Shown here one piece after another: positions 1 through 64,000 of a stretch of DNA of 64,000 nucleotides. Origin of the DNA: Heterostelium album PN500 (lineage: Eukaryota; Evosea; Eumycetozoa; Acytosteliales; Acytosteliaceae). Every line of letters starts with the position of its first letter. Within the stretch, counting starts at the first letter, position 1. Location of the stretch: assembly GCF_000004825.1 (NCBI RefSeq), contig NW_008805077.1:124001-188000 (forward strand), in the 5' to 3' direction. The notes below the pieces were generated by a model. It was given only the letters and a program-made list of their open reading frames with translations, had not been told where the DNA came from and ran no database searches. A program made the translations under genes and the position numbers.

Positions 1-240
1 GGCAAAGCTAACTTCAAATTATTTAGTTGTGTTGGAAATACATCAATAAGAAGTAATCAATGTAAAAATAATTGTAAATGTATCTTAGTGAAATGTTCAC
101 CAAGAGTTCGTGGAATAATTGGTGGTAATTGGAATAGATGTGTTTTTAAAATGACACATTTGTTGTCTAATGTGTTGTTGGTGAGAGGTGGTGTATTTAT
201 TTACGGCAGGTTAGATCTGATTAGCCCGTTTGCTCTTTAA
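1..240 (+). CDS. 3' end of an unrecognised Cys-containing protein (5' end outside window)
   Basis: Frame 1 is open from the window edge to a TAA at 238-240, giving 79 codons. The peptide has several cysteines clustered near its start (SNQCKNNCKCILVKC) and one further on. I do not recognise a family. The long open frame and higher G+C than the following 2 kb support coding. The real exon may begin at an acceptor outside the window. It could also be a chance open frame. Confidence 0.4.
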   Translation, partial: GKANFKLFSCVGNTSIRSNQCKNNCKCILVKCSPRVRGIIGGNWNRCVFKMTHLLSNVLLVRGGVFIYGRLDLISPFAL

Positions 241-2378
241 TGTGATCATCGACAATCACAAAGACTAAAAACAGTTTAACAAAAGTGTTTTTAGATACAA
301 CACACACACACACATAAAAATACTCTTATCTATTTGTTTGTATTATAGAGACTATTGGGAGATACAATGTGTTTGTTGTAGTAGTTGATGATTTAAACTA
401 ATAATTCTGTACAAGTGAGGAGGAGGTGTGATGATTGATATATCAGCTCTGATATTTAAAATTGTTATTTTTAAAGTATGACGATGATGATAATAATAAG
501 TTGGGTTGAATCATCTGAAACTTTCTTTATAATAAATCAAAGATACTATTGTATTTTGAACAATTAGATTTAACATGAGTTGTGTTGTTAGTCTTAAAGA
601 AAAGATAAAGTTTCAAAGATTTTTGCAAAAAAAACTCTAAAAAAAATAATTTTTTGTGTCTTTCCTTCCAATTATGTTAAAAACAATAGGCAAACCAAGT
701 AGTTTTGAACTTACCCAATGACTAAAAATGGTAATAATTTTAAAGAGAAGAATCTAGTATTAATTTATTTTTTTCTTAAATCTATTTAAAAATATTATCA
801 TTAAATATATATAATAGTGAAAATAATTAATAATAAATAATAATAGCTATATATCTAACATATGATTAATTTTAATAAAGATAGATAAAAATAAATAAAT
901 AAATATCTAAAAAAAAAAAAAATCAAAAAAAAAAAATAAAATTATAATTTTACAAATACAAGGTATAGTTGCAATGATAGTCAATGTATGGATGTTTTGA
1001 TTAAAATTATAAACTGATGGGCATTAATAGTAATATTGGTACTATTTATTTAATTATATTTCATTTTTTAAATATTTAAATGTATCTGAACAAACCAATA
1101 AAAAATCCATAAAATATTCTGATTTTTTTATATTACCAACACAATTTATGAATTGAACCTTTATTATTATTTGTTTTTATATTATTATACAGTAGCTATA
1201 CACACAATGATACTGTATCTGAATTTGAATAATATCAAAATAATAATAAAAAAAAAACAATTTTGTTGTCATGTTCATCAAAATTATGATTTTATTTTTG
1301 ATTCTTTGTGTATGTATTATCAATAAAAATAACCACATGAAACGGATAAATTCGATAAAGATTTAAAATTTTGTTAGACATACACTTTAAGTTATATAGA
1401 ATTTTATAAGGATTTTTGTTAAATAGATATTTAAAATTTAATTTTTGAATAATTATTAAATTGATGTAATAGATAAAATAAGAAATCAATCTATAAATAA
1501 TAAAATATAAAAATAAATAATATCATATTTATCATAATAAAATTAATCATTATTTATATCTTTATTATTGATACCACACATTTAAGAACATTAAACCCCT
1601 CTCCACTCTTTCATTTTCTTTTTTGATCTTCTAAGATGGTCCAAAAAACACATAATTAAGAAATTACCACTTCATTAACAACAATATAAATAAACAAATT
1701 ATATTTATAATTTGTTTGACAAATATCTATGTGAATCATTTAAAATGATCTTGACACACACTTCGCACACACACACACACACCCAACATTCATCAATTTT
1801 GATAAAGCAATAGTATTTTATTTACAAAAGAAATGGGTTTAATTGTAATCAAACCAAATATTATCTTCAAGTCTTTCATAAATGAAAGACCAATAGTATT
1901 GAAATGAACAACAACAGCTTAAATCTAACTCAATCACATACGATACATAAGTAAATAATCAGCAAAATCTCCACTAAAATAGAAGAACTCTAAGTAAACA
2001 ATAGGAGATGTTTTGTGATACAACAATGAATTAATAATAAAATTCATTACAACAACATTGATTTAATTGTTAAATCAATAGATTTTTTTTTTATTGTTTA
2101 TTTTTAACTTTGTTTTAAAACAAGGTGTGAGAATGAGAATGAAAATAAACATTTAATGTTTGTGGGTCTACTGCTGATCTAACACTATTTGATGGCCTTG
2201 AAAATGGTAACTTGTATTTTCTGTAAAATAACACAACACAACAAAAGGTAATTACATAACATTTTAAATCTAAAAGTGGAAAAAAGAGTTTATTTGTTGT
2301 TGTTGTGGTTATTGGGTTCCAGAGATGGGTATATTGATGACAATTTTAGATTTAATTTAATTTTGTTTTATTTTCGAT
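241..2378. other. A/T-rich intergenic stretch
   Basis: No convincing gene is seen. It holds A and T runs, short CA repeats (about 300-313 and 1755-1783), and AATAAA-like motifs that could serve the gene ending at 240 on one side and utp14 on the other. A 65-codon minus-strand frame at 1292-1489 is A/T-biased and looks like chance. Confidence 0.6.
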
Positions 2379-5300
2379 TTATTTTGATTTTTGTTTCTTA
2401 TTGTTATTGTTGTTGTTGTTATTGTTTGTTTGTTTAAGAGAAGTGACCTTATTAGATTCTTTTTTGTTGAGATTGATTTGGTGAGTGACATGATTACGAT
2501 CGGCACGTGTCACCGGTTTAATATAGGTTCCGGCAGCAACAGAGAGTTTCGGTTCAATGAGTTTCTGGTAGACAGTACGAGTATTCCAATCTTTTCCAAG
2601 TGGTACCTCCAGTGTACTTTCATATTGTTCTTTACTCTCATAATGCATCGGTGTTTTACTCAATAAATATTTAGATACACCCTACAAATTAATTAAAGTT
2701 AATTTTAAATGATTGAAATAAGTATCAAAAATAACAGTTGTTTAAACTTACGGAAATATTTGATTTCTCATCGATTACAACTCTACTGTTTTTATAATCG
2801 GATCGCTTCTGTGCAATTGCTTTGAGTTTAGCTTCACGCTCTCTCTTTAGCTTGGCTTCGTCAACCTTCTTTTCTTTGATTCCATCGCCAGTCCACGATC
2901 CCCAGCCCGGTAGTTGTTTGGGTGGAGCGTTCTCCTCTTCGTGTTTCTCCAACTCTTGCTCCAACAGCTCCTGCTTGGCCTTGGCAAACTCGTCTTCAAC
3001 ATTGTCTCTGGCGAACGCTTCCAAAAGTAACTCCTTTTGTTTATTCGATGTAATCAATGACATTCCTGGATGTTTTCTCTTCTTATTACTATTATTATCT
3101 TCTAACTTATTATTAATATTATTATCTGTTGTTGTTGTTGTTGTTGTTTTATCTATACTATCTACATTCTTTCTCTTATTGTTACTATTATTAATATTAT
3201 TATTGTTAATAGGTACAATATTATCCATATCAACTAAAACCTTTTGTGATTGTTTCTTCTTTTCCTTGTTCTTTCCAGACTTGTTGGATTTGGTGACTTC
3301 CAACCATGGATTCTCCATTTGTTCGTCTAAATTGTCTTCATCGATCTCCTTGTTTACTTTAATCGATTTGGTTTCCTGTTTCTTGTTTCCACCTTGAATG
3401 TTCTCTGTTTTCATAGATTGTTGTTGCTTTCCAATTGAGATTTGCTCTGACATTCTCATCTTGTGACCTCCAGACAATGCAACTTGATCGAGTTGAGTAT
3501 GTCCACTTGCTAGTTGTTCGGCACTCAACACCGCCTTGTTGGAGCGGACCGGTCTATGAACGGCAATACGATTCTCATTCTCGAGAATGGTCATCTGAGC
3601 TTCCTCCTCCTGCTGCTCGTAGTCATCGCTACCACCGGATACGCTCTTCTTCAACTTTCTATCGAGATCACGCTCCAACTTTGATTGCATAAACTTCATT
3701 CCGTTGATTCCAGTCTCTTTGAGATCGACTTGCTCCGACATTCCCAAGAGATCCAACTTTGCTTGAATTCTATCTTTCATTGACATTGCCGGATCGATTG
3801 AATCAACATCGGTTCTTGTTATTTCTTTAGGTTGTTGTTTTGATTTAGTTGTTGGAGCGACAACTTCATCATCTCCACTATCAACTTCATCGTCACTATC
3901 TTTCTCTCCTTTACGTCTATTCATACGTCCCATCAGCGACTTGGATAGCTCCTTTCTCTCATTGATATCCTGACGAATCTCACTGGTCAATCCACCCTTG
4001 AGTGCACTCTTCATGAACTTACTGTTGTTCTTGTGACGCAGTGTCATTCTCTCACGGATTCTCTGCTCCTCGGCCATTGCCTGCTTGCGCTTGGCATACT
4101 CCGGATCGAGTCTGGCCAGTTCCTCCTCACGCTTCTGGCTGTCTTTCTCCTTTTGTTTCTTCTGAATCTTACGATAGGTCTTTGATTTGATCTTGGATTT
4201 ACGCTTGTTCTTGATCTCCTGGTAGAACATAATGTTACGCAGCTTGATGATCTCTCTCAGACGCTTGCGCTCCTCTTCGGAGTTGGCCTTCTCCTTGTGG
4301 CTGACCGGCTGCATTCCACTCTCGCTCAGCGCAGCGTTGATCTCCGACGAAAGGTCAGACGCGTTGGCAAGCGACGACGCCGCAGCAGCCAAAGAAACGG
4401 TTTGATTCAACTTTATCTTTGACTCAAACACTTTGGTTGCCTTTTCTTTCTCTGCCTGAATGAACGGCATCCACTTGTTCAAAATTTTTTGTGTTGCCTT
4501 CAGCGTCACCTTTCGCTGCAAACGATTGCTATCCAACTTGGACATTGGCAAGGGCAGTGCTTCCTTCTCGGCCAAACCTTCCAACTCACTCTTCAATCCA
4601 TCGAATCCCTCTGGAATCATACTTAACAAATCTGACATCAAAATTTGATCTAAACAAAACAACAACAATAATAATAATTGGAAATTTCTAATTAGTAAGA
4701 ATATTTAAATAGGATAACAAAAACAATAACATTGTATTCATACCATCTTGAGTTGGTTGTAATCCAAACTCTGATTCATCACCAAAGTATTCTGTTAATT
4801 CTGGTAGTTTGTTGTTGTTGGAACTCTTTAGTTTGGTGTTGGTATTGAGTCCATCGATGACAGATACAAGTTTACCATGTTCACCATCCTCTTGCTCATC
4901 TTCATCCATTCCATCATCTTCGAATTCCTCCCCATCAAATAATTCATCATCGTCAGAGTCATCTTCATCTTGTTCACTATCTCCAGAGACGATTTCATTG
5001 TCTTCTTCTTCTTCATCACCACTGATGAGTTCGTCATCATCGTCATCACCATTTAGTAATTCTTCATCGAAATCCTCTTCATCTTCTTCATCAACATCGG
5101 AATCCTCATCATCTTCATAGATTGGTTGTTGTTTCTTGGTAACTTTTGTTGTAGTAGTTGTTGTAGTTGGTTTTGGAGTTGAAGTTGTTGTAGTCGTTTT
5201 TTGTTGTGCTTGTTGTTTGGCAACTGGTTTTGGAGTTGGTTTTTGTTGTGGTTTAGCAGGTTGACTTGGTGTCGACTTCTTCTGCTTCTTTCTCGATAAA

Positions 5301-5859
5301 CTCTCCATATTATCATCGTCCAAAAGATCTGTAAAATCAATATATTCAACACCGTCATATTCTTTATCCTCTTCGTATTTATTCTATATAATTATCATTT
5401 GATTATTAGTACCACTTATTTTTATTGTTGTTGTTGTTTTTCGCTATTAAAATTAATGCTACTTACCTTTGATCTCTTTGAAAACAGAGAATCACCATAC
5501 ATATCATCGTCAGAGTCATTCTGTTCGACTTCATCATCTTCGATCTCCTCGTCTTGGAAGTTCTTGGCGAGTTTGTTATCCACCATGTTTAGATCTGGAG
5601 CGTCGTTTTCTTCGTCATCGCTATCACCTGCCATCTGATGATATGACAATGGGTTGTATTCCTCTTCTTCGGTATCTCTCGATTGCTTTTGATAACCACC
5701 TCTACCTCTTCCTCTTGCTCCACCTCTACCTCTTGGTGCTCCACCGCCACCACGACCGCCACCTCTTGACATTCCACCACGACCGCCACCTCTTGACATT
5801 CCACCTCTACCTCTTGGTGCACCTCCACCACCACCACGTTTCTTTAACATTCCACTCAT
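2379..5859 (-). CDS. utp14: Utp14, U3 snoRNP / small-subunit processome component
   Basis: Utp14 is a nucleolar factor of the SSU processome that binds and activates the DEAH helicase Dhr1 during 18S rRNA maturation. Four exons join exactly in frame: 5859-5467, 5383-4744, 4649-2752 and 2681-2379, giving 1077 residues. The N terminus (about 8-57) is an RGG/GRG box. An acidic, Lys-rich stretch follows, then the family core starting near residue 347 (MSDLLSMIPEGFDGL), the KWMPFIQAEKEKA segment, the ENPWLE motif, and the family C terminus (YESKEQYESTLEVPLGKDWN, about 990-1010). Donors are GTAAGT or GTATGA and acceptors TAG. The protein is longer than yeast and human Utp14, mostly through acidic, Asn- and Thr-rich inserts. 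It is divergently transcribed from snf5. Confidence 0.93.
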
Positions 5860-6209
5860 ATTATATCTATCTATCTATCTATTTATCTGAATATAATCTA
5901 ATATATAATCTAATATCTAAATTAATAAAAATAAACAAATATAATATAAGTTCGATCGAAATAAATAAAAAGTGTTTTTTTTTAAATAAAAATATTGTAA
6001 ATCTTTCGTTCGGTCATTTTTCAACAATTTTTTTAATTTTTTTTTAATTTTGACAAATTTTTTGCAATTTATTTTTAAAAAAATTTTGAAATTAAAAAAC
6101 AGTTTTGACCGTTAAGGAATTTGAAAGTGAGAGGAGTGTTAAGAGATTACTACCTATTTTGTTCTATATTTATTTTTTGCATTAACACTTAACAACACAC
6201 ACACCAAAA
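5860..6209. promoter_or_regulatory. Divergent upstream region of utp14 and snf5
   Basis: These 350 bases separate the two start codons and must hold both promoters. Oligo-T and oligo-A runs (about 6028-6100), typical of dictyostelid core promoters, are visible, and a short CTAT repeat (about 5866-5884) lies next to the utp14 start. No specific factor site can be named. Confidence 0.5.
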
Positions 6210-7578
6210 ATGACAAGTGATCTTGATATGCAACAAGATCAAGATATGAATAATAATAATAATAATAGTAGTAACAATAATAGTAATATAGATAATCATT
6301 CGACAATTGTAAATAGTAATAATAATGGATTAGAAGAAGAAGAAGAAGATGTTGATATAGATGAAGTTGAAACAAATACAACAACAACAACAACTACTAC
6401 AACAAGTAGTAATAATAATAATATACATAATGAACATCCAATGGATGAAGATGATATAGATGACGATAGTCATATAACTGCAGAGGAAGAGGAAGAAGAT
6501 AATCATGTGATTGAAGAAGAAGGCGAAGAACAAGAAGAAGGAGTAATGGAGGAAGAAGAAGAAGAGGAAGAGGAGGAGGAGGAAGTAGAGGATGACGATG
6601 ACGATGATGAAGATTATGTGGATGACGAAGAAGAGGAAGAGGATGAGGAAAAAGATATGTCTGAACAACAACAGCTTGATCAAGATGGCCAGTTGGATAT
6701 AGAGATAGATCAGCAGGATCAACAGCAACTACAACAACTACAGCAACTGCAGCAGCAGCAACAACAACTGCAACAACAAGGACAAGATCAGAAGCCAAGA
6801 GAGGTATTTAAGATGCCAGAGGACTATCTCATCCCGATCAAGCTGGACGTACACAACGGAATCTACAAACTCTCCGATTCATTCCTCTGGAATCTCAACG
6901 AGGATTCCATCACACCGGAGCAATACGCCAAGAATCTATGTACAGAGATTGACTATCCCGAGTGGTTCGACGAGATGGTTGCAACATCGATAGCCAACCA
7001 AATCAACAGTCATCGTGAAATCATGAGAAAACTCAATGAAATGTTACCATCGTTAGGTTCCGAAAGATTAGTACCAATATTTGTAAGTTTAATCTATTAT
7101 ATAGATTGTTGTTGTTGTTGTTGTATATACTTTATATTTATATTTTTATTTATAATTAAATTATAGTTGGATTTAACAGTTAATGGATTAAATTTAAAGG
7201 ATCAATTCGATTGGGATTTGTTTTCATCTAATAGTGTAGAGGCATTTGCAAGATCGTTGTGTCTGGATCTCGGTTTGTCAAGAGAGTTTGAGAATGCTAT
7301 TTCATTTGCCATTAGAGAACAGATTCAATTTTACTTTCATCAACTCACACTGAACCCAGTGAAATTCCCAATTAGAGCACCAGTTCACATTCAACAAGTT
7401 ATTAGAAATGATTTTGAATTACCTGTTTGGTAAGTTATTATTATGAATAGACAATTATGTTGTGTAATATTAATCTTATCTAAATCAATAATTATGTAGG
7501 ACACCAACTGTCATTCGTCAAGGACAAATACCATTCCCATATCCATCGAATATGATACCTCAACAACTAAGAAGATAG
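6210..7578 (+). CDS. snf5: SNF5/SMARCB1/SFH1-type subunit of a SWI/SNF-family chromatin remodeller
   Basis: This is a core subunit of ATP-dependent chromatin-remodelling complexes in the nucleus. Exons 6210-7082, 7167-7429 and 7500-7578 join in frame to 404 residues. The first 200 residues are low complexity (Asn, Thr, very acidic Glu/Asp, then polyQ). The SNF5 domain begins near residue 203 (EDYLIPIKLDVHNGIYKLSD) and contains the two family repeats. The first has FLWNLNEDSITPEQYAKNLC, and the second, across intron 1, has LKDQFDWDLFSSNSVEAFAR, followed by the amphipathic ending around QLTLNP and W-TPTVIR. Introns are 84 and 70 bases. The acidic N-terminal block is unusually long. A unicellular genome may use one protein for both SWI/SNF and RSC types. 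Confidence 0.93.
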
Positions 7579-8093
7579 GATGTGATGTGATTGATATTCG
7601 ATGATGATTGAAAAATAAAAATAAAAATAATCTTAAAATCAAAAATAGATAGATATTTAAAGGTATGAAATTCTGTTTCAGTATTGGAACCTAATGTTTC
7701 CTTTGAAACTTTAACAAAAAAAAAAAAAAAGATATTTCTGCAAAATAACTACCAACACCCGTTTTTTATCATAATGAAAAAGATTTATAATCTCCAAAAG
7801 ATGACCACAATGCACCAATAAAAATGTAAATTCTACTCTTTTGCTACCTGACAACAATGAAATAGTCAAATAATATTCAATACAACTTTTATTAGTTAAA
7901 TTTAAACAAAGTTGTTACATAAGAATAAAATATAATAAATAGAATACCTTTTAGAATATTTAAGTAATTTCCTATTATTAAATAATTAGATTTGTATGTA
8001 TTGACAATGTCTTAATCTATTATTTAGATATATATTAGATTTATTAAAATGTTTCTTCAATAAAAAAAAAGTCTTTAGAACAAATAGATTGAA
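7579..8093. other. Intergenic stretch after snf5
   Basis: A/T-rich with no gene seen. It contains an A15 run near 7717 and AAATAAAAATAAA-like polyadenylation signals directly after the snf5 stop. Confidence 0.6.
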
Positions 8094-8243
8094 ATGTTTG
8101 AAAGAATTACAGGTGGTGGAATTGTTGTTTTAAAACCAGGTAGCACCCTTAGATCCAATCCAAATGCTATAATAACGGAAACTCCTCCTTCAAATCCAGG
8201 TTTTGGAGGTGGAATGAACACAAACCAAAACTTTAAGAAATGA
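8094..8243 (+). CDS. Small Pro/Gly-rich ORF A, unknown
   Basis: This 49-codon ORF starts with ATG and ends with TGA. It carries a KPGST block and ends PGFGGGMNTNQNFKK. Its composition (Pro, Gly, Asn, Thr) and KPGS block resemble the small gene at 9373-9592, and the local G+C is higher than the flanks. A splice acceptor at TTACAG inside the first codons leaves open that the true 5' exon lies upstream. It is the weakest of the three small genes and no function is known. Confidence 0.4.
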   Translation: MFERITGGGIVVLKPGSTLRSNPNAIITETPPSNPGFGGGMNTNQNFKK

Positions 8244-8622
8244 AATAAACTACAAACGGTCGAACCTAGTTTTGTAATTTCTTTCAAGTTGCTCTAAAAT
8301 GACAACTCAACTTTTAAAATAATTATAGTATTATTATTTTTTTTATATATAATGTTACATACAATGCTAAAATAATTGTAATTGTTTTTGATATTTATAA
8401 ATATCAAGTTGCTCCTAACACCAGTTTGTTTGGAACCCGCTACAATTTCCCATGGAATCTAGATATTTTTATTTATTTTTTTGATTATTTTCAAAGTATT
8501 TTTTTTGTTTTTTTTTTTGATCTTTTACACTAATTGGTTTAATTTTAAATTTAACAAAATGAATGATGTTATAACAACCAAAATTTTCAGAATCTGAATA
8601 GATTTTATTTATAGAAAACTAA

Positions 8623-8896
8623 ATGGGTAGTGTATTATTCTATAATTCTAGAATCTAGAATTAGTTTTATAGTTAAATAGCTATATATTCGTTGTTAACA
8701 TAGAGAATTCATTTTAATATTCCGAACCAATTCTATAGCTTTTGCAAAACCAAGTCCTTATACTCCAAACGGAGACCCTAGAACAAAGCCCGGCTTGTTG
8801 GCACCACCAAAACCACCACCTCCTCCACCTCCACCCATGGTTCCAGGTGGTGGTGGATTCCCTAATCAAACACAAGGTAGTGGTTGGGGAGTCTAA
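8623..8896 (+). CDS. Small Pro/Gly-rich protein with ATGG micro-exon (gene B)
   Basis: Two exons: ATGG at 8623-8626 followed by GTAGTG, then 8739-8896 after CTATAG. They join as ATG GCT TTT and encode 53 residues. The peptide starts MAFAKPSPYTPNGD, has a run of seven prolines in the middle, then a Gly-rich stretch, and ends GSGWGV. The intron is 112 bases. Gene C has the same four-base first exon, the same phase, the same MAF start and a similar Gly-Trp-Gly ending, which argues that both are real. There is no signal peptide or membrane segment. I do not recognise the family. Confidence 0.6.
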
Positions 8897-9372
8897 ACAA
8901 TAGAACAGCATAGGTAGTTCTTTCCCTTTTTTGTTTCTTTCCCAAAAACAAACAAAAGTATTCCAAACTTCTACTTCTGTAACAAAACAACCTATTTTAT
9001 AATTATGATATATCATCATAATCAAATAAAATCAATAATTATTTTAGTAATAATAGCTAGATAGATGATCATTTTAGAATAAACTAAACCAAATCTGTCA
9101 ATTCAAAAAGATCCGATAGATATTTAATACTTGTTCTAAAAAAAATTACTTAGCAATACCTTTTTGATTTTTTTTAGATATTTTTTTGATTCAAAAATTC
9201 ACAATCTTAAAATGATTACCATTCAATCGTTAATTAAACCTCATTTTACACCATCATTATTATTATTACCTAATATTTTATTACATTATAATTAATAAAT
9301 ACACAACAACAAATAGTTTCACTTCAGAAAAAAAAAAAGATTTATTTATTTACTTTCTGTTAATTAGAAACG

Positions 9373-9592
9373 ATGGGTATGATTTAGTTTGTTTAATTTT
9401 TAATTAAATAATATCTTTAATTTTAATCTATCTTTTTAATTCAATAAAGCTTTTAAGGTTGATGATCATGACTTTGACCATCAAAAACCAGGATCAAGCA
9501 GAATAAACATATCTCCTATTGCACCTTCAACTCAACCACAACCATCTCCTATCATAAAAAAAACACCAGCAAAAGGGGGTTGGGGATCATAA
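9373..9592 (+). CDS. Small Pro/Ser-rich protein with ATGG micro-exon (gene C)
   Basis: Exon 1 is ATGG at 9373-9376 followed by GTATGA. Exon 2 is 9450-9592 after AATAAAG. They join as ATG GCT TTT and encode 48 residues. The peptide starts MAFKVDDHDFDHQKPGSSR, continues with Pro, Ser and Gln, and ends AKGGWGS. The shared MAF start, the KPG block and the terminal GGWGS tie it to gene B, with ORF A a looser relative. No function is recognised. Confidence 0.6.
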
Positions 9593-9939
9593 TCAAAAGT
9601 CAATAGTCAATTGACAAGTTATCCAATTTAATTATGTAAATAATTGTTTTATATAAATAAATCACCAATCATTATTCTTCACAATATTGTATAATGTATT
9701 TACAATTGACATCACACTGTCGACATCATGTGCTATGTAGTAAACTATCATTTTTTGCAACACCAATCAATACATTATTTCTATATATAAATAGCATTCC
9801 TATATATAAATAAATAATTTATAATTTATAATTTCAAAAATATTAAAAACATTGATTTTATTTATTATATTTGATTTGAAATCTATCAAATTGAGAATTG
9901 CATGTAATTGTGTAGCTAGTGCTCCACGAATCTGAATAG
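9593..9939. other. Intergenic stretch
   Basis: A/T-rich with no gene seen. ATATATAAATA repeats lie at about 9780-9815. Confidence 0.5.
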
Positions 9940-10314
9940 AGTAATTATAGACCAGGTGGTTGGGTGAGCATTCGGTTGATGAATAGTTTGTATGTTGATC
10001 TTATGCCCCTCATTTATGAAATGTTCGACGGCATTGGTGACTCTATGATCTTTAGGAATGCTTCTCGGTTCTGGACCCCAAGGCCGGTTCTTTCAAATGA
10101 TGACTCTCTGAAATACACCAAATTTAACTGCGATGGCAAGCTCTGCATGTATACAAGACCAGCATTTGTTCTGAAGAATTCACCAGCCTATTTTAATCGT
10201 TTGTTAACTGTGCAGTTCATCTTTCAGCCATTGATCAAAAGTGGTTTCGTCAAGCGCACACTTCCAAGAAAAACTTACTCCATTTCAACTTACCATGATT
10301 GTGACGACTGCTAG
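9940..10314 (+). CDS. Orphan ORF, possibly an exon or gene remnant
   Basis: An open frame runs from 9940 to the TAG at 10312-10314. The first in-frame ATG is at 9979 (MNSLYVDLMPLIYEMFDGIG), giving about 111 residues. Base composition is clearly richer in G+C than the flanks, with mixed codon use and no low complexity, which suggests present or past coding. It ends in a Cys/Asp-rich tail (YHDCDDC). An ATTATAG acceptor just before the frame would allow an upstream exon. I recognise no domain. It could be a fragment of a mobile element or a decayed gene. Confidence 0.4.
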   Translation, partial: SNYRPGGWVSIRLMNSLYVDLMPLIYEMFDGIGDSMIFRNASRFWTPRPVLSNDDSLKYTKFNCDGKLCMYTRPAFVLKNSPAYFNRLLTVQFIFQPLIKSGFVKRTLPRKTYSISTYHDCDDC

Positions 10315-10443
10315 ATTAAAGGCTGTATATATTATATTGATTTTGAAGAATGAATCAAATTATTAAAAAAAATCAATCAATCAATCAATTAATTTCTTCA
10401 AATTTATATACACAACTAATTGTGTATCAATTTGAAACATACC

Positions 10444-10609
10444 GTTGTAAATACTGTCATACTAGATGATTTAGTCTAGCTAATATAGATAGAGACTACT
10501 GATGATTACAATTGGTAAACTAGGAGGTCATCGACAGCTACCTACATCCTATCTTTTTATCGAACAATCAAGTCAGCGATGACTTGACCACCAAACTACA
10601 GTTCTCAAC
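10444..10609 (+). ncRNA. Candidate structured RNA with nested stems
   Basis: Four helices can be drawn by eye inside one closed outline. GTTG 10444-10447 pairs with CAAC 10606-10609, and ACTGT 10453-10457 with ACAGT 10598-10602. TAGTCT 10472-10477 pairs with AGACTA 10493-10498. AGG/AGGT 10522-10528 pairs with ACCT 10540-10543 and CCT 10548-10550. TCAAGTCA 10568-10575 pairs perfectly with TGACTTGA 10580-10587 around a GCGA (GNRA) loop. The segment is richer in G+C than its surroundings and has no open frame. I do not recognise an snRNA, RNase P or snoRNA. Strand is assumed and covariation is untested. Confidence 0.35.
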
Positions 10610-11356
10610 TTGTTAGATTTATCAAAAAATAAACAAAATCAATGTTTTTGATTGCAATCAAACTATTCAGAATAACATTTCATTTAATCAAATTTGGAAA
10701 TCTTCTTTCTAATTAAAAGAAATCTTAAACTAAAAAAAGAATTCAAATAAAATCATTTCAAATCACTTTTTATTTATTATCGATAACGTTATAAGTGAAA
10801 AAATTAATTAATTAAAAAAAAAAAAAAAAATTGCAAAATTAATGTGGTGTTCATTTTTTTATTTAAATGACTGAAATTTTAATTTATTATCATTTTGAAA
10901 TTAACTGAGTTTTTTTGAAAAATAAAAATAACCAAAACAATTTGTTGTTATTTATAAAATTATTTATATTTTTCAAAAAAAAATAAAATAAAAAATCAGT
11001 GTTTTTCGAACTTCAACACCATTCAACACTCACACATTAAAAAAAACTAAACAATAAATTAATATAACCCAAACACATCAAGATCAATAAAATCAATCAG
11101 TAATATATAATAATTCGATCGATTCGATAGCAATTTTACATTTAATATATTATAATGTATTAAAAAAAATCAATATCTACTACATATATATTTATAAAGA
11201 AAACAATCATATAATATTTATTATTTTAAAGAAACAAAAGAAAATCAGATAGATGATCATCATCATAAAATTAGAATTCAAGATATTTTAGAAATATATT
11301 CATATATATTTAGTCAGGCAGTCAAAAGTAGTCAAGTTCATATATATAGTACAGAC
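10610..11356. other. Upstream region of ints1
   Basis: A/T-rich with A and T runs (for example 10814-10830) and no gene seen. It probably contains the ints1 promoter and 5' UTR. Confidence 0.5.
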
Positions 11357-14300
11357 ATGTCTGGAAATCAGAATAAAAATTTTGGAAAAAGAAATTCTAA
11401 AAATGGTAATTATATAATGAATATAATATATTTAAGATTGATTCAGATTTAGATAAATTTGCATTTCACACACACACACACACTTCAACAACTGTTGTGA
11501 TCATCGACTTTTAATTTAATTTTTCAAAAATGATGATTATAACCATCATTTTTTTTAATTTAAAAAACACATTGTTTTAACTTTTTTTTTTTTTTAATTA
11601 ATATATTTTCAAAAATATCTTACTTATTAATATATATATATATATTATACTTTAATATATAGGACCGCCAATGGATTTAGAGGTAGTGGCACTTGGTGCA
11701 GCCAATAGGAAGAAACCAGCTGCAGTTTCGTCGGCAGGTGTCACAGTGGTTACACCACCGAATATCACTGGTGGTAAACCATTCGATGGCGATATGATGA
11801 CTGCTGCTGCTGCAGTTTCATCGCCTGGCGAACCACTAAACAAGAAGTTGAAATCCGAAAATATCTCAACTATACAGCCACCGCAATTGGTATCTCCAAT
11901 GCTTGTACAACAACAACAACAACAAATGCAACAACAACAACAGATGCAACATCAACAAATGCAACAACAACAACAACATATGCAACAGATGCATCAATCG
12001 ATGGTAGTCCCACCACCAAACTTTATACATACACAGCAACAACAACAGCAACAAATGCAGCAAATGCAACAGATACAACAACAGATGATTCAACAACAGC
12101 AATTACAACAACAGCAACAGCAACAACAAAGAGTAGCAGCAACAACAGCAGGCGGTGGTGTTGGACAACCTTCATTGTCAGTCAGTGAGATATCAAGTAT
12201 TCTAGAGGGATTGTTGAGTGTGGAAATGAATGATGCTGCGCTTACGACGGATAGAGAAAAGTTGATACGTACTCTGAGATTGGTGTTGCAGTCTTTCAAG
12301 ACACTGCCGGCTGCCACTGCCAATGCTCTGCAATCGGAGCCTTATCTCTCACTTCAGAACTTGGCAAAGCGATTGCCACAATTGTTTGCAGCACCCGAAC
12401 TACTGGAGCCACTGCTTCTCCTGCTGAGGAGGGAACCCACACAGATTGGACAGCAAAAGAAGAACAACCTATCGATGGTACTCGCTTGTAACCTGCTGAT
12501 GTCAGCCTATGAGAGTGTACGTGACTGGCCCATCCAGATGTTTGTTGCATACATCGATGATGCCGTTGGCGATCGTCTCTGGGTGGACGATCAAAACTGT
12601 AAAAACTTCACATCCAACATCCTCTCTTCGTTGCCAAGCAAAACCGCAACACCCGCAGCAACAGTAGTTCCACCACCTACACTCAACAGCAACAGTAACA
12701 ATCCGACAGCTACAACAGGAACAACATCAAAACCATCACCTTTAACATCACCACCTCTCAACAATAGTGGATCGACAATACCAACATCTTCAACATCAAC
12801 ATCAACATCCTCAACAACATCGTCAACTTCCTCAACTTCATCATCAACAGTTGATGATGATGAAGAAATTGAGGAAGAGATTATATCTTCTTCTTCATTT
12901 GGATCACAAACACAACAACAATCGACAACAAAAACAACAACAACAGCAACAACTAGTAGTATTAATTCACCAACAAATAGTTCTAGCAACAACTCTAGCA
13001 ATCTAAGTAGTACAAGTAGATTCTCACATTGTCAGGTGGATTTGATTAGATATATAGTTCAACAAATTAGATCGATCAATGTATCGTTCAATGCAAGAGG
13101 ATTGGTGAGATTGTTGATGTTGACAGTTGGCTATAAAGAGTCGAGAGTCGAGGGATCGGCGTTGATCGAAGCTCTGCTTGGCAATCAGAATGTATTTAGA
13201 CCGGCCAAAGAGTATTTGACGACGCTGGTTGCACATTGCACTGAGACAACACCGGAGGATCTAAAGACAGTGCAAACGCTGATGAGAATCAACGTTGCTT
13301 CCGCTCACACCGAAGTGATACCAACGCTCCTAGCCAACAATCAAGGCTACACCGGTGTGGCGCTGCGACAAGCTGTCGAGATTGAACTCGATGTGTCAGC
13401 GGCATCGTCTCACCAACTGCCCAAGTCGAAGCTCGCCACTATCTTTCGGCACTTGGCGCCGTTGCGTGGCGAAGAAGAGTTGGCGTCGATCTTCAAGGAG
13501 TTGGCGTTGCGCGACGACTATCTGAAACTGGCACCGAAAATGATTGTCCGAAAGATCCTCAAAAACTTTATTCAGGTGAATCTCGTTTATTTCTTTACGC
13601 AACTCACCGATATCTCGAAAGACGAAGCGTACATCACGCGTGATATCCAAACCAAAGATAGATGGGCACAACACATGATACATATAATGTGTCAGATTCT
13701 CTTGATGACACCGGGAATCACTGAAATCTCCAAGGATGCCAACAACATGCGTCTCATCCTCTCACAAGTAACCACATCTGCCATCACATGGTGCTCAACT
13801 CTCATCGACATCGTCATATTAAATCCAGCAGATCTAATTGAATTTATAAAGAAATTACTTTTCTTTGATCCAATCAATTCATATGTAAGTACATTGTTAT
13901 AATATTTAGTTTAGTTTGATTTCATTCCATCTCATCACGTTCAATTCAATTCCATACCATACCATTCAATTCAATTCCATTCCATACCATCCCAATATCT
14001 ATTTCCATAATATTAATTTCTTTATTTCCAATATTTTCCATATAGTTCCCTCTTCCAAATGCAATTATTGATATCGATAGAAATGCATATCGTATTTTAT
14101 CGACGGAGGTGCAGATTCATCAAGTTGCAATAGATACACTGTTGACATTGGCATTTGAATATAATTTAGATCGTCGAGTTATTCTTGATTTCATCGATAG
14201 TTTGTTGCGTCGATCACTTTCGATATTGTTTAAATTCGGTATTGTTTCGAATATTACCAATCCGGCACTGGGCGAATCGATTATGCAATTGTCACAGATT

Positions 14301-17300
14301 GCGGGAACACAACCGGTACTCGGTGACATAAAGATATCGTTCGCTCCACTATTCTGGCAAGCTGCTACCACCGTTTGTCTACTGTCATGTCTGGCACCGT
14401 CGGTTGTTGGCAGTCATTTCTGGAGTCATTGTCCAACCATCCGACTGCTCCTAGAGATGGTGATAACCCGCTCATGGAAATTCCCTCCCTACCAATCGAA
14501 ATCCATTTCCTCCAATCAATATCAAATCAATGAATTGAATCAAAAGAACAAAGAGATTGATTTAATATCAAGTAAGTTGCAACATCAAAGCAAACTGAAA
14601 CAAACTTTAACAACCTAAACTAACAACATATCAAATTTAGAATATCAACAATTATCAAAGATTGATTTTATATTGTATAATTTACAATCTTGTGCTAGAA
14701 AACCACCTGATGAGTTGATCGAGAGAATTCAGAGACTGGATACCGATTTCCATTTGGGATTTTCGTTGTGTGCTTGTCGTTCACCTGATTATCTGTTGGA
14801 GATTATGGGTAGTCAGGACAGTCGACAAGTGATGTCTTGGCTAAATCCAATTATTCACAATGATCCGCGTACTCTTGATATTCTGCCGCCTGTCTGTCTG
14901 GCCGAGGTTCTCATGTCCACGCAGCTCGACCCAGCACAACAGCTGTCGACACCCTCATCATTCCTATCGGTCGCACCCAAACTACTGTCGCGAATCAACC
15001 ACTTTTTCAACGCTACCAACTCTGCTCAGCCAACAATAGATATCATCCGATTCTTTTGTACTCACTTGGCATCGCCATCTCCCACCACACGTCAAATGGC
15101 AAAGTCAGCAATCAATTCACTTCCGATAATCAGTTCAACTTCACAACAGCAACAGCAACAACAACAACAAACTAATGAAGATTTCCAATGGTTGGATCGT
15201 ATCTCACAATTACACTCTGCAGCATCTATCACTGGAATAGTTCAACAATCACTCAGATCAGCATTGCAAGTTGAGACAGATATGGATACTCTGTGTGCAT
15301 ATATCAACTATCTTTATACTTCCTCGACTTCAATGTCCAATATCCATACACTTGCAATGGACATTGCCCGTTTACTTTTCAAACGTGATGTTATCGCTCG
15401 TTACCTTTTGAACAGTCCAATCATCACAGTCATCTTTGACATACTGTTAGAGTCGTTGAAATATGATAAATTCCAACAATATATCGTGGATGAAATTCAA
15501 CAAATTAAAGCACAAGAACAAGCTATTCTACAACAACAACAACAACAATCTCAACAACAACAACATCAATATTACTCTGTCATCTCATTGTTAACCACTG
15601 AGGAACTATCGATCGTCAGTTGGAAAGTATCGGATAGTCAACATATAGCTATTCCAAGGTTGGTGCTGAATGTTATCATCAAGTTTGTGGCTCTCGTTGA
15701 GAGTTACCGTGTGAATGGTCAGCTGTACAAGTTGATCGATCAGATTGCCGCACGTCCACTAGCACCGATCTTTGAGTATGTCGAATCCAACGTTGAGAGT
15801 GGTTATAGCGCCAGACAAGCGTGCCGACTTATCAACAGCGAACAACTGGCACTTCTCATTCTCAAGAGTGAAGTGGGAGGATTGATTGAACAATCGGTTG
15901 CCATGCTTTCGCAACCGGTGCAACTCGAACAATTCATTTCCTACTCGGTGTCGCCACCCGCCCGTGAAGCACTCGGTCGTGCGCTCGACCAATCAATCGA
16001 CAAACTGGATCTCATTCAACTACAACATCGCCTGCCTGAAACGACACCGCGCCAACTCAAACAAGTGATATCCGCCTACAAAAGTGCAGGAATGAAGTCT
16101 GGCAATCGAGTACTAGATTATCTCGATAAACAAATTGCAATTACATCGTCATCACCAATTCAATCGTCGTCAGCATCATCATCATCATCGTCGTCATCAT
16201 CATTATTAGAAACAAAGGGAAATAACAAACTGCTAAATCAATTCACAGCATTTAATAGTCAGCAACAACAACAACATAAACAACAACAGAAACAACAACA
16301 AAGTAATAATGATAAGATGAATGTAGATATTCAAATTAGTTCAAAGAAGATGGATATTGATTCAACTTCAACACCAACAACATCATCAACAATCGCTCAA
16401 AGTAATTTATCACTAAGTCAATTGATTTATTCAAGTTCACCAAGAGAAATAGTTGGTTTGTTGGAGAATGCTAAATCAATAGTTATTGATATAGATAATG
16501 ATAAACTGTCATTACAACTCTCGAAAACAATTGTAATGATGGCAACTGATAAAGATGAAGGTGTTCACTACAACTTTGAGAAATTCATTGGTAAACTATT
16601 TGGTTCGATTTACAGTGTTCAAACAACCGATCAAATTCAAACTCAAAGTAATGGTTATCATCATCATAATAATCATAATCATAATCATAATCATAATCAT
16701 AATCATAATCATATTAATAATCATAAGAAGAATCAACATCAACAACAACAACAACAACAATCACAAATCTGTATAAAACATCCACTAATTTTCAGAGCTA
16801 TTGTTGGCGCCATTGCAACGTTGTCGGCTCGTTCGATGTTCAGCACAGTTGGATTACTTTTAGATTGGCTGTTGATATTGCTACCTCAGTGTGCCAATGA
16901 ATCCGATGTTGTAGATGCTCTGTTTGGTCTGATGTTTGAACGACCGGCACAACAACTGACATCTGTAGCATACTCGACATTGCTCCGATCGTATTGCATC
17001 CACAACACGACATGGCGAATGCTCTCACTCATCATATCGACACTCTACTCGCCGTCGGTCTCTCGATCACAACAACTTGACTACTCTGCACTACTCTCAT
17101 TCATCGGTGCATATCATGCTCACCCACGATCGTCTGCACCCTACTATCTATCCAATAGCAATAGCAACAACAACAACAATAGTAAACAACAATTGGATGC
17201 ATCCACTCTACATTATATTACACCTTATACCACTAGAACACTTGCAGACTATATCATCAAGGAGATGGAATTGGCAACCAGCAATTCATTGCCAACAACG

Positions 17301-18929
17301 ACTGCGCAATCGATTCTTGCTAAACGATCGGTTCTTCTCAATTCATCTTCGACTATCAGTGAAGAGAATCTTGTTACACTCTCACTGCATCTCAGCAATA
17401 CGAAATCATCGCCAACACTAGCACACCTCATACTACTACAACTCTACTATATATTCCCGGATTCCGTTAAATCAAACATCTATAATTATTCACCAAACTT
17501 TAAGTTACAACAACAACATCAACAACAACAAGTGGATGTAGATGTAAATATAGATGTAGATGATAGTGTTGTCAGTATCACGGGTACCAGTGTCATTCCT
17601 CATACGCAACTCGACACGGCAATACACAGAGTTACACTCAAACTTCACGAACCAGAGTTTAGAAATGAAGGATTCGTACTCTTTAAGAAACTAGCTATCA
17701 ATCATCCAGAGTTGATCACTGCACACCTACCGACTATCTACACACTCTTCGCAGGTAGAAACTATCAGAATCTACAGCAATTCATTCAGAAACGATATCA
17801 TATATTATTCACTCAGATGCTAGAGATATTAGATATATTAAATCCATTTGTATTCAATGTATGTATATGTTAAGATTGTTAAACTATATATAATACTAAC
17901 ATAGGTTTTTAAAAAGAGTATCTATCTAGAAAAGATATTAAATGAATACTTTACATTCTTTGGTAATGTTAAGTCATTCTTTGAAGAACTTGTACCTATT
18001 ATATCTAGATTCGCTGGCTTCTTGCTAAATTATACATCCAACGGTCGATTATCAGCCAACATTGTAAATAGAAATCATGATACACTTTTGTATGTTATAA
18101 CAATACTATACTTTAATAATGAGTGTATACTAACAAATACATACATATAATGTTTAGTACTTTATCAAACTTGTATCAAAATATATATATTATAAAGACA
18201 TTGGTAAATAAGTTCTTACCTCCATCCACTACATTTTCTTTTAAATCACAACAACAACAACATCATAATAATCATCATAATAATCAACAACAACATTCAC
18301 CATTTAGTAATAATTATAATCAAAATAAAGATAATCAACAACAATTACAACAATTACAACAACAACAAATAAGAATAACACAAATAAAGAATGAATTCAA
18401 TAATATACTGCAACAACAACAACAATCGCAGCAACAACCGCAACAACAACCACCACCAATGGGTAAGAATGATGATCGACTTTTAAAGTTGTTGGAGGAG
18501 ATCGAGAGAATCAGTTATACGATGCCATCGGTACTACTGAACTATCTCGAGCAGATAACATCGCAGCTGGTTTCCAATAGCCAGGCGATCCGATCGATCT
18601 GTTACTTCCTACTGCTTCGACACCTCAATAACTCACCGAAACAGAGCAGTTCCATCATTGAACTCTACCTCCAATGTTTCAAGCATCCCAATCCAGAGGT
18701 TGTCAAATCCGCATTGATCTACTCATCACAATTCTATAATTATACACAAGGTAAATATATATTTAGCAAAACAAAAAAGACAATCATCATACTTATTTAA
18801 ACTAACATTAACAACTATTACGCAAACAACTATCTAGATTGCTCAGAGTATTTAGTACAACAAATTCTAAAATGTGGGGGAAAAGAATCATTACCGGAAA
18901 TAAAGAAAATAATAAATGTTTTTTTTTAA
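11357..18929 (+). CDS. ints1: Integrator complex subunit 1
   Basis: INTS1 is the large scaffold of the nuclear Integrator complex, which cleaves snRNA 3' ends and terminates promoter-proximal RNA polymerase II. Seven exons join in frame to 2294 residues: 11357-11405, 11663-13884, 14046-14571, 14641-17858, 17905-18089, 18158-18750 and 18838-18929. The first exon codes only 16 residues plus one base. The DUF3677-like block lies near residues 302-330 (RDWPIQMFVAYIDDAVGDRL, then WVDD). Near 979 is the family segment CRSPDYLLEIMGSQDSRQVM with SWL. The rest looks alpha-helical. PolyQ tracts occur near the start and at several later points, a Ser/Thr-rich acidic block lies near 340-450, and a His-Asn alternating tract near 1606-1630. 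Length is close to human INTS1 (about 2200). Confidence 0.88.
13917..13995 (+). repeat. Degenerate TTCAATTCCATACC short tandem repeat in an ints1 intron
   Basis: The second ints1 intron consists largely of short units built from TTCAATTC, CCATACC and TTCCATTCC. It is a small degenerate pyrimidine/CA-biased repeat, unlike the A/T-only introns nearby. Confidence 0.6.
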
Positions 18930-19917
18930 TGTGAATCACAATCATATATATATATTAGATATCGATAATATAATTTACTATTAACCTTTCATTAATTCTT
19001 ACTTGGATATTGATTCATTGATAGTTGTGACAGTAACTATCTTTTATAAAAAATAAAACAAAAAATAAAAATTAAATAAATTTTGAATTTAATAGTTTAT
19101 CTTTTATTAATATTTTTTTACTACAACAATTTCTAAATGAAATAAAAAAGTCTACAAACAAATAAAATACATCTAAAAAAAAAAAATGTTAATAACAAAA
19201 AAACTATTTTAATAATTTTCTCCAAATGTAGATACCCACCGATATGATAACACTGACCACGCAAAGCTTTTCCATTTTGAGTGTTGGAGGCCACCGCAAT
19301 CGCAAAAAATACCATGTCTAGAGTAGTATCCTCGAAGTGGTAACATAACATACAAAAAGGTTAAACTTCTTAACTAATATTTGAATAAGAGATAATCAAA
19401 GAGATAGAACAAAGTATTAGTAATTTAACATTATATATAAAGAAATGTATTTCTTCATACAGAATTGTCGTTGAAATTTCTTTAGCAGTATCATTAATAC
19501 GTCTTTCGCCTTTTTCAAATAATGATAGAGCGATTGGAACTAGCAATATAAACTCGGAATCTGGGAATATGAATATTAAAAATTAGAATGCTATTTTTAG
19601 TTACTTTTGCTATTGAAAATATTCTAAATGAATATAGGTTTGAAATCATGATTATCCTAGATTGATTTTATGTTGGATTTCTTTTAGATGTATTTTACTT
19701 CTTTGTAGACTTTCTTATAATATTAAAAAAGAAAAACTGTTGAATTTGATTGTTCTAGTAGACACTTTATCAATTAAAAAAAAAAAAAAAAGACTCATAG
19801 CTTTTACATTCTTCCTAATTGAAAATAATAGTAAAGAAAAAAAAAGAATTGACATATGTATAAATTTTTATTCAATAAAAAAAACCATCAAGTTCATAAC
19901 GTTATGGAAAACTAACT
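18930..19917. other. Intergenic stretch with possible minus-strand coding remnants
   Basis: Mostly A/T-rich. Two patches of higher G+C stand out on the minus strand, at about 19210-19350 and 19455-19580. The second reads through as VPIALSLFEKGERRINDTAK with flanks and is preceded by a TTCCCAG acceptor-like site. The first is open in all three minus frames for 40-70 codons, so no frame can be chosen. They may be exons of a decayed gene. No family is recognised and no complete gene can be built. Confidence 0.35.
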
Positions 19918-20610
19918 AATCAATCGATTCGATTAGATCCAAATGAAGCAAAAGTTTACTACAATCTTGCTTTGTCAATGAATTCCAATGGTGAGAACAC
20001 AATTACTCTGCCATCAGGGGTATCGCTATGACCAAACAACAACTCTATTTAGAATCAATACCTCATAACATACCCGTCAGCAACCAACCTCCTTGATCTG
20101 GCAAACCTTGGAGTCACGGATAAACAAATCGCGGTTAATATATGTAATGAGATATATCGACAACCCCAAGTGATCACAGAAACACCAGTCGGTATTCAAT
20201 TGATGAGCACAACGAACTGTGGAAACAAAATTGATTTACCAGGTGGAGCTGTTAAATATCCATATGAAAATCGATTCTTCAGATCTTTTATCATCATGTC
20301 ATCTGGAATACGAGGTAGAGGATCCACTCTCAATTCGAAGAGATCAGAAAATTACACTCCTCTCTTGTCAACAAAGCGACAATGGGTATTAGAACCATCA
20401 AATTTGATGCAAACCATGTCAATACTTTCCACAATCTCGGAATATCTCTTATTTCTAATGGAACTATCATGCCAAACAATAACAAAACAGCAGCTGTACT
20501 TGAAATATATAAAATTATCCAATGAAAAATGATTCAATTCTTACCAAAGTCTATCGATCTTGATATCCAACAAGTGATTTTTGAGAATGAAGTAATGGGG
20601 TGACATGTCA
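19918..20610 (+). pseudogene. Decayed copy of the TPR-like ITLxSGxxMTK repeat family
   Basis: Pieces in different frames match the repeat family found intact in outline at 28-32 kb. At 19918-20032 the frame reads NQSIRLDPNEAKVYYNLALS, then NGENTITLPSG and a stop. Around 20225-20260 is KIDLPGGAVKYPYENRF. At about 20389-20520 is IKFDANHVNTFHNLGISLIS. These follow the family pattern of a helix pair, an ITLPSG-like turn and the next helix pair. Several frame changes and stops separate them, so no product is expected. Confidence 0.6.
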
Positions 20611-21181
20611 TTTCTGTAATTGCGCAAAAAAAAATAGTAAATTAAAAATGTTTTTTTATTTTAAAATATCAGTTTGCAGTTATTCATGAATGGGTTGTGC
20701 ACAAATATTCACACATCCGCCTGTTGACTTTTTTTTTTTTTTTTTTTTTTTTTTAACTTCTTTTGAATTTTTTTTTTTTTTTTTTTTTTTCAAAAAAAAT
20801 TAGATTTGATTTTTTTTTTTTTTTAAATTTAATCATGGGGCAGATGAGTGTTGCTCTTTAAAAAACACACACAACAACTTAAAAATAATAATTAGTGCGT
20901 TATCATTCTATATAATTCAATTTAACAATTGGTATTAGTAGCAACGGAAACAAACAAAAAAAGCAATAACAACAAAAACATACAACATTAATATTTATTA
21001 ATTATATCTATTTATTATTTATTTATTATTTTTTTGATGACACTTTGATCAAATAACATCGACAAAATATAGAGATCTAAATTCATCTAGATTTATCAAA
21101 ACAAATCAAGATTTAAAGACTAAAAGAAAAGCTCAATCAATTCAAAATCAAACTCACAATTTTTTTTTGTAATGAAAAAAA
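20611..21181 (+). promoter_or_regulatory. T-run-rich upstream region and short uORF of the kelch gene
   Basis: Three long T runs (about 20729-20754, 20769-20789 and 20809-20823) precede the kelch gene, as in many dictyostelid promoters. Immediately before the start codon an upstream ATG at 21172 opens a five-codon frame (ATG AAA AAA AAT GGA TAG, 21172-21189) that overlaps the true start at 21182 in another frame. This could lower or regulate initiation. Confidence 0.45.
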
Positions 21182-22324
21182 ATGGATAGTGATTTTATAG
21201 ATGTTGATAATATGAATGGAAATAACAATAGCAATGGTGGTGGTGGTGGTGTAACAGGCAAATTAATAACAATTGGAAATAACAACCACAACAATAATCA
21301 TCATAACAATCATAATATTTCAGAATTGAATTTGGTGAACAATGGCAATATTAATGCAACGATGGTGTCGAGTGTCAGTGCCGGTGGCATTCAGAACAGC
21401 GGAACCTACAGGCTAAAGAAAAAGATGGAGGAGCTGCTCGCATCGATTGGCGAGATGGGCAAGCAGATCGACCATCTCAACGAAGAGGAATCGAAGCTGA
21501 ATGCGCACTACCGCGATGTCTACGAGCACATCCGCCAGCAGGAATCGGCATCGCGCAAATCGATCACCGACGAACGCAACCGACTCGACAAGAATGTCAC
21601 CGACCTGTTCGACCAGATCAACAAGATATCGGACCGACTGCTCACTCAGAACGAACTGTCGGCGGCGAACGATTCACGTGTTGAAAACGCCAAGCAGCTC
21701 ATATCGAACAAGCGCAAATACTTTGCAGAGCAGAACTCCAACTATGAAAGCAGCATTGCCAGTGCATTCAAAGAACCGAAAGTCACATCGTTGATGGAGT
21801 CGATGCGATCCTTCACCAACACCTTTACAAAACTCACAAAGAACTACAATGTCAACAACAGTTTTTCGAAACAATTGGAAATCTATAATTTACAAAATAA
21901 TAATAATAATAATCCAAACAACTCAACTTCACCACAACAAGTACAACAAATTCAACAACAACTGAGTACACAACAAATTCATCAACAACAACAGCAACAT
22001 CAACAAACAATTAAATATACTCAACCACCACCTCCACAAATACAACAACAGCAACAAATACAATATCAAGCACCAACTCATTATGAAATAATTCAACAAC
22101 AACAGCAATCACCTAATATTCCAATGGTTACACCTCCATCTCAATCACCACCACAACAATCTCAACAACCAATCTATAGTAATTCACACAAGGTACAACA
22201 ACCACCTCCACCAACACAAACTATTTATGCAACTCAACAGCAGCAACAGCCACAACAACAGTCACAACAACCACCACAACAACAACAACAATCGAAATCA
22301 AGTAAATCTGTATCAAAACAACAA

Positions 22325-22387
<63 letters not shown>

Positions 22388-23593
22388 CCAAATAATTCAA
22401 ATATTCCAATAAATCTACCCAAATCGGTTAGAAGTGGAGATACACTATTAGTTGGTGCAGAAAAAGTATATAGTAAATCAGTTAAAGATAGAAAAGGTGA
22501 AGCAAGCAGCAGTGGTGGTACAACGACAACTGGTGTTAAGGTGGTAAGTCGAACCGCTGACAAATCAAAGAATACAACATATATAATCAATGGTGGACGT
22601 GTTATCGATACTAGCAACTCGAATCCAAACAACAAGATCGTAAAGATCGTCAACAACTACAGCAATAAGCCTGCGACCAATCCATCGAACGTTCAAGTTC
22701 AAAAGTTCAACAATCAGTTTTTCACCATCGGAACGAATGGCAGCTTCATCTTTGATATGGCGTCAAACTCGTGGTATCAGTTTGACGACGACGAGCGCGA
22801 ACGACGTTTCTATCCGATCAACTCGGTCGTCTCGATCGACGACCACATCTTTATCTACGGTGGCGCCAACAAGTCGCACACCTACTCACATTTCTCCACG
22901 AAGGATCTCAACTCGCAGTCCTCGGGGGTGATCACCACCGGACAGGGTGGAGCAGGTGTCTCTTGTTGCTACGACCACGACAAGTACATCTACCTGATTG
23001 GCGGTTACTTCAAAGACCACATCCTCACGAGAATCGATCGGTTCAATCTCGACAAATTCGAATTCGAACGACTCGGCGAGATGATTCAACCGATATGCCA
23101 GGCATTCTCGTTCTTCTATCAGGGTGAGATCTTCCTGGTGGGCGGTCGCAATGAAGACGCCGAGATTCGCTCGATCCTCAAGTACAATCCAACGACGTGT
23201 CAGTGTACAGTTTATTTAGATGACATTGGATTCGACAAGAGCATCATATGCAGCTGTTTCGACGGCGAAGATCTCATCTACGTGCTCGACAACAGCTCCA
23301 ACTTCTTTGCCATATCGCTGTCGTTGAAGTACAAGATCCTACTGAATTCGCCAGAGACCACCAGCAGTCCACTCAGCTCAAAGTACTCGATGATTCACTT
23401 CACCACAAAGAGCAAAGATCCTGCGAGTGCAGGAATGCGACTACTCTACTTTATCGGTGGAAAGACCTATGGAAACCATCTCTACGACATCAAATACAAC
23501 CAGTGGATTCAAATTAAAGATTCCGATAAAGTCGTTAGAAGTTTCGATGGTGCTGTACAGACAATGATCACCACAGGTTCCGATGAATCATAA
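21182..23593 (+). CDS. Coiled-coil, polyQ and kelch-repeat protein
   Basis: A single exon of 803 residues. Residues 1-60 are Asn/Gly/His-rich. About 78-210 is strongly charged and heptad-like (KKKMEELLASIGEMGKQIDH), a likely coiled coil. About 240-420 is Gln/Pro low complexity including an almost pure run of about 20 Gln (22327-22388). From about 510 to 795 there are kelch-like beta-propeller blades with hydrophobic strands followed by GG pairs: IFIYGGANKSHTY, YIYLIGGYFKDH, EIFLVGGRNED and LLYFIGGKTYGN. Kelch propellers usually bind protein partners, often actin or ubiquitin-ligase substrates. No BTB, F-box or B-box is seen, so the role is open. Confidence 0.85.
22327..22388 (+). repeat. CAA trinucleotide run coding polyglutamine
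   Basis: About twenty consecutive CAA codons lie inside the coiled-coil/kelch gene. The run is pure at the DNA level, so it is likely to vary in length between strains and to be prone to assembly error. Confidence 0.9.
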
Positions 23594-24712
23594 AATCAAC
23601 CAAACAACAAATAACATTTAACAAACAACAAAACACATTTTCATTGTAATTCAAATATAATCATAAACACACATACACACACGCATCGCATCGTAACAAC
23701 AACAACAAACCTACAAATAAATATAAACTATAACCTAAACAGTCACACAACATTATTTTAAAAAAAAAAAATAAAAAAAAAAAAGAAAAAAGAAAAAAAC
23801 AAATAAAATCTGTAAAGATATAAATTAATTTATTTCAAATATAATATAATATACTTAATATATCTATTTATAGATAAGTTATTCTTTTTAATAATTTTGT
23901 TTTTTTTTTTTTTTTTAAGATTTTTGAGATTCGGAATGTCTGTATTAATTAGGCAATGATTTGCTGTTTCAAATTTGTTCACCTTTAATTTTAAAAGACA
24001 ATTTTAATTAAAAAAAAAAAAAAGTATTTTTTTAATATTTATTTTTAATAAACACATCATTTTAACAGACAAAAATAGATATATACTCAATTTCCATATA
24101 ACCAACTTTAACACAACGATTATTATTAATTGTAGGTATATTGATTGAAATAGCACTATTACCCACCCAACTAGTGAACAGTATAGCATCAACAACATGA
24201 TTCAATCACAAACAATCACCCTGATATAAAAAGTAAAACCAGAGAGAGAGAGAGTGGTGAATCTAAATCCTTGAAGATTGATATATATGTTATTTTCTTT
24301 AAATCCTGTTCCATTTTGCAATCCACTTATCGTTTGTTTGGTCCACCAGCCAAATATAAATAAAGGATTTTGTTTTTCTCACACACACCACCAACCATCA
24401 CAATTCATTTTAAGTTTGAAATCAACCAACACACACACTCATACACACATTCACACTATTCTCTCATACACTTACTTATACACACGCCTCTAATTAACAA
24501 TAATAATAAACTCTTTCTTTTAATTATTCTTGAACATCAACCATAGTCTATATTAAATTGGGAATTACTATCTTTAACTTTTTCAAAATGTACCACACTC
24601 ACATGTGATTTCAGCAACGAACAGTGTGGTGTACCAAACCAACTAGAGAATTAAGAAGACAAAACAAACAAACAAACAACAGTAATTTTATTATTGCTTT
24701 CTGTTTCTTAAC

Positions 24713-24743
<31 letters not shown>

Positions 24744-25249
24744 TATGTTGTTTTACTTTGCTTTGCTTTGTGTTTTTTTATTTACATCGAAGTTAACTAT
24801 AAAGTAAACATTGCAAATCTTATTTTTAAACTATTAATAACACAATCATACATATATACCTTACACAAAATTAACTATAATCGCTAAACAAAACAATATA
24901 TTTATTTATTTATAACAACAGTAATAATAAATAAAAAATAATATTATAACCAAGCAAAGTCAATTTCACTTTTTTAATTTAATTTTTTTTAAAGAAAAAT
25001 ATAACCACACTCATTTAAAGGTTGGTTTCATTCTGTTCTGTTTTTTTTCAAACAGTAAATCTCTGTCCTCCTCTTTTATATACTTTTTTCTTCTTCCTAT
25101 TCACAAACAAAACAATTACTTGTATTTCGTTTTTATTATATTCATTGTTTTTTTTTATGTACATATTAATTTCATTTAATTAATTAGGTCATTATATTTA
25201 AAAAGTTTTTAGTTGAAACTAAATTTATTTAATAAATAAATTAATAATA
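23594..25249. other. Long intergenic region upstream of the first bZIP gene
   Basis: No protein gene is supported. It holds CA-rich stretches (24420-24485), a GA repeat (24241-24254), long T runs (23896-23917 and 24715-24738) and a small hairpin described separately. The length and the T runs suggest an extended promoter for the bZIP gene at 25250. Confidence 0.5.
24590..24634 (+). ncRNA. 45-base hairpin resembling a dictyostelid Class I RNA
   Basis: GTAC 24590-24593 and CACACT 24594-24599 pair with GTAC 24631-24634 and AGTGTG 24623-24628, leaving a two-base bulge. The loop contains the palindrome CACATGTG and then GATTTCAGCAA (24607-24617), which matches 8 of 11 positions of the Class I RNA motif CCUUACAGCAA as I recall it. 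Length also fits that class (about 42-65 nt). No good copy of the upstream DUSE element (ACCCATAA-like) is seen; CAACCATAG at about 24538 is a weak match at an unusual distance. Tentative. Confidence 0.25.
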
Positions 25250-27785
25250 ATGATGTATTATCAACAACAACAACCACCACCACCACAACAGCAAAATAGT
25301 GATAGTAATAATAATGGTAATTACTCGATAGATGATAATAATGGGTTCAATGGTTACAATCAAATATTGAGTAATTTGGTGCACAATGGTCAGATTCTAC
25401 CGCAATTGAGTCATATCAATGGTTTACATCAGATACCATCACATGATTACAGTTCAATGTTCAGTGGTTACAATCAATATGCTTTAGATACTACAGACAG
25501 CAGCACACTGAACAATAATAATTATATCTATCAACAAACAACAACAACACCACCGCAATCAATGAATCATCATCATCATCAACAACAACCACAGCAGATT
25601 ACTCAACAACAGATTGCGCAATACCAACAGCAACAACAGCAATTCCCACCTCAGCCTTACACAACACACTATAAAGATTTGATACAACCACAATTCAAAG
25701 AAAAATTAATTAACAAAGATAATCTATCGGAAAACGAGGTTCAATTTCTAATGCTTCAAGAGCAAAAGTTGTTTTTAAAGAATATGTTTGAAGGTCAACA
25801 ACAACAGCAGCAGCAGCAATCACCTATTCTACATACAAACAACTCTGGGAATGGCCATTCAAATCATCAAGAATCGCCATCATCAAAGACAGTTCAAACC
25901 ACTATCTCTACAGCTACAACCACTACATCGACCACTACTACAATAAACAATAACAATAACAACAATTATAATACTTCATCACCGCCACACTTTGATTCAC
26001 CCGATATCTCTTTAACTACTTTTAATACACAATCTGTGATACCACCACAACAGCAACAAAAATCATATTCAAATGTTACAACCCCACAAATGTCAAGTGA
26101 ATTGAATATCGATGAATCATCATCTTCCTCTTCGCCCTACCAAGATTCTTCGACTCCACCACAACTCTCTATGGGAAACTACGCAGTCAACTACAATTAT
26201 TTGGGTGAGAATCTAAGTAGCGATCCCTATGGTAACATCGGTGGCGACAAGAAGAAGAATCAGATTCAACACAATGCATCGCGTGACTACCGACAGAGGA
26301 AAAAAGATCATATCGCAGAGGTTGAAAAGAAACTCAAGGAGCTATCGATGGAGAATCAACGTCTGAAACAAGAGAACCAGGAAATGAAAAAGGTTACACT
26401 CACCGACTTGATGCGACCCGACAGTTTCCACCAAGTATCACTCGATTTCCAAAAGCTACTGGTTCGACTCGCCGAATCCGTTATCAACAACAGCACTGAC
26501 AGTCGTGCATTCGACCAACTGATGCAATTCTTTTTGTTCTCAATGAAGCTAAGATCCACCGTTGTAGAGCGAGATATTGAGAAAATTATTAATCCTGAAT
26601 TACAAGTAAGTTGTTTTGTTTAATCTTGATACCAAATTCTAGAACTTGAATTTTAATATTTACTATTTACTTTGTCTATCTATATTTAATAACTTAGTTA
26701 AAATTAGTATTCATGGGATATAAATCATTGGCAGAATCGTCAGTGGTATGTGGTACACCGATGGCATCTTCTATTTGGTGGCCAAATTTCATTGAGGAGG
26801 TGGGTCTGAGTGAAAGTCAGAGGAAATCGATCGAGGAACTCTGGCGATACTATGTAAAGATCAACGATGAACTGAAAGAAGAAAGGGATATGCTCGATGA
26901 TCAAATCAAACAACTATCACCTTTTCCAAAGCGAACTCTTCAGTTTGACTCTTCGCTATTCAATACCAACCCAATTCAAAACATTACCAGTAAACATGTA
27001 AATAGTAATAACAATAGTAATAATAACGAGTTAAATAGTAAACAACAACAACAATCTCCGGAACAGCAACAACAACAACAAGAACAACCACAAAAAACAC
27101 CATCTATAGAGATACAATTACATAATCCCAATTCATTGTATAATTTTTCATCATCGTCGTCTGCTGCAGCATCGCATTTTGTACAGTCACCATACGGCCA
27201 GTCCAGACGAATAATGCCATCGGAAGGTGCAGCCGGTGGTAACACACAGGGAGGACCTCTCTTCATAGTTGAACGGTCGTCACTCACCGTCCTCGAAGTT
27301 TTAGAAATGGTAGAAAAGTTGGAAAAGATGAAAATGAATTTTATTAAACATCGTAGAGTATGTTGTTGTTAACAATATGAGTTTTCTGAAGATACAGAGA
27401 TAACTAACTAACTTACTAACTTGTATATCTTATCTTTTATCAAATATTCTAGAATATTTGTGAAATAGATATTGCTCTAACTAGAATACTTACACCGATG
27501 CAAAATGCCAAACTTATATTACGATTACACAATAAGCCATTTATCGATATTGAACTGGTGGATCAAATTACAAAGGTGTGGGGAACACTGCATTCCACTC
27601 GTGAGACACGTGACAATCCAATACAGAATCGACTGATGCCAGGTACCAACAAATTCAACTTTTTTGATTTCATAGGAATGACAACCACTCAAGAGGATAT
27701 CAAAGTAGATACTTTGAAAAACATCTACGAGAAACTCTATCAATCGATTGCTAGTCTCACACCTCCAACCATCAAAAAAGAATAA
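25250..27785 (+). CDS. bZIP transcription factor with a conserved C-terminal domain (paralog 1)
   Basis: Three exons join in frame to 782 residues: 25250-26605, 26698-27357 and 27453-27785. PolyQ/N/T stretches fill the first 340 residues, apart from a short conserved motif (NLSENEVQFLMLQEQKLFLK). The basic region is near 343-357 (NASRDYRQRKKDHIAEVEKK), followed by a short zipper. A roughly 60-residue helical block precedes intron 1. After it come MGYKSLAESSVVCGTP, a WWPNFIEEVGLSESQRKS helix and, beyond a Gln/Ser linker, a final helical domain (LTPMQNAKLILRLHNKPFID). LTP-Q-AK helices after a bZIP also occur in plant and algal bZIPs, but homology is only suggested. The paralog at 33332 has the same layout but lacks intron 2. 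Confidence 0.88.
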
Positions 27786-28107
27786 TAAATAATATATAAT
27801 ATTTATTTAACAAAACTTATTTATAACCATGGTTTCAACTAAAATATTATTTATTTTATTTCATTGTAATATTAAAGTACAATGTTGCTGTTATAATCAT
27901 GATTTTGGTTTTAATTTCTTTCAATTTTTTTTTTTTTGTTCCATCTCTCATTTTTTTTTTTACACAAATATAAAAAATAGATATAATTATTTTAGTAACT
28001 AATGAAAATGAAGATATTGACTTTGATGATATCTATCTTGTACGAATTCAAATGTTTGCATTAGATGTCTCTTTGTCATATTCTCACCACTTGGCAACAG
28101 TATTGTT
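27786..28107. other. Convergent 3' region
   Basis: Shared 3' flank of the plus-strand bZIP gene and the minus-strand TPR-like gene. Bases 28010-28107 still carry family-like sequence (an LPSGENMTKRHLMQ repeat in another minus frame), so the TPR-like gene probably once ended there. Confidence 0.5.
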
Positions 28108-29214
28108 TCAGTGTCGGGAAAGAAGTGTCTGTGAAAGATATAAATAGTTTATAGCTTTGCCAGGATTGATCTTTATCAACTCTAAATAGATATCTTGCTT
28201 TGTCATCACTCGACCAGATAGTAATGTGATGGTTTCCCAATCTTGAAGATCCTCCAGAATATTGTAGTAGATACAATCGTGTGTTGGATTGATGTGGATA
28301 GCTTTCAAGAAGATCTGTCTCTTTGTCGCCACCTCACCGGATGGCAATCTGATAGCATCGTGTCTCTTCATTTCTTTGGCTATCCCGATGTATGGGCTCT
28401 CAACGTATGGATTCAGCTTGATCGTTTGAAGATACAGTTGCATCTTATTCATTCGTCTTCCATTTGCTAGCTCGACGGTGGCTTCTTGACCTTCGAGACT
28501 GTTGGCAAGGAGCAAGTAGGATTCCCATTCGTTAGGATCGAGTTTGATGGCATGTAGAATCAACTTTTGCTTATTCATCTTCTCACCAGAGAGCAGCGTG
28601 ATGCTTTCGAAATTGTCTTTGAGTTTGGTGGCAAGATCGAAATACATACCGGGGATTCTTGGATTCAATGAGATGATTTTCAAAAGGATCTGCTTGTAAC
28701 TTAGTGTTTCACCGTTGTTGAGAGTCAACGATTCGGTTCGAGCGTATACAAGCATGGAGATGTAGATTTCTTCGTTGGTTGGATTCAATTCTACTGATTT
28801 CAAGAGAAGTTGTAGGTTTGTCATTTTCTTGCCATTGAGAAGTGTAATTGGATGATCAACCACATTTCCAGAACTGATTCGTTCCTCTATTGACAGATAG
28901 AAATATGCATTCCACTTGTTTGGTAGGGAATCTATTGCCTTTAGAAACAGTTGCTCTCGACTCATTCTCTTTCCATTGGGTAGCTGAACGAATTCTCCAC
29001 TATCGATTGTAATGCCAAGAATGAAATATAAATCCATAAAATTTGGTTCCATTCTCATTGCTTCCAATGCGATTGATTTCAATGTCATATCATTCCTAAA
29101 TCTATTCTTATTGATAACAGATTTAAAAAGTTGAACGAAATGTGGATCAACACCTTTTTGTAAAAATGTAAATATCAATTCTTCTATATTATATATTACT
29201 TGTATATTAGTCAT
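28108..29214 (-). CDS. TPR-like repeat protein with ITLLSGxxMTK turns (copy 1, C terminus frameshifted)
   Basis: A single exon of 368 residues from ATG 29214; an upstream ATG at 29247 would add 11. It consists of about nine repeats of 35-45 residues, each a pair of helices ending in a Leu/Ile-Asn/Asp-Pro motif (KAIHINP, HAIKLDP) and linked by a turn such as ITLLSGEKMNKQ. This resembles tetratricopeptide solenoids, which bind proteins. The N-terminal block GVDPHFVQLFKSV is shared with copy 2. At 28116-28118 there are three C (minus strand) where copy 2 has two. The extra base ends the protein early, while the next frame still encodes one more repeat down to about 28010. Recent mutation or a sequencing error are both possible. 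Confidence 0.7.
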   Translation of the reverse strand: MTNIQVIYNIEELIFTFLQKGVDPHFVQLFKSVINKNRFRNDMTLKSIALEAMRMEPNFMDLYFILGITIDSGEFVQLPNGKRMSREQLFLKAIDSLPNKWNAYFYLSIEERISSGNVVDHPITLLNGKKMTNLQLLLKSVELNPTNEEIYISMLVYARTESLTLNNGETLSYKQILLKIISLNPRIPGMYFDLATKLKDNFESITLLSGEKMNKQKLILHAIKLDPNEWESYLLLANSLEGQEATVELANGRRMNKMQLYLQTIKLNPYVESPYIGIAKEMKRHDAIRLPSGEVATKRQIFLKAIHINPTHDCIYYNILEDLQDWETITLLSGRVMTKQDIYLELIKINPGKAINYLYLSQTLLSRH

Positions 29215-29734
29215 TATTATAAAAAAGGTTGTTAATTTTGATTTCATTTTTTGAACATATTTTATTTTAATTTATAATTAATTCTCTTTTATTTAATTTA
29301 TTAAAATTAATTTAATTATTTTTAAAAACAAACAATATACATATATCAAATTTGTCAATTAAAAATTTCTAGAAGTAAGATTTTTTATCATTTATTTTTT
29401 TTGTATCAAACTATTTAGAGTATTTATATTTTTAATATATTATTTAGGTGTTATCACAATATTTCAATTTAAGAAATACTAGTTGTTTTCTAATTTGTAA
29501 AATATGATATCTAGTAACAACGCCAAAGTTTAGTCAATATGCAAGATTTCTATCAATAGTAATTTGATTAAAAATCAGTATTTACTTCTTTTAAAGAAAT
29601 TTCTTTTTTTATTGTTAAATTTGACTATTGAATAAAGTATTATATTTATATTATTAATTTATTTATTTTTTTTTAAAATTATTATTATTTTTTAAAAAGT
29701 TATTTAGACGAATTAAAAACAGTAAACACTTATT
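29215..29734. other. A/T-rich spacer
   Basis: No gene seen. It is the likely promoter of TPR-like copy 1, followed by A/T-only sequence. Confidence 0.5.
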
Positions 29735-30240
29735 TGGAGACTCTGTGTAGATTACACATCTCTATATGGTATAACTATCAAAGATACATACCCATTACCA
29801 AACATCACTTAAGTTCTTAACAGAGATGGTGCCCTCAAATTAGAAACAAGATTTGATTGTCCATACAAAGTAACCAATGTCAAAGGATTAAATGTCACAG
29901 TTTCCAACGTTGAATATGGTACAAAGAGAAAGAGAATCAATCCACACAAGACCATTTAAATCGGAGAAAGCTGATCAATTCTTTAACTCAAGATTGATAT
30001 CAAATGAATAGCTAGATAAATGAAAGTAATATCAATACATAGATAACCATTTTTCACTAGACACGATAATACTTCAAGAAACAGAACTCCTTAGACGATG
30101 AGGACCATGAAGATATTGAATTTGGCGAAGTTGAAGAAGATGAAATTGATTCAATCACTCAAAATGAACAAAACAATCAGAACAACAACAATGACATGAC
30201 ACTGAACCCATGGATATTGATTCAGAATTAGATTTGGTAA
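29735..30240 (+). mobile_element. Fossil fragments of a Ty3/gypsy-like LTR retrotransposon pol region
   Basis: Bases about 29736-29812 carry a reverse-transcriptase-like segment (RLCVDYTSLYG, then IKDTYPLP) typical of Ty3/gypsy elements. Bases about 29825-29960 carry a segment resembling the tail that follows the integrase in such elements (RFDCPYKV...VKGLNVTV). An acidic, Asn-rich stretch follows to about 30240. No terminal repeats or capsid region are visible. The element is heavily truncated and broken in many places and looks old. Confidence 0.6.
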
Positions 30241-30745
30241 CAAAAAAACAATAATCCACCTACCAATACATCAGTTTCAAACATCTTAATTTTGGATAAT
30301 ATTCCAAACTCGACTACTCATCCAATTATGAGTAAAATTACTTTATTAAGATAAAATAGTTATAAACTGATTTCTTGTAAATTATCATTCTTTTATACAA
30401 ATATCATTAATTAACAAAAGTCAATCAAAATTAATTTAAATTGTAATACTTTATCTAAAAAGATAATAGTCTTGTCAATCAATAATAATACTATTATTCA
30501 TTCTTAAAAACTACAAAAAGCATCTTAATTAGAAAATTTTGTTTTAAAAAATATAAAGACCAAAACTAAATTGTGTAGAAGTTCGTGTTTCTATTTAAAG
30601 TTGTGGTAGTGAAACATAAATGTATCTTTATTCTAACCATTTTAATTTTTTTATTTATTATTAACTTATTTATTTACATAATGTTTTTCTTTTTATCGGT
30701 TAAAAAAAAGGTGAAAAAGGTGTTTGTTTAATATAATTATTTTCT
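30241..30745. other. A/T-rich spacer
   Basis: Nothing recognisable beyond A/T-rich sequence between the retroelement fossil and TPR-like copy 2. Confidence 0.5.
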
Positions 30746-31932
30746 CTAGTGACAATAGAATTGACTTTGAGTATATCTATCTTTTAAGAATTCATAAGTT
30801 TGCATAAGTTGTCTCTTTGTCATATTCTCACCAATTGGCAACAGTATTGTTTCAGTGTCGGAAAGAAGTGTCTGTGAAAGATATAAATAGTTTATAGCTT
30901 TGCCAAGCTTGCTCTTTATCAACTCTAAATAGATATCCTGCTTTGTCATCACTCGACCAGATAGTAATGTAATGGTTTCCCAATCTTGAAGATCATCCAG
31001 AATACGGTAGTAGGTACAATCGTGATTTGGATTGATGCCGAGAGCTTTCAAGAAGATCTGTCTCTTTGTCGCCATCTCACCGGATGGCAATCTGATGGTA
31101 TCGTCCTTCTTCATTTCCTCGGCAAGCTTGGTGTATGAGATCTCAAAATATGGATTCAACTTGATCGATCGAAGAAACAGTTGTTTCTTGTTCATTGCTT
31201 CACCACTTGGAAGCCTTACGGTCGCTTGACTACCATCGAGAGTTTCAGTAAGAATCAAGATGTACTTTTCTTCTTGAGGATCGAGTTTGATGGCACGTAG
31301 AGTCAACGTTTGTCTATTCATCTTTTCACCGTGGTGGGCAAGGTGATGCTTTCATTGTTGTCTTTGAGTCTGGCAGCAAGATAGATATAAACAATGGATA
31401 TCTTCGGATTCAGTTTTATGATTTTCAATAGAATTTGATCGTATGTCAGTGTTTCACCACTATTCAAAGTCACCAATCCATTTACATTGTGTGTTTTCCA
31501 TAGGAGTTGCTCAATGGCAATGTAGAAATCTTCATTGGTTGGATTCAAATCGATTGCTTTCAAGAGGAGTTGTAACCTGGTCATTGTCTTACCATTGAGA
31601 AGTGTTACTGATTCATTTCCGTCCCCCTCCTTTGACAAATAGTAATATGCATTCCACTTGTTTGGTAGAGAATGAATTGCCATTAGAAAAAGTTGCTCTC
31701 GATTCATTATCTTTCCACTGGGGAGTCGAACGGTTTCTCCACTTTCAACGGCGGTTCCAAGAATGAAATATAAGTCCATGAAGCTTGGTTCCAACCTCAT
31801 AGATTCCAATACAAGTGTTTCTAATGACATTTCATTGTGAGATCTAAATCTACTCTTAGTGACAACAGTTTTGAAAAGTTGAATAAAATGAGGATCAACA
31901 CCTAGTTTTAAAAATGTATCTATAGGTAGCAT
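30746..31932 (-). pseudogene. TPR-like repeat protein, copy 2, one internal frame break
   Basis: Two minus-strand frames (31932-31318 and about 31321-30746) together cover the same repeat solenoid as copy 1, including the N-terminal GVDPHFIQLFKTV and an intact last repeat (ILLPIGENMTKRQLMQ). They are separated by one frame change near 31328-31336, where the turn expected as LPSGEKMNR reads LPTTVKR and stop. Sequence is otherwise well preserved. It is either a young pseudogene or an intact gene with a sequence error. Copies 1 and 2 are a tandem duplication in the same orientation. Confidence 0.65.
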
Positions 31933-33331
31933 ATTATTTATATTTATAATTATATTATTATAAAAAAAAGTAATAAATGATTAATTTTGATTTAATGAAT
32001 GTTCATTTTGATTCCAATTTATAGTAAACTTAAATTAGTTAATCAAAACCATTTACAAATATCATTAATTGACAAATTTGTCAATCAAAAATTTCTATTA
32101 ATCATTGTGATCACTATTTTATTATCTTTTGTCAATCAAAAATAATCTAAATTGTCAATGTTTTATTAAATATAATGGTTTGATATTGTCAATCAAAAAT
32201 AATCTCTTTTTTTTTTAAATACGCAATTTTTTTGATTGACAAAAAAAAAAATATTTGATTTTATAAATGAGTCATATCAATTAAGAGTGTTTTAGTATAA
32301 GTCCTATCTATATTTTTCTGAAGAAACAATTATTCACGTGACACTCTCAAGATTAAACTTTTTATTTATTTACATTTTTCTATCTATGTATTTGATACTC
32401 TTTATCTTTTTTTTACTTAATAATTATATTGATATCTATCTTTAGAGGATTTCAAAGTATACTTTCAAAAACGTAACTCCACAAATTAATTGCAAGTAAA
32501 AAATTGAATATAAACCGAAACTAAAATATTAAACTTAAAAGACCTAAATAAATTCTAATTTGATCAAATTAGAATTATTTTTAACTAATTTTAGAAAAAA
32601 AAATTTTTTGGTTTTTTTTTTTTTTGCTTATATTTATTTTTATATTCTGGAAAACAATTTTAATTAAAAATAGTTCGATCATAGAAGGTGCATGGTTAAA
32701 GGTCACAACCCACACTTCGTTTCAGGACAAGGCGTTAAAAAAATTTGGAAAATGTTGAATTTTCAGAAAGTTGGATTGGGGTTGTACGACAGAAGTAAGC
32801 AAAAAAATTTGAACAAAAAAATAAATGAACAATAATTATGTTTTTGAAAAAATAAAATCTTTTTTTTTTTTTGCTTCTTGCTTTAATTATTCATTAAAAA
32901 TATATATTTATTATATTTATTATATTTTACAATTTATTTATATTTAGATTAAATAAACGCATATCGATAATATTAATAACAAATTAAATATAACTTATTA
33001 ATATATATATTGAGAAAAAACAAAACAAAACAAGTACAAAAAAAAAAACACAAAAAAAACAATTAATAGTTAATAACTCCTTACTTAATGCAAACCTTAT
33101 TAATATTGTTGTTCAATACTTGTAGTTGCTTTCCATATCACAATCTTGGATTTTAAAAAAATAAATATAAATAGTAATAATTTTATATAATATTATATAT
33201 AACAACTTTAGAATTATAAATATTATTATTTATTATTATTTTTTGTGTGTGTGTTTGTTTAGTGCGTGTTAATGTTCACAAAATATATATTTTTGTATAT
33301 ATAAAGTAAAATCTAGAGTAAAAATAAAATC
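31933..33331. other. Intergenic region upstream of the second bZIP gene
   Basis: A/T-rich, with ATTGACAA/TTTGTCAATCAAAAA motifs repeated several times between 32060 and 32240. A distinctly G+C-richer island at 32670-32800 contains ACAACCC (about 32706) and GGGTTGT (about 32779) as a possible long-range stem. No open frame lies in that island, so a small RNA is possible but unsupported. The rest probably includes the bZIP promoter. Confidence 0.45.
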
Positions 33332-35900
33332 ATGGACCAATATAGTATTCAACAACAATTACAACAACTACAACAACAGCAAAATATCGACAGTGTTTTA
33401 CTAAATTGGAATTATGGTTCACCACCACAACAACAACAACAACCACAATATACACAACAGCAGCAACAGCAACAACAACAGCAACCACTTCCTTTGCATT
33501 TACCTAGTAATAGTGGTGGTAGTAACAATGTTAATTTAAATATAAATAGTAATAGCAACAATAATACCAATAACAATAGTAATAACAACAGTAACAACAA
33601 CAATAGTAATAGTAGTAATCAGAATGTGGCATCATTCATTTCACAATTGAATCAAATGCAGCAACAACAACCGGATTTCAGTTCGATATATAATCAGGCG
33701 GTACCAGTGGTGAGTTCACCACCGCAACTGAGTAGTCCAGTCATTGTCGGCGACATTGCAATGATGATTCAACACCAACAAGAACAATTTAAACAAAAAC
33801 TAAATGAGAATATCAATCAATATCTCAGCGATGATCAAGTTCAATTCTTGTTCCTACAGGAACAGAAATCTCTTCTAAAACAAATCCTAGAGTGTCCAAC
33901 TACCACCACCACCAATAACAACTCTACACCACCCGTCAATTCCTCCACTCCTCCAACCAACTATATTCAACAGCAACAACAACAAACTCCGCCTCAACCT
34001 CAACCCTATATAAATAATACCAATCCGTTTTATATTCCATCACAACAAACTCAACAACAGAGGCAACAGCAACAACAACAGCAACAGCAGCAGATTACTC
34101 AACAACAACAACAAGTATTATTACAAAATCAACAACAGATACCTCAACAATCTCAACAACAACAACAGCAGATTAATCAACAACAAATTACTCAACAACC
34201 TCAACAACAACAACAACAAAAATCTCAACAACCTCAACAACAACAACAACAAAATGTATCAAATTTTTCACCACAACCACCAATGCAATCACAACAACAA
34301 CAATATAATCAACAACAGGAGGATCTATTTCAAAAACAAATTAAACTGTTACAAAGTCAAATACAACAACCATGTCAGCAGCAACAACAACATCAACAAC
34401 AAGTTGACTCTTCACCAGCTATTTCATCGTCGACATCGTCACCTCGAGACGATCAACCACATTCCACTAGAAAACCAAGATCGAGTCAGTCAAGCAAGGA
34501 GTACAGGCGAAAGAAGAAAGATCATATTGCAGAGGTAGAGCAAAAGGTCAAGGAACTCCAGTTGGAGAACGAGCGATTGGCACGTGAGAACAACGTAATG
34601 AAAACAGTTACGGTCTCTGACATTATGAAACCCGACGATTTTCATGAGATTCTTCTTGAAGTACAACAACTCCTTGTCAAACTCGCTGAGACCGTCATAA
34701 ACAACGAAAAGAATGAGAGAGCAGTCGAATCGCTCTTACAATTCTCAAGTTTCTCCTCACAACTCAGATCAACCGTTGTCGAAAGAGAAATCGAAAAAGT
34801 TATTCATCCATTTACACAAGTAAGTTAAAGTTAACAATTGAAAGCAAACTAATCAAAACATAACATATTTATCTAATTACGATTTTCTCAACACTATTAT
34901 ATTACAGGGAAAACTTGCTGTTATGGGTTATAAAGCATCGGTGGAATCATCTGTTATATGTGGAAAACCAATGGTTTGTGCGGTTTGGTGGAATGATTTT
35001 ATGGATCAGGCGTTTTTAAACGACGACCAGAAAGCATCTTCTGTTCAGCTGTGGCAGGAATACAAGCAGATCAACGATGAGCTGACACTGCAGAGAGAAC
35101 GACTGGAGACAGAGGTGAAAGTCAAGTATTTGAGTGAGTTTTCCTATGGTTACAATCGTTGGGACGAGCGAAACTATCCGGTTCAGACGGGCGAAACCTA
35201 CGAGGATGCCAACGATTCACCACCGACCAGCATTGACCTGTCGAATCTGTCGGCGTCGAACAACAGCAACAGCCACCACCACAACAGCCACCATCATGGC
35301 GGCGACACTAAACACCACGACCATTTCGTTCACTCGCCGTATCACCATCAATCGAGCGGCAACAGCAGTGGCAACTGCTCGTCGGTCAGTTTGACAACGG
35401 GCGGTGGAAACATTAGCAGCAAGATACCTGCGATCATCTCCTACACCAAGTTGTTGGAGCAACTGAAGATGATCTTTATCAAGCATCGTCAAGCGATTGT
35501 GGAGTGCGATTTCAATCTCATGAAGATATTGACACCGGTCCAACTGGCCAAGCTGATAGTTCGTCACAACAGTGTGCCGTTCTACGACATTGCACTGGTC
35601 GATGCCGTCACCAAAGTCTGGACGACACTTCACAACAAGAACCAGAATAACAAGGAAACATTGGTACAGAAATTACTTCCAAACGAAACAGGTAGATCAC
35701 AATTCTTTGAAAGTATTGTAAAAAACAACCAACAAGCGAAACAACTCAAAGCGGAAACACTTCAATCCATATATGAAAATCTCTATCAAAATATGTGTAA
35801 CACCAGCAGTACACTTAACAATAACAATAGCAACAACAATAATAATAATAACAAAGAACAACATTCATCATCATCACCACCCTATGATGATTCAGATTAA
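33332..35900 (+). CDS. bZIP transcription factor with a conserved C-terminal domain (paralog 2)
   Basis: Two exons, 33332-34819 and 34908-35900, join in frame to 826 residues. PolyQ and polyN fill most of residues 1-380. A conserved motif (YLSDDQVQFLFLQEQKSLLK) matches one in paralog 1. The basic region lies near 386-403 (KEYRRKKKDHIAEVEQKVKE), followed by a short zipper. After the intron, GKLAVMGYKASVESSVICGK and a tryptophan-rich helix match paralog 1, and a His/Ser/Asn linker leads to the same final helical domain (LTPVQLAKLIVRHNSVPFYD). Intron 1 is at the same position and phase in both paralogs, but intron 2 of paralog 1 is absent here. Confidence 0.88.
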
Positions 35901-36182
35901 ATTTATCAATCTATCAATCAATAACATTCTTTAAATTATATTCACACAAATCCAACCAACATTTCATTTTCTTTTCTTTTACCAACCTCATTTTTCAAGG
36001 CTGTACAAAAAAATCAACAACAAACAAATAATAAAAAAAAAAAGTATAGAAAAAAAAAATAATTAGAGAAGTAATCATCATTTTAAAAAAGTTAATAATC
36101 AATATCATTAAATATATTATTATTATTATTACTATTATATGCTACAAGAATAAATATTTATGTTTTTGTTTTTTTTTTGTCT

Positions 36183-37584
36183 TTAACTTTGTCTTTCTTT
36201 ATCCAATAACTTTTCTCCAGTCTAAAATTAATTAATTACATTAGAAACAAATTATTAATATTTCCATAATTAATATAAAGTTTGAAATTAATTTTACTTA
36301 CTTTTTTACTAATGGTTGCAGGTTTAACTTCTGTGCTATGAATAATATTTAAAATTCTTTGTAGTTCCTCTTCCAATTGTTGTCCTAATAGATCGACTTG
36401 TTCTTTCGATGATTTACTCATGTCCGCTGAGATTTGAGGAGGTCGCCAGAGACTTGCTAGCTTACCGGTCGCTTTATTTTGAACGTTCTGTTGTAGTTTG
36501 CATAGCAATATCTGGTGGTCTTCTAGATCGTCACGCAATTTCAATAGTCCGCTGACTAGCTGCTTGTTCTCCTGTTCCATCACCACCTTTTCCAGTGCCA
36601 TTCTCTCGTATCGCTGCATTTTCAACTCCTCGCTGTACATATTGAGTTGTTCTTCCAGTCTCATGATCTTGGTGATCGATTCCCTCTCGATTTCGGCTAG
36701 CTCCACAACACGCTCCTTAATCTCATCGACCTCCGTTTTCTCCTGCTTCTTCTTTCCCTCGTAGGCCGAGTAGAACATCGATGTGTAGAGCATCATGGTT
36801 CGCTCGTCCGCCGTTCCGGCAAACACCTCTTCGGCATCCAACAACTTTGGAATATTGAGATTCTTCTCGGCAAAGTCAAAGACCGCCTGCAACTTGGAGA
36901 GTGAATCAAGACCGGACAACGCAGACAATCCGTCGTTGTCGGACGACAGCTTCTGAGCCATCGCCAGAAATGCCTGACCATCGCGGAATCCATTCTTGAA
37001 TTGCGTGATATTGAATCCCGTCATGTTGGAACACCACTTCAGCAGGTTCTCCTCTGCTTCCTTCTCGGAGGGGTCGCGATCCGGAATCGCGCTCGATCCG
37101 TCGTCACGGATCATCGAGATACGGAATCGCCTGTACAGTGTCCAGAGAAATCCGAAAATCATCTTCTTATTGCCATCGTAGAAATCCTCGGGTCCAACGC
37201 CACGCGGTTTCATTCCGAGATCCAACTCTAGAAATCGCATACCAATATGAAGATTCTGAATCTTGTTGATCTTGTCTTTTGGCTCGGGATTGTATTTGTG
37301 TTTGCACTTTTTGTTACTCAGTAACTCTAGAAACTGTATGAATGTAACGCCATCATTGAAATCCGTCGACATATTATCCACTCTTTTTCCAACTTTTTTC
37401 AACAATGAATTTACCCAATTTGTAAATGCCTAATAATCATCATATTGTTTTTCAAATATTAATATTTTTCTCACTCTTAAAACTTGCTTATTAACAAATA
37501 ATAATAATAATAATAATAGTTTTTTACCTTTTCTTGTGCATCCTCCCATTTCTTACTATTTACAACTGCACTACTTGTTGCCAT
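36183..37584 (-). CDS. Cortexillin-type actin-bundling protein
   Basis: Cortexillins are dictyostelid actin cross-linkers of the cell cortex needed for cytokinesis. Three exons, 37584-37528, 37429-36302 and 36221-36183, join in frame to 407 residues. Two calponin-homology domains form an actinin/spectrin-type actin-binding domain: CH1 near 12-120 (KWEDAQEKAFTNWVNSLL) and CH2 near 130-235 (LLKWCSNMTGFNITQFKNGF, then FRDGQAFLA). A coiled coil (about 240-375) would dimerise the protein, and the tail TGEKLLDKERQS is basic and charged. It is slightly shorter than the D. discoideum cortexillins (about 440 as I recall). Whether it is the I or II type cannot be decided here. Confidence 0.87.
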
Positions 37585-39216
37585 GATAATATTATTACCA
37601 AAATGTTCTATATATCAAAGCTATGAATATTATAAGGATATAAACGTTAAATAAAGTCAATTATTATTTGACAATTTGGTTATTGAATTATTATCGTTTG
37701 GTTATTTATTGAATTATTATTTCTATTTTAAATAAAACAACAAAAACAAAAACTAAAAACAGATTGAACAAAAAAATGATGAAAATAATGCTATGGTTTA
37801 AGTGGTTTAGTGTTTAAAAACAATCAGATCTTTACGAAACAAAAAAAATAAAAACAAAAATAAAAAAAATGCAGGTCTTAAAATTTTTTCAATGAAATGG
37901 GTGACCTATCTTTTTGAAAAATGGATTATTATTGATCTACTTTTACAATAAAAAACGATAAATTATTTTATTTTTTGGTTAACACATGTGTGATCGATCA
38001 ATCACAAAACAGCGCATTGTTAATAATAATATTTCACTTACCAAAAATTAAAGATATTAAAAGATATATAGTTAGTTATATAAGTTGTTGTTGTTGTTGA
38101 TTATTGATTTATAAATCTTTTTATGTTTTTTTTTTTTGTATGATTGAGAAATGGATAATTAAACAATCAAGCAATCATTAACTTACTTTGTTATTAATGA
38201 AATGCAATACCAATACCAATACATTGCAAAATCCCAATAAAGTAGTAAAAGAAAGGAAGAAAGAATAGTCTGGAAATTAATTTGGAATAATTAGACAGTT
38301 AATAGTCACCCCCTACAATAACAATTACAACGTAGAAATAGTAGCTTCAAACACAACGACAATCAAATAATTATTTACAATTGTTAATTATTTCTATGTT
38401 GTTTTTATTTAGTACATTTATTATCACACATACACACACTCTCACACACACACCATTAATATAATATAAAATTAGACACTAATATTAGAATATTCATATG
38501 ATCAACTAACTACCTAACCCATTTGCAAATTTCTTGGACAACGATGACAAAGTAATAACAAATAATATTACAAAAATAACTACTACTATTACTACTACTA
38601 ATACAATGATATCATCTGTTTAATCAAAAACAATGAGAATTCTATTCTATTTTGTGTTTCATAAATTTGGCGGGTTCTGTTCAGATCAAAACAATTCAAA
38701 TCAATGAATCATCAATCAATTTAATGTTGATAACTAACAATAACAATAACAACAATAATAACAATAATAACAATACAACATCATCTTACTGATAGATATG
38801 TAATGAGTAACCTTCATTTGATCAAAAATGACTTCATTTTTATTAGATGAGGTCTGGGATTCGTGACCAATAAATAAATTAAAAAAAATACAATTTTTTT
38901 TTTTTTTTAATTTTTAATTTTTTTTTTTGAATCTTTTTTAAGAGTTTGAATTGAATTGCAATCAACAACAGCTAATTATTATTAATTTTAAATATTTTTA
39001 TTATTATTATTGTCAAACAATACATATGTTTAAATAATTAAGTTTGTTATACTCATAAATTTTTGTTGTATTATAATTGTTTTTATGTAAAGAAAGAAAG
39101 AAAGAAAGAGAAAAATTAAATAAAATAAAATAAAATAAAACAATAAACAAAAAGATAAATAAATAGATTAATTAGATTAGCAAAAGAATAAAAGAAGAAG
39201 AAGAAGAAAAATAAAA
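37585..39216. other. Divergent intergenic region between cortexillin and VAP genes
   Basis: No gene seen. It contains long A and T runs, a GATCGATC-containing patch (about 37993), a CA repeat (about 38425-38450), polyAAT/AAC tracts (38740-38780) and, before the VAP start, GAAA and AAATA short tandem repeats (39098-39140). Both promoters must lie here. Confidence 0.5.
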
Positions 39217-40758
39217 ATGTCATCTTCAAATCTCCTACAATCACAATCACATTCATCTCCATCGTTGTTGTCACCATCTTCCGCGGCAACAAGCACAACC
39301 AAGTCGTCGTCGTCGTCTTCTTCTTCATCTTCACTATTGAAGATAAGACCAAGAGAAGTTGTATTTCATCGTATGTATAAAACAATAATAAGATAGATAA
39401 ATACATAAGTAAAGATATTGAACTAACTAACGAATGAATGAATGAATAAACAGCACCATTCCAAGGATTCATTTCCAATCAATTAAAGTTATACAATCAA
39501 AGTGAACATATTCTAGCTTATAAGGTCAAGACTACTGCACCCATTAGATATTGTGTCAGACCAAACACTGGTATCATCCCACCTGGTGAATCAATCGATG
39601 TTCAAAGTAATATATAATCAACATAGATAACATTTAATAATATTTACTAATACAACACTTTATAACAATTCTACAGTTCTTTTAAATTGTACTAAAGATG
39701 TTCCATCCATTTCAATGAAGACAAAGGATAAGTTCCAAATTCAAAGTACAATCGTTAGTGAATTAAATACCGATCCAAAGTTAATCGTATGTGTATAATA
39801 ACAATAATATACATGTAGTTTAGAGATAATATAATAGTTTAGAGTTTATTAACAATTTTGTTTTTAATACATGTTTAATAGTGGAGTACAACACCTGTCA
39901 ATCAAATAATGAAACAAAGATTAAAGGCAGTATTTACATTACCAAATCATAGTGATAATGATAGTCATCACCAAAATCAACAACAACAACAACAACAAAC
40001 ACAACAAACACAACAGCATTTACATGCTAATGACATGTCTTCAGTGGTCGGTGATAATCACAATATTGACTCTGACTCGGCTGATGAAGTTGTCTTTGAA
40101 TCGTTGATCAGTGATGTACCATCCGAAAACACTTCATCCTCAGTATACATGTCAACCATTGGATCATCATCGATATTCCCAACAGCTTCATCCAGTCAAC
40201 AACCAGCGACAGCTGCATTGACCACCACCTCAAATATAGCATCTACACAGTCATCGTCAAATGATGATAATAATAATATTAGTAAACCACATCCAGATTC
40301 ATCATCATCTACTTCTTCAATCGTAAAAAAACGTAATGTTATTGGATCATCTACTCCAGATTCCACCTCTTCTTCATCTTCAAAACCAAACCATTCTACC
40401 TCGACAACAACATCATCATCTACACCAACCGAACAATCTAAAGATCGTGATTATTTTGTAAATGAGAACATTCAATTGACAAATCAAATTAAACAAATGT
40501 TAAATGTATGTATATAATAACATAAAGCAAGATAACTATTAAAACAAACAAGGCAAACACACAAACTAACGTTACATTAAATATAAATATAATATATATT
40601 AGAAAATAGAGGTATTAGAAAACAGAGTAAAGAATAGCCAACCAACTGTCGAACTGAAACCTAGTTCCGTATCAAGTTTTTCCAATGTTAAATTATTAGT
40701 TGCAGCATTCATTATATCTGTAGTATCGTTCTTGGTTGGTAGAATGATAGCCGCTTAA
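39217..40758 (+). CDS. VAP: VAMP-associated protein, ER tail-anchored MSP-domain protein
   Basis: VAPs sit in the ER membrane and bind FFAT motifs of lipid-transfer proteins at membrane contact sites. Five exons, 39217-39370, 39454-39606, 39677-39786, 39882-40505 and 40603-40758, join in frame to 398 residues. A Ser-rich start is followed by the MSP domain (about 42-165), with PREVVFHRPFQGFISNQLKL and KVKTTAPIRYCVRPNTG. The latter is nearly the animal VAP signature, and KDKFQIQS stands at the FFAT-binding strand. A polyQ and Ser/Thr linker, a short coiled coil and a C-terminal membrane anchor (LLVAAFIISVVSFLVG) complete the VAP plan. The linker is much longer than in animals. Confidence 0.93.
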
Positions 40759-41241
40759 ATAAACAACAAATAATAATATTCTTTATTGCAAAACTAAATA
40801 TTGTGGAAATTGTACGCGCAACCAACCAACCAACCAAGATTTCCTCACGATCAACATCACATTATACAAATATATATCATTCATTTACTCAAAAACAAAA
40901 ACAATGATATATAAGCAAATCTAACAATATTTTTAAAATAAACTTTTGTTCAAACAAATCGACGATCGTCTTTTAAAATGTATTAAAAAAAATATTTTAA
41001 TTTATTCAATCAAGCAACAAGTATATATATATATATATGGTTCGCAAAAATTATCACTTTTAATTATATATTTTATTAAATATCATATCTCCATCATTCT
41101 CCAAAAGTGAAAATATAACTTAAAAATTAATACTGAGTTAGTTACCTGATCTTTTTTATACATTTTTTTATTGGTGAATACCGAGTCCAAATGATGGCCA
41201 TCTCAGCCGCTGAATTGCTCTATTAATAAAAAATAATTTAA
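40759..41241. other. Intergenic stretch
   Basis: No gene seen. A short (CCAA) repeat near 40821 and an AT repeat near 41022-41037 are the only patterns. Confidence 0.5.
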
Positions 41242-42299
41242 TTAAATTAACAAAATACGATCTAGATCTATTTTGAATCCTTTAAGATGTCCAATACAAT
41301 GAACTATTAATTGAGGACCATGATTAAGATTCTCAGGATTAGTTAGTAGGGGAATAGTTTTGTAGGAGACAGTTGGGAACCTAGGAAATGGTATCATATT
41401 CTCGAAATACTGTTGCCAATTCAATTTTTTTAACTTTTGTCCAAGTTTTTGGATCTCCAAATCAAATAAATTGACTATATGAAAATTTGCATTTGGTATT
41501 TCTTTTTGGAATTGTTGAATTTTGTTCTGTGTCTGAAGAATATCATTCTCATGCTCAATTTGTTGTTCTTGAACATGAGGATGGGTACCATTATTTAGTA
41601 TATTAGTTGGACACCATAGATAAATATTCTATCCTTGACCATCAAACAAGATACCAGATTCAACTCTATTGACATATTTTTAGAAACTGGTTATTCAAAG
41701 TGTTGATAGTTTTATTGGCATAGGACCGAGTTTGAACTACAAAATCTGGATAAGTCGGTGACTCATGATAATTCCTGACTCTCAAAGGAATCACGTCGAA
41801 TCTTTCCATTGACAAAAAAGAAACATCAGGTTTACTATTGAATTGTTAATATTGATAAGTTTTAAAAGAATGATTACTTACTAATGAAATATATTTCCAT
41901 CGATTTCTAATCGAAATTGTGCTTTTCCACTCATAACTACTCCCAGCTTTTCCACTCTATCCGAGTTTCCAAGTTGACCACCTAGTGAAGCACATAGATG
42001 ACTTGAAACAAAAGTTTTTTCTTTTATCAAAATAGTACTCGGATTCTCAGATTCCAGTAGTAGATCCCTCTGGTTATACTCTAGGAGGTATTCCAAAGCA
42101 TCACAATATTCATTTGAGAAATATTCAGTTAGAAGTATCGGAGAAATATTAATAGGTGTTCCATTCGGAATAATTAATTTATTTTTTTATATAGTTTAAT
42201 ATCTATATTATGGTTAATAGATATAAGTTGTTTGAATACTTCATCTGACAGTTGGTTAAATTCTTTTGGTATTAATATTTTTTCAAAACCTTCCTCCAT
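41242..42299 (-). pseudogene. Decayed paralog of the Uma2-domain gene at 53381-54479
   Basis: Co-linear with the intact gene: start MEEGFEKILIPKEFNQLSDE (ATG 42299), LIIPNGTPINISPILL, LFRLEIDGNIFH-like exon end, KPDVSFLSMERF, PDFVVQTRS, then a coiled region and the shared C-terminal block NWQQYFENMIPFPRF and GPQLIVHCIG. The intron position is preserved near 41880. At least three disruptions are visible: a frame change near 42180, another near 41680 and an in-frame stop near 41635. No functional product is expected. Confidence 0.75.
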
Positions 42300-42568
42300 T
42301 TTTGTTCTTATTTTAGATTGAGGAAAAGAAAAAAAATAAAATGAACTCACTTCTTAATGTTTCTTTTGTACTCTTTTTTTAAAAATAAAAAATTTGTGAT
42401 TATTAAAATCTTTTATTTTTAAGTTAATAAAAATTGAATATTAAATCTAAATTAGAAGAAATAATTGATATTCTGGTGAATTTTATCATAATCATGTACA
42501 ATAAATAAAACCTAGTACTATCTGTCTTTATTGATCTCGATTTTAAATTTTTTCTTTTATTTTTTATT

Positions 42569-44454
42569 CTATTCCTTTACTTCTCTTAAGATTTGTTCAA
42601 GTTTGGATTGATGAAATATTTTTGCAATTAATTTTGCTTTTGGCGCGCTTCCATTTTCAGAATAGATTAAATAGTAATTGTCATCCAACTTTCTAATGGT
42701 TTGTGTTTGATGTGAATTCAATATATAAATGATATTGGTGATTGGTTTGATAGAATTTATAATATTGATATTGATTCTAGATAGTTTCCTAAAGACAAGT
42801 GTATTGAGTGTAGATGGTATCAAATGTAAAACATTTTTGAGATTATTTTTACCGATATCCAGATATTCGATGGTGTTTGGTAGTTTAAATTTAGGAGTTG
42901 CCTCTATGAATTTTGGAAGACGCAGTTCTCTTAATGAACTTGGTCGATTGGTATCAGAATCGTCGACACCAAAATCAATTCCTTTCTCGTTTAAATCTGA
43001 TGATTCCATATATAAGTTGATTGATCGAATTCCAGATGGAAGAGATATCGAAGATTCTTGTGATCCAACAGTTACAGATAAACTATCTATCTTTATGTTT
43101 GACGGAATTTGAAGAATTCTGTCTTTTTCATAATCGAAAATTTCCAAGTGATATTGCAATGATTCTGGGAATAGCTCATCGAACTTAAAATGACAACCAG
43201 CAAGATAGATGTTTTTCAATGATGTTGGCATTGTTCCTTTCAATATGCTCTCTTTTCCATATAGTCGAAGATCCAGTGATTCAAGGGTTGGTGGGAGGTA
43301 GTTGACATTGAAAATAGTGATATCCTGTAGATTGTGTTTGGGAAAATTAATGAAAAGTGATTGAAGATTGGCAAGTGATGATATTGCTCGTAACCATGTA
43401 ATAGGAAAATAGGATTTCGATTCCACCCAAGTATTTTCTTCCCAAGTTAATTCGGAATATTGTAAATCTTCTTTGAGTTGAAATTGGTAACTGATCAGAG
43501 ATAAACTCTCTAGAGATGATGGTAGGACACCTGCTTGAATTTCATGTTGATAGTCGAATAGAGAAAATTTCCGCAAACCACCTGGAAGTACACCGGGTTG
43601 AATTTCATAATGACATCCTAGATATAGATTCTGCAAACCACTTGGAAGTATACCTGGTCGAATATCACATTGGGAGTTGGAAAGAGTAAGTTTGCGCAAA
43701 CCACTTGGAAGTACACCAGCTTGAATTTCAAACGCATAGTGTTCAATAGAGAGTTCGCGCAAACTCTCTGGAAGAACACCTGGTGGAATCTCTTGATCGA
43801 TTAGTTCAATTAAATCTAACACCTCTAATGAACCGGGAAGTGATCCTTTAACGAGTGGTTCATCGAAATCATAATCAAACTTGAGTGATTTGATTGACTT
43901 TGGTAATCCATATTTCAATGTATGGCAGTCGCCCAAAACTGTTACTGATTGTGATTCCGATATTAATCTATAGATATACTCCAAGTCATCGTCTGAAAAA
44001 TTATTTGGTGTAAAAAAGATATCTGAAACATTGCTGGGAATACTTTTGAGATTTCTAACATCATCTTTTATTTGTCGAATTATTAATATTAGTATACACT
44101 GAATATATTTAACAATTGAAAGTATTTACCATAGAAATAATCGTAATTTCGGTATTGGTACAATTTTTTATTTAAAACGAGTATACAATCATTCTTTGAT
44201 TGAATTGATTTCATAAATACATTATGATATGATGGCAAGTTGAAATGTTTATCACATTGTTTAATATCAGTGTTATGAAGTGCAAATAGGGTGATATGAT
44301 CGGTTTTGAATACTAAATATTTTTCTCTATCATTGTACCATCTCTTACAAACTAAACTGAAGCAAATGATATCAATGTTATCTTTTAAATAGGTAATTAT
44401 TTTATTTAATATTAAATGTGGTAGATTTACTATTTTATCTGTTTGATTATTCAT
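42569..44454 (-). CDS. F-box / FNIP-repeat protein 1
   Basis: Two exons, 44454-44130 and 44064-42569, join in frame (one base carried over) to 606 residues. The N terminus is an F-box-like motif (IVNLPHLILNKIITYLKDNI, then CFSLVCKRWYND). F-box proteins recruit substrates to SCF ubiquitin ligases through Skp1. Exon 2 holds roughly ten repeats of about 22 residues of the GVLPSxLxxLxL type (GVLPESLRELSIE, GVLPSGLRKLTLS), the FNIP variant of leucine-rich repeats that is greatly expanded in dictyostelids. The C terminus ends with a KLIAKIFHQSKLEQIL block shared with the gene at 59980-61698. Confidence 0.85.
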
Positions 44455-44656
44455 TTATATTTTTCATTACAACTTTCTGTTTTTAAAATTTGTAAAATGA
44501 TGAAAACTTTTTACAGAAATTTATTTGAAAAATGATGACCATTTTTTTGATTAAAAAAATAGAATAAATAAATAAAAACCAAGCTTAAACATTCATTACA
44601 TAATATTACGAAGAATAAATTATCCATCTTCATTCCTGAATGAATATGTTTTATTT

Positions 44657-46603
44657 TTATAACTTTACAATATATTGATAATTTTCCATGAATTCCACAC
44701 AGTCATTTTTATCCATTATAGTTTTAATTCTTGAGGTCAATGTGTTTTCGAAAAAAAAGTCACACACTTCAAAGTGTCCATTGCCATATGCATAAGAAAA
44801 GTGTGAAGAAGTCCATTTATCGTTTCTAACGTTGATGAAATATTTCACAATATCCAAACGGTTGAACATCGAAGCATAAAATATTGGCATATCGTTGTTG
44901 TAAACAACAGTTTCATTAAAAAAGTTACCCAACTCGTAGAAATCACGAATCAAATCGAAACAGTTTTTCCTTGTGGCGAGCTCCTTTATATAGGAAACAT
45001 GATGGATTCCTAATTTATAGTTTGGTGAATAATGTTTCTTTAGTAGTTTATAGAAGCATTGCGACATTTCTTTGCATGTTGTTATCGTTTCACTATTATA
45101 GATAAATCGTTCATCTTTATCTAGATCGGCATCGCCATGGTTATCATCATCAATGATGGTCGTCGCACTGAAAACATTCTCCATTAGATATTTAAACATC
45201 TCGATATTGTTGTTGGTGATAGAGTGAAGGACTGCTAGGAGTGAAGCACCTTCATTAATGTTTTCATTCAACCATCGGACCATTTCAAGATTGTTGTTTT
45301 CACATGCCAGGTCGATCGCTTCCGAGGTGAATCCTTCAGTTCTGTTCTCATGGAACCATTTCACCATTTCAAAGTTATTGGATCGAACTGCTTTATTCAT
45401 TGCCCTCTGAGTGAATAGATTTGGATGGACGCTATGTAGATATTTAATCGATTCAAACTCGCCAGAGAATACTGCATTTTCAATTGTATTTTCAGTGAAC
45501 GCAATTTTTGAATTCTCGTGTAGCCACTGTAGTTTTTCTAAACTATCGAAACCAGCATTTTCAATGGTTTCAGTCGTAAGGAACATTTCCGTTGAAAACC
45601 TTTCAGTTGCATTCATTTGAATCCAGTTCAATGTCTCCAATGAACATTCAAATAAATCTTCCATACCAGAATCAGAGAAACCTTCGGTTCTATTCGCGCG
45701 CAACCATTTAATTAACTCCAGACAATCGATTTTCAATGCGCTGTCCATCAGATCAGTTGAACTGATGAAATACTTAAAGTGTTGATGAACCCATTTGACA
45801 ATCTCGAGTGGATCGATTATTTTACTCAGATTCTTGGCAATTTCATTGAGGTCGATTGTTATTCTATTGAATTCGATTTGATCCGAGTGATTATCTAGCA
45901 AATAGTTGAGAAAGGTAATATTTCCATTTATACATGCAACTTGAATTAAACTCTGATAGTTGTTTATCTTTAAATCTGGCTGTTCCATCAACCATTTGAA
46001 AATATCAACCCTTCCTTTCTTTGCTGTCGATTCATATACACCTTTTATATACATTTCCTTTTCAACACTGTTTATTGCTTCAGCTGCTCTAACCTTTTCA
46101 TAAAGCCACTTGACAACTTGGAGATCTGAATTATCGCTGATTGGTGATATGGTGAATGCTTCGATATAATCACTGACTTGCCACTGAGTTGTAACCACAG
46201 TTGTTTGTAGATCCAAATACTGTAACATCTCCAACGATCCAGATAACGATGCTTGTCTCATCATGATTGTTGGCTTTACATAATCGCTTAGCTTTAGATT
46301 GAAATGCTCGGTTATCACTCTAAGTATATCGATTTTTGCATATCTGATTGCTGTCATGATCGACTGATAGTAGATGATTGAAAAACTATCCACCTCTTTT
46401 ACTCTTGTCTGTTGATATCTTTCAAGATATAATCTAAACTGATCGACATAGTTAAGCTTTATCAACAAAGTAAATCTCTTTTGAAGTTCTTCCCAACCAA
46501 AAGAATAAAAAGATTCTGATCGATTTATTTCATTCACTTTTTTACATATATTGATTGCTAATACTTTATTTTTAAATATCTTTATAAACAAATCTTTATT
46601 CAT
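44657..46603 (-). CDS. Ankyrin-like repeat protein
   Basis: A single exon of 648 residues. The N terminus (MNKDLFIKIFKNKVLAINIC) is a helical cap. After about residue 75 come some 12 degenerate ankyrin-like helix pairs of about 30 residues, with the pattern EMVKWFHENRTEGFTSEAID followed by LACENNNLEMVRWL. Such cap-plus-ankyrin genes are an expanded dictyostelid family of unknown function, presumably protein-binding. No F-box, kinase or membrane segment is seen. Confidence 0.8.
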   Translation of the reverse strand: MNKDLFIKIFKNKVLAINICKKVNEINRSESFYSFGWEELQKRFTLLIKLNYVDQFRLYLERYQQTRVKEVDSFSIIYYQSIMTAIRYAKIDILRVITEHFNLKLSDYVKPTIMMRQASLSGSLEMLQYLDLQTTVVTTQWQVSDYIEAFTISPISDNSDLQVVKWLYEKVRAAEAINSVEKEMYIKGVYESTAKKGRVDIFKWLMEQPDLKINNYQSLIQVACINGNITFLNYLLDNHSDQIEFNRITIDLNEIAKNLSKIIDPLEIVKWVHQHFKYFISSTDLMDSALKIDCLELIKWLRANRTEGFSDSGMEDLFECSLETLNWIQMNATERFSTEMFLTTETIENAGFDSLEKLQWLHENSKIAFTENTIENAVFSGEFESIKYLHSVHPNLFTQRAMNKAVRSNNFEMVKWFHENRTEGFTSEAIDLACENNNLEMVRWLNENINEGASLLAVLHSITNNNIEMFKYLMENVFSATTIIDDDNHGDADLDKDERFIYNSETITTCKEMSQCFYKLLKKHYSPNYKLGIHHVSYIKELATRKNCFDLIRDFYELGNFFNETVVYNNDMPIFYASMFNRLDIVKYFINVRNDKWTSSHFSYAYGNGHFEVCDFFFENTLTSRIKTIMDKNDCVEFMENYQYIVKL

Positions 46604-46809
46604 TTTTTATTTGTTGTGGGTTAACCATTAATCGGAATTAAAAGAGTAAAAGGGGGTAATTTTCATGGTGACTATTAGGTTGAGATTTTTTATGAGAAAG
46701 TTGACAGAATAATTTTTTATTATTTAATTGTTTTTTTTTTATACTTTGAATTTAAATCTTGATCATCTATTTTGTGTTGTAATCACCTTAACTACTAACT
46801 CGAGTCATA

Positions 46810-47957
46810 ATTTTCCAGTCATTGAGCCACATGATATCTAGAAAAACTAGATTCCCAATTTTGAGTGCTCTTCAACAGCTCTGTCAGTTTTGTGATTGAA
46901 TTGATGAATGCGAAACAATGATATTGTTATCGATACGATAGATTTCCCTATAGTATGAATTTTGATACGGCGAATAGATGGTCTGTGATTCAATACCATA
47001 TCGTACCTGATCAGTTATAACTTTTAATGTTCGAATTGAATCGGGAAGCAACGTTGGATTAAATTCGGAGCAGAGACCATTGCCAAGGCAAAGATATTCA
47101 ACTGAATCCGGTATTGAACTGGCATCGAAATAATGTAGGTACCGAGTCCAGAAACAATCTAAGAGTTTTCACTGAAGAAGGAATGACATCTTTAGTGATA
47201 TAGCAGCGGTGTCATTCCGATATCACTAAATACGGAGCTTTTTGCAAAAAGAGGTCTTTGATTTGATTGTGCAACTCATCCAGCAATGACTGCGGGACAG
47301 GGAACATCCTTTTCTTTTGTACTGGCGCATTCAAATCGATCTTCATGCCGACGATGGCGAGTTCATTTGCGAGACGACATCCTTGAAATCTCTTCAGCAT
47401 GTCGATGATGTCCTTACGAACACCATTAAGACCGTCCTCCGAAGCAGCGGTGACAAACTTGGCGAAGCGTGACTGGAACTAGCAGACCGGCTAATACTTA
47501 CGGCGGGTGGTTGCAGCAGTTGTTGTTGAGGTGAACTTTACGTTCCTTCTTCAGTGAAAACTCTTATATAGATGACGATGATAGCGATATCTTACTTAAT
47601 AATAATAGTAACCCTAACAACATGAATAATAATAATTTAAATGTTGACTATTCTAAATTTATATAGAATGATTCAAAATTTCACCAAAACATCACAGCAC
47701 GTGGTACTTTGTCGAAAGATTTATCAAAATCAATTTTTCGCTTGAGCTCCTTTAAAATAGATTGGTATGATCTCAATTGAACTCTTTTTTTGTTCTATCT
47801 CTTGTAAACAATAGATAACCATTTCTTTCTTCGAACCATCTTTTACAAACGAGTGTAAATTTAATTATTTCTACTGTATCATCGATATTTGAAATGATTT
47901 TCTTTAATAGTAAATGTGAAAGATTACAAAAAAATTATCTTTATTTGTTACCTCCAT
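46810..47957 (-). pseudogene. Broken F-box / FNIP gene interrupted by an inverted-repeat element
   Basis: Minus-strand pieces at about 47957-47690 encode an F-box fragment (NLSHLLLKKIISNIDDTVEI, then FTLVCKRWFEERNGYLLF). Pieces at about 47158-46810 encode FNIP-type and C-terminal sequence (SSIPDSVEYLCLGNG, LLPDSIRTLKVITD). Between them sit a terminal-inverted-repeat insert (47162-47564) and a short Asn-rich segment (about 47570-47668, open on the plus strand). Several frame changes and stops are present and most FNIP repeats are missing, so it is a truncated pseudogene of the neighbouring family. Confidence 0.7.
47162..47564. mobile_element. 403-bp element with 23-bp perfect terminal inverted repeats
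   Basis: Bases 47161-47183 and 47543-47565 are perfect inverted repeats of each other (start AAGAGTTTTCACTGAAG). Each end is bordered by TA (47160-47161 and 47565-47566), as expected for a Tc1/mariner-like insertion with TA duplication. G+C is much higher than the surroundings. The interior has an 84-codon minus-strand open frame (about 47464-47212) with FAKFVTAASEDGLNGVRKD and DMLKRFQGCRLANELAIVG that I do not recognise. No full transposase fits, so it would be a non-autonomous element. Confidence 0.7.
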
Positions 47958-48241
47958 TAGTGATATTTTAAAAACACACGATCTTTAATCTATTATTATA
48001 TAGAATAATATTTTTTTAAGAAATCAAAAAAAAAAAAGGTAGATATATCACATTTTAGTAACGTTTTTTTTGGTCAATTTACACAAATTCATTGAAATGC
48101 TTTGTTAAACTGAAAAAAATCTCTGTTTAATTGTGAATTGTGTCCAATCCAATAAAGTAGAACAACAAGATGTTTGTCTATTCCTAAAATAAAACAAGTT
48201 AACTAACTAGATTAATTGGATTTGTTTATTTATTAAGAAAT

Positions 48242-51200
48242 ATGATTATAGAAAATAATAATAACAATAACAATAGTAATAGTTCGACACCTACCATTTT
48301 TTTGAACAATGAAAATGTAGAAAAAGAACAAGAACAACAACAAAATGGTGAATTTCATCAAGAAGGTGATATTGTTAACAACGGCAACGAACCTTTGAAA
48401 TCACATATGTATTTAAATGCACCACCACGATCAAGTGTTACGTCCTATCAGTTACTCTCTAGATCACCTTTACTCACTAGTTCCAACATCTACAACAGCT
48501 ATATCAGCTATAATAAACATAACAACGATAACAACGATAACAACAACAATAGTAATAACCAAATCAATCAAACGAAACAGACAACACCACTATCGATTTC
48601 ATCATACGATGAACCTGGTTCATCTTATCAATTTCTAAAAGAACAACATAATCTTTTATTAAACAACCAACAACAACAACAACTTTTAAATAGTTATGAT
48701 AGTTATGGTGGTAGTGCTGCTGGTAGTATTAGTCCAGGTGTAAGTGTCAGTAACAATAGTATCAGCATCAACAGTTTGAGTTATAGTGGATACAATTATA
48801 GTTGTTATGATTCATCTATAAGTGGTGGTATCTACAATCAAAATAACAATAGTAACAACAATAATAATAACAACAATAACAATAATAATAAAACAATCGA
48901 CAAAGATAAAGATGATGATCAAGAGAATCAAGAGAAACAAAAAGATGAAGTAGAGAAACAGAGACGATCACAACTCATATTGAGTTCACGTGAAGTAAAA
49001 GACAGTGGTAGAGATTGGAATCAAGAGTTTCAAACACTCTTACGTATGAAACCATCACTCGATAAATTTCAAAAGCTAACATTTCTAGCAATTGATTTTG
49101 TTAAAGCTGCGGGTAAGTAAATATAAAACAATACAATATGTTGTCATTTATATTACTATACTAAATACATTTAATTATTCTTTATTAGAAACCTATGGTA
49201 GTTTCATTATTAAGGAAATGTTTATGCCAAGTCATTTGAGAACGATTGCACCCATCGATATTGGAGGTGTTGCAGGTGGTACCAAGTATATCTGTCAGAA
49301 TATTCTATTCAAGTTTGCATACGGATCAAAAGATACACGATCAATGGCTATACGGTGGAAGATATCCATCTGACTATGGTGCATCTAAAGCTGCTGGTAA
49401 TGAATTAAGAGGGTAATATAAATTTAGTATAACTATTATTATTTATTATTATTATTATATACTTATATAGTTATTATAAATATAGATTATCTTATTTCTT
49501 TCAAAATCTGTTGGATACAGATTGTGGTGATAGAATCAAATGTACCGTTGATGTGTGTAATCGATTATTATGGTTATAGATTGTAATGTATTAAGAATTA
49601 TTGTTGTTTATTTATTGTTATTAATAATAGTTGTTGAATTCATTGTTTATAATTATAGGTTAGCAATGTCATTATTACCGATTAATAAAGAAACATTGAT
49701 ATATGGAAGTTGTAATGGTGGACATCATGTACATAACGATGTAGAGGAAGTCAATTTAATGATGGAGAAAATCGGTAAAGTGATGAACTTAAGAGGTCAT
49801 CTCTCTGGTATCAATCCTAAATTCCTGTATGGTCCGGGTGACTTGGAGATTCATCGATCATTGAAGAACAAACGTGATTACTTTGCAATTGATTTCGCAA
49901 GATTATTACCACCACAAGCATATTTCGATGAATACAAGTAAGTCATAGTATATATATATATACTTTGTTTGATAATTATCATATCATTCTCTTACCTGTT
50001 ATTATTCTTTTTTTTTGAAAATGATAATTATCATTTAGTAAACCATTATATCATAGAGATGTATTTTTTAAATTATTAAGACCGGAATTGGTTAGAGGAT
50101 ATGAGAGACCGTTGTCTTCGGATTCTTTCAGTGGTTGGGCTGCTAATGACCCGAACTATCAGGAGTACAATCAGGATATTGCCAATGCATCGAGTCATCT
50201 GTTGGAGGTGGTAGTTAGAGAAGCTGCCAATGGACTGGAAGCGAGGTTCATTGAGAACAGAGACTATCTGCTGGTTAATTTCGATACCGCGGTGGAAGTC
50301 CACAAGTTTGGTGTGAACTTACGACATCTCGGTTTAGTTCGAAGTCAAATCGATTCACATTTCAAATCGCTACGTAAACAGCTGTTGAATGAAATGGTCG
50401 GTCGTGTCCTAAAGAATGAAATCAAAGATGAGCTGCGTGTCAAGCTGAGTGGTCACTTGATTGGCTCCGAGGAGAAGTGTATCGATACGATAGTCTCTTA
50501 TTTAAATACTGTTTTCAACGTCAATCGTTTCAACAGTGAAAAAGGGTTCTGGTTGGTAACGGTTAAGAAGTTGCTACTCGATAAATTCGGACAGAGCTGT
50601 TTGAGTGGCGACGAACTGGATACTCAATACGACTTGTCGAATTCCGTTGATATTGCAAAGGTTATTGGTTTCTTCCAGTTGAAAACCGGTATTAAACTAT
50701 CGAAGCGTGTTAAGAAGCTGTTGGGTGAGGGTAAGATGCCGATGGTGTTGTACACCGATATTAAAGCGGTCGTTCCAGTCACCAAGCATTCGGCAATGAT
50801 TGCGCGATCCGAGGGTGTTTCACTGTATATGAAAGCACTCGAGATGATCTATGCCAATACGATTTACTTTGGACATCCAGCTCGTGAACCTAACTACCAA
50901 CAATTCACTCAGACCTATTTCGAGGAGATCAGTCTGCTGGATCATTGTCGTCAGAAGCTGGAAGCGGCATCGCGTTCCGCTACTACCGATGCCAATCTAT
51001 ATCATCTGCTTGGACTGGTCGATATTGAGAATCATAAGCTGCGTAATGATGACGGACCGTACATAAAGTATGCAGAGCGCAGTCTTCAGGTGTCGCTATC
51101 CTATCAGAAGTCAGCGGGTGCAACCGTTGCACTTGGAACAGTCTATAGCTTGACAAGAGACTTTCAAAAGGCAGAGCAATTTTACCGTCAGTTGGACCGC

Positions 51201-53147
51201 TTCCCCGTCGAACAAGTAATACCGACACTCTTTGAGAGTGCATCGCTTTACGCACCGTTCTTTGCATTCCCTACCAACTACAATCCAAACTATTTCTTGT
51301 TGTCGCTACACCAGATGATTCACTTGAATATTCTCACTTCAAGACTGGACGATCAACACATTGTAAAGCTGGAATTCCACGATAATATTACCAAACAATT
51401 GGCGGTGATGTTACTTCGAATCTTGCAAATTAAGAATCCTCAAATCAGACAATGGGTATTGAATCTCTACAATGCTATCTATGAACTTCCGAAATTCACT
51501 AGAATCGCCGCTCATTCCGACTTGATAAAGACATTCTCTCCGGTTCTAACATCAATTCTCCAACAGTCACCTGATATTCTCGACGATGTTATGCGTGGCT
51601 CCATAACGAATCAGGTTGGATCGGTTCCACTCGAATGCTATTTAAAGTATGTGCCATCCGTTGCCGCTATCCGTTCTCTAGTCACAAAAACACTACTTCA
51701 ATATCCAATTGCTTCACTCGCAGAGGAACAACAATTTCTGTTATTCAAAGACTACGATACCACTACCATATTGCTCTCGCTTGACATACAATACACTATG
51801 CTTATCACCAAGCATTTCGACCAACCCGCAGCATTGGCAAGACAACTATCGTTATCAAAGTTGATAATCGAGAATTCCTATCTCGATGATATCCAACAGA
51901 CAGAGTGTTTCTTTTCCATCATTATGCCAACACTCAACTATCTAAAGTTATCATCGATTGGCTATGACAGTAGTGTTATTGAACATGTAGAGCATTCCAC
52001 TTCATTGAAAATCGATATTCAATGTCCGAATCTTCGAGAAGTTTATTTGACATCTGTGAAGCTACCGAAACCTCTGCTTACCTTGCTCTTCAAGAGATTC
52101 GAACACTCTGTTGAAACAATTCATATTGAAGATATTGAGAATTTCGATAATCAACTACTTCATTCATTGAAATCTCTAAAGTCGCTATCTTTATCCTATC
52201 AACCTGGAGTCACAGTTAAAAGTATTCCGTCATCCATTCAATATCTTAAGCTTCAAGTAGATCTCGTAGAGGAAACAAAAGATGAATCAAGTAGTAGTAG
52301 CTCACTTTTGAAACAATGTCCACATTTAATTTCAATAGATTGTCCATCGTTTGACAATAGTGCTGTAGATGATATAGAATCATTGAAAACTCATCCAATT
52401 CAATGTTTATCGTTATATCTAAATAGTAAATTTGTCTTGGAAAAGACAAACCTTGCCATTTGGTCAAAGAGCATGAGAGATCTCACAATCAATACATCGC
52501 AAATCGACGTGGACAATCATGATAATCTAGTCACCAATTTACTTGGTTCCCTTAGGAATCTTACAATACTCAATTTAGTAACATCGAAATTCAGTGACGC
52601 ATCACTAAGGTTATTCATTGAAAACATGAATCAACTTGAAACCCTATCGATAGATTCCACCAACTTTAAGCTGGAACCTCAAGACAAACCTTGGAAATCA
52701 GTACAATCATTTAGTTTTGTAAATGCATCGAATATACCGGAGCAACACTTCCTCAATCTCGGAATCATTTTCCCAAGTCTGACGGAGCTATCCATACAAC
52801 AACCAATCAACTTTACAGACACATCATTCAAGAAAGCACTTCAGAATCTAGCACAACACAAAATAGAAAAACTCACATTGGATGGCTGTACAGAACTAAC
52901 GGATTCCTCCATCATAGCATTATGTAGCACTACCTCCATATGTAAATCAATGACAAAGATCTATTTCATTGTTCCAAAGATTGGTGATTCATCGATCATC
53001 AAAATAGCAGAGACAATGCCAAACCTCAGAACGATCATCTCCTATTCCTTCAAGTTTGACACATCCGAACAATATTTTTGTATTCGATATCCACATATCA
53101 AATTCAACCAACTCTATCCTCATCCCGATACTACTTGGTTTATGTAA
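48242..53147 (+). CDS. Clu-related domain and leucine-rich-repeat protein (two frame breaks in the 5' half)
   Basis: Five exons can be read: 48242-49112, 49189-49412, 49486-49582, 49659-49937 and 50039-53147. A polyN/Q N terminus is followed by a region like that of clustered-mitochondria (Clu/CLUH) proteins: YGGRYPSDYGASKAAGNELR, VPLMCVIDYYGYR, MSLLPINKETLIYGSCNGG, then FAIDFARLLPPQ. A helical TPR-like part and a C-terminal LRR stretch (about the last 450 residues) complete it. Clu proteins bind mRNAs for mitochondrial proteins and control mitochondrial distribution; the LRR tail is not typical. The frame needs one base fewer in an A-run at 49328-49331 and again at 49538-49540; the rest is intact. 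Homopolymer error or early decay are both possible. Confidence 0.7.
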
Positions 53148-53380
53148 TACCACAATAGTAATAAAAAGTACAATTCAATTCAATGGTATTCTCAGATTAA
53201 ATAAAATTATCGACAGATTTTATAAAGATATTACTTTATTTAAATATACATATAAATAAATATAAATCATGGTCATCCAATACAAACTCCAATTCTCCAG
53301 TTTACACTTTGGGTGGTTTCAGAACATTTTCATTTTTATAATTTGAAATTTTTATTTATTATACTGAATATTATAAAAAT

Positions 53381-54479
53381 TTAACGAATCCAAACTTTTG
53401 AGAGATCAATATTAAATCCATTTACAAATCCAATACAATGGACTATTAATTGTGGACCACGATTAGGAGTAGGAGCTGGAATTCCTACTAACGGAATAGT
53501 TCTGTAAGAGACATTTTGGAACCCAGGATATGGTATCATATTCTCGAAATATACCTGTTGCCAATTCATTGTTTGCAGCTTTTGTTGAAGTCGTTGAACT
53601 TCCAATTGATGTAGGGCAACATTTATATTTGCGATTACCATAGCATTTATATCATTTTGATATTGTTGAATGTTGATTTGGATTTGATTGCTCTCGTTGT
53701 TGTGAGCCAATTGTTGTCCTTGTACTTGGCCATGTCTACCATTGGCAAGTATATTGGTTTGACAAAATAGGTAGATATTCATACCCATTCCATCAAACAA
53801 AACACCTGATTCCACTCCAGATCTAATCCATCGACACATCTTGAGTAATTGGTTGTTCAAATCATTGCTAGGAATATTTGAAAATGATCTAACTTCAATT
53901 ACAAAATCTGGATGACTTGGAAAAGCATGAATATCTCTATATGCAGGAGGAACGGCATTAAATCTAGCATTGCAAATAAATGCTGAATCTGGTTTACTAT
54001 GTTATTGTAAGAAATTGTTTTTAAGAAGAATTCTTTAACTGTGTTAATACATACTAATAAAATATATGTCCATTAGTATTGAGTCTAAACAATGCTTGTC
54101 CATCTAGATCTCTACCAAGACCATTTATTTCATTCCAATGGATAAGTTGGAAATTGAATGAATTGTTTTGAGTACATGGAGTAGTTGCCATATCCTTTAC
54201 CCAAATAGTACAAGGATGTTCACCCTCAAGAGGCAGATCTTGGTTAAACTCTAATATGAATGCCAGAGGATCTCCCTTTTCCATAGACCAATACTTTGAG
54301 GGGAGTAATGGTGCAATATTAATTGGTGTTCCACTAGGAATAATAAATTTATTTGATGGTGAAGTCTTATTATTATAATGTGGAAGATTAATATTCTTAT
54401 TATAGGTTACTAGTTGTTGATATACTCCAACAGATAATTGGTTAAAATCTTTGGGTATTAATATTTCACAATTATTCAT
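53381..54479 (-). CDS. Uma2-type (PD-(D/E)XK) putative endonuclease-domain protein
   Basis: Two exons, 54479-54055 and 53996-53381, join in frame (two bases carried over) to 346 residues. Residues about 143-211 carry the Uma2/DUF820 signature known mainly from cyanobacteria and other bacteria: KPDSAF (143-148), then HPDFVIEVRSFSN (170-182) and a helix leading to WIRSGVESGVLFD. D172 and E176 stand at the usual active-site positions. Arg178 occupies the position after EV, which is variable in the family. Residues 1-140 and a glutamine-rich coiled coil plus C-terminal block (about 255-346) are unlike bacterial members. The bacterial family is poorly characterised, so nuclease activity is an inference. 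A decayed paralog lies at 41242-42299. Confidence 0.75.
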
Positions 54480-54627
54480 TTTTGATATTCTGTTAAAACT
54501 AAAAAATAATATACTAATTTAAACATATGTAACAATTTTTATTAACAGTGTTCAAAATGAAGTAATAAAACAAAAATTGTGGGATTGTTTTTAAATAAGG
54601 AGCTTTTTACCCAAAAAAATTCATTGG

Positions 54628-54717
54628 AAATATAGATTATCATATTTTTTTTCAAAATCTATTGGTTAAAGATTGTGGTGATCGAAATCAATGTACCATT
54701 GATATATCTAATCTATT
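54628..54717 (+). pseudogene. Left fragment of a duplicated Clu-related gene copy
   Basis: This stretch matches 49478-49560 of the Clu-related gene closely, including the intron end AAATATAGATTATC and the block GATTGTGGTGAT. It stops exactly at the LINE insertion point, and its last 16 bases (54702-54717) are one copy of the LINE target-site duplication. Confidence 0.8.
54702..54717. repeat. LINE target-site duplication, left copy
   Basis: ATATATCTAATCTATT, identical to 59233-59248. Confidence 0.85.
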
Positions 54718-54891
54718 TTTTTTTTTTTATAATAACTAAAGTGGTATACATGTTTTATTAAAAGTTGTATTAAAAGGATGGATTTACCATCAAGTTTTTT
54801 TCGTAGTCTATTTTTTTTTTTCTTTTTAGTTGTTGGTTGATTTAATTAATTAGTTGGCAGGTTGGGAAGAGAGTTAATTTCATTTACTTGA

Positions 54892-57800
54892 TTAGTTGGC
54901 TGGTGTTGGAGTGTTGTTTATTAATTTTAGAATGTTTCTGTGGATATCGAAGTCGGATATAATAGATTGGTTGGAGAAATCGAGTATTTTGTCATCTTGA
55001 CTGAATAGAATTGAACTGACATGTTTCCAAATGTTGTGGTAGATGATCGCTGTTAGGTCTGATGATTCATCGCAGAGGTAGAAGTGAGTAGTAGATTTTT
55101 CCAGTGACCATTCGTCTTCGTAGTTGGCAATTTGTAGATGTTGTGTGATGTGTTTGAGGTTGAATTTGTTTAGGATGACTCGACAATTAAAGAAATAATG
55201 TGTGTGTGGGTCAAAGTCATTTGCTGAACATAGTTTACAACTGTCTTGTTTGATGTATGCCATACCAGGAAGTGATCTTGAGAAGAATCTGAATACTGTG
55301 TTTCTACCTCTGTGGTGTTTGATGGAGTTAATGTAGTAGAAGATGTTTCGGGTTGATGTAAAGTCTATTTTGGTGGGGGGAAGAGATAGTTGGAATTGAC
55401 CTGATGTAAGTACTGGTTTGTGGTGATGGTTGATAAGGTCGTGGTATATAAGTTTAAGTGGTAGTGGTTCGTCATTACGCAATATTGGTTTCATTTGATG
55501 TGGAGGTAATTTCATAATTGGTCTGAATTGTTGCCAAAGAAGGATGGAATGTTTGAGTGTAGGTGAGGTTATCTTGTTATGTCTGATCTGGTTACGCCAG
55601 CTTTGGTAGTATGGGGAATAGACATCTTGATTTGCAATTACTCTATTTAGTATCCAAATGTGTTGAGCGTCATTTCGTAGTTTCATATCCCACAATGAAA
55701 TGCCACCATTTTTCCAATGATGTACTGCTCTGGAGAGTGTCATTGTATTCTTAAATGATTTTGCATCTTCGAAAGGTCTGAGGTTGGATGACCATAGGAA
55801 CCAAGTGATTATTTTGTTGAGTGATTTGATATCTGATTCTGTGAATTTGTCAAGGTACATGTGGTAAGAGAGTTTTGATAGTGTGTATGACTTGAGTATT
55901 GACATTTTAGTCCTTAGGGTTGTGCCAAACTTCTTCCATTTGATCAGTGATGATTTAACTTCGCTGACTATTGATGAAAGTGAATGATGTAATCCTTCGG
56001 AGTTAAAGAAAAGACCGAGATATCTTTCGTTGACAATTGACTTTGGTATTCTTGTGTCGCCTATGATCGGGGGGTGGTGAAGATGGTCGCTGCAAGGTGG
56101 ACCTATTTGGATGATACAACACTTGGTGGGATTGATTTTGGATGAAGTGGCTTGGCAGAACAGGTTAAAGATTCTTAATTTTAGTTTCAGATCTTTATAA
56201 TTTGCTGAAAATGTGCTACTGTCATCTGCAAATTGTAATAGTTTAACCATTGTGTTGAAATCGTTTAGTGGAAGACCGATTGCTTTGGAATTGAGTATGG
56301 CTCTGGCCAAACATTCGATGACTAGAACAAATAACGTTGGTGATAGTGGATCTCCTTGTTTAACTCCTCTGTTGATAGGAATAGGGTTAGTTAAAAATCC
56401 GTTGACAATTACTCTGGCAGTAGAACCTGTGAGAAGGTTCATTATTAGGTTGATTATTTTGTTGTCTATTTTAATGTGTTGTAGTGTTCTTCTAATAGCG
56501 CCGTGAGAGATGCTGTCGAAGGCTTTGTTGAAGTCGAATAATGTTATTAAACCACTTAATCCTCTGAGTTTGCAGTATTCTATTATTTCATTCATCGTGA
56601 TGATGTTGTCCATGATATATCTCTTGTGTACAAAGCCAGTTTGGTTGTCGTTGATGATTAGGTCTACCAAGGTTTTCATTCGATTGTTGATTGCTTTGGT
56701 GATAACTTTGTAATCGTTGTTGAGTAGTGTTATTGGTCTTCTATTGGCTGGATCGAATATATCACCTTTCTTGTAAATAGTTGTGATGGTGCCTACTTTG
56801 AATTCGCTTGGTAGTGGATTGCCTGAGTTGAGTGATTGGTTGTAAAGTTTGGTGAGTATAGGGGCAATGACATCGCAGTGGGCTCGGTAGAACCATAGTC
56901 CTAAGCCATCTGGGCCAGGTGATTTCCATGGGTTGGATGAATTAATAGTTTCTGTGATCTCTTCGGTTGTGAATTCTCTGGCAATGCTGTCATCGGTTAT
57001 TTCACATTTCCATTCGTTAAGTAGTCTATTGTGTATGGTTGGATCATCTGGAACATTTCTGAATAACGATCTGTAGTACTTCTCCATGATGTTCACCATA
57101 TCATCGAGATTAGATGTAACCGTGGTTTCATTTAATCTTAAACCGACGATGTTGGTATCTTTTTTGGATTGAGCTAGTTTAGCGGTTAATAATCGAGAAG
57201 GGATTTCACCGTTTAGTTGTTGGTTGACCTTGCGAATTGAATCTCTTAGATTCCTTTCTTCTGTTTGTAACTTGATAAGATCTAATTTTGCTGATTGTAT
57301 GATGTTGTTGGGGAGGTTGGAGTCTATTGTTTTCAGTAAGTTGATTATCGCATTTCTTTTTATTCTTTTCCTTTTCTTTTGATAGTTTATGTAGCATTCT
57401 ATGATTAATGATTTGACTTTTATCCAGTCTTCTATGTTGTTGATGTTTTTGGTGGTGATAATGTTATTAATAAGTGATTGTACTTCTGGTTCTAGTGAAG
57501 TTTCCTTATCGAGTCTCCACTGTGTTTGTGATAATTGTGGTGGTGTGATTTTTATGTTTGTTGTGATTGGTGAGTGGTCAGATAGTGCTCTAGGGTGTAG
57601 TTGGAAGTTGGATGTTTCTATTGTAAATTTGCAATATATTCTGTCTAATCTCTTTTCTGTATCGCCACGTTTCCAAGTGCTGCTGTTGTTTGTACTATCT
57701 AGATCAATAAGATCATGATCATCGCAGAGGAAATCTAATATTGTTGATAGTGGTGAGCTGTCTCCTGGTATACAATTAAAGTCGCCAGTGCAAATGTCTA

Positions 57801-58215
57801 TATGGTTTGGTAACCAAAGAGAAGTGTTGTTGAAGAGTTGATCAGCAAACAATCTTTGCTCTGGTTTGCTTGCTGGAGCATATATATGTAGGAGATTGAA
57901 GCTATTGTTGAATATTCTTATAGTACACAGAATGAATCTTCCATTAGGATCGATGAGAGAGGGGTATAGATTGATATGCTTGGAATGAGAGATGATTGCA
58001 ACCCCAGTTCCTTGACCGTTTGAAGTAGTTATTATCTTATTATTATTATTATTTTTGTTGAAATATGAGTTGAGTGAGGTGATTGTGACGTGATTAGTTT
58101 CTGTAAGTAGGGTGATGTGTGGTGAAGTAGATGAAATTAAAGAGGCTATATCTTCCAGTGATTTTTGTAGAACTGCGCCCCTGCAGTTCCATAGAAGTAG
58201 CTTAAGGTTGTCCAA
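54892..58215 (-). CDS. LINE ORF2: APE-type endonuclease and reverse transcriptase
   Basis: About 1107 codons. Endonuclease motifs are in order near the start: LLWNCRG, LLTETN, HIYAPAS, TGDFNCIP, KRLDRIYCKF and RALSDHSPI. Reverse transcriptase follows from about residue 430: SPGPDGLGLWF, RRPITLLNNDYKVITKAI, LFDFNKAFDSI, RGVKQGDPLSP and the catalytic FADDSS. A C-terminal zinc-finger-like CKLCSANDFDPHTHYFFNC follows. The frame has no ATG at its beginning. It opens just after a TAG, overlaps the ORF1 end by 14 bases in the +1 frame, and reads from TTG/CAA codons straight into the endonuclease. Translation therefore probably needs +1 frameshifting or reinitiation at the ORF1 stop. Confidence 0.9.
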   Translation of the reverse strand: MDNLKLLLWNCRGAVLQKSLEDIASLISSTSPHITLLTETNHVTITSLNSYFNKNNNNNKIITTSNGQGTGVAIISHSKHINLYPSLIDPNGRFILCTIRIFNNSFNLLHIYAPASKPEQRLFADQLFNNTSLWLPNHIDICTGDFNCIPGDSSPLSTILDFLCDDHDLIDLDSTNNSSTWKRGDTEKRLDRIYCKFTIETSNFQLHPRALSDHSPITTNIKITPPQLSQTQWRLDKETSLEPEVQSLINNIITTKNINNIEDWIKVKSLIIECYINYQKKRKRIKRNAIINLLKTIDSNLPNNIIQSAKLDLIKLQTEERNLRDSIRKVNQQLNGEIPSRLLTAKLAQSKKDTNIVGLRLNETTVTSNLDDMVNIMEKYYRSLFRNVPDDPTIHNRLLNEWKCEITDDSIAREFTTEEITETINSSNPWKSPGPDGLGLWFYRAHCDVIAPILTKLYNQSLNSGNPLPSEFKVGTITTIYKKGDIFDPANRRPITLLNNDYKVITKAINNRMKTLVDLIINDNQTGFVHKRYIMDNIITMNEIIEYCKLRGLSGLITLFDFNKAFDSISHGAIRRTLQHIKIDNKIINLIMNLLTGSTARVIVNGFLTNPIPINRGVKQGDPLSPTLFVLVIECLARAILNSKAIGLPLNDFNTMVKLLQFADDSSTFSANYKDLKLKLRIFNLFCQATSSKINPTKCCIIQIGPPCSDHLHHPPIIGDTRIPKSIVNERYLGLFFNSEGLHHSLSSIVSEVKSSLIKWKKFGTTLRTKMSILKSYTLSKLSYHMYLDKFTESDIKSLNKIITWFLWSSNLRPFEDAKSFKNTMTLSRAVHHWKNGGISLWDMKLRNDAQHIWILNRVIANQDVYSPYYQSWRNQIRHNKITSPTLKHSILLWQQFRPIMKLPPHQMKPILRNDEPLPLKLIYHDLINHHHKPVLTSGQFQLSLPPTKIDFTSTRNIFYYINSIKHHRGRNTVFRFFSRSLPGMAYIKQDSCKLCSANDFDPHTHYFFNCRVILNKFNLKHITQHLQIANYEDEWSLEKSTTHFYLCDESSDLTAIIYHNIWKHVSSILFSQDDKILDFSNQSIISDFDIHRNILKLINNTPTPAN

Positions 58216-58981
58216 TTGGGGCTAAGGGTATTCTCACATGTGTCTGCGTATTACCTGCTGGAGCCTGAGTTCTCTTGTTTTGATTTGTATCTTCTGAATC
58301 TTTAACTTCTCTTTGTCTAACTGTTGTAGTGTCATTCTTCTTCTTATTTCTCTTCTTATCGGTTGAAGTTGTTGTTGTAGTTGTAGAAGAAGTTCTTTGT
58401 GTAGGTTCTACGTATTTGGTTAGAGTTGAAGTATAACCCGATTCTTCGTCTTTGTAGTCAGCGTCAGAAATGATGACATCTTTCTCGTAGAGTACCCATG
58501 TAGATGCTTTGTATAGTTTAGTGGTATTGTCTTTGGTGGGTAGCAGAGAGGAGACATGTGAAAAAAGAGCATGATTCTTCTTGTATATCTTCTTGAATTC
58601 ATCCTCTTTAATTGCTTTAGAGCTGTCTGATGTTGTTATTGCTGATACTTTTAGAAAGTTGAAAGAAGGGAAATAGGCAACAATCTTTCTAGGTTTATTT
58701 ATCGAAAGGTTCTCACTACAGTAAACATGTAGATCATTGAGACGTGATCTGTCAATCCTTCCGTTAAATACAATTCCTTTGCTTGTCCTACGACCCTCGG
58801 GATCTGATACAGTGCTCATAATGAAGAGATCATATAGTTTTTCTAAAATCTTGTTACTGACGTAATTTGATTTAGGAAAGTATAGACGTACATGAATGCT
58901 CTCTAGTTGTATGAGTTGCATGAAGGTCGCATTGTTGCTAAGCTTTAGATTCTTTTTATAGAACTCGAATAGAGTACTCAT
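58202..58981 (-). CDS. LINE ORF1
   Basis: 259 residues from ATG 58981 to a TAA that overlaps ORF2. The body is basic with alternating charged and hydrophobic residues (RLYFPKSNYVSNKILEKLYD). The tail is Thr-rich, then strongly basic (DKKRNKKKND), and ends LAPIGQP. No zinc knuckle or clear RRM is seen. By position and charge it should be the nucleic-acid-binding ORF1 protein that packages element RNA. Confidence 0.8.
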   Translation of the reverse strand: MSTLFEFYKKNLKLSNNATFMQLIQLESIHVRLYFPKSNYVSNKILEKLYDLFIMSTVSDPEGRRTSKGIVFNGRIDRSRLNDLHVYCSENLSINKPRKIVAYFPSFNFLKVSAITTSDSSKAIKEDEFKKIYKKNHALFSHVSSLLPTKDNTTKLYKASTWVLYEKDVIISDADYKDEESGYTSTLTKYVEPTQRTSSTTTTTTSTDKKRNKKKNDTTTVRQREVKDSEDTNQNKRTQAPAGNTQTHVRIPLAPIGQP

Positions 58982-59232
58982 TTTACTAATTGGTTGTTCT
59001 TATTGTTATTTAAATGTATATAAATATATATTATAGAATAAAATAAGATTTGATGGTGATTAGATGAATATGTAATAATTAGTTTAAATTTATATTAAAT
59101 CTTATATTATTGCAATAATATGTTGTATTATTAATAGTTATTGCTAAATAGTTGATATAAATATGAAAATATAATAATTATAAATAGTAGTATACAGTTA
59201 CTAATTGTATACAAAAAACGAAAAAAAACTTT

Positions 59233-59248
59233 ATATATCTAATCTATT
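59233..59248. repeat. LINE target-site duplication, right copy
   Basis: ATATATCTAATCTATT, identical to 54702-54717. Confidence 0.85.
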
Positions 59249-59279
59249 ACTTTTGTTAAATCCGCAATAAATATTTAAT

Positions 59280-59478
59280 GTTTTTTTTGATAGTATTGCA
59301 CTAAGGAGGTGTTTTTTATCACCTCCTCACGAGTTTGTGTCAATGTATTGCCCCATGGGCTCTTAGGACATCAGTTTTATTATATACGTTCGGAAACTTA
59401 GTCATTACCGAGCCTCGAACCCGGGTCGAAGTAGTGAAGGCCCACGAATGAACCATTTCACTAACTACGTCCTTCGAC
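59280..59478 (-). mobile_element. tRNA-derived SINE-like element
   Basis: Read on the minus strand, about 199 bases. The 5' part is tRNA-like, with a box-A-like GTAGTTAGTGAAATGG and a T-arm CCGGG-TTCGAGG-CTCGG containing a box B (GGTTCGAGGCT). The body continues to a perfect 7-bp hairpin (GGAGGTG/CACCTCC, about 59306-59327) and an A-rich tail (CAAAAAAAACATT). Both sides carry ATTTAAT (59273-59279 and 59479-59485), a plausible 7-bp target duplication. Its acceptor stem does not pair, so it is not a working tRNA. It interrupts the duplicated Clu-related fragment. Confidence 0.6.
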
Positions 59479-59565
59479 ATTTAATTGAAATTGATTTCGC
59501 AAGATTATTACCACCACAAGCATATTTCGATGAATACAAGTAAGTCATAGTATATTTATACTTTG
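59479..59565 (+). pseudogene. Right fragment of the duplicated Clu-related gene copy
   Basis: From about 59486 this matches 49883-49966 nearly base for base: coding AIDFARLLPPQ-like codons, AYFDEYK, then the GTAAGTCATAG donor and start of the intron. Together with 54628-54717 it shows that a second copy once existed here. The roughly 320 bases between the two segments in the intact gene are missing or replaced. Confidence 0.85.
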
Positions 59566-59683
59566 TCGTGGTTGGAGTTGTCTTTGATTGGAGGAAGTGA
59601 TTATAGACCTGAATCATGATTCCGATTATTAAAAGATAAGAAAATAAATAAAAAATTTAAAAGAAGAAATAATTTCATCCCAA

Positions 59684-59754
59684 TCCTCTTTGGTGTAGTG
59701 GTAACACATTAGTCTCTCACACTGATACCCCGGGTTCGATTCCCGGAAGGGGAG
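59684..59754 (+). tRNA. tRNA-Glu (anticodon CTC)
   Basis: All arms fold: acceptor TCCTCTT/AAGGGGA with one G-U, D-arm GTGT-AGTGGTA-ACAC, anticodon stem TTAGT/ACTGA around CTCTCAC (anticodon CTC, reads GAG), and T-arm CCGGG-TTCGATT-CCCGG, followed by discriminator G. Box A (GGTGTAGTGG) and box B (GGTTCGATTCC) are present. It has no intron. The first run of five T downstream is only at 59813-59817, so the RNA polymerase III stop is unusually distant. Confidence 0.95.
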
Positions 59755-59979
59755 AATATCTATTAATAATAATTCCCTAGATGCGCGCATATTTGGTTAA
59801 CAGAAAATCTTGTTTTTAAATATTTTTGGGACCTATGAAAAGGTTAGAACAAAATTAACTTTTTAAAACACCATTTTCAGCGTACTTTAACGCGTTAGAG
59901 CTGAAAGTGATTCACTATAATAAGTATAAGGGGTGATCTTATTTTTTAAAAATATGTTTATTATATTTTATTGTATTTG

Positions 59980-61698
59980 TTATTCACCATTAAGTATTTT
60001 TACAACATTAACTCTGTCTAAAAACATTGATTTGTGGAATAGACTTGCAATGAGGAAGGGTTTGTTTTTCTGATGACCAAAAACGATGTAATATTGATCA
60101 TCAAGTTTTCGAATTGAACACTTATTAAAATTGTAATCTTCAAAGGATATGTTGTCAACGATGCTACTTGTTGGGAATACAACTTGTTTCAACTCAATGT
60201 TTTGGACAGAGTCTGGGAGAATTCCTTCTGCTATATGAATGTCACATCTAGGCACTTGAATGATAAGATGATTCACAGAGTTTGGTATAATACCTGGGTG
60301 TATGAAACTGTTCATGTGGTAAACATTGAGCGTTTTCAACGATGATGGAAGTGAATTCTGATTGAACTTGAAATTACATTGTACATCAATGTCAAGTGTT
60401 TCAACACCAAATGGAATGACTCTGAGTGTCGCCAAACTATTCTCTTCGCCAACACTATCATCTTCCATAAGCAATCTCTTGATATCCAAGCCATCAAGAG
60501 ATTCTTGTTTGAATGGCGATACTTGTAGACTTTCGAAATGATAAAGTGAGCGATCTGGGAACAGTTCATCAATGTCATACTCCGAATAGGCAATATTCAG
60601 ATGTTTGATGGAAGTAGGTAATGATTTTAACACTGATAAAGAGTGGAAAATGTCGAGTCTTGTCAGTGATTGAGGTAGATCACTTAGATCTAAACAACCA
60701 GTGCTTCTCCTCACCATTAGCGATCGAAGATTCTCGAGTGGTTTGATTGACTTCATCCATGGCAAAGGTACTTTACCAAGTGTGATCAACGAATTTGGTA
60801 GAACGTTTGAATCGATATTAATATATGCGCCATTTTGAATGAATTCCTCTAGATTTGGTGGTAGCGATCCAACTTTGAGATAGTTATCAGGGGCTGAACC
60901 TGTGATTCTAAGAATCTTTAATGATGTTGGTAATACTCCAGGCTCCAAAATCTGGTTGAGATGACCAATCTCTAAACTCTCCAATGTATCAGGTAACACA
61001 CCTACTTCGATCACTTGGTTGAATTGGCCAACAAATTTCAATTTCTTCAAGTTGGGTGGAAAACATCCTTTGAACAAAGCTTCATTAAAATAATAACTAA
61101 ATGCCAGTGATGTGATATTCATTGGTATTCCATACTTCAATGTCATACACTTCCTAAGACCAGTTACATTAGATTTGCCGATCAATTCATATAGTCGAGT
61201 ATATAGCTTATCTGAATCTTCTCTTAATATCATTTCTCTGCTTTCGATTACTTTCACTATGTTTTGATCGATTTCATCTATACTTTCAATTGAATCTATT
61301 AAATAAATATAAAGATAATAAGTGAATATAGTTTAAAATAATAGTATATAATTGTCAAGATTTATAAAGTAATTACCATAATCTATTGTATAATCATAAT
61401 GATAAATATAATTTTTATCTTTAGTGACGAACATAGTACGTTGTTTCTTTTGGTTGAGTGATTCGAATATCAAAGATCTATATGAATTCATAGTGATTTT
61501 TGAACGATCTTTATAGTTACAATAAAAATTTTTGGTATTAAACAATAGATACCTATTTCTATTGTCAAACCATCTTTTACAAACTAAACTAAAACAAATC
61601 TTATCGATATTATCTTTTAAATTATCAACAATGTTTGATAATAGAATATGTGGTAGATTTACTAGTTTATGTGTTGAATTATTATTGTTGTTTGACAT
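59980..61698 (-). CDS. F-box / FNIP-repeat protein 2
   Basis: Exons 61698-61377 and 61295-59980 join in frame to 545 residues. A further upstream ATG (61761) would add 21, but the chosen start aligns with the paralog at 44454. The F-box-like motif is KLVNLPHILLSNIVDNLKDN followed by CFSLVCKRWFDNR. Exon 2 carries about ten FNIP-type repeats (GVLPDTLESLEIGHL, GVLPTSLKILRITG, SLPPNLEEF). The end (FLIASLFHKSMFLDRV) matches the paralog. The likely role is a substrate receptor for an SCF ubiquitin ligase. The intron position is conserved between the two genes. Confidence 0.85.
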
Positions 61699-62021
61699 CT
61701 TTATCTTTGGATGTTGAAATGAGAAAAAAAGAACATTGTCGTTATTAAAACCTTGTTTCACAAATAGAATAACATGTTAGAATTTTTAAAACAAATCTAA
61801 TCTAGATATTTTTTTTCTTGGAACAAGTTAATTTTTGTAAAAACAAATTTTGATCTAAAGTTTGAAAAATATCTGGTTTCTTTGAATTTTAATATTATCT
61901 TGGGAATAATCATTAAATAAATAAAAAGAAATCATTGCAAGTTATAGATTATGAATCAGTTTCTATAGAAGGAGTCATTAAATTATTTAAAGATGTTGTA
62001 ATAAAAAAAAAAAAGATTTAT

Positions 62022-64000
62022 TTAATTTAATAAATATGTGATTAATAGGAAGAATATTGTTGATAATAAATTCAATGGGATGAGTTTGTATGATTCTGAA
62101 ATAACACCGGTAGTTGGTGAAGTTGTTGGTTTTGTTGTACAATCAGGGGAGATAATTAGATTTGGTTTGTTGTAAGTGGTAAAAATTGGGTCGAATTCTG
62201 CTCGATCCTCAAAATTTGGTATGGTGATAGTGTAGATAATTATATTGTTTCTGTTGGCATTGAGTGGATCGCTGCTCTCTGTTGGGTGAATTGTGAGTTT
62301 GCCAACTGAGGTATCTACTTTGGTACGCGATGGGAATTGGCCAACCAAAACACCGACCGGTGTGTCAACAACGAACGATGGTACCATCGTATGAACTTTT
62401 CCAACTACTATGCTGGCGTTGCTGTCTTGACAGTTATATTGGAAGGTGGATGGTCCGCCTATTCTGTAGATGACTTGCAGACTGTTGGAGCGATTGGCAA
62501 ATTGGTAGCTGTTGATAGTCACCGATTGTTTGAGTGAGCCAGCTGGAACATAAACAAACTCTGACAAATAGATGTTGTTTGAGTTTGTCGAGTAGTACTG
62601 AGTGGTAACATCAACGAATAGCTGAGAGTCGTCAAACGATGCTCTATTGACAACGGTCGAGATATTACCTTCGGTATCGACAGTGAGTTGACTCCATTTC
62701 GAGTTGGACATATCAATTGATTTGATAATGGATCCAGCGCCATCGATTTCACGAAGAGCAATAATTTCAGTGGTAAATTCAGCGGAATTGTTAAAGAGAG
62801 TGGTTGAGGTTTTGGAGGTGCTGGTAACAGTTGGCAGTGGCAAGGTAGTATTGACAGGAATAGTGCAGAGTTGTCCACCGTAACCTTCGTTACAAATACA
62901 ATAACCTTGGAAGCAGTTACCATAGATGCAGATACCATCGCAATGATTGGAGAGGTAGATAAATAGATCAGCAGAGAATCTGGATTGATTATTCCAAACG
63001 GTTACATTTAATCCAATCGATGGGTTTGGCGAGAGAATGTCGGCGGAAAACTCACAGGTAATTGTTTGGTTATCCATTTTAGTTGCATTCTCACAGGTTT
63101 GTCCAGCAATTTCCACTTGGTAGTCGGTTCCTGCGAAATGGTCACCGCTCACTGTAACCAGTCCGGATTTATTAAAGTACAACGCACTACAAGAGAGTAG
63201 TGCAGGTGGGAAGGATGTATAGTTGAGAGTGTTGAGCGATTGGACACCGTCGATACTGACTGACAATGTCGCATTGTCGACCTGAGAGAAATCCGTAAGT
63301 AAATTACAAATCAATTGAGTACCTTCCTGGTTGGATTTGACAAAAACACATGGTTGTTGACCAACTGAAATGACAACATCAGTAGATGTTCCATTTTCAC
63401 TCTGTCCATTCAAGTAGTTTCCAAACAGAGTAATCAAACCACCTTGAATCGGTAGCATAGTAGTTGAGCTCAAAATTGGCTGTGGAATCAATTCTATTTG
63501 GTTAGATGTCTGGCCGTTTACAATAATCGATACCATTTGTTTTCTAAAGGTAGGCGGAATTGTAAATTGTGCACGATGGTGAGTGACATTTACCAATGTA
63601 GATGGTTGGAATGGAGTGACTTGCTCTGACCAAACACCAAAGTTATCACCAAAAGCAACAATACTCGAACCGAATGCAGTGATATTGGTGATGGAAGGTG
63701 GTAGATAAGAGTAAGCTCCAGAGGTTGCAAAACCTTCGATCGATAGATCAACATTGAATCCAACTCCTGTTCCAGGTAGTGTTGTGACAATCAAGGCAGT
63801 TGCGTTGGATTTGATTTTATCGGGAGAGAGTGTGTTTGAATCTTGCCATATTTGGTAGATGTTTTCACGCAGGAGAGCATCATAGAGACCCAAATTCGAT
63901 CCGAGAATGGTTACTGGCGATCCTTCTGTTTTCGATTTTGTGATCGATTGAATCTTTGGCGAGACTCTGAACCAGAGCATGTTTGACAACATTCCCAGTG
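62022..64000 (-). CDS. IPT/TIG- and EGF-domain surface protein (5' end outside window)
   Basis: The frame is open through the right window edge and ends at 62022, so about 659 C-terminal residues are visible. There are at least four IPT/TIG-like blocks, each starting with a P-x-I motif and a GG/GxxL turn: PKIQSITKSK, PPSITNITAFGSSIVAFG, PILSSTTMLPIQGGLITLFG and SCSALYFNKSGLVTVSGDHF. Next come an EGF-like module with six cysteines (CDGICIYGNC...CICNEGYGGQLC) and a long beta-rich segment, all with many N-glycosylation sequons. The C terminus is hydrophobic (LLSTIFFLLITYLLN) with no cytoplasmic tail, suggesting a GPI anchor or terminal membrane segment. This is a common dictyostelid adhesion/recognition plan, related in domains to Tgr proteins. 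Confidence 0.82.
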   Translation of the reverse strand, partial: LGMLSNMLWFRVSPKIQSITKSKTEGSPVTILGSNLGLYDALLRENIYQIWQDSNTLSPDKIKSNATALIVTTLPGTGVGFNVDLSIEGFATSGAYSYLPPSITNITAFGSSIVAFGDNFGVWSEQVTPFQPSTLVNVTHHRAQFTIPPTFRKQMVSIIVNGQTSNQIELIPQPILSSTTMLPIQGGLITLFGNYLNGQSENGTSTDVVISVGQQPCVFVKSNQEGTQLICNLLTDFSQVDNATLSVSIDGVQSLNTLNYTSFPPALLSCSALYFNKSGLVTVSGDHFAGTDYQVEIAGQTCENATKMDNQTITCEFSADILSPNPSIGLNVTVWNNQSRFSADLFIYLSNHCDGICIYGNCFQGYCICNEGYGGQLCTIPVNTTLPLPTVTSTSKTSTTLFNNSAEFTTEIIALREIDGAGSIIKSIDMSNSKWSQLTVDTEGNISTVVNRASFDDSQLFVDVTTQYYSTNSNNIYLSEFVYVPAGSLKQSVTINSYQFANRSNSLQVIYRIGGPSTFQYNCQDSNASIVVGKVHTMVPSFVVDTPVGVLVGQFPSRTKVDTSVGKLTIHPTESSDPLNANRNNIIIYTITIPNFEDRAEFDPIFTTYNKPNLIISPDCTTKPTTSPTTGVISESYKLIPLNLLSTIFFLLITYLLN

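Follow-up and report, generated by a model that had tools for sequence, protein, structure and literature searches.

A putative family of MAF-KPG-GWG microproteins with a four-base first coding exon in Heterostelium album

Background

Tiny first coding exons have precedents among dictyostelid genes. According to the available text of the report on sigN, the first coding exon measures 13 nt in 89 of 96 relatives of the gene in D. discoideum, and SigN products, with a length of 87-89 aa, abound in Ser, Cys and Gly (PMC2257962). Splicing of a still shorter first coding exon is documented for D. discoideum mef2A, in which RACE data, as far as given in the text available, place an intron between the A and the T of the ATG (PMC3640940); the product, a MADS-box transcription factor roughly a thousand residues long, is unrelated to the proteins discussed here. 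Groups of prestalk and prespore proteins of 57-59 and 69-72 aa, respectively, mentioned for D. discoideum in the available part of the same source (PMC3640940), are alike in size class and lineage to the products described below, the comparison being by description only.

The same gene plan is found in H. album PN500, whose genome was searched as 32.9 Mb in 39 contigs. At least 12 loci of Pfam family PF05710 (L057-L068, a lower bound; starts were read by eye and then joined by script) reside in this genome, and none in 14 control genomes. The first coding exon is 13 nt long in eight of the 12 loci and 10 nt in four, and all 12 acquire a family-like start once an intron of 56-82 bases is removed; this intron is in phase 1, like that of the genes described here. 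We take PF05710, known as 'Coiled', to be the HssA/SigN type of Dictyostelium, an equation which fits both the 13-nt exon and the composition. A preliminary description of the locus analysed in this work had regarded a first exon of four bases as unusual, which was overstated: four bases is short, yet the gene plan is already known in dictyostelids, as illustrated by all 12 PF05710 loci found here and, in the text available, by sigN relatives (PMC2257962) and mef2A (PMC3640940).

Results

The window analysed is an AT-rich stretch of 64,000 nt (contig NW_008805077.1, positions 124,001 to 188,000 of the forward strand). One of the PF05710 loci (L068) lies on the same contig, about 16 kb upstream of it. 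Three consecutive tiny genes, A (8094-8243), B (8623-8896) and C (9373-9592), all on the plus strand, sit between SNF5/SMARCB1, starting from 6210, and Integrator subunit 1, starting from 11671, both identified by Pfam. A search of the interval 7500-11600 against Rfam returned a single match (E 0.36), far under the gathering score of the family. The interval from gene C to Integrator subunit 1 contains an open frame of 124 residues (positions 9940-10314), with the first Met at residue 15; its GC content is 0.41, versus 0.21-0.22 on either side. This frame found no match in Pfam and no confirmed relative in viral contigs; in the PDB it weakly matched a homologue of oxysterol-binding protein (E 0.12), and it is perhaps a gene fragment.

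Gene B opens with a first exon of four bases, ATGG (8623-8626), with an in-frame stop 0 codons upstream. The predicted intron of 112 nt (8627-8738, GTAGTG...CTATAG, GC 0.23) is followed by a second exon (8739-8896, GC 0.51), and the putative product, MAF...TKPG...TQGSGWGV, is 53 aa long. Gene C is similarly organized: an ATGG exon (9373-9376) with an in-frame stop three codons upstream, a predicted intron of 73 nt (9377-9449, GTATGA...ATAAAG, GC 0.12), and a second exon (9450-9592, GC 0.39), for a putative product of 48 aa, MAFKVDD...HQKPGSS...KGGWGS. The coordinates, the sizes of the exons, the junctions and the two protein ends agree with the preliminary description. Both second exons start with CTTTT, which, joined to ATGG, gives MAF. 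ATG is absent from the open stretches running into the second exons of either gene, and the one internal Met of B is residue 35. Read unspliced from ATGG, the frame ends after 11 residues in B and after 4 in C. Alternative acceptors exist in gene B, one of which would produce a 79-nt intron and a product of 64 aa; the 112-nt reading is favoured because it agrees with gene C and with a third gene, D. The donor of B is GTAGTG, versus GTATGA in C and D. The GC content of the second exons of the three genes ranges from 0.39 to 0.51, that of their introns from 0.12 to 0.23, and that of the gap between B and C is 0.22. We infer from these features of the DNA that B, C and D are spliced at the predicted junctions.

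Gene D emerged from a genome-wide search with the tail pattern GGNTGGGGNNNNTAA, the split start not being part of the query. The pattern has 8 matches in 32.9 Mb, corresponding to B, C, D and five sites which end open frames of just 4-17 residues. Read backwards as a control, it has 20 matches versus 8 forward, and the tail pattern itself is not enriched. All three matches found in long frames, those in B, C and D, have the split start. Gene D is on the minus strand of another contig (C7). Its ATGG exon (481427-481424) is followed by a predicted intron of 81 bases, GTATGA...TGTAG, and by a second exon (481342-481197) starting with CATTT; the putative product is MAFGGG...HSKPGV...TQGSGWGA. By sequence, all three genes thus exhibit an ATGG exon, a phase-1 GT-AG intron and a second exon beginning with C-N-TT. 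The notion of a kinship between the tiny genes B and C, with a four-base first coding exon in common, was right, and D matches them.

In the aligned products of B, C and D the residues M1 A2 F3, the KPG and the GWG are invariant. The tail TQGSGWG is identical in B and D, but four of the seven codons show synonymous differences, one of them AGT/TCA for Ser; among the final ten codons, three are identical, four synonymous and three non-synonymous. The codons for KPG are distinct in all three genes (AAGCCCGGC, AAACCAGGA and AAACCGGGA). Synonymous changes in the tail and differing KPG codons indicate that what is conserved is the protein rather than the DNA. The B-D alignment score was matched by none of 1000 shuffles. 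Global scores were matched by 4 of 1000 shuffles for C-D and by 7 for B-C, local scores by 71 and 64, respectively. Beyond the MAF, KPG and GWG motifs the similarity of gene C is weak, and given the weak local scores its kinship rests on the shared ends, the KPG and the identical position of the intron. The middle of the product features a proline run in B, glycine in D, and neither of the two in C. The products of B, C and D are 48-53 aa long, with one Trp each; their composition is dominated by Gly, Pro and polar residues, with pI values of 9.4-12 and GRAVY values from -0.75 to -0.93. Cys is absent from all three, as from the product of ORF A.

No Pfam-A family was found for A, B, C, D or the paralogue of A described below at E values up to 10. 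In the PDB search D matched nothing at E values up to 10, and A had a single, unconvincing match (E 1.4). A family with the MAF, KPG and GWG features is absent from the literature searched, that is, titles and starts of abstracts of open-licence PMC papers. As far as Pfam and these sources reach, the MAF-KPG-GWG microproteins are apparently undescribed, in agreement with the earlier statement that no such family was known. Three members, B, C and the dispersed gene D, were found in the genome. Searches of the genome with the proteins B, C and D retrieved in each case the query itself, and neither of the other two; short low-complexity queries are insensitive, and further divergent members may therefore exist. 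In the 19.9 kb around D no other gene with the ATGG layout or the GWG tail was found. Upstream of each of the three genes, at a distance of up to 350 bases, lies the 10-mer TAGATATTTT. It is the one shared upstream 10-mer seen, versus a mean of 0.11 and a maximum of 5 in 300 simulations, and is too AT-rich to be built on as a shared element.

Within the window, frames ending in [GS]WG or [GS]WGx are 2 of the 576 stop-to-stop frames of at least 40 residues, and these are B and C. Genome-wide, the layout ATGGGT-N-AGCTTTT with introns of 60-121 bases was found 30 times (14 + 16; reversed controls, 43 and 30), and coincides with a tail site in B and C only. On a rough, post hoc estimate which supposes independent placement, tail and layout should fall within 400 nt of each other about 0.0015 times, versus two cases seen; D adds to these, with CATTT in place of CTTTT. 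That the likeness of B and C goes beyond chance, as had been argued from the two genes alone, is borne out by these figures. The layout ATGGGTA-N-AGCNTTY gave 27 sites (reversed control, 28), C and D included, 20 of which were looked at as sequence letters alone; one site (C2:901428) was discarded as a split start, being an exon boundary inside a larger gene. The tail variant GGNTGGGGNTAA occurs at nine sites (reversed control, 20), and KPG is missing from the open frame of each. The looser tail CARGGNNSNGGNTGGGGNNNNTAA, with up to two mismatches, occurs at ten sites (reversed control, 11), among which D and B. One of the ten (L071) carries QGSGWGWLGY in a frame which is presumably superoxide-dismutase-like, and was set aside as not belonging to the family; in the other seven no frame leading from KPG to GWGx was noticed, the frame at L075 being visible in part.

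ORF A (8094..8243, plus strand) is a single exon for 49 aa, MFERITGGGIVVLKPGST...GFGGGMNTNQNFKK. A paralogue, A2 (L054, C11:411016-411186), encodes 56 residues with 51% identity to A (E 3.6e-5), and the score of the pair was matched by none of 1000 shuffles. Conserved between the two are LKPG and the C-terminal block SNPxFGGGMNTNQxFK. As read, both A and A2 are devoid of micro-exon and GWG tail, and A of the MAF start as well. ORF A is probably a real gene, forming a pair with A2, and A2 reveals a second family of predicted tiny proteins besides B, C and D.

A further tiny Gly-rich gene, E (L018, G000:C12:784079 onwards), has as read an ATGG first exon. It resembles B, C and D in size, in Gly content and in this exon, but differs from them in the tail, MNTGSYTFNP, and in the probable number of exons, three as judged by eye. 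Gene E was rejected as a fourth member, since in sets of 1000 shuffles its scores against A, A2, B, C and D were matched between 56 and 825 times.

Discussion

How the tiny genes of the locus are related to each other, and to known families, may be viewed in different ways. The genes A, B and C could form one functional tandem cluster derived from a single ancestor, with A having lost both the intron and the GWG tail. The three genes are adjacent, lie on the same strand, are similar in size and pI, and all include KPG; moreover, A-B and A-C scores were rarely matched by shuffles (14 and 15 of 1000 in global, 33 and 6 of 1000 in local alignments), and A might be distantly connected to C. However, A-D scores were matched by 291 of 1000 shuffles in global and 271 in local alignments, hhalign assigned a probability of 0.9% to the comparison of A with B, C and D, with 10 columns aligned, the nearest relative of A, A2, has a conserved tail of its own, FGGGMNTNQxFK, and the 12.4 kb of loci around A2 host neither a GWGx tail nor the ATGG layout. 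A KPGS block is indeed shared by ORF A, as noted in the preliminary description, but inclusion in the same family is unsupported, because the KPG which A has in common with B, C and D is not enough to establish kinship. A single cluster of this kind is consequently unlikely. A more radical option is that B and C are open frames by mere chance, or remnants of decayed genes, and their shared layout a coincidence. The frames are short and compositionally simple, the B-C similarity is modest, as the shuffle tests indicate, and the search patterns do not exceed their reversed controls. Against this, a search for the tail retrieved D with the same split start, changes in the tail are synonymous, the GC contrast is strong, and far fewer than one coincidence of tail and layout was expected. 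We regard coincidence as very improbable.

The likeness to the HssA/SigN genes deserves attention. B, C and D could be distant members of this prestalk family (PF05710), with a first exon shrunk from 13 to 4 bases. The products are very small and Gly-rich in either case, a phase-1 intron separates a very short first coding exon from one main coding exon, copies are several, some close together and some dispersed, and PF05710 is present in the same host (for SigN, as far as given in the available text of PMC2257962). Yet the four genes A-D lack a match to PF05710, as to any other Pfam family, and lack the Cys present in SigN; B, C and D are shorter, have a 4-nt first exon, and carry KPG and the GWG tail. 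Starts of PF05710 proteins read MTIL.SL.. or MLIKSL.., versus MAF, and no common motif is apparent by eye. Such a derivation is quite improbable. According to another view, the GSGWG tail is a single GW motif of the Argonaute-hook type, and the proteins would serve as small Argonaute competitors or adaptors in dictyostelid RNA silencing. A Trp set between Gly residues in a disordered context of small residues resembles GW/WG hooks, and the tail Trp of B, C and D is in such a setting, disorder being probable. Argonautes have been studied in Dictyostelium, and elsewhere GW motifs are reported to bind Argonaute. On the other hand, known hooks mostly have several GW/WG motifs, whereas these proteins have one Trp each, and GWG has other origins too, as exemplified in the same genome by QGSGWGWLGY at L071. 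The hook reading is possible but weak, and we deem it extremely improbable as an account of the family.

We consider it probable, though by no means assured, that B, C and D are real protein-coding genes making up one small, fast-evolving microprotein family, which likely acts via its end motifs. Speaking against a family are the number of members, limited to three, the weak similarity of C, search patterns which do not rise above reversed controls, and the donor and the alternative acceptors of B. If the family is real, transcripts of the three genes would carry the four-base first coding exon, and before removal of the phase-1 intron the ATG would yield just a peptide of 11 residues from B, or 4 from C. 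Splicing would join ATGG to the second exon and create the MAF start. The middle of the protein drifts, while the MAF start, the central Lys-Pro-Gly and the C-terminal Gly-Trp-Gly plus one residue are kept. Because of their composition the products are probably disordered, and they may be cytosolic or nuclear. The likeliest mode of action is through the short motifs at the ends, as small peptides which may bind a partner or associate with themselves. Expression plausibly occurs at a particular stage, by analogy with the unrelated SigN microproteins, which have a similar gene plan.

A broader scenario can be envisaged, in which dictyostelids harbour a hidden class of splicing-gated microproteins, removal of the intron acts as an on-switch, and the GWG tail binds a conserved partner. 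The class would comprise unrelated families split just past the start codon, HssA/SigN with 10-13 nt, and the MAF-KPG-GWG genes together with gene E with 4 nt. This scenario is speculative and distinctly unlikely. The occurrence in one genome of unrelated tiny families in which the start codon is immediately followed by an intron raises the question of whether this placement is selected, either for expression or as a gate, or is a by-product. Genes of the B, C and D type can escape gene finders because the start codon lies in a four-base exon, and the authors of a dictyostelid re-annotation state, in the text available, that prediction performs poorly on genes whose exons are very short (PMC5282741). 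If transcribed, B, C and D would enlarge the dictyostelid gene set by a microprotein family which is apparently undescribed.
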